From positions 1 through 64,000 of the forward strand of contig NZ_JAPCID010000041.1 of NCBI RefSeq assembly GCF_027587175.1: DNA of 64,000 bases, given 5' to 3'. Position 1 is the first letter of the stretch; each line of letters opens with the position of its first letter. This document shows, in pieces, positions 1 to 64,000 of the stretch. The notes under the pieces were generated by a model. The model worked only from the letters and a program-made list of their open reading frames with translations. It was not told where the DNA came from and did no database searches. Origin of the DNA: Solirubrobacter deserti (lineage in GTDB: Bacteria > Actinomycetota > Thermoleophilia > Solirubrobacterales > Solirubrobacteraceae). Made by a program: the position numbers and the translations under genes.

Positions 1-92
1 GCGCCGCCCACTCGGCCCGCGAGGACGGCCGCGCCGCCCACTCGCCGGCCCACGCCGACGGCCGCGCCGCGCACTCGCCGCATCGCGCCGCG
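1..92 (+). repeat. Short in-frame tandem repeat (Gly-Arg-Ala-Ala-His-Ser units)
   Basis: A 14-base core occurs at 1-14, 31-44 and 64-77 (period 30, then 33), the last copy with one mismatch. In the frame of the gene ending at 515 it encodes AAHS-containing units of 10-11 residues. The array is cut by the window edge, so its full copy number cannot be seen. Spacing in multiples of three suggests a repetitive protein linker. Confidence 0.6.
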
Positions 93-515
93 CCCGCGCG
101 GCTCGCCGCCCCCGCCGACGACGCGCCCACCCTCCTGCGCGGCCCTGCGATCCGCACCACCGCGGTGGCGGTCCTGATCGCCCAGGGCGGCGACGGCCTG
201 CACTACCGGGACTGGTACGAGCTGGTCCGACGTGAGGGTTACGAGGTCGCGGGGAAGGACCCGCTGGCGGTGTTCCTCACCCAGATCTCGCGCTCGCCCG
301 CGGTGCGCAAGGGCGCCCGACCGGGCGAATACGTGCTCGACCGCGGCGCGCGTGCCACCCTGGCAGAACGTCTGGAGCACCTGAACCGCGCCCTCGCCGC
401 TCTGCCCCAGCAGACGAGCGACCTGACCGAGCTGCGCAGCCGCCGCGCGCAGCTGACGTCGGAGATCGCCAAGACCGAGAAGGCGCTCGAGGAACTCGAG
501 ACGGCGGCGGCATGA
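3..515 (+). CDS. Partial protein: His/Ala/Arg-rich repeat linker, HARE-HTH-like wHTH, C-terminal coiled coil
   Basis: The frame is open from the left edge, so the true start lies outside the window. About 170 residues are visible. The first ~50 are low-complexity (AAHS repeats, Ala/Pro/Arg). A compact domain of about 60 residues follows (from VAVLIAQGG to GEYVLD) that resembles HARE-HTH/winged-helix folds. The last ~50 residues are charged and heptad-like (LAERLEHLN to EKALEELE), probably a coiled coil. The stop overlaps the next start (ATGA at 512). The gene probably encodes a DNA- or protein-binding accessory factor; the HARE-HTH assignment rests on pattern only. Confidence 0.6.
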   Translation, partial: AAHSAREDGRAAHSPAHADGRAAHSPHRAAPARLAAPADDAPTLLRGPAIRTTAVAVLIAQGGDGLHYRDWYELVRREGYEVAGKDPLAVFLTQISRSPAVRKGARPGEYVLDRGARATLAERLEHLNRALAALPQQTSDLTELRSRRAQLTSEIAKTEKALEELETAAA

Positions 516-1018
516 CGATCCGACCCGCCACCGCCGCGGACGCCGCGCAGATCGTCGCGATCTACAACCACGGGATCGCCGAGCGCCAGGCGACGTTCGA
601 GACGCGCCCGCGCAGCACCGACGACGTCGCGGAGTGGCTCGCCGCCCGGCGCCCGTTCCTGGTCGCCACCGACGGCGACGCGGTCCTCGGGTTCGCCCGC
701 GTCTCCGCCTACTCCACCCGCGCGGCGTACGCGGGCGTCGGCGAGCACACGGTGTACGTCTCGCACACCGCGCGCGGGCGCGGCGTCGGCGTCGCGCTCC
801 TGAACGCGCTGGCGGACGCCGCCACCCAGGCGGGCTACCACAAGCTCACGAGCCGGGTGTTCGCCACCAACGCCGCCTCGCTGGCGCTGCACCGCAAGGC
901 GGGCTTCACCGAGGTCGGCGTCCAGCGCCGCCACGCGCAGCTCGACGGGGAGTGGAAGGACACCGTGCTGGTGGAGCGCCTGCTCGGCGAGGCCGCCAAC
1001 TACCCTCTCACCCCGTAA
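512..1018 (+). CDS. GNAT N-acetyltransferase, phosphinothricin/ArsN1-like
   Basis: This 168-residue single-domain GNAT starts with MTIRPATAADAAQIVAIYN and carries the ATFET segment typical of the Pat/Bar/ArsN1 branch. That branch acetylates the amino group of phosphinothricin- or arsinothricin-like amino acids with acetyl-CoA. The acetyl-CoA loop (ARGRGVGVALL, around residues 89-99) and the late N-A-A-S-L motif are intact. Its ATG overlaps the previous stop and its TAA overlaps the next ATG, so it is in an operon. The exact substrate cannot be deduced. Confidence 0.82.
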   Translation: MTIRPATAADAAQIVAIYNHGIAERQATFETRPRSTDDVAEWLAARRPFLVATDGDAVLGFARVSAYSTRAAYAGVGEHTVYVSHTARGRGVGVALLNALADAATQAGYHKLTSRVFATNAASLALHRKAGFTEVGVQRRHAQLDGEWKDTVLVERLLGEAANYPLTP

Positions 1019-1680
1019 TGGCTTCCGCTCCTCCTCCGGCCGGCGGCGGCGCAGGCCGGTCGCTCACGATCGTGTTCGAGTCGGGCCGGCGCGTGGCGCC
1101 GGACGCGCTGCGGATCAACCCCGCGGGCGCCACCCTGGAAGTCGGCGGCTTCTTCCACACGCCGCTCAAGCTCACGCTCGGCCAGCTGCACCTCGGCATG
1201 ATCGACCGCGGCCCGGCCACGCCCAAGGGCGACACGGGCCGCTTCCCGATCCTCAAGCGCCTCAGCGCCACCAGCGTCGTCCCGCGCGAGCAGGGCATCG
1301 AGGGCTGGCTGTGGACGACCACGGGCGGCTCGGCGCTCACGGTCCTGGGCGACGAGGACGCGGCGCCCTCGGGCGCGATCCTGTTCACCAAGCCGCTCAC
1401 GGCCGAGCAGCTCAAGCCCACGATGGAGCCGAAGGCCTACGAGGCGCTGATCGCCCGCTCGCCACTCGGGGAGCCGGCGATCCCCGGCATCCTGTTCCGC
1501 GCGGCCGAGCCGTCCAACGCGGAGACCGCGTTCCGCACGTACGGGCTGCTGCGGCCGCTCACGGATCGCGAGGTCCCACCGGTGATGCGGCGGTCGCTGC
1601 CGACCGACCGGCCGGCGGACCCGAGCATCGCCGCCGCGCCCGCCCCGCGCGGCACGTCGGTGGCCCCGCCCGGCTTCTGA
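1018..1680 (+). CDS. Conserved hypothetical protein
   Basis: A 220-residue protein that I do not recognise. The ATG shares a base with the upstream stop (TAATG), which argues for translational coupling. It has no signal peptide or membrane segment. The N-terminus is Ala/Pro/Gly-rich, the middle is soluble alpha/beta-like, and the C-terminus is Pro/Ala-rich and probably disordered. The segment after residue 13 (SLTIVFESGRRVAPDALRIN) looks like the start of the folded part. No catalytic motif is visible. Confidence 0.6.
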   Translation: MASAPPPAGGGAGRSLTIVFESGRRVAPDALRINPAGATLEVGGFFHTPLKLTLGQLHLGMIDRGPATPKGDTGRFPILKRLSATSVVPREQGIEGWLWTTTGGSALTVLGDEDAAPSGAILFTKPLTAEQLKPTMEPKAYEALIARSPLGEPAIPGILFRAAEPSNAETAFRTYGLLRPLTDREVPPVMRRSLPTDRPADPSIAAAPAPRGTSVAPPGF

Positions 1681-1696
1681 GTACCCTGCACCACCG

Positions 1697-1876
1697 ATGG
1701 AGCACGATCCAGGCACCTGCACCGCCTGCCGCGGCAGCGGCGAGCTGATCTCCGGCCTCGGCGGCGAGCCGCACCGCGTGCGCTGCCCGTGGTGCGAGGG
1801 CACCGGGCGCTTCGACGCCACCCGCGACGCCCAGGCGCCGGCCCGCGAGGGCCACCCCGCCGACAGCCCGCGCTAA
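1697..1876 (+). CDS. Small DnaJ-type zinc-finger protein
   Basis: The 59-residue product has two CxxCxGxG-type motifs (CTACRGSG near residue 8 and CPWCEGTG near residue 30), enough for one zinc site like half of a DnaJ cysteine-rich domain. The tail is Pro/Ala-rich. It starts with ATG 17 bases after the previous stop. Its TAA is part of the predicted -35 element of the pilin promoter downstream. Function is unknown; small zinc proteins of this type often act as chaperone-like or RNA-binding factors. Confidence 0.55.
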   Translation: MEHDPGTCTACRGSGELISGLGGEPHRVRCPWCEGTGRFDATRDAQAPAREGHPADSPR

Positions 1877-1900
1877 AGCGCCGCGGCTCCCGGCCGATCA
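1874..1900 (+). promoter_or_regulatory. FliA/WhiG-like promoter for the minor pilin gene
   Basis: TAAA at 1874-1877, a 15-base spacer, and GCCGATCA at 1893-1900 differ by one base from the sigma-28 family consensus TAAA-N15-GCCGATAA. The ATG at 1912 follows after 11 bases, so the mRNA would have almost no leader. Six more sites in this window share the design. Confidence 0.6.
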
Positions 1901-1911
1901 TCCGGGAACGC

Positions 1912-2337
1912 ATGCGTCGCCTCCGCGCCGAAGAGGGCTACTCGCTCGTCGAACTGATGGTCGTCGTGCTGATCGTCGGCGTGCTCGCCGCCGTCGCCGT
2001 GCCGACCCTGCTCGGCCAGCGGGCCAAGGCGCAGGACACGGGCGCGAAGGCCGCGACCGTCACGGCGGCCAAGGCGGCGATCGCCTTCGGCACCGACCGC
2101 GGCGGCTTCGAGGACGCCACGCCGGAGGACCTCGCGCGGGTCGAGAAGTCGCTCGCCGACGCCCGCGGCCTGCGGGTCGAGGGCGCGAGCCGCACGTTCA
2201 CGGTCAGCGTGGACTCGGCCAGCGGCACCACGTTCTCGATCGCGCGCGCCGAGGGCGGCGAGATCACGCGCGACTGCACCCCCGCGGGCAGCGGCGGCTG
2301 CCGCGAGACGGCGGACGCGCGCGGCAACCGTTGGTGA
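1912..2337 (+). CDS. Type IV pilin-like protein (minor pilin)
   Basis: This 141-residue prepilin has a short charged leader (MRRLRAEEG), then Y-S-L-V-E at the cleavage site with the conserved Glu5, and the hydrophobic helix LMVVVLIVGVLAAVAVPTLL. PilD would cut after the Gly and methylate the new N-terminus. The soluble domain ends in C...GGC...W, matching the C-terminus of the major pilin at 6965, so the two are paralogues. It opens the pilus locus and is followed by the PilV-, PilW- and PilX-like genes. Confidence 0.85.
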   Translation: MRRLRAEEGYSLVELMVVVLIVGVLAAVAVPTLLGQRAKAQDTGAKAATVTAAKAAIAFGTDRGGFEDATPEDLARVEKSLADARGLRVEGASRTFTVSVDSASGTTFSIARAEGGEITRDCTPAGSGGCRETADARGNRW

Positions 2338-2363
2338 GGCGTCCGGGCCAGACCCCATCCCAC

Positions 2364-2391
2364 TCAACCCGCGTGGCGGAGCGGCCGATGA
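2364..2391 (+). promoter_or_regulatory. FliA/WhiG-like promoter for the PilV-like gene
   Basis: TCAA at 2364-2367, 16 bases, then GCCGATGA at 2384-2391. An in-frame ATG at 2388 lies inside the -10 element, while the ATG at 2400 is 8 bases after it. The promoter therefore selects 2400 as the start if transcription begins as at the sister sites. Confidence 0.55.
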
Positions 2392-2399
2392 AGGACGTG

Positions 2400-3950
2400 A
2401 TGAACCACGCTCGCCACCAGGACGGCTTCGCCCTCATCGAGGTGATCGTCTCCGCCGCGGTGCTCGCGGTGCTCGCGCTCGCGGTGCTGTCGGGCCTGGA
2501 CGGCGCCGGCCACGCCAGCGCGCGCGAACGTGCCCGCGCGCAGGCCTCGGCGCTCGCCGAACAGGATCAGGAGCGGCTGCGCTCGATCAACTTCGAATCG
2601 CTGGTCGACGGCAAGGTGCCGCAGACCGGCGCGGTCAAGGTCGCCGACGACAAGGCCAGCTACACGGTCACGTCCGAGGTGCAGTGGATCACCGATGACG
2701 ACACCGGCGTGCCGGCGTGCGGCGACAAGTCCTACCGGGCGACGGAGTACGCGAAGCTGATCTCGACGGTCACGTCGAACATCGTCGGCGTGCGCATGAA
2801 GCCGGTGCGCGTGGAGTCGATGATGGCCACGCGGGCCTCGCGCGCCGCCAGCACCGGCACGCTGACCGTGCGCGTGAAGGCCGGGCGTCCGGAGCGGGTC
2901 GCGAACCTGACGGTCCGGGCGACGCACGCCACCACCAACGCCGTCGTCACGGCGCAGACCAATGCCAAGGGCTGCGCGCTGTTCCGCTCGATCCCGATCG
3001 GCGAGTACACGGTCTCGCTCAACACGTCCGGCTACGTCGACGATCGGGCGAGCCAGTACACCGAGACGAAGGCGACCGTCAGCCCGAGCACGGTGACCCC
3101 GACGTCGCTGATCTACGACCGCTCGGTGAACATGAGCGTCGACATCAAGACGATCAAACCGGGCGCGACCTTCTCCACGACCACCGCGAGCCGGCCCTCG
3201 AAGGCCGACAGCGTCGCCGACAACGCCGCCTCCGCCGGCTCGCTGCGCGCCTACGCGCCCAGCGCCGGCGGGTTCACGAGCAACATCAAGCCGACCGGCC
3301 TGTTCCCGTTCGAGTCCTCGTACGCGTTCTTCGCCGGCGCCTGCGTCTACCAGAGCCCGACCAAGGCGAACCCGACGCTCAACCAGAACTACTTCGAGAC
3401 CACGAACCCGGCCGCGGTCGTCAAGGGAGACCCGGCGGCGTTCCAGCCGCAGAGCGCGACGGTCTACCAGCCCGCCCTGAACCTGCGCGTGCGCGCCGGC
3501 TCGTCGACGAACACGCCGCCGGCGACCTTCGACGCCGCCGCGAGCCAGCTCGAGCTCAAGCTGACGCTGCCGGCCCCGAGCGGCGACAGCTGCACCGACA
3601 TCACGAACATGACGATGCGGCTGGCGTCGTGGCCGACCGCCGTCTGGGGCGAGCAACCGACCACGCCCGCGGGCATGACGGCGACGGGCTACGTCTGGCA
3701 GCCCAGCGCCACCGGCGAGTTCGACCCGGGGATGCCGTTCGGCGTCTACCGCCTCTGCCTGCGCGACGGCGCGACCAGCCCCTCCCGCTGGTGGGCCAAC
3801 GGCACCGCCTCCGCGCCGGTCGCGCCGACCTACGACAACACGAACCCGAGCGGCCGCGCCGACACGATGGAGATCCCGCCGCGCACCACCGGCACGGGCT
3901 CGAGCACCGTCGCGCCGCTCTGGACCACGACCCGGCCGGCGGGCTGCTGA
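2400..3950 (+). CDS. PilV-like minor pilin with carboxypeptidase-regulatory-like domain
   Basis: The product (516 residues from ATG 2400) has a prepilin leader MNHARHQDG, then F-A-L-I-E and a hydrophobic helix rich in Val/Leu/Ala. Around residues 155-215 lies a beta-sandwich resembling carboxypeptidase-regulatory-like/SpaA domains (LTVRVKAGRPERVANLTVRA, later IPIGEYTVSLNTSGY). The rest is Thr/Ser/Pro-rich with several Cys, as in exposed adhesin tips. It is far larger than an ordinary PilV. The stop overlaps the next ATG (TGATG). An alternative ATG at 2388 would lengthen the leader by four residues but lies inside the predicted -10 box. Confidence 0.75.
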   Translation: MNHARHQDGFALIEVIVSAAVLAVLALAVLSGLDGAGHASARERARAQASALAEQDQERLRSINFESLVDGKVPQTGAVKVADDKASYTVTSEVQWITDDDTGVPACGDKSYRATEYAKLISTVTSNIVGVRMKPVRVESMMATRASRAASTGTLTVRVKAGRPERVANLTVRATHATTNAVVTAQTNAKGCALFRSIPIGEYTVSLNTSGYVDDRASQYTETKATVSPSTVTPTSLIYDRSVNMSVDIKTIKPGATFSTTTASRPSKADSVADNAASAGSLRAYAPSAGGFTSNIKPTGLFPFESSYAFFAGACVYQSPTKANPTLNQNYFETTNPAAVVKGDPAAFQPQSATVYQPALNLRVRAGSSTNTPPATFDAAASQLELKLTLPAPSGDSCTDITNMTMRLASWPTAVWGEQPTTPAGMTATGYVWQPSATGEFDPGMPFGVYRLCLRDGATSPSRWWANGTASAPVAPTYDNTNPSGRADTMEIPPRTTGTGSSTVAPLWTTTRPAGC

Positions 3951-4708
3951 TGCGCCGCCTGCGCACCGAGGAACGCGGCTTCACGCTCATCGAGGTGCTG
4001 ACCGCGATGACGATCGGTCTGATCGTCTCGTTCGCGGTCTTCTCGCTGGTGGAGGTCGTCATGCGCCGCTCGGCCGACATCAGTACGCGCGTCGACACGA
4101 CTCAGCGCGCCCGCACGGCCATGGACCAGATCACGCGCCAGCTGCGCTCGCAGGTGTGCACGCAGCGCGCCGGTGCGGCGGAGGGCCGCACGATCGACGC
4201 CGCCTCGCCGACGTCGATCTCCGTCTACGCCGACTTCAGCGACGAGACGCTCAACACCAGCGGCCAGCTACCGGCACCGGACCTGCGCAAGATCGCCTTC
4301 GACCCGGTCACGCGGGCGCTCACCGAAACGGTGACCAAGGGCACGCGTGACTCGGTCGGCTACGTCGTCTACGGCACCGCCGGCACCACGCGGCGGATCC
4401 TGGGCAACGTCGCCGCGACGTACTTCGCCGACGCGCCGGCCAACACGCTGCCGGTCGTCTTCCGCTACTTCCGGTATCCGAACACCACCGCGACGCTCAA
4501 GGAGCCGACCGAGGAGATCGCGCCCCTGCAGAACCGCGCACTCACGGCGGACGAGCTCAACGACGTCGCGCGGATCGAGATCAGCTACCGCGCACTCAAC
4601 AACCGCGGCCAGCGCGCGGGCTCCACCGTGCTCGAGAACAGCGTCTACGTGCGCACCTTCACCCCGAACAACCCCGACCAGGTGAACCCGCAATGCAAGG
4701 CCTACTAG
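3950..4708 (+). CDS. PilW-like prepilin
   Basis: This 252-residue prepilin has leader MRRLRTEERG, cleavage motif G/FTLIEV with Glu5, and an N-terminal hydrophobic helix followed by an amphipathic segment (RRSADISTRVDTTQRARTAM) typical of PilW/PulJ-like minor pilins. The C-terminal half has the beta-rich character of this group. It is translationally coupled to the PilV-like gene (TGATG) and overlaps the next gene by 16 bases. Its likely role is in the priming complex at the pilus tip. Confidence 0.8.
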   Translation: MRRLRTEERGFTLIEVLTAMTIGLIVSFAVFSLVEVVMRRSADISTRVDTTQRARTAMDQITRQLRSQVCTQRAGAAEGRTIDAASPTSISVYADFSDETLNTSGQLPAPDLRKIAFDPVTRALTETVTKGTRDSVGYVVYGTAGTTRRILGNVAATYFADAPANTLPVVFRYFRYPNTTATLKEPTEEIAPLQNRALTADELNDVARIEISYRALNNRGQRAGSTVLENSVYVRTFTPNNPDQVNPQCKAY

Positions 4709-6336
4709 GACGTATCGACAGCCGGGCCGAGCACGGCTTCTCCATGATCCTGACGGTCATGGCGATGTTCATCATCTCGATGTTCGTCGCCGCGTCGTAC
4801 GTGGCCGTCACGGGTGACATGCGGCTCTCGGCGATCGCCCAAGACCGCAAGGCCTCGCAGTCCGGCGCCGAGGCCGGTGCCGACTACTACCTGAACCGGC
4901 TGCGTCAGGACCCGGATTTCTGGACCAAGTGCGACACGCTCGGCCCGCTGGACTCCACGGACCCGACCAAGAACCCGATCAACCAGCTGTGGGACGGCGA
5001 GGGCCCGGACCCGCGCGTGTGGCGCTCGCTCCCGAACAGCTCGGAGGAGTACACGATCGAGCTGATCCCGGCCGCCGGCTACGACGAGTGCATCCCGAAC
5101 AAGCAGGAGTCGTTCATCGATCTCGAGACCGGGACGTTCCGGATCAAGATCACGGCTCGCTCGCGCAAGGGCGACCCGCGCCCGCGGACGCTGATCGTCA
5201 CCTACGCGCGTGACTCGTTCCTGAACTACATCTACTTCACGGACTACGAGAACCTCGATCCCGCGGCCTTCGCGAGCGCCACCGACCGGGCCAAGCAGAC
5301 CACCAACTGCGCCAACCGCTACCGCTCGGCGCGTGCGGGCAAGGGCTGCGCCGAGATCCAGTTCGCGACCGGCGACTCCATCAACGGCCCGTTGCACACC
5401 AACGACGAGAACCTCTTCATCTGCGGCTCGCCGGTGTTCGGCCGCACGAAGAACCAGGACGGCTCGAGCCGGGCGACGCTGACCGACACCGTCGAGGTGT
5501 CCGGCCCGCCCGAGGGTTACGTGGCCAACCCGAACGGCAGCGGCTGCGCGAACACCCCGGTCATCCAGACCGCCGGTGGCCAGCGCAAGTTCGTCACCCG
5601 CGCGAAGCGGCTGATGCTGCCGTCCTCGAACTCGGAGCTGGCGACCTATGCGGCCAACAGCGGCAACCTCTACACGGGCGTGACGTCGATCCGCCTGCGC
5701 GGCACGGTCATGGACGTCACCAACAACGGGACCACGACGACCAAGACATGGCCGACCAACGGCGTGCTCTACGTCAAGAACGGCAACTCGTGCGAGCCGG
5801 AGTTCCCGACCGCGGCCGACTACAACGAGCCGGCCAGTTGCGGCAACGTCTACGTGAGCGGGACCTACTCGCGGCCGCTGACGATCGCCGCGGCCAACGA
5901 CGTGATCATCCGCCCGACGTCGTCCACCTCGCCGACGGACGCGAACATCACCCAGGTCGGGACCGACAGCGCGACCCTCGGGCTGATCGCCAACAACTTC
6001 GTGCGCGTCTCGCATCGCGTGGCCTCGGACTGCAAGTCCAACCTGTCCCCGGTGCTGAACAACGTGACGATCGAGGCCGCGATCCTCGCCCTGCAGCACT
6101 CGTTCATCGTCGACAACCACAACTGCGGCCCGGCGCTGAGCAAGCTGACCGTCAACGGAGCGATCGTGCAGAAGTACCGCGGTCCGGTGGGCACCGGCTC
6201 GGGCGCGAGCATCGCCACGGGCTACGCCAAGAACTACTGGTACGACGACCGGTTCCGGTTCCGCAGTCCGCCGTACTTCCTCGTGCCGGACGAGTCGGCC
6301 TGGAACCCCGTGCGCACGCACGAGGTCGTCGGGTAG
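4693..6336 (+). CDS. PilX-like pilus assembly protein
   Basis: The 547-residue protein has a short N-terminus ending H-G-F-S-M, then a transmembrane helix (ILTVMAMFIISMFVAASYV) and the segment ASQSGAEAGADYYLNRL. This matches the PilX N-terminal pattern, in which the prepilin Glu5 is absent. The remaining ~450 residues are exported, Asn/Thr/Ser-rich and contain scattered Cys. It is the last gene of the minor-pilin set; its stop abuts the stop of a gene on the other strand without a gap. Confidence 0.72.
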   Translation: MQGLLGRIDSRAEHGFSMILTVMAMFIISMFVAASYVAVTGDMRLSAIAQDRKASQSGAEAGADYYLNRLRQDPDFWTKCDTLGPLDSTDPTKNPINQLWDGEGPDPRVWRSLPNSSEEYTIELIPAAGYDECIPNKQESFIDLETGTFRIKITARSRKGDPRPRTLIVTYARDSFLNYIYFTDYENLDPAAFASATDRAKQTTNCANRYRSARAGKGCAEIQFATGDSINGPLHTNDENLFICGSPVFGRTKNQDGSSRATLTDTVEVSGPPEGYVANPNGSGCANTPVIQTAGGQRKFVTRAKRLMLPSSNSELATYAANSGNLYTGVTSIRLRGTVMDVTNNGTTTTKTWPTNGVLYVKNGNSCEPEFPTAADYNEPASCGNVYVSGTYSRPLTIAAANDVIIRPTSSTSPTDANITQVGTDSATLGLIANNFVRVSHRVASDCKSNLSPVLNNVTIEAAILALQHSFIVDNHNCGPALSKLTVNGAIVQKYRGPVGTGSGASIATGYAKNYWYDDRFRFRSPPYFLVPDESAWNPVRTHEVVG

Positions 6337-6729
6337 CTAACGGATCGTCAGGGTGCCGATCTGCCGCTCGTCGTCGACGAGCAGCGGGTAGGTGCCCGGC
6401 GTCTCCGCCATCAGCGTGAAGCGGGCCGGCAGGCCGGTCTCGAAGACGTCGGACTGAAGGCCGGTGAGCGCGACGCGCCCCGGCCCTTCGCCTTCTACGA
6501 CGATCTCCACGTCGTCGCCGAGCGTGGCCTCGATGGTCTGGGGGCTCGCGTCGCCGTCGGCCGAGAGCGTCGCCGTGACGTCGAACTCGTCGGGGTCGGA
6601 GAGCAGCGCGCCCGGCGTGGAGGAGGGCCCCGCAGTGCCGCGTTGGGCCGTCCGCGGCGGCGACACGGTGACCACGAGGACCATCAGACCCACGATCGCG
6701 AGCACCAGGAGCGTCATCCGTCGGGTCAT
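6337..6729 (-). CDS. Small membrane-anchored or secreted protein, cupredoxin-like fold possible
   Basis: About 130 residues. An N-terminal hydrophobic helix (MTLLVLAIVGLMVLVVTVSP) serves as signal or anchor, followed by a Ser/Pro/Gly linker and an ~80-residue beta-rich domain. The ending (FTLMAETPGTYPLLVDDERQ) resembles the closing strands of EfeO/cupredoxin-like domains, but no copper-ligand set is present. The start is GTG 6732 or ATG 6729; I use the ATG. It lies opposite to the pilus genes and may be unrelated to them. Confidence 0.6.
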   Translation of the reverse strand: MTRRMTLLVLAIVGLMVLVVTVSPPRTAQRGTAGPSSTPGALLSDPDEFDVTATLSADGDASPQTIEATLGDDVEIVVEGEGPGRVALTGLQSDVFETGLPARFTLMAETPGTYPLLVDDERQIGTLTIR

Positions 6730-6754
6730 CACCCCATGTGAGGTTAGACGGGGG

Positions 6755-6782
6755 TAAAGCTGCTCGCACGGGGTGCCGATAC
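6755..6782 (+). promoter_or_regulatory. FliA/WhiG-like promoter for the major pilin transcript
   Basis: TAAA at 6755-6758, 16 bases, then GCCGATAC at 6775-6782. The predicted transcription start near 6789-6790 lies just upstream of helix P1 of the c-di-GMP riboswitch. This is the only one of the seven sites that makes a long leader. Confidence 0.62.
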
Positions 6783-6796
6783 AGGGACTAGCCAGA

Positions 6797-6889
6797 CCGA
6801 GGTGTCAAAAGGCAAATCGCCCGCGAGGGCGAGACGCAAAGCCATCGGGGCTCCAGCGGATCTGGAGTCGGCCGGGCTGCCACTTCCGG
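6797..6889 (+). promoter_or_regulatory. c-di-GMP-I (GEMM-I) riboswitch aptamer
   Basis: Class-I hallmarks occur in order. GGCAAA is at 6811-6816. Hairpin P2 pairs 6818-6822 with 6827-6831 and is closed by the GNRA tetraloop GCGA. The core GACGCAAAGCC is at 6833-6843, and hairpin P3 pairs CTCCAG 6851-6856 with CTGGAG 6862-6867. Helix P1 pairs 6797-6804 with 6881-6889, with one G-U pair and one bulge. The aptamer lies 75 bases before the pilin ATG in the same orientation. Binding of cyclic di-GMP would set pilin output; the sign of the effect is not visible. Confidence 0.87.
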
Positions 6890-6941
6890 CAGAACGGGAC
6901 CGAGGACCTGGCAAGACACAACCGCCTTACAGGCCCAACGA

Positions 6942-6956
6942 TCCCTTCAGGAGGGA
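6942..6956 (+). promoter_or_regulatory. Hairpin covering the pilin ribosome binding site
   Basis: TCCCT (6942-6946) pairs with AGGGA (6952-6956) across a 5-base loop, hiding most of the strong Shine-Dalgarno sequence AGGAGGG (6949-6955). The ATG is at 6965. It is the only obvious expression-platform element between aptamer and start codon, and no U-rich terminator is present. Translational control is therefore the likely output. Confidence 0.5.
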
Positions 6957-6964
6957 CATCCCAC

Positions 6965-7411
6965 ATGCTCCACAAGCTTCGCGCGCGTATGCAGGACGAG
7001 AAGGGCTTCACGCTCATCGAGCTCCTGGTCGTCATCCTGATCATCGGCGTCCTCGCCGCGATCGCCCTCCCCGCGTTCCTCAACCAGCGCGAGAAGGCGC
7101 AGGACTCGACCGCCAAGAGCGACGTCCGCACCGCCCAGACCGCGATGGAGACCTGGTACACGGACAACCAGTCCTACACCGACGTCACCGAGGCCGAGCT
7201 CAAGAAGATCGAGCCGGCGCTCAACAACGCCGCCACGCTCAAGATCGAGGCCAAGGGCGCCGACGGCTACACCATCTCCGTCGAGTCCAAGGGCTCGAAC
7301 GTGAACACGTTCAAGATCGTCAACGCGGCGGGCACCGTGTCCCGCACCTGCGCCACCAAGACCGGCGCGGTCAAGGGCAAGGGCGGCTGCCCCACCTCCG
7401 GCAGCTGGTAG
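6965..7411 (+). CDS. pilA: Major type IV pilin (PilA/PilE-like)
   Basis: This 148-residue prepilin has leader MLHKLRARMQDEKG, cleavage at G/FTLIEL with Glu5, then the helix LVVILIIGVLAAIALPAFL and the charged alpha-1 segment NQREKAQDSTAKSDVRTAQT. The globular part ends in a Cys pair (CATKTG...GGC) before the final Trp, suggesting a short disulfide loop. A strong AGGAGGG site sits 10 bases upstream. It has its own promoter, riboswitch and terminator, as expected for the abundant subunit. The gene symbol is by family resemblance. Confidence 0.9.
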   Translation: MLHKLRARMQDEKGFTLIELLVVILIIGVLAAIALPAFLNQREKAQDSTAKSDVRTAQTAMETWYTDNQSYTDVTEAELKKIEPALNNAATLKIEAKGADGYTISVESKGSNVNTFKIVNAAGTVSRTCATKTGAVKGKGGCPTSGSW

Positions 7412-7438
7412 TCCCCGACACCATCTGATGTTCCTCCG

Positions 7439-7464
7439 CGAAGCGGGCCCTCGGGCCCGCTTCG
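7439..7464 (+). terminator. Intrinsic terminator after the major pilin gene
   Basis: An 11-bp GC-rich stem (7439-7449 with 7454-7464) with tetraloop CTCG is followed by TTCGTTT. It lies 28 bases after the pilin stop and isolates this unit from pilM. Confidence 0.85.
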
Positions 7465-7493
7465 TTCGTTTAAGCGCTCGGGTCCAGGCTGTA

Positions 7494-7521
7494 TCAAGTC
7501 GGACAGCGGGTATGACGATGA
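7494..7521 (+). promoter_or_regulatory. FliA/WhiG-like promoter for pilM
   Basis: TCAA at 7494-7497, 16 bases, then GACGATGA at 7514-7521. The GTG at 7529 follows after 7 bases, the same distance as at pilN. The -10 is weaker than at the sister sites (two changes from GCCGATAC outside the variable positions). Confidence 0.42.
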
Positions 7522-7528
7522 ATTGATC

Positions 7529-8572
7529 GTGTTCCGTAAAAAGCGTTCCCCCCAGAGCAGCGTCGTCGGGCTCGAGCTCGACGCGGGCCATCTTGCCGCC
7601 GCTGAAGTCAGCGTCGAAGGCACCCTCACGCTGACCCGCGGTGCGGTCGCCGAGCTCGAGCCCGGCGTGATCCGCGACGGCGAGGTCGCCGACCCCATCG
7701 CCCTGGCGGAGGCGCTGAAGACGCTCTTCGCCGACAACGAGCTGCCCAAGACGGTCCGGCTGGGCATCGCCCACCAGCGCATCGTCGTGCGCACGCTCGA
7801 CCTGCCGACGGTGATCGACGATCCCAAGGCGCTGAGCGCGGCCGTCAAGGAGGCCGCGCCCGACCACATCCCGATGCCGATGGAGGAAGCCGTCCTGGAC
7901 TTCCAGTCGCTCGGCACGGTCGAGACGCCGCTCGGCCCGCGCACGCGCGTCGTCGTCGTCGCCGTCCGCAAGGAGATGGTCGAGCGCGTCGCCGCCGCCG
8001 TCGACGGCGCCGGCCTGGAGATCGCGGGGATCGACCTGTCCGCGTTCGGCATGGTCCGCGCGCTCGCGTCCGAGCATGAGGGCGCGGTCCTCTACATCAA
8101 CGTCGGCGGCCTGACCAACGTGGCCGTGGCGACCAAGGACGCCTGCCTGTTCACGCGCGCTTCGGCGGGTGGCGTGGAGACGATCGCCCACTCGCTCGCC
8201 GACCGGCGCGGGCTCACGCTCGAGCACGCCCGCGCGTGGATGTCGCACGTCGGCCTCGTCGCGCCGCTGGACGGCGTCGAAGGCGACATGGACCTCGTGT
8301 CGGCCACGCGGTCCGCGCTCGAGGACGGCGTGCGCGAGCTCGCCGACGGGATCCGCACGTCGCTGAACTTCTACCGCACGCAGGACGCGGCGCAGCCCGT
8401 GGATCTGGGCGTCGTGACCGGCCCGGCGATCGCGATCCCGGGCTTCGTCGAGAAGCTCAGCGAGGCGCTGCACCTGCCGCTGGAGGCGCGCGTGGTCGAG
8501 CACACCGACGACACCGAGAACGCCGGGCGCCTCACCATCGCCGCCGGCCTCGCCGTTGCCGAGCGGCCCTAG
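7529..8572 (+). CDS. pilM: Type IV pilus assembly protein PilM
   Basis: The 347-residue protein has the actin-like (FtsA/MreB-fold) ATPase pattern of PilM. The N-terminal VVGLELDAGHLAAAEVS matches phosphate-1/connect-1 strands, DFQSLGTVETPLG lies in the middle, and LYINVGGLTNVAVA is the second nucleotide-binding loop. It forms the cytoplasmic ring that binds the N-terminus of PilN. GTG 7529 is chosen because it lies 7 bases after the predicted -10; TTG 7523 is also in frame. Most of its partners (PilD, PilN, PilO) follow directly. Confidence 0.85.
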   Translation: MFRKKRSPQSSVVGLELDAGHLAAAEVSVEGTLTLTRGAVAELEPGVIRDGEVADPIALAEALKTLFADNELPKTVRLGIAHQRIVVRTLDLPTVIDDPKALSAAVKEAAPDHIPMPMEEAVLDFQSLGTVETPLGPRTRVVVVAVRKEMVERVAAAVDGAGLEIAGIDLSAFGMVRALASEHEGAVLYINVGGLTNVAVATKDACLFTRASAGGVETIAHSLADRRGLTLEHARAWMSHVGLVAPLDGVEGDMDLVSATRSALEDGVRELADGIRTSLNFYRTQDAAQPVDLGVVTGPAIAIPGFVEKLSEALHLPLEARVVEHTDDTENAGRLTIAAGLAVAERP

Positions 8573-8654
8573 AACGCACCGCTTGCCGCCGTCCGCCACA
8601 CTGCACGCCGCATGAGCGTGTGCCGTCAGGGAATCCCTCGGTAGCGATTTCGCA

Positions 8655-9416
8655 ATGAGCGTCGGTGTGGCGGCCGCGGCGGCCGCGGTCTTCGGAGCGA
8701 TCATCGGCTCCTTCCTGAACGTGGTGGCCTATCGGCTGCCGCGCAAGGAGTCCGTGCTGCACCCGCCGTCGCGCTGCCCCGAGTGCGGGACGCCGATCAA
8801 GCCCTACGACAACGTGCCCGTGCTGGGCTGGCTGTGGCTGCGCGGCAAGTGCCGGGCGTGCGGGGCGAGGATCTCGCCGCGCTACCCGATCATCGAGGCG
8901 CTCACGGGCGTGCTGTGCGCCTTGTGCGTGCTCGTCTACGGCGCCGACAATGACGTGTGGGCGCCGCTGCTGTTCGTCCTGTTACTCGTCCCGATCACGC
9001 TGATCGACCTCGAGCACCACATCATCCCGAACGTCCTGACACTGATCGGGGCGGTCGGAGCGGTGGCGCTGCTGATCGCGTTCAACTCGGATTCGCTCGT
9101 CGAGCATCTGATCGCGGCCGTGGCCGCCGGCGGGTTCTTCCTGCTGGCCGCGATTGTCTACCCGGCCGGCATGGGCATGGGCGACGTCAAGCTGGCGGCG
9201 GTGATGGGCCTGTTGCTGGGCCGGGCGGTCGTCCCCGCGATCTTCGCCGCGCTGATCGCCGGCACGCTGATCGGCGGCGCGATCATCGCGCGCTACGGGA
9301 TGGCCGAGGGCCGCAAGAAGGGCATCCCGTTCGGCCCGTGGCTCGCGTTCGGCAGCCTCGTCGGCCTGTTCGCCGGCGACGAGCTCGTCGACTGGTACCT
9401 GGATACGTTCACCTAG
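8655..9416 (+). CDS. pilD: Prepilin peptidase / N-methyltransferase PilD
   Basis: The 253-residue inner-membrane aspartyl protease cleaves prepilin leaders and methylates the new N-terminus. The zinc-binding cytoplasmic domain has CPECG and CRACG pairs at residues ~36-75. The two catalytic aspartates lie in LIDLEHHIIP and GMGDVKL. About seven further hydrophobic segments are seen. It lies between pilM and pilN rather than next to pilC, and serves all four prepilins with a cleavable leader upstream. Confidence 0.93.
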   Translation: MSVGVAAAAAAVFGAIIGSFLNVVAYRLPRKESVLHPPSRCPECGTPIKPYDNVPVLGWLWLRGKCRACGARISPRYPIIEALTGVLCALCVLVYGADNDVWAPLLFVLLLVPITLIDLEHHIIPNVLTLIGAVGAVALLIAFNSDSLVEHLIAAVAAGGFFLLAAIVYPAGMGMGDVKLAAVMGLLLGRAVVPAIFAALIAGTLIGGAIIARYGMAEGRKKGIPFGPWLAFGSLVGLFAGDELVDWYLDTFT

Positions 9417-9435
9417 GGTGGCGGCCCTACCTGGT

Positions 9436-9463
9436 TCAAGACGCGATCTCGCGCTGCCGATAC
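9436..9463 (+). promoter_or_regulatory. FliA/WhiG-like promoter for pilN
   Basis: TCAA at 9436-9439, 16 bases, then GCCGATAC at 9456-9463. The GTG start of pilN at 9471 follows after 7 bases and no Shine-Dalgarno sequence is visible, so the pilN mRNA is predicted to be leaderless. Confidence 0.6.
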
Positions 9464-9470
9464 CAGGGAC

Positions 9471-10304
9471 GTGAAAGCCGTCAACCTCCTTCCTCCCGAC
9501 ACGCGCGGCGCGTCCAAGTCGTCCGCCGAGCTTGCCGTTGGCCCGGAGGCCAAGGGCGGCACGGGTGCATTCGTCGTCGTCGGCGTGCTCGCCGCCTGCG
9601 TGGCAGGCGTGGCGGGCCTCGTCCTGACCGACAACACCATCAAGCAGCGCCAGGCCGACCTCGATCACGCCGCTCAGCAGCAGCAGGCGCTCCAGGCGCA
9701 GGTCGCCCAGCTCAAGCCGTACGCGGACTTCGACGCCGCCGCCAAGGCCCGCGTCCAGACCGTTCGCGACCTCGCCGGCTCGCGCTTCGACTGGGAGCAG
9801 GCGCTGCGCGACCTTTCGCGCGCCATCCCGCAGGACGTGACGCTCAGGCAGCTCAGCGGTGACATCTCGACCGACGCCGGCGGCCAGGGCGGCACGCTCC
9901 GCGGCGCGATCTCCGCGCCCGCCATCACGCTCACCGGCTGCGCCCCGGGCCAGACGCAGGTCGCTCGCCTGATGGCGCGCCTGCGCGACATCGACGGCGT
10001 CACGCGCGTCTCGCTGTCGAGCTCCACGGCCGAGAAGGTCGAGGCCTCGTCCGACGGCACCGAGCGCTCCCGGCGCGTGTCGATGCCGTGCGGCTCGGGC
10101 AAGCGCCCGGCGTTCGAGCTGGTCATGTTCTTCGAGGGCGACGCCGCCAAGGTCGGCGTGACGCCGGTCACCGCGACCGGCTCGGTCAGCGAGACCCCCA
10201 CGCCCGCGCCCAGCGCCACCGCCACGGCCACGGCCACGCCCGGGACCAGCAGCACCGACGGCACCACCACGACCACCACCACGACCGACGGGGCGACGAA
10301 GTGA
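9471..10304 (+). CDS. pilN: Type IV pilus inner-membrane protein PilN
   Basis: The 277-residue protein begins MKAVNLLPPD, the conserved NLLP motif with which PilN docks on PilM. One transmembrane helix follows (FVVVGVLAACVAGVAGLVL), then a periplasmic coiled coil rich in Gln/Ala and a ferredoxin-like domain. The C-terminus is a Thr/Ala/Pro tail with a run of eight threonines encoded by ACC/ACG repeats. It overlaps pilO by 4 bases (GTGA). Together with PilO it forms the periplasmic alignment complex. Confidence 0.85.
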   Translation: MKAVNLLPPDTRGASKSSAELAVGPEAKGGTGAFVVVGVLAACVAGVAGLVLTDNTIKQRQADLDHAAQQQQALQAQVAQLKPYADFDAAAKARVQTVRDLAGSRFDWEQALRDLSRAIPQDVTLRQLSGDISTDAGGQGGTLRGAISAPAITLTGCAPGQTQVARLMARLRDIDGVTRVSLSSSTAEKVEASSDGTERSRRVSMPCGSGKRPAFELVMFFEGDAAKVGVTPVTATGSVSETPTPAPSATATATATPGTSSTDGTTTTTTTTDGATK

Positions 10305-11026
10305 GCCGTACCTACAAGATGCTGCTCGTGGCCGTCGTGGCGCTGCTCGCCGTGGGCGGCTACTGGAAGATGGCCCTGGCGCCCAAGCGCGCGCAGGTCG
10401 CCGACCTCGACGAGCAGATCGCGGTGGCCCAGGCGCAGCTGGCGCAGTCCCAGGCGCTGGTGAGCACCTACCGCGGCGCCCAGAAGGCCTACAAGGTCAA
10501 CTACGAGACGGTCGTCCGCCTCGGCAAGGCCGTCCCGACCGACGACGACACGCGCTCGCTGCTGGTCCAGCTCGACACGTCCGCCAAGCGCGCCGGCGTC
10601 GACTTCGACACTGTGAACGTCAACGGTGGCGGCGGCTCGTCCTCGTCCACCGAGGCCAGCACGACGCCGGGCGCCGTGAACGCCGGCGCGTTCTCCGCCA
10701 TGCCGTTCGCGTTCGGCTTCACCGGCACGTTCGCGTCCCTGGGCGACTTCCTCGCCCGCATGGAGCGCTTCGTCACGCTCAAGGGCGACAAGATCGAGGT
10801 CAACGGTCGCCTCGTCCGCATCGAGAACCTCACGCTCGCGCCCGCCGAGAGCGGCTGGCCCGGCCTGCAGGCGCAGGTCGGCGCGAGCGCCTACATCGTC
10901 CCGGAGACGACCGACGTCAACGGCGGCACGACCGCCGGCACGGGCTCCACCCAGACGTCGACCACGACCACGACCACCACGACGCCGGCCGCCACGGACG
11001 GCCAGGGCGGGACCGAGATCCGATGA
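10301..11026 (+). CDS. pilO: Type IV pilus inner-membrane protein PilO
   Basis: 241 residues from GTG 10301. A single N-terminal transmembrane helix (MLLVAVVALLAVGGYWKMAL) is followed by a coiled coil (QVADLDEQIAVAQAQLAQSQ) and a ferredoxin-like PilO domain (FTGTFASLGDFLARMERFV is typical). Like PilN, it ends in a Thr-rich tail with eight consecutive Thr. It is coupled to pilN upstream and to the next gene (ATGA at 11023) downstream. Confidence 0.85.
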   Translation: MSRTYKMLLVAVVALLAVGGYWKMALAPKRAQVADLDEQIAVAQAQLAQSQALVSTYRGAQKAYKVNYETVVRLGKAVPTDDDTRSLLVQLDTSAKRAGVDFDTVNVNGGGGSSSSTEASTTPGAVNAGAFSAMPFAFGFTGTFASLGDFLARMERFVTLKGDKIEVNGRLVRIENLTLAPAESGWPGLQAQVGASAYIVPETTDVNGGTTAGTGSTQTSTTTTTTTTPAATDGQGGTEIR

Positions 11027-11817
11027 ACCTGATCACCGATACCTGGCGCGGGCTGGTCCGGCGCAAGCTGTGGCCCGTCGCGCTGCTCCTGGTGGGCGCG
11101 CTGGTGGCGGTGCCGATGTTCCTCGCGAAGGAGCCGGAGGTCACTCCCGCTCCCGCGAACGCCCAGGCGCAGGTCGAGGGCCTGCCCGCGACCTACGTGA
11201 CCGCCGCCACCGAGGACAGCGCTCTCGAGGAAGATGCGACGAGCAAGCGCCATCGTGCGCTGGGGGCCGAGAAGGACCCGTTCGAGCCGGCGCCGCTGCC
11301 CAAGGCCAAGAAGAAGAAGACCAAGAAAGCGACGAAGACCTCGACGGCGAAGACCGAGCCGGCGGCGACCGAGACCGACAGCGCCAAGACCGAGCCGTCC
11401 ACCGGTTCGGGTGACGCCGGCGGCGGTGCGTCCGAGCCGAGCGCTCCCGTGGCGACGCCCACCCCGACCGCCACGCCGACGCCGGCGCCGGACAACTCGG
11501 TGCGCGTGCGCTTCACGCGCGTCGAGGAGACCACGGCCGACGAGCTGCCCGCCGTCACGGTGGAGGAGCTCTCCGTCCTCCCGGACGAAGAGAACCCGGT
11601 GGTCGTCTTCCAGGGCCTCGAGAAGAAGGGCAAGATCGCGGTCTTCGAGCTCACCGGCAACGCGACGGTCGAGGGCGACGGCGAGTGCGAGCCCTCGCCC
11701 ACGGACTGCCGGATCGTGCGGCTGCGCGCCGGCGAGACCGTCTTCATCACGGTCAAGGACACCGGCGAGGAGACCGACGCGCAGTACCAGCTCGACCTCG
11801 TGAAGATCAACCGCTGA
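11023..11817 (+). CDS. Membrane-anchored periplasmic pilus-operon protein (PilP position)
   Basis: 264 residues: an N-terminal transmembrane anchor (LWPVALLLVGALVAVPMFL), a long Lys/Thr/Ala/Pro-rich linker including KAKKKKTKKATK, then a beta-rich C-terminal domain of ~100 residues with two Cys (GECEPSPTDC). It occupies the position that PilP holds in the pilMNOP order, but no lipobox or convincing PilP match is visible. A role in bracing the PilN/PilO complex is inferred from position. Confidence 0.65.
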   Translation: MNLITDTWRGLVRRKLWPVALLLVGALVAVPMFLAKEPEVTPAPANAQAQVEGLPATYVTAATEDSALEEDATSKRHRALGAEKDPFEPAPLPKAKKKKTKKATKTSTAKTEPAATETDSAKTEPSTGSGDAGGGASEPSAPVATPTPTATPTPAPDNSVRVRFTRVEETTADELPAVTVEELSVLPDEENPVVVFQGLEKKGKIAVFELTGNATVEGDGECEPSPTDCRIVRLRAGETVFITVKDTGEETDAQYQLDLVKINR

Positions 11818-11878
11818 GCGGGGGGTCCGGGGGGCGGCAGCCCCCTGGGGAAAATCTGCGGCGGGAGCCGAGGATGCG

Positions 11879-11903
11879 GAAGGCGGGCCCTGTGCCCGCC
11901 TTC
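11879..11903 (+). terminator. Intrinsic terminator ending the pilMDNO unit
   Basis: A 10-bp stem (11879-11888 with 11894-11903) and 5-base loop are followed by GCCCTTT. A second G/C-rich inverted repeat lies just upstream (about 11828-11855). The aroC GTG is only 22 bases downstream, so some read-through is possible. Confidence 0.7.
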
Positions 11904-11924
11904 GCCCTTTCTAGGATCTCCCGC

Positions 11925-13097
11925 GTGCCATTGCACGTCGTCACCGCCGGCGAATCACACGGGCCGGGCCTCACCACCATCGTGGAGGGCCTGCCCGCGG
12001 GCTTGCAGCTCTCTCAGGAAGCGATCGATCGCGACCTCGCGCGCCGCCAGCTCGGCCACGGCCGAGGTGGGCGGATGAAGATCGAGAAGGACGCCGCGTC
12101 CGTCACCTCGGGCGTCCGTCACGGACGGACGCTGGGCGGGCCGATCGCGCTTCAGGTCGCCAACCGCGACTACAAGAACTGGGAAGAGCGGATGAACCCG
12201 TGGCCGGTGGAGAACGCCGTGCCCGAGGTGCACCTGCCGCGCCCGGGGCACGCGGACCTCGCGGGCGTGCAGAAGTTCGGTTTCACGGACGTCCGCAACG
12301 TGCTCGAGCGGGCCTCCGCGCGCGAGACGGCCGCACGCGTGGCCGGCGGGGCGCTGGCCAAGGAGTTCTTGCGGGCGCTGGGCGTGTCCGTGGTTTCGCA
12401 CGTCACCCAGATCGGGTCGGTGCGCGCGCCGGAGCGCTCGGACGAGCCGGTGCTGGCGGACTTCGACGCCGTCGACGAGTCGCCCGTCCGCTGCCTGGAC
12501 GCCGAGGCGACGAAGGCGATGGTCAACGAGATCAACGTCCTGCGCAAGCAGAACGAGTCGATCGGCGGGATCTTCGAGCTGCGCGCGTACGGGCTCGTGC
12601 CCGGGCTGGGCTCGCACGTGTCCTGGACGCAGCGGATGGACGGGCTGATCGCGGGCGCGCTGCTGTCGATTCAGGCGGCGAAGGGCGTCGGGCTCGGCGA
12701 CGGGTTCGACCTCGCGGGGCGCCCCGGCTCGGAGGCCCACGACGAGATCTTCTACTCCTCCGAGCGCGGCTACTACCGCGAGACCAACCGGTCCGGCGGG
12801 CTCGAGGGCGGCATGACGACGGGCGAGCCGCTGGTGGCGCGCGTCGCGATGAAGCCGATCCCGACGCTGACCAAGCCACTGCGCTCGGTCGACATCGCGA
12901 CCAAGGAGCCCTCGCAGGCGCTGCGCGAGCGCACCGACTCCTGCGTCGTCCCGGCCGCGGGCGTCGTGGGGGAGGCGATGCTCGCGATCGTGCTCGCGGG
13001 CGCGTACCGGGACAAGTTCGGCGGCGACCACATCGACGACGTGAAGGCCGCCGTGAGCGCATACTGCTCGCGAATCGGATGGAAGCCTCGGCCCTAG
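11925..13097 (+). CDS. aroC: Chorismate synthase
   Basis: The 390-residue enzyme converts 5-enolpyruvylshikimate-3-phosphate to chorismate using reduced FMN. Signatures present are AGESHGPGL near the N-terminus, RRQLGHGRGGRM with the phosphate-binding arginines, and GGLEGGMTTGEP, followed by RERTDSCVVPAAGVVGEAM. The length is normal. The start is a GTG directly after the pilus-operon terminator. It overlaps aroKB by 19 bases, so the shikimate genes form one translation unit. Confidence 0.95.
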   Translation: MPLHVVTAGESHGPGLTTIVEGLPAGLQLSQEAIDRDLARRQLGHGRGGRMKIEKDAASVTSGVRHGRTLGGPIALQVANRDYKNWEERMNPWPVENAVPEVHLPRPGHADLAGVQKFGFTDVRNVLERASARETAARVAGGALAKEFLRALGVSVVSHVTQIGSVRAPERSDEPVLADFDAVDESPVRCLDAEATKAMVNEINVLRKQNESIGGIFELRAYGLVPGLGSHVSWTQRMDGLIAGALLSIQAAKGVGLGDGFDLAGRPGSEAHDEIFYSSERGYYRETNRSGGLEGGMTTGEPLVARVAMKPIPTLTKPLRSVDIATKEPSQALRERTDSCVVPAAGVVGEAMLAIVLAGAYRDKFGGDHIDDVKAAVSAYCSRIGWKPRP

Positions 13098-14590
13098 TCT
13101 TCATCGGCTTCATGGGCGCCGGCAAGACGACCGGCGCCCGTGCGGCGGCCGCGGCGCTCGGCGTGCGCGCGGTCGACACCGACCGCGAGCTCGAGCAGCG
13201 GCTCGGCACCTCGATCGAGGAGTACTTCGCCTCGCACGGCGAGCGCGCGTTCCGCGAGGTCGAGGAAGACGTCGTCGCCGAGGTGCTGGAGACGGTGCCG
13301 GCGCCGGTGATCTCGCTCGGCGGCGGGTCGATCACCTCGGCCCGGGTGCGCGACCTGCTGACCCGGCACACGGTCGTGATGCTCGACGTCGACGAGCCGA
13401 CGGCGTGGCGCCGCGCGGGCGGCAAGAAGCGCCCGCTGGCGCGCGACCGCGAGCGCTTCGCGGCACTGCACGCCGAGCGCGCGCCCCAGTACGAGGCGCT
13501 GGCCGACGCGGTGCTGCTGGACGGCAGCGCGGAGACGATCCGGCGCGCGGCGGGGGCGCTGCGGCGGATCCCGGGCGGCGTGAAGGTCATCTGGGCCGTC
13601 GCGGGCGAGCACACCTACCCCGTGTACGTCGGCGACGTCCTGGACGGCGCGTTCTGGCCGCTGCGGGGTCGCCGCTTCCTGCTCTCGGACGAGTCGGTCG
13701 CGCCGCTGTACGGCGACCGCGTGCCCGACGCGCTCGGCCCGTTCGTCATGCCCGCGGGCGAGGAGGCCAAGACGCTCGCCAACGCCGAGGTGCTGCTGCG
13801 CGCCGTGGCTGCGGCCGGGATGGACCATGACGACCACGTCGCCGCTTTGGGTGGCGGGGTCGTGGGCGACGTGGCCGGGTTCTGCGCGGCGGTCTACCAG
13901 CGCGGCGTCGGCGTGGTGCAGGTGCCGACGACGCTGGTGGCGCAGGTCGATTCGGCCTACGGCGGAAAGACCGGCGTGGACCTGCCCGAGGGCAAGAACT
14001 ACGTGGGCGCGTATCACCAGCCGCGGGCGGTGCTCGCGGACCCGCGGACGCTGTCGACCTTGCCGCGCGAGGAGCTCGCCGCGGGCTGGGCCGAGGTGAT
14101 CAAGACGGCGCTGATCGCCGGCGGGCCGCTGTGGGCGCGTGTGCGCCGCGGGGCGCAGGACGTGGACCGCGACCTGGTGCTGGCGTGCGCGCGCACCAAG
14201 CTGGCCGTGGTCGCGCGCGACGAGCGCGACGCCGGGCGCCGGCAGGTGCTCAACCTCGGCCACACCGTCGGCCACGCGATCGAGACTGCCACGGGCTACG
14301 CGCGCTACCGGCACGGCGAGGCGGTCGGGCTGGGGCTGCTCGCGGCGCTCAGGCTGTCCGGCCAGGACGGCCTGCGGGCCGAGGTCGCCGAGCTGCTGGA
14401 GACGCACGGGCTGCCGACGCGCGTGGACGCCGGCATCGACGAGGACGCGATCATCGCCGCCGCCCAGCGCGACAAGAAGCGCCGCGGCGGGCGCGTGGGC
14501 TTCGTCGTGGTGGAGGCGCCCGGTGACGTGCGGACGGGCGTGCCGATGGACGAGGGCGACGTCCGCGCCGCCGTCCGGGAGCTGCGATGA
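13079..14590 (+). CDS. aroKB: Fused shikimate kinase / 3-dehydroquinate synthase (AroKB)
   Basis: This single 503-residue chain carries two shikimate-pathway enzymes. Residues ~1-165 are shikimate kinase: Walker A GFMGAGKTT, shikimate-binding DTDRELEQ and GERAFREVE, the glycine cluster LGGGS, and a lid with KKRPLARDR. Residues ~170-503 are 3-dehydroquinate synthase: NAD-binding LGGGVVGDVAGF, the VPTTLVAQVDSAYGGKTG loop, and zinc ligands in AGWAEVIKTAL, GHTVGHAIE and RHGEAVGLG. No stop or start separates the halves. It overlaps aroQ by 4 bases (ATGA). Confidence 0.95.
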   Translation: MEASALVFIGFMGAGKTTGARAAAAALGVRAVDTDRELEQRLGTSIEEYFASHGERAFREVEEDVVAEVLETVPAPVISLGGGSITSARVRDLLTRHTVVMLDVDEPTAWRRAGGKKRPLARDRERFAALHAERAPQYEALADAVLLDGSAETIRRAAGALRRIPGGVKVIWAVAGEHTYPVYVGDVLDGAFWPLRGRRFLLSDESVAPLYGDRVPDALGPFVMPAGEEAKTLANAEVLLRAVAAAGMDHDDHVAALGGGVVGDVAGFCAAVYQRGVGVVQVPTTLVAQVDSAYGGKTGVDLPEGKNYVGAYHQPRAVLADPRTLSTLPREELAAGWAEVIKTALIAGGPLWARVRRGAQDVDRDLVLACARTKLAVVARDERDAGRRQVLNLGHTVGHAIETATGYARYRHGEAVGLGLLAALRLSGQDGLRAEVAELLETHGLPTRVDAGIDEDAIIAAAQRDKKRRGGRVGFVVVEAPGDVRTGVPMDEGDVRAAVRELR

Positions 14591-15021
14591 AGCACCGCGT
14601 CGCCGTCCTGCACGGGATCAACCTCGACGCGCTGGACCGGCGCCCGGCGCAGCACTATGGCGGGCTCACCTACACGCAGCTCGAGCAGCGGATCACCGCC
14701 TTCGGGCGCGAGCTCGGCTTGACCGTGGCGTGCTTTCAGTCCAACCACGAGGGCGAGTTCGTCGAGGAGCTGCACAAGACGCCCGACTACGCGGACGGGA
14801 TCGTCATCAACCCGGGCGCGTGGACGCACTACGCGTGGTCGCTGCGCGACGCGGTGGAGATCGCCGGGCTGCCGACGATCGAGGTGCACCTGAGCGACGT
14901 GGACGCCCGCGAGGCATTCCGGCAGGTGTCGGTGCTGGAGGGCGTGCGCGCCGGCAAGGTCTCCGGTCGCGGGCCGGACGGCTACCGCGACGCGCTGGCG
15001 CTGCTCAAGGAGGCGTGGTGA
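14587..15021 (+). CDS. aroQ: 3-dehydroquinate dehydratase, type II
   Basis: The 144-residue type II enzyme interconverts 3-dehydroquinate and 3-dehydroshikimate. Family marks are HGINLDALDRRPAQHYGG (usually NGPNLNLLG...YG, with the catalytic Tyr), FQSNHEGEFV, INPGAWTHYAWSLRDAV and IEVHLSDVDAREAFR with the catalytic His. The replacement of the usual N-G-P-N by H-G-I-N at the N-terminus is unusual. It is coupled on both sides in the aroC-aroKB-aroQ-pepQ unit. Confidence 0.92.
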   Translation: MKHRVAVLHGINLDALDRRPAQHYGGLTYTQLEQRITAFGRELGLTVACFQSNHEGEFVEELHKTPDYADGIVINPGAWTHYAWSLRDAVEIAGLPTIEVHLSDVDAREAFRQVSVLEGVRAGKVSGRGPDGYRDALALLKEAW

Positions 15022-16064
15022 GCCGCGCGGACCGGGTGGCCGGGAAGGTGGACCAGGTCGACGCGCTGCTGGTGACCGAGCCGGCGAACCTGCGCTACGT
15101 CACCGGTTTCACGGGCTCGAACGGGTTCGCGGTGGTCGGGCGCGACGTGCGTCGCTTCGTCACCGACTTCCGTTACGTCGAGCAGGCCAAGCTCGAGGTG
15201 CCCGACTTCGACCGCGAGCAGGGGCCGCAGGAGCTGTTCGCCGCGTTGAAGGGGTTCTCGGGGCGGCTCGGGTTCGACGACGCGCACCTGTCGGTCAAGC
15301 AGCACCGGCGGCTGGGGGAGCTGCTGCCGGACGTCGAGCTGGTGCCGCTGGCGAGCGTGGTCGAAGGCGTGCGGGCGGTCAAGGAGCCGGGGGAGATCCT
15401 GCGCATCTCCGCGGCCGCCGCGCTCGTGGACGAGATCTACGGCTGGCTGCTCGAGGTCGGGCTCGTCGGCCGCACGGAGCGTGACGTCGCCGTCGCGCTC
15501 GAGCACGAGATGCGCGTGCGCGGCGCGTCGGGGCCGTCGTTCCCGTCCATCGTCGCGTCCGCCGAGCACGGCGCGCTGCCGCACGCGCAGCCGCGCGAGG
15601 TCGAGATCGCGCGCGACACGCTCGTCACGATCGACATCGGCGCGGTGCTCGACGGCTACTGCTCGGACTGCACGCGCACGTGGGCGACGGGCGACGTGTC
15701 GGACGAGCTGGCCGAGATCCACGCGCTGGTGCTGCGCGCGCAGGTGACGGCACTGGATGAGGTCCGGCCCGGCCCGCTCGGGCGCGAGCTCGACGCCGTC
15801 GCACGCGACATCATCACCGCCGCCGGCCACGGCGACCACTTCGGGCACGGGCTGGGGCATGGCGTCGGCCTCGTCACCCACGAGGCGCCGCGCCTGGCGC
15901 GCACCGCGGAGGTGGCGCTGGAGCCGGGGCACGTCGTCACCGTCGAGCCGGGCGTCTACGTGCCAGGCGTGGGCGGTGTGCGGATCGAGGATCTCGTGGT
16001 CGTCACCGAGAGCGGACGGGACGTGCTCTCGCACGCGTCGAAGGAACTCCTGACCGCCGACTAG
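15018..16064 (+). CDS. pepQ: Xaa-Pro aminopeptidase / dipeptidase (M24B)
   Basis: 348 residues. The creatinase-like N-terminal domain (~1-120) is followed by the pita-bread metallopeptidase domain. The dinuclear-metal ligands are visible: Asp in TIDIG, Asp in CSDCTRTW, His in GHGLGHGVGL, Glu in VEPGVY and Glu in RIEDL. It hydrolyses the peptide bond before proline. Start GTG 15018 overlaps the aroQ stop (GTGA). In many actinobacteria efp follows this gene directly; here 5.8 kb of other genes intervenes. Confidence 0.9.
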   Translation: MSRADRVAGKVDQVDALLVTEPANLRYVTGFTGSNGFAVVGRDVRRFVTDFRYVEQAKLEVPDFDREQGPQELFAALKGFSGRLGFDDAHLSVKQHRRLGELLPDVELVPLASVVEGVRAVKEPGEILRISAAAALVDEIYGWLLEVGLVGRTERDVAVALEHEMRVRGASGPSFPSIVASAEHGALPHAQPREVEIARDTLVTIDIGAVLDGYCSDCTRTWATGDVSDELAEIHALVLRAQVTALDEVRPGPLGRELDAVARDIITAAGHGDHFGHGLGHGVGLVTHEAPRLARTAEVALEPGHVVTVEPGVYVPGVGGVRIEDLVVVTESGRDVLSHASKELLTAD

Positions 16065-16088
16065 GGTCATCACCCCACCGACCACGGC

Positions 16089-16116
16089 TCAAGGCGGTCG
16101 GCGGATCGGTCGATAC
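16089..16116 (+). promoter_or_regulatory. FliA/WhiG-like promoter for the secreted repeat protein gene
   Basis: TCAA at 16089-16092, 16 bases, then GTCGATAC at 16109-16116. The ATG at 16125 follows after 8 bases, so the transcript is predicted to be leaderless. Confidence 0.55.
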
Positions 16117-16124
16117 CGGGAGCG

Positions 16125-17675
16125 ATGGTATTTCGACCCCGCACCCGCCAGCTGCGCCGCGCCGTGGCCGTGGCCGCGCTCGGCGCGCTCGTCGTGCCCG
16201 CCACGGCGGGCGCGGCGACGAAAAAGACGCCGGTGATCACCAAGGTGACGCCGAAGACGGCCTACGTCGGCGCGAAGCTGACGATCACGGGCAAGCACTT
16301 CAAGCGCGGCAAGGCCAAGAACAGCGTGCTGTTCCGCCGCGACGGCGGCAAGGCCCTGTTCGTCAAGGCCGACGTCAGCACGACCAAGAAGCTCACGGTC
16401 GTCCTGCCGAAGTCGCTCGAGAAGTACATGCTGACCCAGGGCGGCCAGCCGACCGTGACGCGGTTCCGCGTGCGCGTGCTCGCCGGCAAGCTCGGCAAGG
16501 CCTTCACCTCGGTCAAGGAGTCCCCGCTGATCGCGCCGGAGCGGATCGCCGACGCCGGTGGCGGCGCGGGCGGCGTCTCGGACGGCGCGGGCATCCCGCC
16601 GGCTCCGGACGGCGACTGCGACGGCGACCGCACCCTCAACAGCGCCGACGCCGACGACGACAACGACCTGCTGCCGGACCCGCTCGAGCTCTCCCTCAAG
16701 CTCGACCCGTGCGTCGGCGACACCGACGGCGACGGCGTCGAGGATGGCTTCGAGTACCAGTCCGCGATCGACCTCAACAACGACGACTACCAGGCGCCGA
16801 ACACGGCCATCCCGTTCCCGGCGAAGACCCCGTACCCGAACCCGCTGTTCAAGGACGCGGACGTCGACTACGACGGCGACAGCCTCACGCTCGACGACGA
16901 GTACAAGCTCTGGAAGTACACGTACGAGGTCAACTTCACCGCGTCGCGCACGCTGACGCCGCTGTCGTACACGGACGGGGCGCAGTACTCGCTGTCGCAG
17001 CTCACGGGTGGCAACGGCCGCCGCCAGCCGACGCAGCTGGTGGCCACGTACGCCCCGCCGCAGACGTTCCGCACCTGGCTGGCGACCTACGGCTTCGAGT
17101 CCGTCACGCTGCGGTCGGTCCCGGGCATCTTCTCGGACCCGATGACCGAGGGCGTCCTGGAGACGCACAACATCACCAACATGGACCGCGTCGGAGGCAC
17201 CACGCCCGACTACTGGAACGTCGAGAGCGACCTCTACGTCTCCGACAACGAGCGTGACGAGGACGCCGACGGCCTGACCAACTACCACGAGGTCTCCGGT
17301 CCGATGACCCGGGACTGGTGGGAGGCCTGCTACTCCAACGAGAACGCGTACCCGATCAAGTACGCGGGCACGAAGGCCTACGACAACGACAGCGACGGCG
17401 ACGGCATCGTCGACGGCGCCGACGACCAGGACTTCGACGACGTGCCGAACATCATGGAGCTCAGCCGCAGCCTGGCCGGCAACTACCCGATCCAGGCGGC
17501 CAACTGCGACACGGGCTCCGCGATCCACGACTCGTCGGTCCCGAACAAGGCGCTCGTGAACCCGTTCAACCCGTGCCTGCCGGATCGCTTCTCGCGGACG
17601 TGCCCGATCCACCCGACCATCGGGCAGAAGTACCCGCCGTTCGACACCGAGTGGGAGCCGCTCGTCCTCAACTAG
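16125..17675 (+). CDS. Secreted IPT/TIG-like and thrombospondin type-3-like Ca-binding repeat protein
   Basis: 516 residues. A Sec signal peptide (RRAVAVAALGALVVPATAGAA) is followed by an IPT/TIG-like domain at ~35-125 (PVITKVTPKTAYVGAKLTIT). The rest holds acidic calcium-binding motifs of the thrombospondin type-3 kind: DGDCDGDRTLN, DADDDNDLLPD, DTDGDGVEDG, DYDGDSLTLDDE, DEDADGLTNYHE, DNDSDGDGIVDG. No sorting signal or C-terminal anchor is seen. It is probably a cell-surface or matrix protein stabilised by calcium. Its promoter belongs to the same class as those of the pilus genes. Confidence 0.8.
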   Translation: MVFRPRTRQLRRAVAVAALGALVVPATAGAATKKTPVITKVTPKTAYVGAKLTITGKHFKRGKAKNSVLFRRDGGKALFVKADVSTTKKLTVVLPKSLEKYMLTQGGQPTVTRFRVRVLAGKLGKAFTSVKESPLIAPERIADAGGGAGGVSDGAGIPPAPDGDCDGDRTLNSADADDDNDLLPDPLELSLKLDPCVGDTDGDGVEDGFEYQSAIDLNNDDYQAPNTAIPFPAKTPYPNPLFKDADVDYDGDSLTLDDEYKLWKYTYEVNFTASRTLTPLSYTDGAQYSLSQLTGGNGRRQPTQLVATYAPPQTFRTWLATYGFESVTLRSVPGIFSDPMTEGVLETHNITNMDRVGGTTPDYWNVESDLYVSDNERDEDADGLTNYHEVSGPMTRDWWEACYSNENAYPIKYAGTKAYDNDSDGDGIVDGADDQDFDDVPNIMELSRSLAGNYPIQAANCDTGSAIHDSSVPNKALVNPFNPCLPDRFSRTCPIHPTIGQKYPPFDTEWEPLVLN

Positions 17676-18207
17676 CCGAGTTCTCGAGGGCCCGCTCGGT
17701 GCGGGCCCTCGTCATCTCGGCGGTCAGCTTCGGGGCGCCGTTGAGCGTCTGGAAGACCACGCAGTAGCGCTCCGTCAGCTTGAGCAGCGTGGCCAGCTGC
17801 TCGTCGTCAGCGGGCGTGTCGACCTCGAAGCGCAGGCGGATGTCGGAGAAGCCGACCGCCGCCTCCCGGTCGACGCCCAGCGTGCCGCGGAAGTCCAGGT
17901 CGCCCTCGGCGAACACGCGCCCCTCGGTGATCGGCACCTCGATCGCGGTCGCGACCGCCTGCAGCGTGACGCCGGCGCACGCGACCAGCGCCTCCAGCAG
18001 CATGTCGCCCGAGCACAGCAGGCTGCCGTCGCCGCCCGTCAGCGGGTGCAGGCCGGCCTGGGCGATCGCGCGGCCCGTCTCGACGTTGCAGCTGACGCCG
18101 TCACCCACCGTCCCCTTGGCCTTCAGCGTGATGAAGGCCTCGTTCGGGTCTTCCTTGTAGCGGCTCTTCAGCGGTGCCTGGAGCGCGCGCAGCTCGTCGC
18201 GGTTCAT
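17668..18207 (-). CDS. OsmC family protein
   Basis: 179 residues with the OsmC/OhrC-like fold: the N-terminal beta segment, the helix around GDMLLEALVACAGVTLQAV with the conserved Cys, and the second Cys in RYCVVFQTL. OsmC proteins are thiol peroxidases acting on organic hydroperoxides or related stress proteins. The ATG overlaps the stop of the MarR-GNAT gene (ATGA), so both are translated from one message; the regulator may control it. Its 3' end overlaps the convergent gene by 8 bases. Confidence 0.85.
   Translation of the reverse strand: MNRDELRALQAPLKSRYKEDPNEAFITLKAKGTVGDGVSCNVETGRAIAQAGLHPLTGGDGSLLCSGDMLLEALVACAGVTLQAVATAIEVPITEGRVFAEGDLDFRGTLGVDREAAVGFSDIRLRFEVDTPADDEQLATLLKLTERYCVVFQTLNGAPKLTAEMTRARTERALENSAS
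17685..17711. terminator. Hairpin between convergent genes
   Basis: A perfect 11-bp stem (17685-17695 with 17701-17711) with a 5-base loop begins 10 bases after the stop of the Ca-binding protein gene. It lies inside the last codons of the OsmC gene. It lacks a T-tract, so termination is plausible only for the plus-strand transcript. Confidence 0.5.
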
Positions 18208-19088
18208 GGGTTGAGGGTAAGCGACCAGGTCTGTGCGACGTGTTCGTGGCCGAACGCGTTCTCGGGCTCTTCGTGCGTGAGCGTGAAGCCGGCGCGCTCA
18301 TACAGGCGGCGCGCGCTGTGCAGGTGTGCGTTGGTGTAGAGCGTCAGTGTGCGGTAGCCGCGCGTGCGGGCGTGGCGGACCACCTGGCCGACGAGGGCGC
18401 CGCCGACGCCCTTCCCGCGGGCCTTGGGCTCGACGAGCAGCGTCCGCAGCTTGGCGGTGGCTGCGTCGACGTGGACGCACAGGATCGCGCCGACGCGCTC
18501 GCCGTCGATCGTGGCGATCCAGGCGCGGTCGGTGGCCGGGTCGAAGTCGGCGGCAATGCGGGCGACGAGCCGCTCGAAGCTCTGGTCGTAGCCGTACTCG
18601 CGCCCGTAGAGCTCGCCGTGGCGCTGCACCATCCAGCCGAGGTCGCCGGGCTCGGGGTCGCGCAGCGTCAGCGTGCCCTGGGGCTCGATCGCGCTCTGCA
18701 GGCTCCGCATCGCCTCCACCACGCCGGCGGCGTCGCCGAGCTCGTCGAGCACCGCGCCGACCTGCTGCGCGGACTCGGCGTCCATCTGCGCGAACCGCTC
18801 CCGGCCCTTGTCGGTCAGGCGCACGAGCTGCCGGCGGGCGTCGGCGGGGGAGACGTGGCGGCTCGCGAGCCCTTGCTCCTCGAGCTTCGCGATGACGCGG
18901 CTGAGTTGACCCGCGTCGATGCGCAGCGCCTGTTTGAGCGCGGCCACCTCCTCGGTGCCCTGGCCGAGCTCGTACAGCACCCGCACCTCAGGCAGCGGGC
19001 GGGCGTAGCTGCCGCGTGTGAGTCCCATCTTGGCCGTGTAGAAGCGGTTGAACGCGCGCACGGCCTCGACGTGTTCCGTCGTCGCCAT
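18204..19088 (-). CDS. MarR-type regulator fused to GNAT acetyltransferase
   Basis: 294 residues. Residues ~1-140 are a MarR winged helix (EVRVLYELGQGTEEVAALKQ, then QLSRVIAKLEEQGLASRHVS with the wing following). Residues ~150-294 are a GNAT domain (TLTLRDPEPGDLGWMV, acetyl-CoA loop EPKARGKGVGGALV, YTNAHLHSARRLYERAGF). Such fusions are a known bacterial class in which regulation and acetylation are joined. Start ATG 19088 is preferred over the upstream in-frame TTG-rich region. Inverted repeats just upstream suggest autoregulation. Confidence 0.87.
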   Translation of the reverse strand: MATTEHVEAVRAFNRFYTAKMGLTRGSYARPLPEVRVLYELGQGTEEVAALKQALRIDAGQLSRVIAKLEEQGLASRHVSPADARRQLVRLTDKGRERFAQMDAESAQQVGAVLDELGDAAGVVEAMRSLQSAIEPQGTLTLRDPEPGDLGWMVQRHGELYGREYGYDQSFERLVARIAADFDPATDRAWIATIDGERVGAILCVHVDAATAKLRTLLVEPKARGKGVGGALVGQVVRHARTRGYRTLTLYTNAHLHSARRLYERAGFTLTHEEPENAFGHEHVAQTWSLTLNP

Positions 19089-19090
19089 GC

Positions 19091-19125
19091 TTGACAGTGT
19101 CAACTATTTCGTTGACTCAGTCAAC
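19091..19125. promoter_or_regulatory. Paired inverted repeats upstream of the MarR-GNAT gene
   Basis: TTGACAGTGTCAA (19091-19103) and GTTGACTCAGTCAAC (19111-19125) are two palindromes sharing GTTGAC/GTCAAC half-sites, with centres 21 bases apart (about two helical turns). They sit 2 bases before the regulator start and partly inside the end of the upstream gene. This is a typical placement for MarR operators. Confidence 0.6.
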
Positions 19126-19625
19126 TCCTGGCCGTCGTCCTCCCAGACGAGCTTCGCGCCGAGGTGGCCCGTGCGGATCGTGAAGCCGATCGCGGACACC
19201 GCCATCAGGACCGCGACCACCCGCAGCGCGACGTTGGCCGCGCCGCGCTTGGCCCACAGCAGCGCGACCAGCGCGGCCGTGAGGAGGGCCATGGTGAAGC
19301 GGACGGTCTCGCCGGCACCTTGGTGGTCCTTCATCGTGGGGTCGCCCTGGAGACGCGGCTTGCTCTCCAGGAAGGCCTCGCCCGCGCCGACGGTGAGCAG
19401 CGTGGCGGCGAGGGTGACGACCGCGAAGGCCGCGAGCGGGACGCCGAACCAACCGGGCTTGGCGACCGCGATCAGCGTCGCGAGGCCCAGCAGCGGGACG
19501 AAGACGACGGGCACGTGAAGGATGAGCGGGTGCGCGGGCAGGCCGAACGCGCTGCTGATCTGGACCGGCCACAGCACAAGGCTCAGCACGGCGGCGCCGA
19601 CGACGAACGGCCGAAGGTCTCTCAT
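19104..19625 (-). CDS. DUF2231-like membrane protein
   Basis: 173 residues with about four transmembrane helices. The motif GLPAHPLILHVPVVFVPLLG matches the DUF2231 signature, in which a His pair lies at the start of a helix; these proteins have been proposed to bind haem. Start ATG 19625 overlaps the upstream peptidase stop (ATGA). The stop lies between the two palindromes that precede the MarR-GNAT gene. Confidence 0.75.
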   Translation of the reverse strand: MRDLRPFVVGAAVLSLVLWPVQISSAFGLPAHPLILHVPVVFVPLLGLATLIAVAKPGWFGVPLAAFAVVTLAATLLTVGAGEAFLESKPRLQGDPTMKDHQGAGETVRFTMALLTAALVALLWAKRGAANVALRVVAVLMAVSAIGFTIRTGHLGAKLVWEDDGQELTESTK

Positions 19626-20446
19626 CAGCGCCAGGTTCGCAGCAACGGCCACACGATGCGCAGAACGCGCGTGAAGGCCGAGCGTTCCAGCCGGTCAGGG
19701 GTGTCGCAGGCGGTGTGCCGGCACGGCTCGCTGGGGACGCCGAGCTTGGCCGCGGGCGCCCCGGCGCGAGCGAGCTCGCGGTGGTCGGAGTTGCCCTCGC
19801 CACGTGGGTCGCGCACCCAGCGCACGCCGGGCTTCATCAGCCGCCGTTCGACGTTCGCGCGCGGGCTCGAAGCCGTGCTGTGCAGGTCGAACTTCGAGCC
19901 GCGGCCCACTTCGTCGAGCGAGAGCGCGAGCCGGACGTCCTTCAGGCGGTCGATGCGTCGCAACCGCGTGACGAGCGCGGAGGCGCCGAGGTGGTCGGGC
20001 GTGCCGGTGTACGGGCGCTCCTCGGCGCCGGTCGCGACCAGCCAGACGTCGCACGCGGGCGTGGGGTCGGTGGCGAGCGAGCGGGCCAGCGCGACCAGCG
20101 TGCCGACGCCGGACGCGTTGTCGTGCGCTCCGGGCGAGGGCGGGACGGTGTCCGCGTGCGCCATCGCGATCACCAGGCAGTCGCCCGGCGCGTCCCGGAT
20201 GCCGATCACGTTGCGCGACCGGCCCTTGCCGGGGACGGTGAAGCGTTCGTACCCGACCCGCAGCCCGACGGCGCGGAACCGCGCCGCGACGCGCTGGTGC
20301 GCCTTGCGCTCGGCCGCGCTCGCGGCGGGCCGCTCGCCGTCGCGGGCGAGTGACACGGCGAAGGTGTACGCCTCGCTCCCGCTCGGCGCGGCGGCGAGGG
20401 CCGCGCAGCACAAAGTCGTTGCCAGCACGCGACGAATGTGCCACAC
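19625..20446 (-). CDS. Secreted M28 family metallopeptidase
   Basis: 273 residues from GTG 20446 with a signal peptide (VLATTLCCAALAAAPSGSEA). The M28 zinc-site elements are MAHADTVPPSPGAHDNASGVG (His and bridging Asp), ATGAEERPYTG (Glu pair), SLDEVGRGS (Asp) and GEGNSDHRELA (His). It is most likely a secreted aminopeptidase. The gene sits 8 bases after the secreted repeat protein gene and is coupled to the DUF2231 gene. Confidence 0.82.
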   Translation of the reverse strand: MWHIRRVLATTLCCAALAAAPSGSEAYTFAVSLARDGERPAASAAERKAHQRVAARFRAVGLRVGYERFTVPGKGRSRNVIGIRDAPGDCLVIAMAHADTVPPSPGAHDNASGVGTLVALARSLATDPTPACDVWLVATGAEERPYTGTPDHLGASALVTRLRRIDRLKDVRLALSLDEVGRGSKFDLHSTASSPRANVERRLMKPGVRWVRDPRGEGNSDHRELARAGAPAAKLGVPSEPCRHTACDTPDRLERSAFTRVLRIVWPLLRTWR

Positions 20447-20454
20447 AGGGCGTC

Positions 20455-21825
20455 TCAGCGCGCGCTGACCCGCGCCTCGCCCTCGGCCGCGTTGGCGTTG
20501 ATGTCGGCGTAGACGGCGAGCGCCCGACCGTTGTTCATCATGCCCAACCCGGGCGGCTGCAGCCCGTCGTAGCCAGTCCCGCGCGAGGCGTCGTCGATCA
20601 GCTCGGGCGGCCCGAACGCGCCGTCGGGTCCGGTCAGGGAGGCGAACACGCCGAGGGGGCTGCCGTGCCCTTCGGGCCCGGGCGTCTCCCGCAGCCAGCT
20701 GACCGCGACGCCGTCGCCGACGCGGATCAGCGAGCCGATCGAGCCTGACGAGTCCAGCGCCACCGGCGGGCCGAACACCCCGGCCTGGTTCGCGATCGCC
20801 GCCGTCGGCACCGACACGCCGGGCCGCGCGGGCACCGTCCACGCCACCACGGGGCGGCCCGTGGCGTCGACCGTCGCCGCGATCGGCCCGCGCGGGTAGC
20901 CGACGAGGTCGCCCTCGGCCAACGAGACCGCGGGTCGCGGGCGGTTGGACCCGTTCGGCAGGATCGCGGCGGCCGCGTCCACGTGCCCGGTCGGCCCTTC
21001 CGTGACCGGGTACGCGCGCCAGGCGACGACCGCGATCCCCGGCTCCCCGGTGCCGACGACGATCTCCACGGGCCCGCGCTGCCCGCCGGGCGGCGCCACG
21101 CGCGCCTCCGCCGACGTCCAGCCCGTCTTCACGCGGATCACGCGCACGGCCAGCTGCCGGTCGCGCGAGTAGGCGACGATCGCCCGGTCGCCGGTGTCGA
21201 TGCCGACGCCCACGATCGAGTCGGGGTCGATCCCGGTGTTCGCGAGCGTGCGGATCTCCGAGAAGCGCCCGCCGGCGGGGCGGTAGGAGACCTGGACCTC
21301 GTCCGAGCGGCCGCGCACGATGTGGCGCCAGGCGGCGATCGCCGCGCCGTCGGCGTTGACCGCCAGCTGCGGCACGGACGCGATCGATCGCGGCCCGCCG
21401 ATCTCCCGCACGGCGCCGAGGGAGGAGAGGCCCGCGTCGCCGATCCGGTAGCCGAGCTGCCTTCGCTCGAGGTTGTCGCGGTCGGGGATGCGCGCGTCCA
21501 GCGTCAGCACGCGCGACTGGGCGTAGCGCGAGGCCGCCACGGCCGACCGCGAGGTGCGCACCCGCAGCGTCTGCGTCCCGTTCAGCGCGACCAGCACGCG
21601 CGAGTCCTCGCCGCCGCGCCACCACACGAGCTGCGGCCCGGCCTCGAACTTGCCCGCGCTGACGTGCGGGACGAAGCTCGCCTGGTCGAGCGTGTTGGCG
21701 TCCAGGCGCGGCGGAACGTCAGCCGCCGGGATCGCGACCGGTGGACTCCACGGCGGCGCCGCCGCCGCCGGAGCCGCGAGCGCAAGCATCGCGACGGTCC
21801 CACTAGCTACGCTCTTCAGCCGCAC
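20455..21825 (-). CDS. Secreted repeat protein, probable beta-propeller
   Basis: 456 residues from GTG 21825: signal peptide ending [12 protein letters not shown], then repeated ~60-residue blocks with a W-R/A-Y pattern ([53 protein letters not shown]) as in propeller blades. No catalytic residues are apparent. The start lies only 31 bases from the proposed efp start on the other strand, so this gene's promoter must lie inside efp. Function is not recognised. Confidence 0.65.
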
Positions 21826-21856
21826 GCTGAGCCTGTTCGCCGAGGGGCTGATTCCC

Positions 21857-22417
21857 ACGATCTCCACCAACCAGTTCAAGAACGGAAATCACATCGAGGT
21901 CGAAGGCACCGTCTTCAAGATCCTCGAGTTCCAGCACGTCAAGCCCGGGAAGGGCGGGGCGTTCGTCCGCACCAAGCTGCGCCGGGCGGCCGACGGGGCT
22001 GTGATCGATAGGACGTTCCGAGCGGGCGAGAAGTTTCGCCCGATCCACACCGAGGCGCGGAAGATGCAGTTCCTCTACGCCGACGGCACCGACGCGCACT
22101 TCATGGACGGTGAGACGTTCGAGCAGATCGCGCTCGCGGAGTCCAGCGTGGAGGAGTCGCTGAAGTACATCAAGCCGAACGAGACCGTCGACATGCTCTA
22201 CATCGACGGCGAGCCGGCCGACATCCAGCTCAGCGCGAGCGTCGAGCTCGAGGTCACGCACACCGAGCCCGGCGTGCGTGGTGACACGGCTTCCGGCGGC
22301 GGCAACAAGCCGGCGACGCTGGAGACCGGCGCGACCGTGAACGTCCCGCTGTTCGTGAACATCGGGGACCGGATCAAGGTCGACACCCGCTCGGGCTCGT
22401 ACATGTCGCGTGCGTAG
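21857..22417 (+). CDS. efp: Elongation factor P with non-canonical start
   Basis: EF-P relieves ribosome stalling at polyproline. Homologues begin [10 protein letters not shown]; here the matching codon is ACG at 21857, giving 186 residues, the family length. The tip loop KPGKGGAF with its lysine near residue 32, and the C-terminal domain ending [12 protein letters not shown], are intact. GAGGGG (21842-21847) is 9 bases before the ACG, a normal Shine-Dalgarno distance. No ATG, GTG or TTG occurs in frame nearby; CTG 21848 and ATT 21851 are possible but too close to the GAGGGG. A sequencing error is the other explanation. Confidence 0.88.
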
Positions 22418-22829
22418 GTCTGAGCAGCGTCGCGCGGCGGTTTTCGCCCTCTACCAGCACGACCTGACCAAGCGCCCGCTCGACGACGTGTTCGAGCGGG
22501 ACGCGCTCCCGTTCACCCGCGCGCTCGCCCACGCGACCGCGGACTACACCGAGGAGCTCGACGGGCACATCGCCCGGCACGCGAAGAACTGGTCGCTGGA
22601 CCGGATCGCGCCGCTGGAGAAGGCGATCCTGCGCACCGCGCTGCTCGAGATGCTGCACCCGGACGTGGTCGAGGCCGACACGCCGATCCCGCCCGAGGGC
22701 GCGATCGACGAGGCCGTCGAGACGGCGAAGGCGTTCTGCGGCGCCGAGGCGCCCGGTTTCGTCAACGGCATCCTCGCCGCCGTCATGCGGACTAGCATTC
22801 CCGACCCGAATGCCTCAGGACAGTCTTGA
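22410..22829 (+). CDS. nusB: Transcription antitermination factor NusB
   Basis: 139 residues, all-helical: [18 protein letters not shown] at the N-terminus, then [35 protein letters not shown] and FVNGILAAV, the usual NusB order. With NusE it binds boxA RNA in rRNA antitermination. GTG 22410 overlaps the efp stop by 8 bases. The gene also overlaps xseB by 20 bases. Confidence 0.9.
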
Positions 22830-23013
22830 GCGCCTGATCGAGCGGCTCGAGCACGCCGCCGTCACGCTGCGCGCGGGTGAGCTGCCGACGGATCGCGCCG
22901 CCGCGCTCGTCGAGGAATGCGCGCGGGTCGCCGCCGAGGCGGGCGCCGAGCTGGATCGCCAGGTCCGCGCCGCGGACGTGCCCGTGGCCCCCGGCCAGAT
23001 GGCGCTCAATTGA
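22810..23013 (+). CDS. xseB: Exodeoxyribonuclease VII small subunit (probable)
   Basis: 67 residues with the helical XseB pattern ([20 protein letters not shown], then AAALVEECARVAAEAGAELD). The catalytic subunit xseA is not adjacent. The sequence is more divergent than usual, but the position between nusB and ispA is the classical one. It overlaps nusB by 20 bases and its TGA overlaps the ispA TTG start. Confidence 0.7.
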   Translation: MPQDSLERLIERLEHAAVTLRAGELPTDRAAALVEECARVAAEAGAELDRQVRAADVPVAPGQMALN

Positions 23014-23912
23014 CGCGCCCATCGAACCCGGCCGTGGCGTTCCCGGACCATCTCCGGACCGACATCGAGACCTATCTCGGGGGTCTGCGCTTCAGCGACG
23101 AGGCCGACACGGACGGGCTCGAGGAGGCGATGCGCTACTCGCTGCTGGCCGGTGGCAAGCGCATCCGGCCGGTGCTCGCGCTCGCGACCGCGCACGCCGT
23201 CGGGATGCCGACCGAGCACGTGCTCCCGCTGGCCGCCGCGCTCGAGCTCATCCACACCTACTCGCTGATCCACGACGACCTGCCGGCGATGGACGACGAC
23301 TCGCTGCGGCGCGGGCGTCCAACGTGTCACGTGCGTTACGGCGAGGCGATCGCGATCCTCGCGGGCGACGCACTGTATGCCGAAGCGATGCGGCTGGTGC
23401 TGACAGAACAGCGGGGCGAGCCCGACCGGGTGCTGGCCGCGCTGGCCGAGCTGACGACGGCGTCGGGGGTCCGCGGCATGGTCGGCGGGCAGTTCATCGA
23501 CATCCAGGGGCTCGAGAACGCGGGCGAGGAGAAGTTGCGCCGCCTGCACGAGCTCAAGACCGGCCGGCTGATCGGCGCCGCCATCGAATGCCCGCTGCTC
23601 TTGGCCGACGAGACGGTTCGCTCCACTACACTGGCTGACTTCCGTGCGTTCGCGTCAGAGCTCGGGGTCTTGTTCCAGATCGTCGACGACATCCTCGACG
23701 TGACCGGCACGGACGTCGCGCTCGGCAAGCCGCAGGGAAGCGATGAGCGTCACGGCAAGGTGACCTACGTGAGCCGCTACGGGCTTGACGGGGCCCGGGC
23801 CATGGCCGAAGAATCGCACCGCAACGCCCGGGCCGCGCTTGATCGGGCGGCTCCCGACAGTGCGGACGAGCTGAGACAGATCACCGACTTCATCGCCACC
23901 CGCACTTCATGA
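23010..23912 (+). CDS. ispA: Polyprenyl synthetase (geranylgeranyl/farnesyl diphosphate synthase type)
   Basis: The 300-residue trans-prenyltransferase elongates allylic diphosphates with IPP. The first Asp-rich motif is DDLPAMDDD after LIHTYSLIH and the second is DDILD. GGKRIRPVL and the GQFIDIQG segment are also present. TTG 23010 gives the conserved N-terminal length and overlaps the xseB stop. It is coupled to dxs (ATGA), joining the MEP pathway with chain elongation. Chain length (FPP or GGPP) is not certain. Confidence 0.9.
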   Translation: MTRPSNPAVAFPDHLRTDIETYLGGLRFSDEADTDGLEEAMRYSLLAGGKRIRPVLALATAHAVGMPTEHVLPLAAALELIHTYSLIHDDLPAMDDDSLRRGRPTCHVRYGEAIAILAGDALYAEAMRLVLTEQRGEPDRVLAALAELTTASGVRGMVGGQFIDIQGLENAGEEKLRRLHELKTGRLIGAAIECPLLLADETVRSTTLADFRAFASELGVLFQIVDDILDVTGTDVALGKPQGSDERHGKVTYVSRYGLDGARAMAEESHRNARAALDRAAPDSADELRQITDFIATRTS

Positions 23913-25828
23913 CCTCACTTCTCTCCCGCATCGACCGGCCTCAGGACCTCCACGCGTTGTCGGAGGACGAGCTGCAGACCGTCGCGCAGGAGGTCCGTGA
24001 GCTGTTGATCGACACGGTCGGTGAGATCGGCGGGCACTTCGGCGCGAACCTCGGCACGTGCGAGATCGCGGTGGCGCTCCACTCGCTGATGGACTCGCCG
24101 CGCGACAAGGTCCTGTGGGACGTCGGCCACCAGGCCTACCCGCACAAGATCCTCACGGGGCGCCGCGATCAGCTCCCGACCATCCGGCAGTACGGCGGCC
24201 TGGCCCCGTTCTGTGCGCGCTTCGAGTCCGAGCACGACATCATGGGCGCCGGCCACGCCTCCACCTCGATCGGCTACGCCGTCGGGATCAAGGAGGCGAT
24301 GCTCCGCGGCGCGACCGAGGACGGCAAGGTCGTCGCGGTCATCGGCGACGGGTCGATGACGGGCGGCGTCGCGTTCGAGGCCGTCTCGCAGGCCGGCGGC
24401 CTCGGGACCCCGATCGTCGTGATCCTCAACGACAACGGCATGTCGATCTCGCCGAACGTCGGCGCGTTGTCCCGCTACATGAACCGCGTCCGGCTGGACC
24501 CGGGGCTGTGGGAGGCGCGCGAGGGCGTCGAGGAGAAGCTCACCAAGCTGCCCGCGGGCATCGGCGCCGCGTTCGAGCGCCTCGGCCCGCGCTTCAAGGA
24601 GTCCGTCAAGGCCTTCTGGGCGCCCGGCCTGTGGTGGGAGGAGCTCGACTGGGCCTACCTCGGCGTGATCGACGGCCACGACGTGCGTGCCATGCGCCGC
24701 GCGCTGAAGACCGCCTTCGAGGCCGAGCGTCCCGTCGTCATCCACTGCGCGACCGTCAAGGGCAAGGGCTTCGCGCCCGCCGAGGACGGCGGCCTGGAGG
24801 GCATGGAGAAGTGGCATGCCGCCAAGCCGAAGTCGATCTCGCAGCGGATGCCCGCTCCGTCCCGTCCGTCGTCGACGCCCGCCCCGCCGCAGTACACGAC
24901 CGTCTTCGGCGAGGCGTTGGTGCGCGAGTGCGAGCGCGACGAGCGCGTCATCGGCATCACCGCCGCGATGAACTCCGGCACCGGGCTCTCGATCCTGCAG
25001 AAGGCGATGCCCGACCGCTACTTCGACGTCGGCATCGCCGAGCAGCAGGCCGTGCTGTTCGCCGCGGGCGCCGCTCTGTCCGGGATGCGCCCGGTGGCGG
25101 CCATCTACAGCACCTTCCTGCAGCGCGCCTTCGACCAGATCGTCCACGACGTCTGCCTGCAGAAGCTGCCCGTCACCTTCTGCATGGACCGGAGCGGGCT
25201 GGTCGGCGACGACGGCCCGACCCACCACGGCGTCTTCGACATCGCCTACCTGCGCCCGCTGCCGAACATGACGCTGATGGCGCCGCGCGACGAGGCGATG
25301 CTCGTCCACATGCTCCACACGGCGCTGCAGATCGACGGCCCGGCCGCGCTGCGCTACCCGCGTGGGGCTGGCGTGGGCGTCGAGCTCCCGTCCGCGCCCG
25401 AGCTCATCCCGGTCGGCACCGGCGAGATCCTCCGCGAGGGTGAGCGCGTCGCGCTGGTCGGCTACGGCACCGGCGTCGGCAAGGCGCTCGGCGCCGCCGA
25501 CCTGCTGGCCGAGCGCGGCATGGACGTCACCGTCGCCGACGCCCGCTTCTGCAAGCCGCTGGACAAGCTCCTGCTCGCCTCCCTGGCCGCCGACCACGAT
25601 CTGCTCGTCACGGTCGAGGAAGGCGTCCTCCAGGGCGGCTTCGGCACCGCCGTCTGGGAGTCCTTCGCCGACGAGGGCGCCGTCGCGCCGCGCATCCTGC
25701 GCGTCGGCCTGCCGGACGCCTACGTCACCCACGGCGCCCCGGCCCTCCTGCACGAAGAGGTCGGCTTCACCGCCGAGGCGATCGCCGCCCGCGTCGAGGC
25801 CGCGGTCCTCGACCGCCTGGGCGTCTAG
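23909..25828 (+). CDS. dxs: 1-deoxy-D-xylulose-5-phosphate synthase
   Basis: 639 residues, normal length. DXS condenses pyruvate and glyceraldehyde 3-phosphate with thiamine diphosphate, the first MEP-pathway step. Motifs: GGHFGANLGTCEIAVALH, DVGHQAYPHKILTGR, the ThDP site IGDGSMTGG with downstream NDNGMSISPNVG, and in the Pyr domain VGIAEQQAVLFAAG and DRSGLVGDDGPTHHG. It is the last gene of the efp-nusB-xseB-ispA-dxs unit. Confidence 0.96.
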   Translation: MTSLLSRIDRPQDLHALSEDELQTVAQEVRELLIDTVGEIGGHFGANLGTCEIAVALHSLMDSPRDKVLWDVGHQAYPHKILTGRRDQLPTIRQYGGLAPFCARFESEHDIMGAGHASTSIGYAVGIKEAMLRGATEDGKVVAVIGDGSMTGGVAFEAVSQAGGLGTPIVVILNDNGMSISPNVGALSRYMNRVRLDPGLWEAREGVEEKLTKLPAGIGAAFERLGPRFKESVKAFWAPGLWWEELDWAYLGVIDGHDVRAMRRALKTAFEAERPVVIHCATVKGKGFAPAEDGGLEGMEKWHAAKPKSISQRMPAPSRPSSTPAPPQYTTVFGEALVRECERDERVIGITAAMNSGTGLSILQKAMPDRYFDVGIAEQQAVLFAAGAALSGMRPVAAIYSTFLQRAFDQIVHDVCLQKLPVTFCMDRSGLVGDDGPTHHGVFDIAYLRPLPNMTLMAPRDEAMLVHMLHTALQIDGPAALRYPRGAGVGVELPSAPELIPVGTGEILREGERVALVGYGTGVGKALGAADLLAERGMDVTVADARFCKPLDKLLLASLAADHDLLVTVEEGVLQGGFGTAVWESFADEGAVAPRILRVGLPDAYVTHGAPALLHEEVGFTAEAIAARVEAAVLDRLGV

Positions 25829-25862
25829 ACGCTGACGCGCGGGCCGAACCCGCGCAGGCGTC
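25828..25862 (+). terminator. Long hairpin after dxs
   Basis: An inner stem GCGCGGG/CCCGCGC (25837-25855) is extended by an outer GACGC/GCGTC stem (25828-25862). The hairpin starts at the last base of the dxs stop. There is no T-tract, but the structure is strong and is followed by a separately started gene. Confidence 0.55.
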
Positions 25863-25913
25863 CCTGCGTAGCTCCTCTGGGGTGCACCATCGTCCCGGAA
25901 GGGGGAGCCGTTG

Positions 25914-26384
25914 ATGTCCATCCGTTGCCGTCGCGCCGTCCTGGCGCTGGCGGGGGCCGCCGTCGCCGCGGCCGCGTCGCCGTCTGTGGCCGCCGGTCAG
26001 ACCGGTGTCGCCGCGTCGTTCACGGTCACCGATCACCGTTTCGTGGGTTCGCAGGACGGAAGTTCGTACGTCACGATCTACGCCGGGCAGAGCGTCGCGT
26101 TCGCGTACCCCGCGGGCACGATCCCCCACAACGTCGACTACCTCGCCCTCAAGCCGACGTCCTGCACGCAGACCGCGGGCCCCGATCTGGGTCCGGTCCC
26201 GCCGCTGCCCCGCGTTCCGAGCGGCCCCGGCTGGTCGGGCACCTGCCGGTTCAACGTGCCGAACATGTACGTGTTCGTCTCGCGTGGCCCGCGCTCGATG
26301 CCGGGCCACGTGATCGTCCGGCCGGGCGCGCCGCCGCCGTCGTTCCCGACGCAGCCCATGACGCCGCTCGTCCCGCGTCTCTAG
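25914..26384 (+). CDS. Secreted cupredoxin-like protein
   Basis: 156 residues. A signal peptide (AVLALAGAAVAAAASPSVAAG) is followed by a beta-sandwich-like domain with GQSVAFAYPAGTIPHNVDYL, which matches the first ligand strand of plastocyanin-like folds (His after Pro), and a late GTCRFNVPNMYVF segment. The usual Cys-His-Met copper ligand loop is not complete, so copper binding is doubtful. GGGGGAG lies 7 bases before ATG 25914. Confidence 0.65.
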   Translation: MSIRCRRAVLALAGAAVAAAASPSVAAGQTGVAASFTVTDHRFVGSQDGSSYVTIYAGQSVAFAYPAGTIPHNVDYLALKPTSCTQTAGPDLGPVPPLPRVPSGPGWSGTCRFNVPNMYVFVSRGPRSMPGHVIVRPGAPPPSFPTQPMTPLVPRL

Positions 26385-26402
26385 CGAGCTCAGCCTGCCG
26401 GG

Positions 26403-26442
26403 TGTGTCGTCCTACTGTCGGAAAGCGGCGGTAGGACGACAC
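26403..26442. terminator. Bidirectional terminator-like inverted repeat
   Basis: GTGTCGTCCTAC (26403-26414) and its perfect complement (26431-26442) form a 12-bp stem with a 16-base loop. It lies between two convergent secreted-protein genes and can serve both. Confidence 0.65.
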
Positions 26443-26464
26443 AGGCACCCGACGGATCGCGCCG

Positions 26465-27427
26465 TCAGTCCACGCGCACGACGCGGTGCGCGAACGCCTT
26501 CGCGCGGAGCGCCGACGCGGCGCTGACCGCCGCCGTGCAGTCGCCGAACCAGTGATCGCGGGCGCCGCGCCACCACTCGCCGGCGCCCAGCACCTCGTCG
26601 AGCGGAGAGTTCACGCAGCGCGACTCGTGCTGCTTGTTGCCGGCCATGTGGCCGAACTCGTGGAGGAGGACGCTTTCGAGGTCGATCTCGTCCAGCGCGG
26701 GGTAATTCGGGCCGGCGGCCCAGTTCTCGGCGGCGTGCAGCGCGAGGTCGCGCTCGACCACGCGGCCGTTGCGCAGGTAGTCCGTCTGGACGCCGAGTGT
26801 TCCGCTCGGGACATCGGCGGAGAAGCCGGCGACGCTGCGGCCGTCCTCCACGCCCGCGAGGAGCTTCGTCGTCGTGCCCGCCTTCAGGTTCCACCGCTTC
26901 GCCGTCGTCCGCGCGAGGGTCTTCAAGCGCGTCTTGGAGACCGACGCCGGCAGGTTCGCGGTCGACACGAGGAAGCCCGCCGAGCCCTTGCGGCCGAACT
27001 TCGGGTACAGCTTGCCGCGCCCGCGATCGACGGCGGGCAGCGTCACCGTCAGCTGTCGGACCGGGCCGATCGGACGGTCGGCGCCGTCGCCGGACACGTA
27101 CGCCTGCCAGTGGTAGCGCCCGGGACGCTGGCGCAGGATCGACGCGTTCGGCACGCTCCAGACCTGCAGGTCCTCGAGCGCCTGGGTGGCCGGTTCGTCA
27201 AGCCAGGTGCCCTCGGGCCCCGTGAGCAGGCCGTCCTCATCGATTTCGTTCCCGCCGGAGACCCGCACGACGACGCTGCTCTCGGGCGCGTCGGTCCGCA
27301 CCGCGAACGTCAGCGGAGCACCGCGTGAGATCGAGGCGGCCGGAGCTTCGTAGTTGAGCTCGACGGCGGAGGCGGACGCGGGGAACGCGAGCAGGGCGAG
27401 ACCGACGGAGGCGAGGACGGGACGCAT
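26465..27427 (-). CDS. Secreted metzincin-like zinc metalloprotease
   Basis: 320 residues from ATG 27427. A signal peptide (VLASVGLALLAFPASASA) is followed by an N-terminal beta domain (~20-130) and a protease-like domain. The zinc motif HEFGHMAGNKQH near residue 246 fits HExxHxxGxxH, the metzincin/matrixin signature with three His ligands and the catalytic Glu. Downstream Cys residues (RCVNS, GDCTA) may form a disulfide. Its promoter is of the pilus-regulon type, suggesting secretion or processing at the cell surface. The substrate is unknown. Confidence 0.75.
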   Translation of the reverse strand: MRPVLASVGLALLAFPASASAVELNYEAPAASISRGAPLTFAVRTDAPESSVVVRVSGGNEIDEDGLLTGPEGTWLDEPATQALEDLQVWSVPNASILRQRPGRYHWQAYVSGDGADRPIGPVRQLTVTLPAVDRGRGKLYPKFGRKGSAGFLVSTANLPASVSKTRLKTLARTTAKRWNLKAGTTTKLLAGVEDGRSVAGFSADVPSGTLGVQTDYLRNGRVVERDLALHAAENWAAGPNYPALDEIDLESVLLHEFGHMAGNKQHESRCVNSPLDEVLGAGEWWRGARDHWFGDCTAAVSAASALRAKAFAHRVVRVD

Positions 27428-27436
27428 CTGAGGTAC

Positions 27437-27464
27437 GTATCGGCGGCCCACGGGACGGGCTTGA
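27437..27464 (-). promoter_or_regulatory. FliA/WhiG-like promoter for the metzincin gene
   Basis: On the minus strand TCAA (27464-27461), 16 bases and GCCGATAC (27444-27437) are followed after 9 bases by the ATG at 27427. Both boxes are identical to those at pilN. Confidence 0.6.
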
Positions 27465-27473
27465 GTACCGTTC

Positions 27474-28244
27474 ATGGCCGTGCCCCGCGTCCGCCTGGAC
27501 ACCTTGCTCGCGGACCGCGGCTTGTTCGAGTCACGGACGCGCGCGGCCGCGGCCGTGATCGCCGGTGACGTCCACATCGGCCCGGGCCGTCGCCGCGCCG
27601 AGAAGCCCGGCCAGCTCGTCGACCCCGAGGTCGAGCTCGAGGTGCGGGGCCCGCCGCCGTACGTCTCACGTGGCGGCGTCAAGCTCGCCAATGCCCTGGA
27701 CACCCTCAACGTGCCCGTCGAAGGGCGCAAGGCGCTCGACGTCGGCGCCTCCACCGGCGGCTTCACCGACTGCCTGCTCCAACGCGGCGCCGAGCACGTG
27801 ATTGCGCTCGACGTCGCGTACGGCGAGCTCGACTGGCGCATGCGCGAGCACGAGCGCGTGACCGTCATCGAGCGCACGAACGCCCGCGCCATCACGCCGG
27901 ACCAGCTGCCGTACGCGCCGGACCTGGTCGTGATCGACGTGTCGTTCATCTCGCTGACGAAGGTCCTGCCCGCGGTGCTCGCGAGCACGGCGCCGACGTT
28001 CGACTGCCTCGCGATGGTCAAGCCGCAGTTCGAGGTCGGCAAGGAGCGGCTCGGCAAGGGCGGCGTCGTGCGCGACCTCGCCCTCCGGCGCGAAGCCGTC
28101 AGCGCCGTGGCGGCGTCCGTCGACGTGGCCGTGATGGGCAGCGCGCCGTCCGCCCTCGAGGGCCCGTCCGGCAACCGCGAGACGTTCCTGTGGCTCGCCG
28201 AGCCCGGCCGACCCGGCGCCGTCGCCGAGGTGGACGCCTGGTGA
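27474..28244 (+). CDS. tlyA: TlyA-type rRNA 2'-O-ribose methyltransferase
   Basis: 256 residues. An S4-like RNA-binding domain (~5-65, RLDTLLADRGLFESRTRAAA) precedes an RrmJ-like SAM methyltransferase: K-D-K-E-type residues in SRGGVKLANAL, SAM loop LDVGASTGGFTDCLLQ, LDVAYGELDW, IDVSFISLTKVLP and MVKPQFEVGKE. TlyA methylates 16S and 23S rRNA at C1409/C1920 equivalents, and its loss gives capreomycin resistance in mycobacteria. It overlaps nadK by 4 bases. Confidence 0.9.
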   Translation: MAVPRVRLDTLLADRGLFESRTRAAAAVIAGDVHIGPGRRRAEKPGQLVDPEVELEVRGPPPYVSRGGVKLANALDTLNVPVEGRKALDVGASTGGFTDCLLQRGAEHVIALDVAYGELDWRMREHERVTVIERTNARAITPDQLPYAPDLVVIDVSFISLTKVLPAVLASTAPTFDCLAMVKPQFEVGKERLGKGGVVRDLALRREAVSAVAASVDVAVMGSAPSALEGPSGNRETFLWLAEPGRPGAVAEVDAW

Positions 28245-29086
28245 TCGCCGCCGTCGTCACCCACCGCCGGCCGAGCGACACGCACGAGGCCATCCTGCTG
28301 CTGCTCGAGACCGCCCGCCGCCGGCGGGTGACGCTGCGCCTCACGCCCGACGAAGCGACCAAGCACGAGATCGAGACCGCGCCGTTCATCGAGATCGTCG
28401 AAGACCCGGGCGACGACATCGATCTGTGCCTCGTCCTCGGCGGCGACGGCACGATCCTCACCGCGCTCCGCCGCTACGCCGGCACCGGCGTCCCCGTGTT
28501 CGCGGTCAACTACGGCGAGGTCGGCTTCCTCGCCACGATCGACCCCGACGGCCTCGCCCAGGACTTCGAGCGTGCGTTCGCCGCGGAGTTCGAGACGATC
28601 CAGCTGCCGACGATCTCCGTCGGGCGCCCCGAGGGCACCTGGAGCGCGCTCAACGACATCTCCGTGCACCGCAAGGCCGGCCTGCGCGTGGCCGATCTCG
28701 CCTACGCGCTCGCCGGCGAGGAGATCGGCCGTGTCCGCTGCGACGGGCTGGTGGTGGCCACGCCGCAGGGCTCGACGGGGTACAACCTCGCCAACGGCGG
28801 CCCGGTCCTGGCCTGGGGCGTGGAGGGCTACGTCGTGTCCTTCATCGCGCCACACTCGCTCACGGCCCGCGCGCTCGTCGTGGCGCCGCAGGACGAGCTG
28901 ACGATCAACAACGCCTCGCGCGAAGAGCCGGTGGAAATTCACGTGGACGGCCGGCCCACGCTCGAGCTCTCGCCCGGTGAGGACATCCACGTCGCGTTCG
29001 GCCTCACGCACGGCACGCTGGCACAGCTTCCCGGAGCAAGCTTCTACCACCGCTTGCGCGAGCGCTTCGGTCGCCTTGCGCGCTAG
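28241..29086 (+). CDS. nadK: NAD kinase
   Basis: 281 residues from GTG 28241 (overlapping the tlyA TGA). NadK phosphorylates NAD to NADP. The GGDGT motif is in LVLGGDGTILTALR, followed by VNYGEVGFLA and, later, GLVVATPQGSTGYNLANGGP (NAD-binding) and the C-terminal beta-sandwich. The tlyA-nadK-recN order is common in actinobacteria. Confidence 0.93.
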   Translation: MIAAVVTHRRPSDTHEAILLLLETARRRRVTLRLTPDEATKHEIETAPFIEIVEDPGDDIDLCLVLGGDGTILTALRRYAGTGVPVFAVNYGEVGFLATIDPDGLAQDFERAFAAEFETIQLPTISVGRPEGTWSALNDISVHRKAGLRVADLAYALAGEEIGRVRCDGLVVATPQGSTGYNLANGGPVLAWGVEGYVVSFIAPHSLTARALVVAPQDELTINNASREEPVEIHVDGRPTLELSPGEDIHVAFGLTHGTLAQLPGASFYHRLRERFGRLAR

Positions 29087-29167
29087 TCGCCGCAGCCGTT
29101 CCATGGCCGCCACTGTGCCAGGGAAAGTGCAACGTGTCTGTTCCAAAAGTGTGCCAATTCTGCAACA

Positions 29168-29179
29168 GAACACCTGTTC
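29168..29179. promoter_or_regulatory. LexA (SOS) box upstream of recN
   Basis: GAACACCTGTTC is flanked by A on the left and G on the right, matching the GAAC-N4-GTTC operator core of Gram-positive/actinobacterial LexA. It lies 39 bases before the recN GTG in the 132-base gap after nadK. recN is an SOS gene in most bacteria. Confidence 0.75.
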
Positions 29180-29218
29180 GACGGTGATCCGTCCTGACCC
29201 GCTGGTAAACCACTCGAC

Positions 29219-33715
<4,497 letters not shown>

Positions 33716-33719
<4 letters not shown>

Positions 33720-34255
33720 GCTCACGGTTCGAGCGCATCGCCAACGAGACGATCTTCGAAGGCAAGTTCTTCGACGTCGAACGTGGGACGTTCCGCCACG
33801 AGGACGGAGAAGAGGTCAAGCGCGAGCTCGTGACGCACCCGGGGGCGGTCGGCGTCGTGGTGCTCGACGGCGAGCAGCTGGTCTTCGTCCGCCAGCCGCG
33901 CGAGGCGGTCGGCGTCCCCGACCTGCTCGAGATCGTCGCCGGCAAGCTCGACGAGGAGGGCGAGGACCCGCTGGACACCGCGAAGCGCGAACTCGCTGAG
34001 GAGATCGGCAAGCAGGCGTCCGAGTGGGAGTCGCTGGGCTCGTTCTTCACCACGCCGGGCTTCACGAACGAGGAGATCCACCTGTTCCTGGCGACCGGCA
34101 TCAGCGACGTCGACGAACGGCCCGAGGTCCACGAGAACGAGCGGATCGACGTCGAGATCCGCCCGCTCAGCGAGCTCGACGAGGTCCTGGCGTCGAACAC
34201 GGACTCCAAGACGCTGATCGCGCTGTACCGCTTCCGGGACCGCATGAACCGCTGA
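33716..34255 (+). CDS. nudF: Nudix hydrolase, ADP-ribose pyrophosphatase type
   Basis: 179 residues. The Nudix box occurs around residues 80-105 (GKLDEEGEDPLDTAKREL followed by AEEIG), giving G-x5-E-x7-REL-x-EE-x-G. RQPREAVGVPDLLEIVAGKL and SFFTTPGFTNEEIHLF are typical of NudF ADP-ribose pyrophosphatases. It is coupled to the M20 peptidase gene and lies 44 bases before xerD, the usual actinobacterial order. Confidence 0.88.
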
Positions 34256-34299
34256 TTGCAGGCGGAGGGCTCGGGCGGGCCGCCGCGAACGAGACAGGG

Positions 34300-35250
34300 A
34301 TGGCCGTCGCCGACGCTCCCCTTGCCACGCCCGCACACGCTCAGCCGTTCGAGCACCTGCTGCTCGACTTCCTCGCCTACCTGGAGTTCGAGCGGGGCCT
34401 CTCGCGCAACACGCTCGAGGCCTACCGCTCGGACCTGCTCCAGTACGGCGCCTACCTGAAGGGCCGCGACGCGCTCGCCGTCACGCACTCCGACCTCGCG
34501 GGCTTCGTGTCCAGCCTCGCGGCGGGGGACGGCGACAAGCCGCCCGTGGCGCCCGCGACCCTCCAGCGCAAGGTCGCCTGCTTGCGCTCGTTCTACCGCC
34601 ACCTCCGGCGCCAGGGCGAGCTCGACACCGACCCGACCGCGAACCTGCGCGCCCCCAAACAGAGTCGCCGGCTCCCGCACGTGCTCAGCCGCGACGAAGT
34701 GGCCAAGCTGCTCGAGCAGCCGCGCGGCACCGAGCCGCCGGCGCTGCGCGACCGCGCGCTGCTGGAGCTCATGTACGCGTGCGGGCTCCGCGCGTCGGAG
34801 GCGATCGACCTCGAGACCGGCGACCTGGACCTGGAGATCGGCATCCTGCGAGCGCGCGGGAAGGGCTCCAAGGAACGGATCGTGCCCGTCGGCTCGGCCG
34901 CGACCCGCGCCGTCAACGCCTACCTGGCCAGGGGCCGCGGCAAGCTCGTCGGCGACAAGCTCGAGTCGCGCCTGTTCGTCAACCATCGCGGCGCCGGGCT
35001 CACCCGCCAGGGCCTCTACAAGATCGTGCAGCGCCATGCGGCCACGGCCGGCCTCGCCGAGCGCATGAGCCCGCACACGCTCCGGCACACGTTCGCGACG
35101 CACCTGCTCGCGGGCGGCTGCGACCTGCGCAGCCTGCAGGAGATGCTCGGCCACGCCGACATCGCCACCACCCAGCTCTACACGCACCTGTCCGCGGACC
35201 GGCTCAAGGACGTCTACTTCGACGCCCACCCGCGCGCCAAGATGCGGTAG
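34300..35250 (+). CDS. xerD: Site-specific tyrosine recombinase XerD
   Basis: 316 residues. A SAM-like core-binding domain (FLAYLEFERGLSRNTLEAYR) precedes the catalytic domain with the full set: Arg in GLRASE, Lys in GKGSKER, HxxR in SPHTLRHTFATHLL, GHADIATTQ with His, and the nucleophile in LYTHLS (Tyr). It resolves chromosome dimers with XerC. Its position after nudF and its length favour XerD over a phage integrase. Confidence 0.93.
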   Translation: MAVADAPLATPAHAQPFEHLLLDFLAYLEFERGLSRNTLEAYRSDLLQYGAYLKGRDALAVTHSDLAGFVSSLAAGDGDKPPVAPATLQRKVACLRSFYRHLRRQGELDTDPTANLRAPKQSRRLPHVLSRDEVAKLLEQPRGTEPPALRDRALLELMYACGLRASEAIDLETGDLDLEIGILRARGKGSKERIVPVGSAATRAVNAYLARGRGKLVGDKLESRLFVNHRGAGLTRQGLYKIVQRHAATAGLAERMSPHTLRHTFATHLLAGGCDLRSLQEMLGHADIATTQLYTHLSADRLKDVYFDAHPRAKMR

Positions 35251-35313
35251 GGCGACGATGCCCGGTCGGCATCGGGCGCGGGCGCCGCGGGCGCCTTTGC
35301 CAGAATCGGCGCC

Positions 35314-36465
35314 GTGAGCAAGCGGGCTTTCGTCATCGTCATCGACGCCTGCGGCGCGGGGGCCCTGCCCGACGCGGCCGACTACGGCGACGAGGGCACC
35401 AACACGCTGCAGCACCTCTCGGAGGCGACCGGCGGCCTCGACCTGCCGGTGCTCCAGCAGCTCGGCCTCGGGGACATCCTCCCGCTCGTCGGCGTGGCGC
35501 CGTCGCCGGACCGCGTGGTGCACGGGCGTCTGCACCCGCTCGGCCCGGGCAAGGACACGATCACCGGGCACTGGGAGCTGATGGGCGTCGTCACGCCGCA
35601 GCCGCTGCGGACCTACCCGGACGGCTTTCCGCCCGAGATCATCGATGAGCTGCGCGACGCCACCGGCCGCGGGGTCCTGTGCAACCGGACCTACAGCGGC
35701 ACGGGCGTGATCGAGGACTTCGGCGAGCAGCACCTGGCCACGGGCGACCTGATCGTCTACACGTCGGCCGACTCGGTGCTGCAGATCGCGGCGCACGTCG
35801 ACGAGGTGCCGCCGGCGGAGCTGTACGCGGCGTGCGCCGCGGCGCGGGAGATCATGCACGGCGAGCACGCGGTCGGGCGGGTCATCGCGCGCCCGTTCAA
35901 GGGCTCGCCCGGCGCGTTCGTGCGCACCGATGGTCGCAAGGACCTCGCGCTGCCGCCGCCCGGGCGCTCCTACATGCAGGAGCTGCAGGCCGCGGGCGTG
36001 CCGGTACACACGGTGGGCAAGATCGGGCAGGTGTTCGACGGCGTCGGCGTCGACCGTCAGCACAAGGGGCCGACGAACGCGAGGGCGCTCGCCGCGACGG
36101 CCGAGCTGATCGACTCGCTCGAAGGCGGGTTCGTGTTCACCAACCTCGTCGAGACCGACCAGGTCTACGGCCACCGCAACGACGTCCCGGGCTACCACGG
36201 CGCGCTGAAGGCGATCGACGCCGAGGTGGGCGAGTGGCTGGAGCGGCTGGACCCGGCGCGCGACCTGCTGGTCATCACGGCCGACCACGGCTGCGACCCG
36301 ACGACGCCCGGCACCGACCACACGCGCGAGCACGCGCCGCTGCTCGCGCGCTTCGACGGACACGGCGGAAAGCGCCATGACGGTCCGTTCGCTGACGTCG
36401 GTGCCTCGGTCCTGCGGTGGCTGACCGGCCGCGACGCGGCGCTTCCTGGCACCCCTTTCGTCTAA
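35314..36465 (+). CDS. deoB: Phosphopentomutase
   Basis: 383 residues, an alkaline-phosphatase superfamily enzyme that interconverts ribose 1-phosphate and ribose 5-phosphate. Metal and phospho-acceptor residues are seen in VIDACGAGALPDAADYGDEG (the second D/T pair after the first Asp), GHWELMG, ETDQVYGHRND, ITADHGCDPTTPGTDHTREH. The cap domain is of normal size. GTG 35314 is the start. No deoA or deoC is adjacent. Confidence 0.92.
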   Translation: MSKRAFVIVIDACGAGALPDAADYGDEGTNTLQHLSEATGGLDLPVLQQLGLGDILPLVGVAPSPDRVVHGRLHPLGPGKDTITGHWELMGVVTPQPLRTYPDGFPPEIIDELRDATGRGVLCNRTYSGTGVIEDFGEQHLATGDLIVYTSADSVLQIAAHVDEVPPAELYAACAAAREIMHGEHAVGRVIARPFKGSPGAFVRTDGRKDLALPPPGRSYMQELQAAGVPVHTVGKIGQVFDGVGVDRQHKGPTNARALAATAELIDSLEGGFVFTNLVETDQVYGHRNDVPGYHGALKAIDAEVGEWLERLDPARDLLVITADHGCDPTTPGTDHTREHAPLLARFDGHGGKRHDGPFADVGASVLRWLTGRDAALPGTPFV

Positions 36466-36526
36466 ACCACCAAATTTGCGCCAGACGTAGGGTGAGGAGT
36501 CGCCGCAACCGGGGCACCCACTCATC

Positions 36527-37846
36527 GTGCGTTCACTGCTTCACACCTCGCAGTTGGCGGCAGTGACCGCCACGGCCCTGCTGATCGCCGGATGCGGCGG
36601 CAGCGGCGACACCGCCCCCCAGGAGACCAAGCGGGCGTCGACGCAGACGTCCGGTCAGTCCAAGCCCAAGCCGGCCGCCACCAAGGCGCCCAGCGACAGC
36701 GAGCAGCTCAACCGCCTGCTGGCCGACCGCGCGGCGGCGTTGCGCGACGGCGACTCGGCCGGGTTCCTGAAGACCTCGACCGGTTCGCAGGCCAAGAAGG
36801 ACGAGCGCGCGATCGCGAACGCGAAGGCGCTTCCGATCAGCGACGTGCGGCTGACCGCGGAAGGCACGGAGGTCGACGGCAACCGCGGCACGCTGCGGGT
36901 CAACATGGTCTACCGCTTCGACGAGATCGACACGTTCTACGTCAAGACGTCGCGGATGACGGTGAAGAAGACCGAGGGCGGCTGGCGTGTCTCCAGGGAC
37001 CGGCCGTCCGCCGGCATGCTCGCGCCCTGGGAGCACACGCGCTACAAGGCGCGCACGAGCAAGCACTTCCTCGCGCTCGCGCCCGCGAGCATGAAGGTCG
37101 GCAGCCTGATGACCGACCTCGAGAAGGGCCGCTCGCGCATGAAGCAGGGCCTGAAGGGCGTCAAGGTGCCGGGCAAGGTCCTGGTGATCGTCAACCGCAA
37201 CAGCAACGACACGCGCGCCCTGACGAAGGACCTCAAGACGCTGAGCGCGCTCGTCGCCATCGCGGAGTCGCAGGTGTTCACGGAGGGCTCGGCCAAGCGG
37301 GTGACCGATGTCGCCGGCCAGCGCGTGTTCGTCCTCTGGCGCTCCTACGGCAAGGACTCGCGCTCCGGCCGGCGCCAGACGATCGCGCACGAGCTCGTCC
37401 ACATTGCGCTCGCCAACCGCACCGGCGGCCGCGTACCGGACTGGCTCGTGGAAGGCATCGCGATGTACGCGTCCGGCGACAAGCGCGCCGGTGACGCGGG
37501 CGCGCTGCTCAGCGGCGCCCAGCTCAAGGACTCCTCCAAGCAGGCGCCCGCCAAGGCCGCGCTCTCGCTCAGCCGGCTGTCCAAGCCGGACATCCTGCAC
37601 AAGATGTCCTCGATCCCGCTCACGTTCGCCTACTCCTACTCGTCCGCGGCGGCGTACACGATCGCCGACAAGTACGGTGGGGCCAAGACGCTGCTCAAGC
37701 TCTACTCGGCGTACAACAGCGAGAAGATCAAGGGCCGTCCGGGCAAGGCGCTGACGAACAAGGTCTTCCGCAAGGTGCTCAAGCGGTCGATCGGCCAGGT
37801 CGAGGCCGACATCGACGCGTACGCCCGCACCCAGTCGCCCTTCTAG
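36527..37846 (+). CDS. Lipoprotein with gluzincin-like metalloprotease domain
   Basis: 439 residues. The N-terminus (LLIAGCGGSG) contains a lipobox, so it is a lipoprotein. A Lys/Thr/Pro linker and an NTF2-like domain (~65-165, RLLADRAAALRDGDSAGFLK) follow, then a protease-like domain with HELVH near residue 290 and the downstream Glu in DWLVEGIAMY, which fits peptidase MA-like gluzincins. The zinc ligands are two His plus that Glu. The start is GTG. The substrate is unknown; it may act on cell-wall or exported proteins. Confidence 0.75.
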   Translation: MRSLLHTSQLAAVTATALLIAGCGGSGDTAPQETKRASTQTSGQSKPKPAATKAPSDSEQLNRLLADRAAALRDGDSAGFLKTSTGSQAKKDERAIANAKALPISDVRLTAEGTEVDGNRGTLRVNMVYRFDEIDTFYVKTSRMTVKKTEGGWRVSRDRPSAGMLAPWEHTRYKARTSKHFLALAPASMKVGSLMTDLEKGRSRMKQGLKGVKVPGKVLVIVNRNSNDTRALTKDLKTLSALVAIAESQVFTEGSAKRVTDVAGQRVFVLWRSYGKDSRSGRRQTIAHELVHIALANRTGGRVPDWLVEGIAMYASGDKRAGDAGALLSGAQLKDSSKQAPAKAALSLSRLSKPDILHKMSSIPLTFAYSYSSAAAYTIADKYGGAKTLLKLYSAYNSEKIKGRPGKALTNKVFRKVLKRSIGQVEADIDAYARTQSPF

Positions 37847-37860
37847 CCTCTTCGGGCGCG

Positions 37861-38703
37861 ATGCCCGAGCTTCCCGAAGTCGAGACGATCCGCGGTCATC
37901 TGGCGCCCCACGTGGAAGGGCGGGTGCTGGAGGCCGTGGACATCCTCGATGCCCGCTGGTGCCGGCCGCTCGCGCCGGAGGAGATGCGCGCGGCGCTGCT
38001 CGGCCGGCGCGTGGAGACGCTCGGGCGGCGCGGCAAGTACCTCGTCTGGGAGCTCGAGGACGATGTCTACCTGCTGATGCACCTGCGCATGACGGGGACG
38101 CTGCTGTTGGACCCGTCACCCCCGAGCAAGCACGTGCGCGTGCGCTTCGGGCTTGGTGACCATGAGGTGGTCTTCGACGACCCCCGGCGGTTCGGGACGG
38201 GAGAGCTGGCGCTCGGGCCGGTCGCGCGCGACGCGTTCTTCGACGCGCGGCTCGGCGTCGAGCCGCTCGAGCGCGCGTTCACCGCCGAGCACCTCTACGC
38301 GCTGGCGAAGACGTCCCGCGCACCGGTCAAGGCCTTCCTGCTCGACCAGAAGCGGGTCGCGGGCGTCGGGAACATCTACGCCGACGAGGCCCTGTTCCGG
38401 GCGCGCGTGCATCCGCTGCGGCCGGCGAACACCCTCACGCGGGCGCAGTGCGCGGCGATCCGGGACGGGGTCGTGGACGCGCTGATGCTGGGCCTCGAGT
38501 CCAAGGGCGCGACGATCGACGACTTCCGTGACCCCTACGGCGTCAGCGGGACCTTCCAGGACAAGATGCTCGTGCACACGCGCGAAGGCGAGCCGTGCCC
38601 GAACTGCGGGACGCCGGTCCGCAAGCTGCGCGCCGCGGGGCGCGGCACCTACGTGTGCGAGCGCTGTCAGTCACGCCCGCGCGTGCGGCGCAAGGCGGCG
38701 TAG
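37861..38703 (+). CDS. mutM: Formamidopyrimidine-DNA glycosylase
   Basis: 280 residues. The catalytic N-terminal Pro2-Glu3 occurs in MPELPEVETIR. Other elements are RRGKYLVWEL, MHLRMTGTL, DPRRFGTGEL and the helix-two-turn-helix, VAGVGNIYADEALF. The C-terminal zinc finger has CPNCG and CERCQ. It removes 8-oxoguanine and formamidopyrimidines. The ATG follows the previous stop by 14 bases. Confidence 0.96.
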   Translation: MPELPEVETIRGHLAPHVEGRVLEAVDILDARWCRPLAPEEMRAALLGRRVETLGRRGKYLVWELEDDVYLLMHLRMTGTLLLDPSPPSKHVRVRFGLGDHEVVFDDPRRFGTGELALGPVARDAFFDARLGVEPLERAFTAEHLYALAKTSRAPVKAFLLDQKRVAGVGNIYADEALFRARVHPLRPANTLTRAQCAAIRDGVVDALMLGLESKGATIDDFRDPYGVSGTFQDKMLVHTREGEPCPNCGTPVRKLRAAGRGTYVCERCQSRPRVRRKAA

Positions 38704-38707
38704 ACCC

Positions 38708-39037
38708 TCAGAGGGTGCGGAAGTACTCCGGCCCTTCGGCGGTTTCCACGACGGCGAAGCCGAACTTGTCGGGCTCGATGTCGTCGCGGCGGCCGAACGT
38801 GCGCACGGCGTCGCGGAGCGTGGCGGGCGCGCCGGAGGCGACGGTGTCGAACAGCTCGGACGGGTCCTCGCCGAGCCAGCGGGCGACGTGGTGATAGGGC
38901 GCGAGCGTGAGCATGAGCTCGCGCGGGTCGGCCAAGTACTCGTCCTCGCGCGCGAGGAGCTTGTCCAGCAGGGCTGAGGTCAGCGCGCCCGGGTGGCCGG
39001 AGCGTGCGACGCGGGTCGGCCCGGCGAGGTGCTTCAA
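38708..39037 (-). CDS. Conserved hypothetical protein downstream of grxC
   Basis: 109 residues, soluble, with helical segments (LTSALLDKLLAREDEYLADPRELM) and an RTFGRRDDIEPDKFGFAV segment. No known motif is recognised. It starts with a TTG that overlaps the grxC stop (TTGA), so it is translated with grxC. Function is unknown, though pairing with a glutaredoxin may indicate a redox-related role. Confidence 0.6.
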   Translation of the reverse strand: MKHLAGPTRVARSGHPGALTSALLDKLLAREDEYLADPRELMLTLAPYHHVARWLGEDPSELFDTVASGAPATLRDAVRTFGRRDDIEPDKFGFAVVETAEGPEYFRTL

Positions 39038-39291
39038 GCCGCCGCGGCGAACTCCGACAGCTTGCCGGCCTTGTCGAACGCGACCAGCTCCTGGTAGCCG
39101 CCGATCGACGTCCCCTCGATTACGACCTGGGGGAACGTCATCATGCCCGTCAGACGCACGAGCTCCGCACGGCCCTCAGGGTCCTTGGCGAGGTTGATCT
39201 CCTCGAAGGGAACGCCTCGCTTGTTCAGGAGGGCTTTGGCGACGCGGCAATAGCCGCAGGGCTCGGTCGTGTAGACGGTGATCTGGCTCAT
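39034..39291 (-). CDS. grxC: Glutaredoxin-like protein
   Basis: 85 residues with the thioredoxin-fold glutaredoxin pattern: YTTEPCGYCRVAKALL with active site CGYC, the TFPQVVIEG cis-proline segment, and GGYQELVAFDKAG for substrate binding. CGYC instead of CPYC resembles mycoredoxins and class-II glutaredoxins; mycothiol as partner is possible in actinobacteria. It is divergent from recO. Confidence 0.85.
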   Translation of the reverse strand: MSQITVYTTEPCGYCRVAKALLNKRGVPFEEINLAKDPEGRAELVRLTGMMTFPQVVIEGTSIGGYQELVAFDKAGKLSEFAAAA

Positions 39292-39312
39292 GGCTTCAAA
39301 AAGGATAGTGCG

Positions 39313-40035
39313 ATATCCGGATCGGTAAAAACGGAAGGAATCGTTCTCCGCTCGATGCGCTACGGCGAAGCGGACCGCATCCTTCACTTGTATACCCCGG
39401 ACCGGGGGCGAGTGAGCGCGATCGCGAAAGGCGTGCGCAAGGCCAAGTCGCGCTTCGGCGGGCGGCTGGAGCCGTTCTTCCAGCTGAACCTCGTCCTGTA
39501 TGAGGGCCGCAGCGATCTGATGACGGTCACGTCCGTGGAGACGATCGCGGCGTATCCGCGCCTGCGCGAGGACGCTGCTGCGCTCGACGGCGCCGCGCGC
39601 GCCTGCGAGGCCGTCGCGCGCCTCTTCGACGACGGCGAGCCGCACGCCGGCGTCTACCACCTGCTCGCCAACGAGCTCGCGCTGCTCAACCGCGAGCCAC
39701 AGCGGGCGGGCCGCGCCAACTCGCTCGCGTTCCGGCTCAAGCTCCTGCTGGCGGCCGGCTTCGCCCCGCACCTGGCGGCGTGCGCCTCCTGCGGCGAACG
39801 CGAGCACCTCGTCGGGTTCTCCGGCGCGGCGGGCGGCGTCGTCTGCGGCGCCTGCGAGGCGAGTGCGTTCCCGCTCGCGGAGGAGGCGCACGCCTTCATG
39901 GTCGCCGCGCTCGGCCGCCCGCTGGCAGAGACGCCCGAAGCGCCTCCGCTCGCCCTCGCACAGGCGGAACGCGCGATCACCGAGACGCTCGAGCACCACG
40001 CCCACCTGCGCCTGCGGCCGGTCGGCACGCGTTAG
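39313..40035 (+). CDS. recO: DNA repair protein RecO, with unclear start
   Basis: The family N-terminus (VKTEGIVLRSMRYGEADR) begins upstream of the first ATG (39355). In frame, no ATG, GTG or TTG precedes it. ATA at 39313, 7 bases after AAGGA (39301-39305), is the best candidate and gives 240 residues. ATG 39355 would drop the first OB-fold strand. The helical C-terminal domain is normal, with a CxxC pair (CASCG, CGACE) for zinc as in many RecO proteins. A short GTG-started reading frame at 39308-39328 overlaps the start region. RecO loads RecA with RecR. Confidence 0.85.
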   Translation: MSGSVKTEGIVLRSMRYGEADRILHLYTPDRGRVSAIAKGVRKAKSRFGGRLEPFFQLNLVLYEGRSDLMTVTSVETIAAYPRLREDAAALDGAARACEAVARLFDDGEPHAGVYHLLANELALLNREPQRAGRANSLAFRLKLLLAAGFAPHLAACASCGEREHLVGFSGAAGGVVCGACEASAFPLAEEAHAFMVAALGRPLAETPEAPPLALAQAERAITETLEHHAHLRLRPVGTR

Positions 40036-40901
40036 CCCGCACCGGGGACCCCCAGCACGGCGATCAGCCGGCGCGCGGCCGGTGACGGCCGCCCGGCCGC
40101 CCACAGCACGAACAGCGGCAGGGTGAGCCCGCCGGCGATCGGGCGGGCGACCACGCCGGGCGGCACGCCCGTGCCCTCGGGCATCAGATAGACGGCGTCC
40201 TCGGCGACGAGCTCGGACAGGATCACGCCCGTGCCGGTCACGCGCGCCTCGACGGGGATCGCGCCGGGCACCCGCGCGAGCAGCAGGTCGGTGAACGGCG
40301 TGCCCGGCGGGCTGGGGACGAGCAGCCGCTCGCCGACGAGGGCCGCCACCGAGACGGCGTCCTGCTTCGCGAGCCGGTGCGACGCCGGAAGGCAGCACAC
40401 GACGGTCGAGGGGCGCAGCTCGTGCGTGCTGATCGCGTCCTCGTCGAGCCCACGGGCGCGTGTCAGCGCGACCTCGAGCTCCCCGGCGCGCAGCAGCGCG
40501 CGCAGCTGCGCCGGCCGAACCTCGTGAAAGGCCACGGCCACGCGCGAGGAGCTCGTCCGCAGCGCCCGTGCGGCGTCCGTGCGGTCGGTCAGGCCGATCG
40601 CGGGGGACACGCCGATCCGGATGGTTCCGGACAGCCCGGCCTCCACGTCCCGAACCTCGGCGAAGGCAACCTCGGCGCGGGCCAGTAGGTCGCGCGCGGA
40701 CGCCAGCAGCGTCGTGCCCGCGGGCGTCAGGCGAACCTCGCGCGTCGTGCGCTCCAGCAGCACCACGCCGAGCTCGTCCTCGAGCGCCCGCACCGCTTTC
40801 GACGCCGCCTGCTGGCTGAGCCCGAGCTCCTCGGCGGCGCGGGTGAAGCTCAGCGCCTCGGCGACCGCCGTGAACGTCCGCAGCTGGGAGAGCTCAGGCA
40901 T
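40032..40901 (-). CDS. LysR-type transcriptional regulator
   Basis: 289 residues. The N-terminal wHTH (LRTFTAVAEALSFTRAAEEL, LSQQAASKAVRALEDELGVVLLER) is followed by the LysR substrate domain (~90-280). It is divergent from two SDR genes and is the likely regulator of both. The stop overlaps the recO stop on the other strand. Confidence 0.9.
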   Translation of the reverse strand: MPELSQLRTFTAVAEALSFTRAAEELGLSQQAASKAVRALEDELGVVLLERTTREVRLTPAGTTLLASARDLLARAEVAFAEVRDVEAGLSGTIRIGVSPAIGLTDRTDAARALRTSSSRVAVAFHEVRPAQLRALLRAGELEVALTRARGLDEDAISTHELRPSTVVCCLPASHRLAKQDAVSVAALVGERLLVPSPPGTPFTDLLLARVPGAIPVEARVTGTGVILSELVAEDAVYLMPEGTGVPPGVVARPIAGGLTLPLFVLWAAGRPSPAARRLIAVLGVPGAG

Positions 40902-40904
40902 TCA

Positions 40905-40991
40905 CCACCTCCGGTGGACGCTTCACACCCGCGCGTTGTTGGGAAATCCGGGCTTTCGCGGGCATCATCGGAGGCACTTCTTCCCTCCGAT
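40905..40991. promoter_or_regulatory. LysR-SDR divergent control region
   Basis: The 103-base region holds two inverted repeats: CCACC-TCC-GGTGG at 40905-40917, and ATCGGAGG (40967-40974) with CCTCCGAT (40984-40991), an 8-bp stem with a 9-base gap. They are candidate operator sites for the divergent LysR regulator. No clear T-N11-A site was fixed. Confidence 0.4.
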
Positions 40992-41004
40992 CACGAGGTT
41001 CCAG

Positions 41005-41754
41005 ATGACTTCTTCCGCACCTGGCGGCACGGGCGCCCCTGCCCGCGTCGCGATCGTCACCGGCGGCTCGCGCGGCATCGGGCGCGAGATCGTGGGACGG
41101 CTCGCCCGCGAGGGCTACGCCGTCGTCGTCAACTACGCCGGCAACACCGAAGAGGCCGAGGCCGCCGCCCGCGAAGCGGGCAACGCGATCGCGGTCCAGG
41201 CCGACGTGGCCGACGAGACGGCCGTGGCGGCACTGTTCGACGCCGCCGAGGAACGCTTCGGGGGCGTAGATGTGGTCGTGCACGCCGCGGGGCGCATGAC
41301 GCTCGCGCCCGTTGCCGAGCTCGACCTCGACGAGCTCGACGCGCTGCACCGCACCAACATCCGCGGCACGTTCGTCGTCGCCCAGCAGGCCGCGCGGCGC
41401 CTGCGGCCGGGCGGCGCCCTGCTCACGTTCTCGAGCTCGGTGGTCGGGCTGGCGCTTCCGACCTACGCCGCGTACGCGGCCAGCAAGGGCGCGGTCGAGG
41501 CGACGACGCTCGTGCTCGCGCGCGAGCTGCGCGGGCGCGACGTGACGGTCAACACGGTCGCGCCCGGCCCGACCGCCACCGCCCTGTTCCTCGACGGCAA
41601 GGACGAGGAGACGATCGACCGGATGGCCAAGCAGCCGCCGCTTGAGCGCCTCGGCCGGCCGCAGGACATCGCCGAGGTCGTCGCGTTCCTCGCGAGCCCG
41701 GCCGGCCACTGGGTCAACGGCCAGATCATCCGCGCCAACGGAGGCATCGTCTAA
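41005..41754 (+). CDS. Short-chain dehydrogenase/reductase (SDR)
   Basis: 249 residues, classical SDR. The nucleotide loop TGGSRGIGRE (~residues 19-28), NNAG-equivalent VVHAAGRMT, and the catalytic set with Ser in FSSSVVG and YAAYAASKGA (Tyr/Lys). It is probably NAD(P)H-dependent (3-oxoacyl-ACP reductase-like), with a terminal WVNGQIIRANGG segment. ATG 41005 is the only supported start. The next SDR begins right after its stop. Confidence 0.85.
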   Translation: MTSSAPGGTGAPARVAIVTGGSRGIGREIVGRLAREGYAVVVNYAGNTEEAEAAAREAGNAIAVQADVADETAVAALFDAAEERFGGVDVVVHAAGRMTLAPVAELDLDELDALHRTNIRGTFVVAQQAARRLRPGGALLTFSSSVVGLALPTYAAYAASKGAVEATTLVLARELRGRDVTVNTVAPGPTATALFLDGKDEETIDRMAKQPPLERLGRPQDIAEVVAFLASPAGHWVNGQIIRANGGIV

Positions 41755-42621
41755 GTGCACGTTCTCGTCACCGGCGCCTCCAGCGGGTTCGGCGCCCTCA
41801 CCGTCCGGGCCCTGGGCGCGCGCGGCCACACCGTCTATGCCGGGATGCGCGACATCGGGGAGCGCAACGCCGCCGCGGCCGCCGCGCTGGGCGACGAACC
41901 CGGCGACCTGCGCGCGGTCGAGCTCGACGTCACCGACCAGGACTCCGTCGCCGCGGCGATCGGCGGACTCGAGCACCTCGACGCGATCGTCCACAACGCG
42001 GGGCACATGGTGCTCGGCCCGGCTGAGGCGTTCGTGCCGGAGCAGTGGCACGAGCTCTACGACGTCAACGTCGTCGGGGCCCAGCGTGTGAACCGGGCCG
42101 CGCTGCCGCGGCTGCGCGCGCAGGGCGGCGGCCTGCTGGTATGGGTCGGCAGCTCGAGCACCCGCGGCGGCTGCCCGCCGTTCCTCGCCCCGTACTTCGC
42201 GGCCAAGGCGGCGATGGACGCGCTCGCCGTCAGCTACGCGGCGGAGCTCATCCGCTTCGGGATCGACACCACGATCGTCGTCCCGGGCGCCTTCACGTCC
42301 GGAACCAACCACTTCGCCCATGCGGGCGCGCCCGCCGACACGGACCGGGCCGCCGACTACGACGAGCGCTACGGCACGTTCATGCAGGAGCTGGCCCCGC
42401 GCCTCGCGCGGCTCACGCCCGAGGACGCCGACGCGGGCGCCGTCGCGGAGAAAATCGCCCGCGTGATCGACCTGCCCGCCGGAAAGCGGCCGTTCCGCAC
42501 CCACGTCGATCCGACCCGCGACGGCAGCGAGGTCGTGTCCGCCGTCGCCGACCGCATCCGCGTGGAGTTCTTCCGCCGCGCCGGAATCGACGACCTGCTC
42601 ACACCGCACGCCGCCCTCTGA
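41755..42621 (+). CDS. SDR family oxidoreductase
   Basis: 288 residues. The NAD(P) loop is TGASSGFGAL at residues 6-15 and the NNAG-equivalent is VHNAGHMVL. Catalytic Ser is in VGSSSTRGG and Tyr/Lys in APYFAAKAAMD. The start GTG follows the TAA of the previous SDR with no gap. Variable C-terminus suggests a different substrate from the first SDR. Both probably respond to the LysR regulator. Confidence 0.85.
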   Translation: MHVLVTGASSGFGALTVRALGARGHTVYAGMRDIGERNAAAAAALGDEPGDLRAVELDVTDQDSVAAAIGGLEHLDAIVHNAGHMVLGPAEAFVPEQWHELYDVNVVGAQRVNRAALPRLRAQGGGLLVWVGSSSTRGGCPPFLAPYFAAKAAMDALAVSYAAELIRFGIDTTIVVPGAFTSGTNHFAHAGAPADTDRAADYDERYGTFMQELAPRLARLTPEDADAGAVAEKIARVIDLPAGKRPFRTHVDPTRDGSEVVSAVADRIRVEFFRRAGIDDLLTPHAAL

Positions 42622-42693
42622 CGCACGGACCCGGCCGGCCACTGACCAGGTTCCGGCACGTTCGTGCGGGGCTGGCATATAGGCTCCGCGCCG

Positions 42694-43080
42694 ATGAGTC
42701 GGTTCTCTGTCGCGCTCGCCCTGACGCTCGCGGGGGTGGCCGCCGCGGCCGCTCCCGCCGATGCCGCCCTGCGGGAATTCCGCTCGCCCACCGGCAAGCT
42801 CGCCTGCATGTTCTACTCCGACGAGCGGGTGCCACGGCAGGTGCGCTGCGAGTGGCGGGGCGGAGCCGATCGCGCCGTCCAGCTCAACGAGACGGGCAAG
42901 GGGCGGCGGATCAAGATCACCGACACCGTGTTCAACCCCGACGCCAAGCCGCTGGCCTACGGAAAGAGCACGACCTTCGGGCGCCTGAAGTGCACGTCGC
43001 GGAGAAGCGGCATCACGTGCAAGAGCCTGCGGTCGGGCCACGGCTTCACCGTCTCCACCACCAAACAGCGGGTGTTCTGA
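42694..43080 (+). CDS. Small secreted actinobacterial protein (FxSPxGxxxC type)
   Basis: 128 residues. Signal peptide SVALALTLAGVAAAAAPADA precedes a ~100-residue domain with FRSPTGKLACMF, VRCEWRG and CTSRRSGITCKSL. The Cys pairs and the GHGFTVST segment match a family of small exported actinobacterial proteins of unknown role (DUF6636-like). It ends 3 bases before ppdK but there is no functional link that I can see. Confidence 0.7.
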   Translation: MSRFSVALALTLAGVAAAAAPADAALREFRSPTGKLACMFYSDERVPRQVRCEWRGGADRAVQLNETGKGRRIKITDTVFNPDAKPLAYGKSTTFGRLKCTSRRSGITCKSLRSGHGFTVSTTKQRVF

Positions 43081-43083
43081 GCC

Positions 43084-45756
43084 ATGTCCGACAAGTGGGT
43101 GTACGACTTCTCCGAAGGCTCGAAGGACATGCGGGAGCTGCTCGGCGGCAAGGGCGCGAACGTCGCCGAGATGACCCGCGTGCTCGGCGCGGACCGCGTC
43201 CCGGCGGGCTTCACGATCACCACCGAGGCGTGCGTCGCCTACATGAAGGCCGATCAAACCGAGCCCGAGGGGATGGCCGACGAGGTCGCCGAGGCGCTCG
43301 AGCGCCTGCAGGAGCACACGGGCAAGCGGCTCGGCGACGACGACGATCCGCTGCTGGTCTCCGTCCGCTCCGGCGCGCGCGAGTCGATGCCCGGCATGCT
43401 CGACACGGTTCTGAACCTCGGCATGAACGACCGCTCCGTCGAGGGCCTGGCCAAGGCGACGGAGAACGATCGCTTCGCGTGGGACTCCTACCGGCGCTTC
43501 CTGCAGATGTTCGGCAACGTCAGCCGCGGCATCGACGGCGAGGCGTTCGAGCAGGCGATCGCGGACGTCAAGGCCGACCGCGGCGTCGAGGAGGACACCG
43601 ACCTCGACACGGACGCGCTCAAGGCGCTCGTCGACCGCTTCAAGGCGCTCTACAAGGAGCACACCGACGAGGAGTTCCCGCAGGACCCGCAGGAGCAGCT
43701 GCGGCTCGCCATCCGCGCCGTGTTCGACTCCTGGACGGGCGACCGGGCCAAGGAGTACCGCCGCATCAATCGCATCCCGGACGACTGGGGCACGGCGGTC
43801 AACGTCCAGCAGATGGTGTTCGGCAACAAGGGCGACACGTCGGGGTCGGGCGTGGCGTTCAGCCGCGACGAGGTGACGGGCGCGCCGGAGCCGTCCGGTG
43901 ACTTCCTGCCCAACGCCCAGGGCGAGGACGTCGTGTCCGGCGCGCGCACGCCGCGCGACATCGCGGAGATGAAGGAGTGGCTGCCCGACGCCTACGAGCA
44001 GCTGATGGACATCCTCAAGACGCTCGAGCAGCACTACGGGGACATGCAGGACACCGAGTTCACGGTGGAGGAGGGGCAGCTGTACATGCTCCAGACCCGT
44101 GACGCCAAGCGGCCGGCGCAGGCCGCGGTGCGCTTCGCGCGCGACGCCGTCGACGAAGGGCTGCTCGAGCGCGAGCAGGCGCTCATGACCGTCGACGCCG
44201 AGATGCTCACCGCGCTGCTGGTCAAGACCTTCGATCCCGGCGCGAACTACGAGGTGATCGCCACGGGCGTCCCCGCCGCTCCGGGCGGCGCCAAGGGCGA
44301 GGTGGTGTTCACGGCGCGCGACGCCATCGACGCCGCCGCCGAGGGTCGCGACGTGGTGCTCGTCCGTCCGGACACGAACGCCAACGACGTCGGCGGCTTC
44401 CACGCCGCCAAGGGCATCCTCACCAGCCTCGGCGGCAAGGCCAGCCACGCGGCGCTCGTCGCCCGCGGCATGGGCGTCCCGTGCGTGACGGCCGCCTCCG
44501 AGCTCAAGATCAACCTCGAGGACAAGTGCATCCGCGTCGGCGAGCGCACGATCGGCGAGGGCGACTTCATCGCCATCAACGGCACCAACGGCGAGGTCAC
44601 GCTCGACGACGTCCCGCTCGTCGACCCCACCGAGGACCCGGCCTTCGACGAGATCCTCAAGGCGTTCGAGACCGTGCTCGGCTGGGCCGACGATGTCCGC
44701 CGGCTCGGCGTGCGCACCAACGCGGACACGCCGGCCGATGCGCGCAAGGCGCGCGAGCTGGGCGCGGAGGGCATCGGCCTGTGCCGGACCGAGCACATGT
44801 TCATGGCCGAGGACCGCCAGCCGAAGATGCGGCGGATGATCATGTCCGGCACCCGGGACGCGCGCAAGGAGGCGCTGGCGGAGCTGCTGCCGTTGCAGCA
44901 GGAGGACTTCGAGGGGCTCTTTGAGGCGATGAAAGGCCTTCCGGTGACGATCCGGCTGCTGGATCCGCCGCTGCACGAGTTCCTCCCGAACCTGCCGGAC
45001 CTGGCGGCGCACGTCGAGCGCGCGCGGATCGAGGTCTCCGCCGACCTGGACGAGCTGGAGACGCTGCTGGAGACGACCGAGCGCATCTCGGAGGAGAACC
45101 CGATGCTGGGCACGCGCGGGTGCCGGCTCGGAATCCTCTACCCCGAGATCTACGAGATGCAGGTCCACGCGATCATGCGCGCGGCGAAGGCGATGGACGA
45201 GCCTCCGCACCCCGAGATCATGATCCCGCTCGTCGACTACGAGCACGAGATCGAGCTGATGCGGGAGCTCGTGGTCCGGATCGGGGACGAGGAAGGGCTG
45301 CACGAGATAGAGGACTACACCGTCGGGACGATGATCGAGCTGCCCAGAGCGTGTTTTGTTGCAGATCGCATCGCAAAATTTGCAGACTTCTTCTCTTTCG
45401 GCACGAATGACCTGACCCAGACGGCGCTCGGGTTCTCCCGCGACGACGTCGAGTCCAAGTTCGTGCCCGTCTACATGGAGCGCAAGATCATCGAGCGCTC
45501 GCCGTTCGAGACGATCGACAAGCCGGGTGTGGGGTGGCTCGTGCGCCTGGCCGCGTGGGTGGGCCGCGAGTCGCGTCCGGACCTCAAGCTCGGCATCTGC
45601 GGCGAGCACGGCGGCGACCCCGACTCGATCGAGTTCTTCCATATGGCCGGCCTGGACTACGTGTCCTGCTCGCCGTTCCGGGTGCCGATCGCGCGAGTGG
45701 CGGCCGCGCAGGCGGCGATCATCCATGCCAACGATCGGTCATGGGCTGACGCATGA
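43084..45756 (+). CDS. ppdK: Pyruvate, phosphate dikinase
   Basis: 890 residues, full length. It interconverts pyruvate, ATP and phosphate with PEP, AMP and PPi. N-terminal ATP-grasp (ELLGGKGANVAEMTR), swivelling His domain LTSLGGKASHAALVARGMG with the phosphohistidine near residue 454, and C-terminal PEP/pyruvate barrel with FFSFGTNDLTQTALGFSRDD and LGICGEHGGDP (catalytic Cys). A 66-base stretch at 45346-45411 has far lower GC and rare codons. Confidence 0.96.
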   Translation: MSDKWVYDFSEGSKDMRELLGGKGANVAEMTRVLGADRVPAGFTITTEACVAYMKADQTEPEGMADEVAEALERLQEHTGKRLGDDDDPLLVSVRSGARESMPGMLDTVLNLGMNDRSVEGLAKATENDRFAWDSYRRFLQMFGNVSRGIDGEAFEQAIADVKADRGVEEDTDLDTDALKALVDRFKALYKEHTDEEFPQDPQEQLRLAIRAVFDSWTGDRAKEYRRINRIPDDWGTAVNVQQMVFGNKGDTSGSGVAFSRDEVTGAPEPSGDFLPNAQGEDVVSGARTPRDIAEMKEWLPDAYEQLMDILKTLEQHYGDMQDTEFTVEEGQLYMLQTRDAKRPAQAAVRFARDAVDEGLLEREQALMTVDAEMLTALLVKTFDPGANYEVIATGVPAAPGGAKGEVVFTARDAIDAAAEGRDVVLVRPDTNANDVGGFHAAKGILTSLGGKASHAALVARGMGVPCVTAASELKINLEDKCIRVGERTIGEGDFIAINGTNGEVTLDDVPLVDPTEDPAFDEILKAFETVLGWADDVRRLGVRTNADTPADARKARELGAEGIGLCRTEHMFMAEDRQPKMRRMIMSGTRDARKEALAELLPLQQEDFEGLFEAMKGLPVTIRLLDPPLHEFLPNLPDLAAHVERARIEVSADLDELETLLETTERISEENPMLGTRGCRLGILYPEIYEMQVHAIMRAAKAMDEPPHPEIMIPLVDYEHEIELMRELVVRIGDEEGLHEIEDYTVGTMIELPRACFVADRIAKFADFFSFGTNDLTQTALGFSRDDVESKFVPVYMERKIIERSPFETIDKPGVGWLVRLAAWVGRESRPDLKLGICGEHGGDPDSIEFFHMAGLDYVSCSPFRVPIARVAAAQAAIIHANDRSWADA

Positions 45757-45817
45757 ATGCAAAGACTTCGTGCCGACTTTGCGCAGTCGGCCGAAGTCGT
45801 CGTCGGCGGCGGTCAGA

Positions 45818-46822
45818 ATGGGTCGCGTGAGCGCTCCGACCGTCAGCGATTTCGCCGCGATGCAGCAGGCCCGGGAGGCCGCGTGGCTCTCGCCGCTGGC
45901 CACGCCGTCCTACCCGGCGCGGCGCGAGCGCGAGGAGCCCCACAGCGGTGTGCGCACGCCGTTCCAGCGCGACCGTGACCGGATCGTGCACTCGAAGGCG
46001 TTCCGGCGGCTCAAGCACAAGACGCAGGTGTTCGTGGCGCCCGAGGGCGACCACTTCCGCACGCGGCTCACGCACACGCTGGAGGTCACGGGGATCTCGC
46101 GGACGGTCGCGCGGGCGCTGCGGCTCAACGAGGACCTGACGGAAGCGATCGGGCTCGGGCACGACGTCGGGCACCCGCCGTTCGGGCACCTCGGCGAGGA
46201 CATCCTCGATCGGGCGGGACGGGAGCGCTTCGGTCGCGGCTTCCGGCACAACGAGCATTCGCTGCGGGTGGTGTCCGCGCTCGAGGGCCTGAACCTGACC
46301 GAGCCGGTGCGTGACGGCATCCTGCGCCACAGCTCCGGCGCGGGCGAGCCGGCGACGCTGGAGGGCAAGATCGTCCGGCTCGTGGATCGGATCGCCTACA
46401 TCAACCACGACATCGACGACGCGCTGCGGGCCGGGATCCTCGCTGTCGAGGACCTTCCGGCCGAGGAGATCGCGATCCTCGGACCGACCGGGCCGGCGCG
46501 CATCGACACGCTTGTGCACGACCTCGTGGCGCACTCGGAAGCGGCCGGGGACATCGTGCAGAGCGAGGAGGTCGGGCGCGCGATGTACGCGCTGCGCTCG
46601 TTCATGTTCGAGCGGGTGTACCTGGGGCCGGCGCAGCGCGAGCAGGCCGAGCGGGTCGAGCGCGTGCTCCGCGGACTCTTCGACTGGTACTGCGAGCATC
46701 CGGACGAGCTGCCGCCGGGCGAGATGCCGGAGCGTGTGATCGACTATCTGGCGGGGATGACCGACCGGTTCGCGATCCGGGCCTGGACGGAGCGCTTCGT
46801 GCCGCAGGGCCTGGCGCGCTGA
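45818..46822 (+). CDS. dgt: Deoxyguanosinetriphosphate triphosphohydrolase
   Basis: 334 residues, an HD-domain enzyme that splits dNTPs into deoxynucleoside and triphosphate. The metal ligands lie in RLTHTLEVTGIS and GHDVGHPPFGHLGE, with the later D in DRIAYINHDIDD. Start ATG 45818 or GTG 45827; I use the former. Dgt next to dnaG is usual in actinobacteria. The dnaG ATG shares one base with its TGA. Confidence 0.92.
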   Translation: MGRVSAPTVSDFAAMQQAREAAWLSPLATPSYPARREREEPHSGVRTPFQRDRDRIVHSKAFRRLKHKTQVFVAPEGDHFRTRLTHTLEVTGISRTVARALRLNEDLTEAIGLGHDVGHPPFGHLGEDILDRAGRERFGRGFRHNEHSLRVVSALEGLNLTEPVRDGILRHSSGAGEPATLEGKIVRLVDRIAYINHDIDDALRAGILAVEDLPAEEIAILGPTGPARIDTLVHDLVAHSEAAGDIVQSEEVGRAMYALRSFMFERVYLGPAQREQAERVERVLRGLFDWYCEHPDELPPGEMPERVIDYLAGMTDRFAIRAWTERFVPQGLAR

Positions 46823-49293
46823 TGGCGCGCTACACCGACGAGTCACGCGAGCGGGTCCGCGACGCCGTGGACTTCGCCGAGGTCGTCGGCGCGCGCACCG
46901 AGCTGCGGCGGTCGGGCGTGAACCGGCTGGAGGGCCTGTGCCCGTTCCACGACGAGCGCTCGCCGTCGTTCGGCATCGACCCGACCGAAAAGGTCTACTA
47001 CTGCTTCGGCTGTCAGGCGGGCGGCGACGTCTTCAAGTTCGTCATGGAGACGGAGAACCTCGGCTTCGGGGAGGCGCTGGAGTCGCTGGCGGAGCGCTAC
47101 CGCGTGCCGCTCGAGCGCGAGTCCGAGGACCCGCGCGACGCCGAGAAGCGCCAGCGGCGGGAGCGGCTGCTCGGGCTGCTGGAGCGCACGGCGGCGTTCT
47201 ACGTGCGGGTGCTGTGGGAGTCGCCGGAGGCGGCCGACGCGCGCGCGTATCTGGCTTCGCGTGGGCTGGACGAGGGCGCGCTGCGGGCCTATCGCGTGGG
47301 CTTTGCGCCCGAGGCCTGGGACCGTGTCGTCGTCGGCTCGCGGCGCGCCGGCTACAGCGAGGCCGAGCTGCTGGCGGCCGGCCTGGGCCAGCGGTCGAGC
47401 CGCGGGACGCTGATCGATCGCTTCCACGGGCGCATCACATTCCCGCTGGCCGACGAGCGCGGGCGCGTGCTCGGGTTCGGCGCGCGGGCGATGAAGCCCG
47501 ACCAGAAGCCGAAGTATCTGAACACCTCGGAGGGCGAGCTCTTCCACAAGGGGCGGATCGTGTACGGGGCCGACCTCGCGCGCGCGGCGGCGGCGAAGGC
47601 GGGGCGCGTGGTGCTCGTCGAGGGCTACACGGACGTGATCGCGCTCCACCAGGCCGGGGTGCCCGAGGTGGTGGCGCAGATGGGAACGGCCCTGACGGAC
47701 GCCCAGGTGGACGCGATCGCGCGGCTGGCGCCGAAGGCGCTGTTCTGCCAGGACCCGGACCGGGCGGGGCAGGAGTCGGTGGCGAAGGGCATCGCGGCGC
47801 TGCGCGTGCACAACAAGGGGCGCACGACGCGCGCGGTCGAGTTCCGGATCGTACGGTTGCCGGCCGGGCAGGATCCGGCGGACGTCGTCCAGCAGTCCGG
47901 CGGGGACGCGTTGCGCGCGCTGCTCGAGAAGGCGGTCGCGATCGAGAAGTTCGAGGTCGAGCGGGCGCTGGCTTCGCCGGACGCGTCGACGGACGAGATG
48001 CTCGCGACGGTCGCGCCCATCATCGCGCCGATGTCGGCTTCGATCCTCAAGGACGAGCTCGTCGCGCTGGTCGCGGGGCGGCTCGGGATGGGGGAGAACT
48101 TGGTCAACGAGGCGCTGCGGCAGCCGTTCACCGCGGCTTCGCGCGGCGACATGCGCGGGGGCGGCATGCCCGGACGGGGCGGGAACCCGTCGCGCGCCGG
48201 CTGGTCGCGGCCGGCGCCGCCCTCGCAGGGACCGCCGCGATATCAGCAGGGGCCAGAGCAGCAAGGGCAGGCGCCGCCGGGCGGTCGGGCGCCGTCGGAC
48301 AGGCGCGGGTCGCCGGCTGGGCCGGCGACGGCGGGCGGCCAGGCGTCCTCGCACGGGCAGGCAGCGGGGCGCGGGCAGGCGCACGGGCAGGCGCCGCCGC
48401 ACGGGCAGTCGGCGCCGCACACGCACACTTCGCCGGCGCCGCGGCAGGCGGGCTCGCACGGCGAAGCGTCTGCGTCTCGCGAGGCGCCGTCGCGGCCGGC
48501 CGCGGCTGCGTCGTCGCCTGCGGACGACTTCGAGGGTCCGCCGCCGCCCGAGTGGGACGGGTTCTCAGGCGACGGAGAGGACGTCGATCCCGGCGCCATG
48601 GGGCCACCGAAGGATTGGAGCGAGCCGACGGCGGCGAACCCCGGGGCGCAGTCCGCGCCGCCGCCCGCCCACGAGGCGCCGCCGAGGGCCTACGAGCCGC
48701 CGCCTGCGTACCAGCCCGCGCCGCCGCAGGAGCAGGGCTGGACCCGCGAGTGGCAGCCCCGCGGTGGTGGCGGCGGTCGCCGGGGCGGAGGACGCGGGGG
48801 CGGGAACTACCGAGGCGGCGGTGGGCGCGGCGACCGTGACCGCTACCGCCGCAACGACGCCCCGCCACCTGACCCCATCGACCCGCGCGCGGTGCTGGCC
48901 AAGCGCGAGGAGGGCGAGCGCACGTTCCTGGCGTTCTGCCTCGCGTTGCCCGAGCAGGGCGAGAAGCGGCTCGCGGCGGTTGACGTCGACGACTACTTCG
49001 CCGCGCCCGTCACGCGCCGGGCCGCGGCCTATCTGCGCGGCCGGCTGCGCTCGCCCATGGGCGGCATCCCGTCGGGCGACGACGCGCTCGCCCACACGAT
49101 CGCGGCGCTCGTCGTCCAGTCCGGACGGCTCGACGCCACGCCGGCCAAGCTCGAGCTCGAGGACCTGCAGATGCAGCTCAATCGCCTCGACCGCCACATC
49201 TCCCGCGCCCGCAGCGCCGGCGCCACGGGCGTCCGCGAGCTCGCGGCCGAGCGCCAGAGAGTGCTCGACGAGATCCGCCACAAGCTGACCTGA
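46822..49293 (+). CDS. dnaG: DNA primase with long disordered RGG-rich linker
   Basis: 823 residues (usual ~600-640). N-terminal CHC2 zinc site: Cys40, His43, Cys61, Cys64. TOPRIM core: VEGYTDVIALHQAG near 268 and DPDRAGQE near 312. Between ~440 and ~685 the protein is low-complexity: Pro/Gln/Ala/Gly/His-rich, then an RGG-type stretch (GGGRRGGGRGGGNYRGGG) and RDRYRR. A C-terminal helicase-binding-like domain of ~130 residues follows (EEGERTFLAFCLALPEQGEK). The linker is in frame and uses normal codons, so it is not a cloning artefact. Confidence 0.94.
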   Translation: MARYTDESRERVRDAVDFAEVVGARTELRRSGVNRLEGLCPFHDERSPSFGIDPTEKVYYCFGCQAGGDVFKFVMETENLGFGEALESLAERYRVPLERESEDPRDAEKRQRRERLLGLLERTAAFYVRVLWESPEAADARAYLASRGLDEGALRAYRVGFAPEAWDRVVVGSRRAGYSEAELLAAGLGQRSSRGTLIDRFHGRITFPLADERGRVLGFGARAMKPDQKPKYLNTSEGELFHKGRIVYGADLARAAAAKAGRVVLVEGYTDVIALHQAGVPEVVAQMGTALTDAQVDAIARLAPKALFCQDPDRAGQESVAKGIAALRVHNKGRTTRAVEFRIVRLPAGQDPADVVQQSGGDALRALLEKAVAIEKFEVERALASPDASTDEMLATVAPIIAPMSASILKDELVALVAGRLGMGENLVNEALRQPFTAASRGDMRGGGMPGRGGNPSRAGWSRPAPPSQGPPRYQQGPEQQGQAPPGGRAPSDRRGSPAGPATAGGQASSHGQAAGRGQAHGQAPPHGQSAPHTHTSPAPRQAGSHGEASASREAPSRPAAAASSPADDFEGPPPPEWDGFSGDGEDVDPGAMGPPKDWSEPTAANPGAQSAPPPAHEAPPRAYEPPPAYQPAPPQEQGWTREWQPRGGGGGRRGGGRGGGNYRGGGGRGDRDRYRRNDAPPPDPIDPRAVLAKREEGERTFLAFCLALPEQGEKRLAAVDVDDYFAAPVTRRAAAYLRGRLRSPMGGIPSGDDALAHTIAALVVQSGRLDATPAKLELEDLQMQLNRLDRHISRARSAGATGVRELAAERQRVLDEIRHKLT

Positions 49294-49307
49294 TTTCCGT
49301 CCGACAC

Positions 49308-49323
49308 ACGAACTAGTGTTCGT
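49308..49323. promoter_or_regulatory. LexA (SOS) box upstream of the HNH gene
   Basis: ACGAACTAGTGTTCGT is a perfect palindrome and contains CGAAC-N4-GTTCG, the actinobacterial LexA consensus. It ends 6 bases before the ATG at 49330, so repressor binding would block transcription directly. Confidence 0.8.
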
Positions 49324-49329
49324 ATCGCC

Positions 49330-50022
49330 ATGGACCGCGAATGGCTCGCCGCGCAGCTTGCTGAAGGCCGCTCGATCGAGTCGATCGCCCGCGAGGCCGG
49401 CAAGTCCCCGTCGACGGTCGGCTACTGGGTCAACAAACACGGCCTGAGCTCCACCCACGCGGAGCCGCATGCGCCGCGCGGCGGGATCGAGCGTGCGCGG
49501 CTCGAGACGCTCGTCGAAGAGGGCTTGTCGATCCGGCAGATCGCCACGCGCTGTGACGTGAGCGCGACGACGGTGCGCCACTGGCTGCAACGGCACGGCC
49601 TGAGGACGCAGCCCGCCCGCTACGCCCGTGGGGACGCGCAGCGTCCGGACAGCCTGCTGCGCGAGTGCGTCAAGCACGGCTGGGGACCGTTCGTGCGTGT
49701 CGGAGCGGCGGGCACGTATCGGTGCGCGCGCTGCAACACCGAGGCGGTCACCGAACGGCGTCGGCGGGTGAAGGAGATTCTCGTCGCCGAAGCCGGCGGT
49801 TGCTGTGCTGCGTGCGGGTTCGATTCCTATGTCGGCGCGCTCCAATTCCACCACCTCGACCCCTCGACCAAGGCGTTCGAGGTGAGCCGGCAAGGAATCA
49901 CCCGCTCGTTGGAGCGATTGCGCTTGGAAGCCCAGAAGTGCGTGCTACTGTGCGCGAACTGCCACGCGATGGTGGAAGCCGGGCTGCTCAAGCCGCCAAC
50001 GGCCAGGACCGATAGCGGGTAG
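49330..50022 (+). CDS. HTH-HTH-HNH protein, predicted SOS-controlled
   Basis: 230 residues. Two similar helix-turn-helix units are predicted at residues ~5-38 (GRSIESIAREAGKSPSTVGY) and ~60-92 (GLSIRQIATRCDVSATTVRH). A zinc ribbon-like CARC segment is followed by an HNH-like nuclease domain (CCAACGFDSYVGALQFHHLD, then CVLLCANCHAMVEAG), with H-H...N...H residues and two CxxC pairs. Homing or restriction-type HNH enzymes have this form. It lies between a perfect LexA box and tRNA-Asn, with 17 bases to the tRNA. Confidence 0.8.
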   Translation: MDREWLAAQLAEGRSIESIAREAGKSPSTVGYWVNKHGLSSTHAEPHAPRGGIERARLETLVEEGLSIRQIATRCDVSATTVRHWLQRHGLRTQPARYARGDAQRPDSLLRECVKHGWGPFVRVGAAGTYRCARCNTEAVTERRRRVKEILVAEAGGCCAACGFDSYVGALQFHHLDPSTKAFEVSRQGITRSLERLRLEAQKCVLLCANCHAMVEAGLLKPPTARTDSG

Positions 50023-50039
50023 TACAACTGAAGACCCAT

Positions 50040-50111
<72 letters not shown>

Positions 50112-50118
50112 CTTTACG

Positions 50119-50143
50119 AGGCCCGCGTCCCCGACGCGGGCCT
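50119..50143 (+). terminator. Terminator after tRNA-Asn
   Basis: AGGCCCGCGTC (50119-50129) pairs with GACGCGGGCCT (50133-50143) across the loop CCC. TGTGTGTTCT follows. It starts 7 bases after the tRNA. The following 220 bases up to the next gene hold no other recognisable feature. Confidence 0.8.
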
Positions 50144-50363
50144 TGTGTGTTCTCGGGGTTGGGACCTCGCAACCGGGCGTCACGGCGCGCCAAATCGGCG
50201 GCGCTATGCACCGGTTAGAGGGACTCCCTACTGATCTGTCGGTCGGCCGACGTTAGTTTGTTGCCGAATCCGGCTAAAGAGCCTCCATTGTCAGGGGGCG
50301 GGGCGTCCCTCGCGTGGTTGAGTCGCGCGGAGCCCGTCCTGCGGAAGCAGTGGGAGGTAATTG

Positions 50364-52499
50364 ATGAGGAGAAAGGCCATTGCGGCCGTGGTCATGGCCG
50401 TGGGATGTGTCGGCATCCCGGCCGCGGCGCAGGCACAGACGCCGTCGCCGACCCCGACGCCTCAGCCGGGGGCGGAGCGGTTCGAGAAGCTGACGCTGAA
50501 CGACTTTCCCGGCGAGCCGATGAACCTTGCGGTGCTGCCGGACTCGCGGGTGCTGCACACCGCGCGTACGGGCGAGGTGCGCATCCACGACCCCAAGACG
50601 GGCCGCAATGTGCTGGCGGCGACGATCGAGGTCTACCAGCACGACGAGGAAGGTCTGCAGAGCGTCGCGGTCAACCCGTTCACGTTCGAGGACGACAAGT
50701 GGGTGTACGCGTACTACTCGCCGCCGCTGAACACTCCGGCGGACAACCCGGACACGCCGGGCTTCAACGAGGGTGACGCGCCGGACAACGGCACGGCGGC
50801 GGACTGGCAGCGGTTCAAGGGCGTGATCCGCCTGTCGCGGTACAAGCTCAAGGGCAACCGGCTGGACCTGAAGACCGAGCAGAAGATCATCGACGTGCCG
50901 GTCGACCGCGGGCAGTGCTGCCACGTGGGCGGCAACATCGAGTTCGACGCCGCCGGCAACCTGTACCTGAGCACGGGCGACGACACCAACCCGTTCTTCT
51001 CGGACGGCTACTCGCCGTTGGACGACTCGCCGGGCCGCAACCCCGTCTATGACGCGCGCCGCAGCGCCGGCAACACGAACGACCTGCGCGGCAAGATCCT
51101 GCGGATCAAGCCGAAGCGCAACAAGCCCGGCTACACGGTCCCGGACGGCAACCTGTTCAAGAAGAACCGGGACAAGACGCGCCCCGAGATTTACGCGATG
51201 GGCCTGCGCAACCCGTTCCGCTTCGGCATCGACCCGGAAACGGGCGACCTGTACGTCGGCGACTACTCGCCGGACGCCGACAAGCCCGACCCGCTGCGCG
51301 GACCGGCGGGCCACGGCCGCTGGATCATCGTCAAGAAGCCGGCCAACTATGGCTGGCCGTACTGCGCCACGCCGACGCAGGCCTATAACGACTACGACTT
51401 CGCGACCAAGACGTCGGGCCCGAAGTTCAACTGCAAGGCGCCGAAGAACGACTCGCCCTACAACACGGGCCTGACGACGCTGCCGGCGGTCGAGCGACCG
51501 GACATCTGGTACTCGTACATCCTCTCGCCGCACTTCCCGCAGCTCGAGGTCGAAGGACCCGAGGGCAACGACGGCATTGCGCCGATGGGCGGCCCCGCCT
51601 ACGTGCCGATCCGCGGCAACCGCTCGCCGTTCCGCTTCCCGGACCGTTACGCGGGCAAGCCGCTGTTCTACGAGTGGGCGCGCGACTGGACGAAGATGGT
51701 CGAGCTCAACAAGCAGGGCCGCCAGCGGGAGATCGACGGGTTCGCGCCGTTCGTGGACAACCCGATGGACATGGAGTGGGGCCCGGACGGCACGCTCTAC
51801 GTGCTCGAGTACGGCGACGGCTACTTCGCCGAGAACCCGGACGCGCAGCTGTCGAAGATCAACTACGTCCGCGGCAACCGGTCGCCGGTGGCGAAGGCGT
51901 TCGCCAGCACCAAGGGCGGGCGCGGCCCGCTCGCGGTCCAGTTCAGCTCCGAAGGCACGACGGATCCGGACGGTGACGAGCTCACCTACGCGTGGGACTT
52001 CGACGCCGACGGCAAGGTCGACAGCCGCGCCGCGCACCCGAATTTCACCTACACCAAGAACGGTGAGTTCCGGGCGACGCTGAAGGTGACCGACGAGACG
52101 GACCGGACGGCGAGCGCCGAGGTCCAGATCGTGATCGGCAACCAGCGGCCGGTGCTCGAGCTGATCACGTCGCCGAAGCCGGACGACCCGGCGACCCCGT
52201 TCCAGTTCGGCACGACCATCACCTACGAGGTCAAGGTCACCGACGACGCGCCGGTCGACTGCGCCAAGGTCACCGTGGCCTACATCCTCGGCCACGAACG
52301 CCACGGCCACCCGCAGAACTCGACCGCGGGCTGCACCGGCTCGATCACGGTCCCGCTCGACGCGGGTCACGCCGGCGCCGCGAACCTGAGCGCGATCCTC
52401 GGCGCGTCCTACACGGACGCCGGCGCCGAGGGCCAGCCCGGCCTGAACGGCAACACGCAGGTGCGGTTCACGCCGCCGGCCCCTCCGCACGGGAACTAG
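50364..52499 (+). CDS. Secreted PQQ-type sugar dehydrogenase (GSDH) with PKD domain
   Basis: 711 residues. A signal peptide (AIAAVVMAVGCVGIPAAAQA) is followed by a six-bladed GSDH-like beta-propeller at ~30-500. It includes MNLAVLPDSRVLHTARTG, HVGGNIEFDAAGNLYLSTGD and GKILRIKP, all typical of the soluble aldose/sorbosone dehydrogenase family. Next comes a PKD domain at ~505-592 (DPDGDELTYAWDFDADGK) and a further beta domain. ATG 50364 has GGGAGG 7 bases upstream; TTG 50361 is also possible. It overlaps the convergent glycosyltransferase by 32 bases. Confidence 0.87.
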   Translation: MRRKAIAAVVMAVGCVGIPAAAQAQTPSPTPTPQPGAERFEKLTLNDFPGEPMNLAVLPDSRVLHTARTGEVRIHDPKTGRNVLAATIEVYQHDEEGLQSVAVNPFTFEDDKWVYAYYSPPLNTPADNPDTPGFNEGDAPDNGTAADWQRFKGVIRLSRYKLKGNRLDLKTEQKIIDVPVDRGQCCHVGGNIEFDAAGNLYLSTGDDTNPFFSDGYSPLDDSPGRNPVYDARRSAGNTNDLRGKILRIKPKRNKPGYTVPDGNLFKKNRDKTRPEIYAMGLRNPFRFGIDPETGDLYVGDYSPDADKPDPLRGPAGHGRWIIVKKPANYGWPYCATPTQAYNDYDFATKTSGPKFNCKAPKNDSPYNTGLTTLPAVERPDIWYSYILSPHFPQLEVEGPEGNDGIAPMGGPAYVPIRGNRSPFRFPDRYAGKPLFYEWARDWTKMVELNKQGRQREIDGFAPFVDNPMDMEWGPDGTLYVLEYGDGYFAENPDAQLSKINYVRGNRSPVAKAFASTKGGRGPLAVQFSSEGTTDPDGDELTYAWDFDADGKVDSRAAHPNFTYTKNGEFRATLKVTDETDRTASAEVQIVIGNQRPVLELITSPKPDDPATPFQFGTTITYEVKVTDDAPVDCAKVTVAYILGHERHGHPQNSTAGCTGSITVPLDAGHAGAANLSAILGASYTDAGAEGQPGLNGNTQVRFTPPAPPHGN

Positions 52500-53673
52500 C
52501 CCGCCGCACGGTCGCGGCCCAGCGCTCCAGCTGGGTCGCGGCCGCGGCCGGCCCCGGGTTCGCCCGCACCCAGCGGGCGAGCTCGCCGGCGCGCAGCCGC
52601 AGCCCGCGCGAGCGCAGCGCTCGCCGCACCGCCAGCCGCACGCCCCACGGTGTGCTGAACCGCGGCGCGAGCCGTACACCCACGCCCGCCCAGTCCACGC
52701 GGGCCGCGGTCTCGGCCATGTCGCCGGCCGCGGGGGAGATGAGCACCGGCACGCCGCTCGCCAGCGCGCGCGCGACCGTCCCGTGCCCGCCGTGCGTGAT
52801 GACGAGGTCGCAGTGCGGCATGGTGGCCGCGTAGGACATCCACGGCGCGAGCACCGCGTTCGCCGGAGCGTCGTCGCGCGGCTCGGAGATCGCGATCACC
52901 CGCACCGGCTCGTCCGCCAGCCCGTCCAGAGCCGCCCGTAGGAGCGACCCGGACGGGTCCTGCGACGTCGACGTCGCCACCAGCACCACGGGACCGACAC
53001 CCGCCGGTGGCTCCACCAGCGGCCCGCCCAGCTCCCACAGCATCGGTCCGACGATCCGCGTCCACGCCGGCCACTGCCGCGGGTACTCGAGCTGCGGAAA
53101 GGTCCCGACCATCGTCAACGAGCGGGAGAGCCCGCTGTGCCCGTACGGCACCGGCTCCAGCCCGAGCCGAGCACGGCACTCGTTGTACTCCACGCGCCCC
53201 TGCTCGACCCCGATCGCGACCAGTCGGTCCGTCAGCCCCCACAGCCGCCGCCCGACCGCGGTCCGCGGCAGCCGCGCCCCGATCGAGAACGGCGGGAACC
53301 CCGACGGCAGGTCCGGGAAGACGTGAGGGACGAGCGTGGCGCGCGGGACGCCCTCCAGGTCGGCGGCCAGGGCGGGCGCAGCGGTCAGGATGTCGGCCAC
53401 CACGACGTCCGGTTCGAACGACGCCACGAGCTCGCGCGACACCAACGCCGCTCGTGCTGCCGCCTCGTAGGGCTTGAGCGGCACCTCGCGCGTCGGGAAC
53501 ACCTGGTACTCCGGCGCGGCCGCGAACGTCATCCCGAGCGCCTCCGCCGGCTCGCGCCAGCGCTGCCACGTCTCGACCCCGACCTCGTGCCCGCGCGCGA
53601 CCAGCTCGGAGCCGAGCGCGAGGATCGGGAACGCGTGCCCCGGGTCCCCGAACGCCCCGAGCAGGACCCTCAC
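52468..53673 (-). CDS. Glycosyltransferase, GT-B MGT/UGT-like
   Basis: 401 residues. N-terminal acceptor domain begins VRVLLGAFGDPGHAFPILALGSELVARGHEV, typical of GT1 enzymes. The donor domain carries HCDLVITHGGHGTVARALASGVPVL, the UDP-glycosyltransferase signature that binds NDP-sugar. The substrate may be a lipid or secondary metabolite. It starts at GTG 53673 and is coupled to the GNAT gene (GTGA). Confidence 0.85.
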   Translation of the reverse strand: MRVLLGAFGDPGHAFPILALGSELVARGHEVGVETWQRWREPAEALGMTFAAAPEYQVFPTREVPLKPYEAAARAALVSRELVASFEPDVVVADILTAAPALAADLEGVPRATLVPHVFPDLPSGFPPFSIGARLPRTAVGRRLWGLTDRLVAIGVEQGRVEYNECRARLGLEPVPYGHSGLSRSLTMVGTFPQLEYPRQWPAWTRIVGPMLWELGGPLVEPPAGVGPVVLVATSTSQDPSGSLLRAALDGLADEPVRVIAISEPRDDAPANAVLAPWMSYAATMPHCDLVITHGGHGTVARALASGVPVLISPAAGDMAETAARVDWAGVGVRLAPRFSTPWGVRLAVRRALRSRGLRLRAGELARWVRANPGPAAAATQLERWAATVRRASSRAEGPAA

Positions 53674-54140
53674 GGCAGGTCCCGCGCGTACCCGACCATG
53701 TCCAGCGCAACCCACGGATGCCACTCGGTCCGGCCGTCCCGCGCCCACCCGCGCGAGCGGTAGAACTGCTCGGCGGGCGCGCCGGCCGGCGTCCACAGCA
53801 CCTCGGACACGTATCCGCGTGCGACCATCTCGGCCTCGGCGCGGCCGAGCATCATCCCCGCGAGCCCTTCCCGCCAGCGCGACGGATGCACGAACACGAG
53901 CCCGACGTGAGCCACTGACGGCCCGAGCTCGGACGGACGGAACGCGACCGTGGCGATCAGATCCGTGTCGAACGCGCCCTCGATGAACGCGTCGGGCACG
54001 AAGTACTTGCTCGCCCAGCCGGGCGGCGCGATCGGCACGCTCCAGCCGGGCCGCGTCCACTCCAGATACGTCTCGTCGCAGGCCCGCGCGAGCGCGGCGA
54101 GCGCGGGCTCGTCGTCGCTCGTGAGCGACCGGATGATCAC
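53670..54140 (-). CDS. GNAT N-acetyltransferase
   Basis: 156 residues from GTG 54140. Single GNAT domain with IIRSLTSDDEPALAALAR at the start, VGLVFVHPSRWREGLAGMML (acetyl-CoA loop partly altered: R-W-R-E-G-L), and FYRSRGW near the C-terminus. It is coupled to the LLM oxidoreductase upstream and to the glycosyltransferase downstream. The substrate is unknown. Confidence 0.8.
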   Translation of the reverse strand: MIIRSLTSDDEPALAALARACDETYLEWTRPGWSVPIAPPGWASKYFVPDAFIEGAFDTDLIATVAFRPSELGPSVAHVGLVFVHPSRWREGLAGMMLGRAEAEMVARGYVSEVLWTPAGAPAEQFYRSRGWARDGRTEWHPWVALDMVGYARDLP

Positions 54141-55177
54141 CCGTTGAGCTCGGCCACCGCGCGCAGCTGCGCGACGCGTTCCTCGAACGTCCACGCCATC
54201 GGCGAGACCATCAGCGTCCCGACGCCCGCCTCGCGGTACACGGCCAGCCGCTCGCGCACGACCTCGCGCGGCCCGACCAGCGCCACGGTGTCGATCAGCT
54301 CGCCCGGCAGCGAGGCGGCCGCCTCGTCCTTCTTGCCCGCCAGGTACAGCTCCTGCACGGTGTCCGCGGCCTCCTCGAACCCGTACCGGCGCATCAGCGC
54401 GTTGTAGAAGTTCTGCTTGCGCGAGCCCATGCCGCCGGTGTAGAGCGCGACGTAGTGGCGCATCGCGTCGCGGGCGCTCTCGAGGTCGTCGCTGACCATC
54501 GCGGTGACCGTGGGGACGATGTCGAAGTCGTCGAAGCCCTTGCCGCCGCCCGCCTTCGCGAAGCCTTCCTCGAGCAGCGGCCGGAACTCGCCGACGTGCT
54601 CGGGGGAGAACAGCGTGGGCAGCCAGCCGTCGGCGATCTCGGCCGCCAGCGTCGTGTTCTTGGGCCCGATGGCGGCGATGTAGATCGGGATCCGATCCTG
54701 GACGGGGGAGATCGTGAGCTTGAGCGCCTTGCCCGGGCCGTCCGGCAGCGGCAGCGTCAGCGTCTCGCCGTCGTAGACGACCCGTTCGCGCCGCAACGCC
54801 ATCCGCACCACGTCCACGTACTCGCGCGTGCGCTGCAGCTGACGCGCGAAGCGCTGGCCGTGCCAGCCCTCGGCCACCTGCGGCCCGCTGGAGCCGATGC
54901 CGAGCAGCATCCGGCCGTCTGAGAGCTGGTCGATGGTCGCCGCGGTCATGGCCGTCATCGCGGCGGAACGCGCCGGCATCTGGAAGATCGCGGAGCCGAG
55001 CTTGATCTTCGACGTGGCCTGGGCGATCCAGGCGAGGATGGTCGCGGCGTCGGAGCCGTAGGCCTCGGCCGTCCACACGCTGTCGTAGCCGAGCCGCTCG
55101 GCCTCGAGAACGAGCTCCAGCTGCTGCTGCGCCGTCAGCCCGAGGCCCCAGTAGCCGATGTGCAGGCCGAGCTTCAC
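54137..55177 (-). CDS. LLM-class F420-dependent oxidoreductase
   Basis: 346 residues. TIM-barrel luciferase-like fold: VKLGLHIGYWGLGL at the N-terminus, EAERLGYDSVWTAEAYGSD, LGSAIFQMPARSAAMTAMTA, and LGIGSSGPQVAEGWHG. The IGSSGPQV motif matches coenzyme-F420-type members of the LLM class. It starts at GTG 55177 overlapping the response-regulator stop. Substrate unknown. Confidence 0.88.
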   Translation of the reverse strand: MKLGLHIGYWGLGLTAQQQLELVLEAERLGYDSVWTAEAYGSDAATILAWIAQATSKIKLGSAIFQMPARSAAMTAMTAATIDQLSDGRMLLGIGSSGPQVAEGWHGQRFARQLQRTREYVDVVRMALRRERVVYDGETLTLPLPDGPGKALKLTISPVQDRIPIYIAAIGPKNTTLAAEIADGWLPTLFSPEHVGEFRPLLEEGFAKAGGGKGFDDFDIVPTVTAMVSDDLESARDAMRHYVALYTGGMGSRKQNFYNALMRRYGFEEAADTVQELYLAGKKDEAAASLPGELIDTVALVGPREVVRERLAVYREAGVGTLMVSPMAWTFEERVAQLRAVAELNG

Positions 55178-55548
55178 CGCGCCGCGCCGATCCGGTCCAC
55201 GAGCCGCAGCAGGTGCAGCGGCGAGAACGGCTTGGTGAGGAACAGGTCGGCGCCGGCCTCCTGCGCGCCGCGCTCGACCACGTCGCCCGAGTCGCCCGTG
55301 AGCATCACGATCGTCGCGCTGGCCGTGACCGGGTCGCTGCGCAGCCGCCGGCAGGTCTCGATCCCGTTCAGCCGCGGCATGTCGACGTCCAGGAAGACGA
55401 TCTCCGGCCGGGCGGTGAGGGCGCGCTCCACGGCCTCCAGCCCGTCCCCGGCCTCCTGCAGCCGGTAGCCCGAGATGTCCTCCAGCGTCGTCGCGATCAG
55501 CTTGCGGATCATCGGGTCGTCGTCGACGATCAGGATCGTCCGCGTCAC
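55174..55548 (-). CDS. Stand-alone CheY-like response regulator
   Basis: 124 residues from GTG 55548. ILIVDDDPMIRKL provides the acidic pocket, PEIVFLDVDMPRLNG holds the phospho-acceptor Asp, VMLTGDSGD the conserved Thr and LTKPFSPLHLL the Lys. There is no output domain. It is coupled to the HD-GYP gene, with which it probably makes a split version of the common RpfG-type receiver/HD-GYP protein. No histidine kinase is nearby. Confidence 0.9.
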   Translation of the reverse strand: MTRTILIVDDDPMIRKLIATTLEDISGYRLQEAGDGLEAVERALTARPEIVFLDVDMPRLNGIETCRRLRSDPVTASATIVMLTGDSGDVVERGAQEAGADLFLTKPFSPLHLLRLVDRIGAAR

Positions 55549-56309
55549 AGTGAACCTCGCAGGCGCGCGAACTGCTCGTCCGGGATCTGGTCGAACGCGT
55601 CGACCACTTTCGGGTCGAACTGCGAGCCGGAGAAGCGCCGGATCTCCGTGCGCGCCTCGCTCCACGGCGAAGCGGGCCGGTACGGCCGGTCCGTCGTGAG
55701 CGCGTCGAGCGTGTCGGCGACCGAGAACACGCGCGCCGCGAGCGGGATCTCCTCGCCCGCCAGGCCGTCCGGGTAGCCCGTACCGTCCCACCGCTCGTGG
55801 TGGTGGCGGACGACGAGCTTCCCTTCGCCGAGGAAGTCGACATCGCGCAGGATCTCCGCGCCGACGACCGGATGCTGGGCGATCAGCGCGTACTCCTCCT
55901 CCGTGAGCTTGCTCGTCTTGAACAGGATCGCGTCGGGCACCGCCACCTTGCCGATGTCGTGCAGCAGGAAGCCGAACTCGATCTGCGGGGAGTCCCCGAG
56001 GCTGAGCCCGACGGCCCGGGCCAGCTCCATCCCGTAGGCGGTGACGCGTTCTGCATGCCTGCCGGTATACGCATCGCGCGCCTCAACGGCATTGGACAGG
56101 GCCTGCACCGTGGCGCGATAGGAGCGGTCGAGCTCCTGCGCGCGGGCGCGCTCCTGCTTGAAGATGTCGCGCAGATCGGCGGCGTAGCGCTCGAGCTGGC
56201 GTTGTCGGGCAGCAGCCTGCTGCTCCGTGCGCTCAAGGCGTGCACGGAGAAGAGGAACCGTTTCCTCACCAGTACCGGCGCTCAAATCGTCACCATCGGG
56301 GCCCGCCAA
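55545..56309 (-). CDS. HD-GYP domain c-di-GMP phosphodiesterase (predicted)
   Basis: 254 residues from TTG 56309. A coiled coil at ~15-65 (LLRARLERTEQQAAARQRQL) precedes the HD-GYP domain: His117-Asp118 in LLHDIGKVAVPD, and HHHERWDGTGYPDGL at ~169-183, which keeps all HD-GYP marks (HHE, DGxGYP). Such enzymes break down cyclic di-GMP to pGpG or GMP. It is coupled to the CheY-like gene. It is the only c-di-GMP enzyme visible in the window. Confidence 0.9.
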   Translation of the reverse strand: MAGPDGDDLSAGTGEETVPLLRARLERTEQQAAARQRQLERYAADLRDIFKQERARAQELDRSYRATVQALSNAVEARDAYTGRHAERVTAYGMELARAVGLSLGDSPQIEFGFLLHDIGKVAVPDAILFKTSKLTEEEYALIAQHPVVGAEILRDVDFLGEGKLVVRHHHERWDGTGYPDGLAGEEIPLAARVFSVADTLDALTTDRPYRPASPWSEARTEIRRFSGSQFDPKVVDAFDQIPDEQFARLRGSL

Positions 56310-56367
56310 CGCTCGACCTAGCCTACTGAGCGCTGAAACGCAGCGGCGGCAGGGATCTTGCTGTCAG

Positions 56368-57036
56368 CTACAGGTCGTAGCCCGCGGCCGTGCACGCGGC
56401 GCATTCCGCGGCGTCGATCCGGCGCGGATATCGGCGCTGATCGGCGAGCGCGACGGCGACGCGCGTCCACACCGCCCGCAGCCGGCGGTCGCCGCCGGAC
56501 AGGCGCTCCAGCGCGGGCGCGCGATCCCAAAGCGCGATCGACTCGCCGCCTTGATGCGCGCCCGGATAGCGGATCCCGGCCAGGTGGGTGTACTGCTCGT
56601 AGATCCGGCGCCCCCAGCGCTGCGTGCGGCGGCGCGGCTCGTCCCCCGTCGCGACCGTCCCGACCGCGCCGATCGCCATCGCGCCGTTGCCGGTGAGGTC
56701 GAGCAGCCGGATCGCGCGCGTGGGCCGCACCCAGCCCGCGCGGGCGTGCGGACAGATGCTCACCGCCGGCCACTGGCCCTGGAAGGCCTCGGCGAGCGCC
56801 GTGCCGAGATCGTGGGCGAGATAGAGCACGCCGCGGCCGTGCGGGTCCTCGCGCGGCTGCTGGCGGCGGTCGCGGACGTGCGGGTCGAAGCGGTTGAGCG
56901 GCCCGTAGGTCCGCGGCGCCATCCCGTCCCGCAGCGGATGCTCGTGGTAGATCCGGACGAACGGGCGATCGGCGGGCCAGGTCCACTCGGGCGGATCCGC
57001 CGGCAGCCGCGCCGGCGGGTCCGCGAGCGGCGTCAC
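56368..57036 (-). CDS. RES domain toxin (NAD-degrading, predicted)
   Basis: 222 residues from GTG 57036. The RES-family pattern is visible: FVRIYHEHPLRDGMAPRTYG, PLNRFDPH, GVLYLAHDLGTALAEAFQG with the conserved Glu, ICPHARAGWVRPTRAIRLLD, and IRYPGAHQGGESIALWD. RES toxins cleave NAD+ by phosphorolysis or hydrolysis. It overlaps the antitoxin stop (GTGA). The catalytic Arg, Glu and Ser positions cannot be fixed without alignment. Confidence 0.8.
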   Translation of the reverse strand: MTPLADPPARLPADPPEWTWPADRPFVRIYHEHPLRDGMAPRTYGPLNRFDPHVRDRRQQPREDPHGRGVLYLAHDLGTALAEAFQGQWPAVSICPHARAGWVRPTRAIRLLDLTGNGAMAIGAVGTVATGDEPRRRTQRWGRRIYEQYTHLAGIRYPGAHQGGESIALWDRAPALERLSGGDRRLRAVWTRVAVALADQRRYPRRIDAAECAACTAAGYDL

Positions 57037-57647
57037 CACGCGGCGGCGGTGATCGCCTCGATCGCGGCGAGCACCTGCTCGACGCCGCCGCGGCGGGTGA
57101 GGGTCCGCTCGGGCGAGCGACCCTCGAGGTCCGGGTTCGGCGTGGTCGCCCAGGTCGAGAGCGACAGCGCACCGCCGGGGTAGGCGGCGATCACCTCCGC
57201 GAGACCGGGGAGCGTCGCGCCCTCGTGGAACTGCCACGCCGGGAAGTGCTGCTCGCGCCCGCGTGCGAGCGCGACGAGGCTGCCGGCCGCGTGGCGCTTG
57301 GACACGGCCTGCGGCGAGATCCCGAGCAGCTCGGCGGCCTGCTGGCGCGTGAGCGCGTCGGCGAGCACGAGCCCCAGCGCCTCCTGCTGGGCCTGCTGGG
57401 CGGTCCGGCGGATGTCGGCGAGCTCATGCTCGCCCGGAGCGCTGCCCCACAGCGCCTCGTCCAACGGCTCGGTCTCGTCGGCCTCGGCCGCGCGCGCCAG
57501 CGCGTCCTCTAACGCGGTGAGCAGCTCCGCCGGGCTGTCGGAGGCCACGAGCTCGTCCGCCAGCTCGCGCGCCGTGAACGTGGTCCGGCCCATGCGCTTG
57601 GCCAGCGCGGCGGCGAGACGGTCGGCTTCCGGGATGGCGATGGCCAT
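57033..57647 (-). CDS. Xre/ParS-like antitoxin of the RES pair
   Basis: 204 residues. An N-terminal ~80-residue helical part is followed by an HTH (LTRQQAAELLGISPQAVSKRHAAG, ~103-126) and a C-terminal toxin-binding-like domain (FPAWQFHEGATLPGLAEVIA, then LEGRSPERTL), the W-x-x-x-x-x-L-x-G-x-x-P pattern of antitoxins paired with RES. It is upstream of the toxin and coupled to it. Three direct repeats upstream probably serve as its operator. Confidence 0.78.
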   Translation of the reverse strand: MAIAIPEADRLAAALAKRMGRTTFTARELADELVASDSPAELLTALEDALARAAEADETEPLDEALWGSAPGEHELADIRRTAQQAQQEALGLVLADALTRQQAAELLGISPQAVSKRHAAGSLVALARGREQHFPAWQFHEGATLPGLAEVIAAYPGGALSLSTWATTPNPDLEGRSPERTLTRRGGVEQVLAAIEAITAAAW

Positions 57648-57654
57648 GGGGGAG

Positions 57655-57696
57655 ACGGTAGCGCGGCTTCGCAACTTACGCAACCTACGCAACCGG
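57655..57696 (-). promoter_or_regulatory. Antitoxin promoter with three 9-bp operator repeats
   Basis: Plus-strand CGCAACTTA, CGCAACCTA and CGCAACCGG at 57670-57696 are three direct 9-base repeats. On the minus strand TTGCGT and TACCGT, 17 bases apart, form a sigma-70-like promoter whose -35 lies inside the array and whose -10 is at 57655-57660. The ATG is at 57647. Binding of the HTH antitoxin to these repeats would give autoregulation. Confidence 0.55.
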
Positions 57697-57740
57697 TCGC
57701 GCCGGGGATGAGCGGCGCGACCGGGGGCGCGGTCCTCGCG

Positions 57741-58436
57741 CTACCGCCAACGGAACTTCAGACCCGCCGGGCGGTCCGGCGGCGTGAGGTTCACGATGTC
57801 GTCGATCCGCTCGTCCAGCTTGGACGCGAACTCGTCGCGCTCGGCCTGCGTGAGCCTGCCGTCCTTGACGGCCTGGTCGAGCCGCTCGGTGAACTCGGCC
57901 TTGATCGCGGCCTTGAGCCCTTCCACCGACTTGTTCTCGGCCTTCGCGATGTCCGCGAGCGACTTGCCGTCGCGCAGCTGCGTGCGCAGCTCCTCTTCGC
58001 TGAGCCCCAGATACTCGGCCGCGCCCTCGGCGCCACCGAACCGGAAGTGGAGTCCGCCACCGTGCCCGAACCCGGGGCCGCCGCCGCGGCCGGGCAGGGC
58101 CGGCTTCACGAGGCCGGGGAAGGGGAGGCCCTGCGTCGAGCTCAGGCGCTGCTTGGCCGCTTCGCCCTGTGCCTGGGTGAGCCTGCCGGCCGCGACCGCC
58201 GCGTCGATCCGCGCCTCGGCGGCGCCCTTGAGCGCCGTGTCGAGCTGCTCACGGGTGACGTTCAGGCGCTTGGCGACGTCGTTCAGGAACGCCTTCTGCT
58301 CGGCCTGGATGTCAGCCGCCTTGGGCTTCTGCGCCGGCGAGCCGGACTGGCCGGCGGCGTACGCCCCGCCGGAACCGGCGAGGACTGCAAGCCCGGCCGC
58401 ACCGGCGACCAGCTTGCGCTTTGCAGAGATGGGCAT
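57741..58436 (-). CDS. Secreted helical protein with repeated SADIAKAENKSVEGLKAA-like units
   Basis: 231 residues. Signal peptide (KLVAGAAGLAVLAGSGGAYA) and two helical units joined by a Gly/Phe-rich linker (~116-145). Each unit carries an L-x-V-x-x-x-x-L helix then a L-x-x-A-V-x-x-G-R-L-T-Q-A-Q/E segment (AAVAAGRLTQAQGEAAKQRL; DQAVKDGRLTQAERDEF). Similar small exported proteins are frequent in Thermoleophilia; function is unknown. Confidence 0.65.
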   Translation of the reverse strand: MPISAKRKLVAGAAGLAVLAGSGGAYAAGQSGSPAQKPKAADIQAEQKAFLNDVAKRLNVTREQLDTALKGAAEARIDAAVAAGRLTQAQGEAAKQRLSSTQGLPFPGLVKPALPGRGGGPGFGHGGGLHFRFGGAEGAAEYLGLSEEELRTQLRDGKSLADIAKAENKSVEGLKAAIKAEFTERLDQAVKDGRLTQAERDEFASKLDERIDDIVNLTPPDRPAGLKFRWR

Positions 58437-58506
58437 GAACGCAATCTGAGCAAGGCAGGGCAAGAAACACGTAAGAACGGGGATAGCCTTACGCGCCGCG
58501 TCACGC

Positions 58507-58579
58507 GGGCCGGTAGCTCAGTGGTTAGAGCAGCGGACTCATAATCCGTCGCGCGCAGGTTCGAATCCTGCCCGGCCCA
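58507..58579 (+). tRNA. tRNA-Met(CAT), elongator type likely
   Basis: 73 bases. Acceptor GGGCCGG (58507-58513) pairs with CCGGCCC (58572-58578); anticodon stem GCGGA/TCCGT encloses CTCATAA (anticodon CAT); T-arm GCAGG-TTCGAAT-CCTGC; discriminator A. It lacks the initiator features (no C1-A72 mismatch, no GGG/CCC stem). An Ile2 identity with lysidine-modified CAT cannot be excluded. Confidence 0.92.
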
Positions 58580-58653
58580 TCCTCGTTCTTGGCTCGGCAG
58601 CGTCGTCAACATAATGATTCTGCGCAGCGGCATCACGCGCGTAGTCTCAACTC

Positions 58654-59119
58654 GTGTCGGTTCCAGGGACTCGGACGGGGCAGGTAAGCGGCCATTTGCA
58701 GGTGCGGGAGCGTGCCTCGGGCCGTCAGTACTACGCGAGCTGGTGGGACGCCCAGGGCTCGCACCGCACGACGAAGCTCGGGCCGGCACACGTCAAGGGA
58801 CAGTGGCCGGCGAACGCCTCGCGGAGCCGTTGTCTGGCGGGCGGCAAGCGGGACATGCCCGCCTGGTCATCTCACACCGAAGATGGCAGAGGCCGCGTTG
58901 GACGAGTTGCTCGCCGACGCGCGGGCCGCGGTCCCGGTCCAGCCAGCGCCGCGGACCCCGCCCGCCGCTCACCGACGAGCTCGTGCCCGCTACACCCGCG
59001 CCGAAGCTGAAAGCTCTGACCGTCGCGCCCTGGCGCGCGAGCTGGCCAACGCCGAAGCTGACCGCCCGATCGGCAACGAGCCGCTACACACGGTCGGCGA
59101 AGACCGGCTGCCCGCCTGA
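58654..59119 (+). pseudogene. Degenerate tyrosine integrase N-terminal fragment
   Basis: From GTG 58654 the first frame reads an arm-binding-like start (GHLQVRERASGRQYYASWWD, then HRTTKLGPAHVK). At GGG 58797-58799 one extra G shifts the frame; the correct continuation is K-D-S-G-R-R-T-P-R-G, reaching MAEAALDELLADAR in the second frame, which ends at 59119. Together they form the N-terminal part of a phage-type tyrosine integrase. No catalytic R-H-R-Y domain follows. It lies 74 bases after tRNA-Met, the classic target site of such elements. Confidence 0.62.
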
Positions 59120-59602
59120 GCCGCGCGGGAAGCCCGGGTGCGAGGTGGGCGACTCGCCGTTCCAACGGCCTGCGAGCGGCAACGTCGCGGGAGCCATGCC
59201 CGAAGCAGCTCGCTGGCGACGTCCGCGACGGTTGAGCGGAAGAGGGCCGGCCGTGGCGAGGCGATCGCCTTCCCTCTCAAGGCGGGCCGGCATAGCCGGC
59301 CGTGCGGCCCGGCTCAGCCGGCCCGCGCCCATGTGCGGAAGGAGACTCACTGCCAGTGGGCACCGCGGCGCATCGGTTCGGTCGCCGGTGGTGTCGGCTT
59401 CGCGTCGGTGCCCTTGATCGCCACGTCGCGTAGGTCGTCGTGGGCTATGTCCGCCCCAGCTGTTCGCGTAGTGCGAGCGGATGCAACCCGCTCACCTGAG
59501 ACTCGGTCTCATTTCTGTCAGCGCTGGGACCGGTCGGCTAGAAAACGAGACTGGATCTTATATAAGTGCGTGCTTGTCCACTTCTCCCTGAAAGGGAACC
59601 GC
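59120..59602. other. Non-coding stretch between integrase relic and surface-protein genes
   Basis: No supported gene is seen here. It holds a GC-rich segment with degraded appearance (59120-59420), then a more AT-rich one (59490-59600) with the palindrome at 59497-59511 and CTTATATAAG at 59557-59566. It is probably the remains of an integrated element plus the promoter region of the next gene. Confidence 0.5.
59497..59511. promoter_or_regulatory. Palindrome upstream of the surface-protein operon
   Basis: TGAGACTCGGTCTCA is a perfect 6-3-6 inverted repeat. It lies about 46 bases before the palindromic AT-rich segment CTTATATAAG (59557-59566), which may include the -10, and 92 bases before the start codon. 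A metal-responsive repressor is conceivable because related loci are linked to metal transport. Confidence 0.4.
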
Positions 59603-60217
59603 ATGAAGTTGCGTCTTTCCGTGGCCGCCGTCCTGGCTGCCACGACCTTCCTGGGTGTCGTCGGTTCCGCGCAGGCGCAGACGATCTCCACCGGCCATTG
59701 GGACGTCGGGCTCGAGTACGACTGCGCGACGGCCACGTTCTCTGAGTTGCACGCTCACAATCACGACACTGGGGTCGAGTACGAGCTCGCCGACGCGACG
59801 TTCGCCGTGTCGGGGACGAGCAACTCGATCTGGGAGCAGCAGGTGTTCGGCGGCTCCGCGCTGCCCGTGAAGGTGATCGGCGACGGCGGCACGTTCCGCG
59901 TCGGATTCGCCGTCGAGCCGATCGGCACGTGCAGTCCGCCGTCGGTGACGTTCCGCAGCGTCGGGACGCCGACCGTGCCCAGTGGGCTGCGCGCCGCCGC
60001 CTACCGTCGCGCGGAGACCGACGGCAGCGCCTCGCCGCGGACTCGCATCGACACCGTGACCGGCAGCAACCGCAACCTCGGGATCGCTGTCAGCGACCAT
60101 GAGGACCTGCGCTGGGGCTTCACTGGGACGGGCACGTACACGCTCAACCTGCGGGCGGTGCGGACGAGCAACAACACGGTGCTCGACACCCAGCCGCTGA
60201 CGTTCGGCGTCTCCTAG
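59603..60217 (+). CDS. Secreted protein with one anchored-repeat (TIGR03769-type) domain
   Basis: 204 residues. Signal peptide (VAAVLAATTFLGVVGSAQA), then a single repeat domain starting GHWDVGLEYDCATATFSELHAHNHD. It ends LRWGFTGTGTYTLNLRAVRT, as in actinobacterial surface-anchored repeat (choice-of-anchor M) domains. Unlike the next protein its final strand lacks Cys. AAAGGGA precedes the ATG. It forms an operon with the next gene (2-base gap). Confidence 0.72.
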   Translation: MKLRLSVAAVLAATTFLGVVGSAQAQTISTGHWDVGLEYDCATATFSELHAHNHDTGVEYELADATFAVSGTSNSIWEQQVFGGSALPVKVIGDGGTFRVGFAVEPIGTCSPPSVTFRSVGTPTVPSGLRAAAYRRAETDGSASPRTRIDTVTGSNRNLGIAVSDHEDLRWGFTGTGTYTLNLRAVRTSNNTVLDTQPLTFGVS

Positions 60218-60219
60218 CC

Positions 60220-62958
60220 ATGGCGACCGGCAAGCGCCGTCTTGTGCTCGCGGCGCTTGCCGCAACCGCTCTCTTGACCGCCGCTCCCGCCGCCGGGGCG
60301 GCGGTAGAGCGCGTCGTAGCCGCCGAGGCGGCGTACATCGCTCCGCGCCTGAACGCCGATGGCGAGCTCGAGCTCGGCGTGCTCAGGACGGACTACGACG
60401 GCAGCAACGCGACCTGGTCGTCGGTCAGCGACACGGTCGTCCACACTCGCGCCGGATCGGCCATCACTGTCCCGAGCTGGGCGCAAGACCACGGGCTGAC
60501 GGGCTTCGGGCCCGCCGGCACGCGAACGTGGTGGACAGGTGACAACGGAAATGCGACCGACGCGCAGACGCGCGCCACCGTGCAGCTCGGGTGGACGCGG
60601 GAGCTGCTGGCCGGTCGACTGGCCACCGACGGATCGGCCGGCAGGGTACGCCGCGTCGATGGACCCGCTGACAGCCGGGTAGCGACGTTCGGCATCGGCC
60701 GTGATGCTCCCGACGAGGACCCGTGGAATGTCGCGATCCTCTACGACAGCGCCGGCGAGATGGCCGCGGGGGACTGGGAGGTCTGGTCGCAAGGGTCCGG
60801 GCACCTCAACCGCGAGCGCGAGAGCCTCTCGTGGGGCTTCAACCGTGCTGGGTACTACTGCCTCGACTTCGAGGTCCGCGCGACCCTGGCCAGCGGCCGG
60901 CCGGTCTACGATCGTCGCGCGCTGGCGATCGCCGTCGGCGACATCGACCCGCTCGCCGCGCCGGTCTGCGCGGAGGAGGACCAGACGACGAGCCTGACCC
61001 TGTCCGCCGACCCGGCCGGGTCGACGCTGGCCGGACAGCCCCTGACCCTCACCGCCACCGTAGGCCCGACCTCGGCGACGGGTCGCGTGCGCTTCTTCGT
61101 CAACGACGATGGCGGTGAGCGGACGCTCGGTGGGCCGGTCGTCGTGGCGGGCGGGCAGGCGGAGCTCGTCACGACCGGCCTTGAGCCCGGGCGCCACCTG
61201 CTGCGAGCGGTGTTCGAGCCCGCTGACGCCGAGGCCCACTCGCCGGCGTCCGCGACACGGGCTCACCAGGTGCAGCCCCGGGAACGGTTCGTCATCGACA
61301 CCGGTCCGGAGGACCTGCTGCACGCCGACATCGCCATGGAGGGAAACGCCAAAGGGCTGCGGCTGTTCGTCGGCGTCGACGGTCGCGTGGAGCGCCAGAT
61401 CCCGCTTGCGGACGCCGTTCTCGTCGTACCCGACCGGGCGCGAGACGTGATCCCGGCCAACCCGGCGTACGAGTTCATCGGTGAGCCGGGCAGCCCGGTT
61501 TGGTCGGTCCCGTTGACGCAGAAGCCCGGGATCCCGTGGCTCGGCATCAGCTCCGCGTCGATTGACGAGGACGCGTTCCAGCGGCTCTCGGTCTGGCGGC
61601 TCGACGCCATCTCGGACCACGACGGCGGCCCCGCCCCGGGCGCGTTCGTGCTCTGGGATCGCTTTGACGGCGCCCGTCCGCTCTTCAACACCCGGCAAGG
61701 TCTGCCGGGCGCCACCCGGATGCTCTCGCGCGTCGGCAACCACGCGCATGCCACGTGGTCGTTCACCGCCCCCGGGGTCTATTGCCTCGCGATGAGTGCC
61801 GGCAACCGCTTCGCGGCCACGGGCGCCCCCGCCGCGGACGCGGCGGTGCTGACCGTCGTCGTGGGCGACGCCGCCGATCCGTACGCCATCCCGACCTGTG
61901 CGGAGCGCGGGACGCGGCCGGTGGCGTCACATCAGCCCCGGCCCGAGCGCCAGCCAGGCGGCACCGCATACGCCGTCCGCGCCGACGGCGAGCGCCGAGC
62001 CTTTTACGACCTGCGTCCGGAGGTGGTCGACGGCGGACTGCGCGTCGACGTACTCGAGGGGGACCCGGCGGGGCCGGGCATGCTGCGCGACATCGACGAG
62101 ATCGTGTTCGGCGTCACCGGTTCGCGCGAACTCGGCGAGAGCCCCGACGCCAACCGCTACGTGCTCGGCAGCGACACCACTGCGATCGACTCGGCCAGCG
62201 TTGCGGGTGACCTGCGCTGGCGGCTCGTCGGCGTCGACGGTCCCGGAACGCTGACGCTCAGCGACGAGTGGCACGACCTGCGCGCGCGAACGCTGCTGAG
62301 CAGCGCTGTCGGCACGGCGCCGGACCACCACGATTTGTGGCCGGGCCGCCGCGATCCGCTGGCGTGGCGTTTCGGTGCGCACGGTGTCTACTGCGTCACG
62401 TTCGAGTGGACGGGCGTAGCCCCCGACGGGCGACCGCTCGTAACGCGTCGAACGCTGACCTTCGCCGTCGGCGTCGACCCTACGGCCGTCACGCCGTGCC
62501 CGCAGCGGCCGCCGTCGCCGCCGGCGCCTCCAGGACCGGGTGACGCGACCGTCCCCGCCCTACCGGCGACCCCGGCGACCCCGGCGCCCATGCCTTCGCC
62601 GCGACTGCGGATGAGCATGCGCGTCGTTACGCCGAAGGTGGTCCGCCATGCCGCGATGCGACGACGGGACGCTCTGCGGGTTCGCTGCGGGCTGTCGACT
62701 GCGGGGACCTGCCATGTGCGCGCCACCGTCTCACGTGCAACGGCGCGCCGCCTCGGTCTGCGCAGCCGGGTGATCGCCGCCGGCCGCCGCACCCTCCGCC
62801 GACCCGGCACCGCCACCGTCGTGGTGCAGCTCGACAGGCGGGCCCGACGGGCCATCGCCCGCTCCCGCGGCTCGCTTCACATCCGGCTCGACGCCACGGC
62901 GCGAGCCCGCGGACAGCGGACCGTCACTCGTACGGCGCAGGTGACGGTCTCCGGCTGA
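60220..62958 (+). CDS. Secreted anchored-repeat protein with three repeat domains and one Ig-like domain
   Basis: 912 residues. Signal peptide (LVLAALAATALLTAAPAAGA). Three repeat domains end in the same W-x-F...G-V/Y-Y-C pattern: LSWGFNRAGYYCLDF (~205), HATWSFTAPGVYCLAM (~515), LAWRFGAHGVYCVTF (~715). An Ig-like domain occupies ~255-350. The C-terminal ~120 residues are a basic domain (RLRMSMRVVTPKVVRHAAM onward) seen in Thermoleophilia exported proteins; no LPxTG. Such proteins accompany an anchored-repeat ABC transporter. Confidence 0.75.
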   Translation: MATGKRRLVLAALAATALLTAAPAAGAAVERVVAAEAAYIAPRLNADGELELGVLRTDYDGSNATWSSVSDTVVHTRAGSAITVPSWAQDHGLTGFGPAGTRTWWTGDNGNATDAQTRATVQLGWTRELLAGRLATDGSAGRVRRVDGPADSRVATFGIGRDAPDEDPWNVAILYDSAGEMAAGDWEVWSQGSGHLNRERESLSWGFNRAGYYCLDFEVRATLASGRPVYDRRALAIAVGDIDPLAAPVCAEEDQTTSLTLSADPAGSTLAGQPLTLTATVGPTSATGRVRFFVNDDGGERTLGGPVVVAGGQAELVTTGLEPGRHLLRAVFEPADAEAHSPASATRAHQVQPRERFVIDTGPEDLLHADIAMEGNAKGLRLFVGVDGRVERQIPLADAVLVVPDRARDVIPANPAYEFIGEPGSPVWSVPLTQKPGIPWLGISSASIDEDAFQRLSVWRLDAISDHDGGPAPGAFVLWDRFDGARPLFNTRQGLPGATRMLSRVGNHAHATWSFTAPGVYCLAMSAGNRFAATGAPAADAAVLTVVVGDAADPYAIPTCAERGTRPVASHQPRPERQPGGTAYAVRADGERRAFYDLRPEVVDGGLRVDVLEGDPAGPGMLRDIDEIVFGVTGSRELGESPDANRYVLGSDTTAIDSASVAGDLRWRLVGVDGPGTLTLSDEWHDLRARTLLSSAVGTAPDHHDLWPGRRDPLAWRFGAHGVYCVTFEWTGVAPDGRPLVTRRTLTFAVGVDPTAVTPCPQRPPSPPAPPGPGDATVPALPATPATPAPMPSPRLRMSMRVVTPKVVRHAAMRRRDALRVRCGLSTAGTCHVRATVSRATARRLGLRSRVIAAGRRTLRRPGTATVVVQLDRRARRAIARSRGSLHIRLDATARARGQRTVTRTAQVTVSG

Positions 62959-63109
62959 CTTGGACGCGGCAGCCGATACCACCACTTCGCGCGCTCCATG
63001 GTCGACCAGACCACAAGGCACGCGCTCGTCGATGAGCGCCCGACGCGGGCCGTTGCGCGGCGAACGTGTTGCGACCGAGTTACGGAGGCGGTATGACTGT
63101 GCGGCTTCC

Positions 63110-63430
63110 ATGAAGCGCCTATTGGTCATGCCACGAAGCACACCGCTGGTGCTCGCCGGTGCGCTGGCGCTTCTCACGTTCATCGCACTGGTCGATTCGA
63201 GCCTAGCGTTGACGATTGCGCCGGCCGTCCTGCTGTTGACGCTGTTCAAGTGCGGTATCCGGCCGGGTGAGCGGTTGTTCGCGTGCTTCGCTCAACGACG
63301 AGTGACGGCCGTTCGTCCCGCGTCCCAGCGGCGTCCACGGCCCGCGCTGTTCCTGCGTCCCGTCGGACGGGTGCTCGGCGCCGCGTACGGGCTGCGGGGT
63401 CCGCCCGCCGCGCGCCTGCAGCTCAGCTAG
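63110..63430 (+). CDS. Small membrane protein, first of a tandem pair
   Basis: 106 residues from ATG 63110 (ATG 63128 is an alternative). Hydrophobic region STPLVLAGALALLTFIALVD and TIAPAVLLLTLF is followed by the motif CGIRPGERL and a basic Arg/Pro-rich tail ending LRGPPAARLQLS. A TTGCGA-N17-TATGAC promoter is possible at 63069-63097. It is a clear paralogue of the next gene. Confidence 0.6.
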   Translation: MKRLLVMPRSTPLVLAGALALLTFIALVDSSLALTIAPAVLLLTLFKCGIRPGERLFACFAQRRVTAVRPASQRRPRPALFLRPVGRVLGAAYGLRGPPAARLQLS

Positions 63431-63538
63431 GTACGCGGTCCTGCGGCGATGCGGCGGGCGTGTGCCCGTCCGTCAATCCCGATCGCAGGAGAAGCCAGGC
63501 GCTATGGGCGCCGCCACGATCGACACCTCAGAAGCCCC

Positions 63539-63835
63539 GTGAACCGTCGCTTCGTCATCTTTGCCGTCGCGCTGCTCGCGCTTGCCGCGTGGGTCGAACC
63601 CGGACTGGCACTCGCGCTCGCGCCGGGCCTGATGCTCCTCGCGCTGCTTGCGTGCGGGGTACGCCCAGGCGAGCGCCTTATCGAGCGGTTGCGGCGGCGC
63701 CCAACGTCGCGGTCCTCGCGTCCGGCATCTTCTCGCGCGCCACTGCGCCCGTACGTCGTCCGCCCGCTCGAGCGCGCGCTGGGTTCCTCACTCGCGGTTC
63801 GTCCTCCTCCCGGCGCCGCCGCCGTTCCCCGGTAG
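63539..63835 (+). CDS. Small membrane protein, second of the tandem pair
   Basis: 98 residues from GTG 63539. FVIFAVALLALAAWVEPGLA and APGLMLLALL form the hydrophobic part, followed by CGVRPGERLIERL and an Arg/Pro/Ser tail with RPLERALG. It aligns with the preceding protein through LAL-x-x-AP-x-x-x-LL-x-L-x-x-CG-x-RPGERL and the RP-x-x-R-x-LG motif. Function is unknown; it sits between the surface proteins and a lipoprotein gene. Confidence 0.6.
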   Translation: MNRRFVIFAVALLALAAWVEPGLALALAPGLMLLALLACGVRPGERLIERLRRRPTSRSSRPASSRAPLRPYVVRPLERALGSSLAVRPPPGAAAVPR

Positions 63836-63892
63836 CGCCCGCGGCTCCTCGCCGCGTTCCTGACCTTTGATCATGGAGAGGAGGGACTTGCT

Positions 63893-64000
63893 TTGCGCAC
63901 GTTCCACGGCGACCGCGCCACTCGTCTGCGAGTGCTCGCGCCAATCGCCATCAGCTTGACCGTCGCCGCGTGCGGCGGCGACGACAACACGGCCGACACC
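63893..64000 (+). CDS. Lipoprotein, partial at right edge (candidate solute-binding protein)
   Basis: Only the first 36 codons are visible, from TTG 63893. The N-terminus is basic, then LRVLAPIAISLTVAACGGDD, with lipobox T-V-A-A-C. A GGAGAGGAGGGA ribosome site lies upstream. In the anchored-repeat loci a solute-binding lipoprotein of an ABC transporter is expected here; the visible part neither proves nor excludes this. Confidence 0.6.
   Translation, partial: MRTFHGDRATRLRVLAPIAISLTVAACGGDDNTADT

What the first reader, a model, noticed from the sequence alone, without database searches (positions are those of the whole stretch)
6755..6964. c-di-GMP-I riboswitch behind a sigma-28-like promoter controls the major pilin
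The aptamer has the P2 GNRA tetraloop, the GGCAAA and GACGCAAAGCC cores and a closing P1 helix. The only platform element is a hairpin that hides the pilin Shine-Dalgarno sequence. Class-I aptamers before pilin genes are known in Clostridia and Geobacter-like bacteria, but a combination with a sigma-28-type promoter in an actinobacterium appears unusual. It would give the pilin two input signals.
Basis: partly seen in the sequence, partly recalled or inferred. Interest (0 to 1): 0.72.

Follow-up and report, generated by a model that had tools for sequence, protein, structure and literature searches.

The report
Pilin RNA double-gated by c-di-GMP
In this soil actinobacterium and its relatives, the gene for a surface pilus protein carries a c-di-GMP-sensing RNA switch right behind a promoter whose sigma factor is itself predicted to be held back by c-di-GMP, so one signal molecule probably controls the gene at two successive steps, and the pairing recurs across the lineage.

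Summary
The aptamer is real: RF01051 matches window 6801-6884 at 57.5 bits (cut-off 35), and the c-di-GMP contact bases G20, A47 and C92 are kept. The sigma-28-type promoter (TAAA-N16-GCCGATAC, 6755-6782) is real as a sequence: six such sites in 7.55 Mb, none for the reversed control.

Class-I c-di-GMP aptamers are common in this phylum (152 of 396 genomes). In this class about half (64 of 127) lie behind the same promoter type, against 4 of 127 on the opposite strand and 0 of 28 TPP riboswitches.

The genome encodes WhiG and its c-di-GMP-armed anti-sigma RsiG, which control type IV pili in Rubrobacter (PMC8325347). So the "two inputs" are most likely one signal, c-di-GMP, read twice: at transcription initiation (RsiG-WhiG) and in the mRNA leader. 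I found no report of this coupling.

Pilin leaders also share an undescribed long-range helix (GCCAG/CUGGC) and a covarying Shine-Dalgarno hairpin. Whether ligand switches translation on or off is undetermined: folding showed no change, and a competing pairing weakly favours OFF.

New variant of a known kind; binding, promoter use and sign are untested.

The parts
6755..6758 (+). -35 element TAAA of the WhiG/sigma-28-type promoter
   Evidence: exact match, 16-nt spacer; 6 exact sites genome-wide vs 0 reversed; also exact in Solirubrobacter soli L059
6775..6782 (+). -10 element GCCGATAC; start site inferred about 6786-6789
   Evidence: sequence; -10 lies 34-49 nt upstream of the GGCAAA core in the promoter-bearing pilin loci of the order
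6791..6795 (+). P0 5' strand GCCAG, at the inferred 5' end of the transcript
   Evidence: GCCAG in 15 of 17 pilin leaders, 1.6 expected; 7 of 114 non-pilin leaders
6799..6804 (+). P1 5' strand GAGGUG
   Evidence: pairs with 6881-6886; P1 pairs vary compensatorily
6801..6884 (+). c-di-GMP-I (GEMM-I) riboswitch aptamer; G20=6811, A47=6838, C92=6880
   Evidence: RF01051, 57.5 bits, gathering score 35
6877..6892 (+). alternative hairpin CUGCC-ACUUCC-GGCAG, mutually exclusive with P1
   Evidence: in the ligand-free minimum-energy fold; conserved in L058 and L059
6881..6886 (+). P1 3' strand CACUUC
6892..6899 (+). GAACGGGA, candidate anti-anti-SD able to pair with UCCCUUC 6942-6948
   Evidence: sequence; only weak statistical support
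6908..6912 (+). P0 3' strand CUGGC; in relatives it can instead pair with the anti-SD arm
   Evidence: CTGGC in 12 of 17 pilin leaders, 0.7 expected; alternative pairing Stouffer z -3.7 over 15 leaders, not seen in the window itself
6942..6956 (+). SD hairpin: anti-SD arm UCCCUU, loop CAG, SD arm GAGGGA (SD AGGAGGG 6949-6955)
   Evidence: folds; arms covary: 5 of 6 pairs with double changes
6965..7411 (+). type IV pilin gene, 148 aa
   Evidence: PF07963, PF16732
7439..7471 (+). terminator-like hairpin CGAAGCGGGCCC/GGGCCCGCTTCG then TTCGTTT; pilin probably monocistronic
   Evidence: read by eye; not listed by the consensus scan

Best explanation
A type IV pilin gene gated twice by c-di-GMP. Layer 1 (transcription): sigma WhiG starts the transcript at the TAAA-N16-GCCGATAC promoter; when c-di-GMP is high the single-motif anti-sigma RsiG dimerises around it and holds WhiG, so no pilin mRNA is made. 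Layer 2 (mRNA): the transcript begins with a P0 strand and a class-I c-di-GMP aptamer; ligand binding closes P1 and, through P0 and the hairpin that carries the Shine-Dalgarno sequence, changes pilin translation. Shown here: the aptamer, the promoter sequence, genes for WhiG, RsiG and about 50 GGDEF matches in the same genome, and the class-wide association. Inferred: ligand binding, WhiG use, RsiG action. My weak preference is that ligand turns translation OFF (about 55%), making both layers agree (low c-di-GMP = pilin on, with fast shut-off of existing mRNA); if it turns translation ON, the pair would form a band-pass that makes pilin only at intermediate c-di-GMP.
For: Aptamer; ligand bases by Vc2 numbering (for the role of G20; mapping mine). 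Promoter rare and exact. WhiG: L007 hits S. venezuelae WhiG (6pfj_A) at 294 bits; the flagellar FliA-like L008 only 172 bits. RsiG: L027, an 86-aa protein, hits solved RsiG (6pfj, 7lq2-4) at 43-46 bits. RsiG-WhiG controls type IV pili in Rubrobacter (PMC8325347). Association: 64/127 GEMM-I vs 4/127 opposite strand and 0/28 TPP (p 5e-8). GEMM-I genomes have RsiG in 149/163 vs 155/235 (p 1e-9). Five genomes with the full pilin arrangement have WhiG as their only sigma over the FliA_WhiG cut-off. P0 and SD hairpin conserved.
Against: No binding, start-site or reporter data. The genome also has a flagellar FliA that could read the same promoter. The RsiG motif has His in place of Gln. ViennaRNA shows no change of SD accessibility between P1-closed and open states, so the platform is not demonstrated. 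About half of class GEMM-I aptamers have no clear promoter of this type. Related genomes are not independent, so the p-values are too small.
Confidence: 0.72

Rival explanations
1. The promoter is read by the flagellar sigma FliA, which RsiG does not control; pilin then has two independent inputs, the flagellar hierarchy and c-di-GMP through the riboswitch.
For: G000 encodes a FliA-like sigma beside fliD-like and other flagellar genes (L008), and one of the six exact sites lies in front of flagellar rod genes (L023).
Against: Five relatives with the same pilin arrangement have no second sigma over the FliA_WhiG cut-off, only WhiG; GEMM-I goes with RsiG.
Confidence: 0.2
2. The aptamer is an inactive relic or only stabilises the mRNA; ligand binding does not affect translation.
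For: Predicted SD accessibility does not change between states.
Against: Core, P1 and ligand bases are kept in orthologues with 51-72% identical pilins, and aptamer and promoter are both absent in the Svornostia lineage.
Confidence: 0.12
3. The aptamer senses 3',3'-cGAMP (GEMM-Ib type) rather than c-di-GMP.
For: cGAMP-type GEMM-I aptamers exist in Geobacter, also before pilus genes (PMC8835794, PMC9262584).
Against: Position 20, A in the cGAMP type (PMC6274999), is G here (6811). It is also G in all 144 aptamers collected with the core pattern, but that pattern itself required the G.
Confidence: 0.05

Closest known systems
c-di-GMP-I (GEMM-I) riboswitch, RF01051 (and the variant model RF03167)
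   Same: full-length model match above cut-off, conserved core, P1-P2-P3, ligand-contact bases
   Different: pilin leaders of this order add a conserved P0 helix outside P1 and a covarying SD hairpin; transcription starts at a WhiG-type promoter
[quoted passage not shown] 2021, PMC8325347)
   Same: single-motif RsiG, WhiG, TAAA/GCCGATAA promoters in the type IV pilus cluster
   Different: that paper does not mention a riboswitch (0 occurrences); here a c-di-GMP aptamer follows the promoter
cGAMP riboswitch before pilM in Geobacter metallireducens (PMC9262584)
   Same: GEMM-I-type aptamer before type IV pilus genes
   Different: cGAMP ligand, transcription terminator platform, ON switch
Clostridioides difficile c-di-GMP riboswitches for motility and surface genes (reviews PMC11139211, PMC11477304)
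   Same: c-di-GMP aptamers controlling surface-appendage and motility genes
   Different: no c-di-GMP-responsive sigma/anti-sigma pair acting on the same promoter is known there (own knowledge)

Membership tests
c-di-GMP-I riboswitch (RF01051) | covariance-model score above the gathering threshold | tested here: met
   57.5 vs 35 bits
c-di-GMP-I riboswitch (RF01051) | G20, A47 and C92 (Vc2 numbering) that contact c-di-GMP | tested here: met
   6811 G, 6838 A, 6880 C (mapping mine)
c-di-GMP-I riboswitch (RF01051) | binds c-di-GMP and changes expression | not testable with these tools
   needs in-line probing and reporters
WhiG/sigma-28 promoter | TAAA-N15/16-GCCGATA(A) | tested here: met
   TAAA-N16-GCCGATAC; 6 sites per genome vs 0 reversed
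WhiG/sigma-28 promoter | mapped transcription start used by WhiG | not testable with these tools
   no RNA data
RsiG-WhiG switch | WhiG orthologue in the genome | tested here: met
   L007, 287 bits to TIGR02479, 294 bits to 6pfj_A
RsiG-WhiG switch | RsiG with E(X)3S(X)2R(X)3Q(X)3D motif | tested here: inconclusive
   L027 is RsiG by sequence and single-motif, but has His at the Gln position
RsiG-WhiG switch | c-di-GMP-dependent RsiG-WhiG complex | not testable with these tools
   needs purified proteins
GEMM-Ib (cGAMP) riboswitch | A at position 20 | tested here: not met
   G at 6811

The most novel reading that the evidence does not exclude
Across Thermoleophilia and other Actinomycetota the c-di-GMP riboswitch regulon is nested inside the WhiG regulon, so that one second messenger sets both initiation (anti-sigma RsiG) and leader-RNA output of the same genes, giving a double lock or a band-pass; in pilin leaders the switch acts through a new P0 strand that chooses between the 5' end of the RNA and the anti-SD arm.
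Probability: 0.55. Interest if true: 0.82.

Novelty: new variant of a known kind. Interest (0 to 1): 0.7.

Why it matters
Second-messenger circuits usually place one receptor on a gene. Here a protein receptor and an RNA receptor for the same molecule appear to act in series on the same transcripts, repeatedly across a large, little-studied part of the Actinomycetota. It makes a concrete question testable: does serial sensing of c-di-GMP give a sharper, faster switch (both OFF) or a concentration window (OFF at initiation, ON at translation)? It also offers a promoter-plus-aptamer signature for listing c-di-GMP target genes in organisms that cannot be cultured.

Tried and rejected
Transcription-terminator platform: no U-run or terminator between aptamer and ATG, so a translational platform is assumed. 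cGAMP specificity: my first thought that the A before GGCAAA is position 20 was wrong; position 20 is the first G of GGCAAA, and it is G. ViennaRNA constraint folding for the ON/OFF sign: SD accessibility equal in both states for nearly all leaders; four leaders failed because my script picked a wrong P0 strand. Exact RsiG motif as a DNA pattern: found nothing useful because the local RsiG has His for Gln. Pilin homologues by the search for related loci gave only five loci, two without riboswitch.

Full report
Observation. cmscan finds RF01051 at window 6801-6884 (+), 57.5 bits against a gathering score of 35, over the full model. Position 20 of the reference aptamer Vc2 is the first G of GGCAAA (6811). 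I derived this by counting and from the P2 pairing shown in the Rfam structure line; the roles of these bases are discussed in PMC9262584 and PMC6274999. G20, A47 and C92 are all kept, so c-di-GMP is the expected ligand, not cGAMP. The promoter TAAA-N16-GCCGATAC (6755-6782) belongs to a pattern that occurs six times in the 7.55 Mb genome and never in reversed form.

Surroundings. The downstream gene (6965-7411) encodes a type IV pilin (PF07963), followed by a strong terminator-like hairpin and then pilM, a prepilin peptidase gene and pilN. Loci with 67-72% identical pilins in Solirubrobacter soli and S. phytolaccae, and a 51% identical one in a MAG, carry the same leader: aptamer in all three, promoter exact in S. 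soli and with one or two changes in the others. Svornostia abyssi and a related MAG lack both promoter and aptamer.

Is it unusual? No. 152 of 396 sampled genomes of the phylum and 163 of 398 of the class have the aptamer above cut-off. This genome has six; the others I identified stand before secreted proteins, among them a subtilase and a CAP-domain protein. Of 127 class aptamers not chosen by promoter, 64 have a TAAA/GCCGATA site with at most two mismatches in the 120 nt upstream (36 with at most one). The opposite strand gives 4 (0), shuffles of the slightly larger set of 142 give about 7 (0.6), and 28 TPP riboswitches of the same class give 0. Among the clearest sites the spacers are almost all 15 or 16 nt. 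In other classes of the phylum 22 of 27 have the site. The aptamers are the best-scoring ones of each search, and related genomes are not independent, so the p-values are indicative only.

Who reads the promoter? The genome has two sigma factors above the FliA_WhiG cut-off. One is the WhiG orthologue (294 bits to the S. venezuelae WhiG chain 6pfj_A); the other lies among flagellar genes and is more distant (172 bits). Eleven of twelve genomes examined with this arrangement or of the same genus have WhiG above cut-off, the twelfth a contig-limited fragment; five have no second sigma above cut-off. A single-motif RsiG is present (86 aa; 43-46 bits to solved RsiG chains; His for the motif Gln). 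RsiG occurs in 149 of 163 aptamer-bearing class genomes against 155 of 235 without (the overlap of the two lists was counted by hand). In Rubrobacter the c-di-GMP-armed RsiG holds WhiG and the switch controls type IV pili; that paper contains no mention of riboswitches (PMC8325347). The genome has about 50 GGDEF matches. The most likely reading is therefore one signal sensed twice in series.

Platform. Pilin leaders share GCCAG at a fixed place about 20 nt before the core (15 of 17; 1.6 expected) and CTGGC between aptamer and SD (12 of 17; 0.7 expected), rarely seen in non-pilin leaders (7 and 13 of 114). I call the implied helix P0. Its core is nearly invariant, so covariation support is thin (one clear compensatory change, plus differing extensions), and two conserved sequence motifs remain possible. 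The SD hairpin covaries in 5 of 6 pairs, though its arms were chosen from predicted folds, which favours pairing. The P0 3' strand also pairs with the anti-SD arm better than shuffles in the set as a whole (Stouffer z -3.7; control strand +0.6), strongly in relatives but not in the window's own genus. If ligand closes P1 and P0, this frees the anti-SD arm and would turn translation off. Against this, constraint folding shows no change in SD accessibility, and in Solirubrobacter a CUGCC/GGCAG hairpin that excludes P1 complicates the picture. The sign is open; OFF is my weak preference.

Novelty. Each component is known. Their serial combination, and its recurrence across the lineage, was not found in the papers held: searches on WhiG with riboswitch, on Thermoleophilia with riboswitch and on FliA with c-di-GMP riboswitch gave nothing relevant by title and abstract, and the one review opened treats the two receptors separately. 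The library is open-access only, so an unseen report is possible.

Noticed in passing
L153 and L167 (G429:C86 and G431:C24): Two class-I aptamers of the class carry A instead of G at position 20, as in cGAMP-type aptamers.
   Followed up: no
L021 and L024 (G000:C1:1024427, G000:C390:739346): Two exact WhiG-type promoter sites are followed within about 10-15 nt by near-identical terminator-like hairpins (gaccgcccNccgaggcggtttt), suggesting very short transcripts or attenuated promoters.
   Followed up: no
L072, 376-453 and 1551-1628: Two class-I aptamers stand before two genes for similar secreted proteins about 1.2 kb apart.
   Followed up: no
several class aptamers, -10 at -80 to -95 from the core (e.g. 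L099, L100, L107, L175, L196): A second group has the WhiG-type site some 90 nt upstream of the core with a GCCGATTA-like -10, also mostly before pilin-like genes; the leader between is longer.
   Followed up: no
[quoted passage not shown]
   Followed up: partly
window 1912-6336: A run of further genes, at least two with the pilin-type N-terminal methylation motif (minor pilin-like), precedes the pilin; a small gene on the opposite strand (6337-6732) separates the two.
   Followed up: partly
L063, L066, L059, L071, L072, L076: Some aptamers behind the WhiG-type site match the variant model RF03167 (c-di-GMP-I-GGC) better than RF01051.
   Followed up: no
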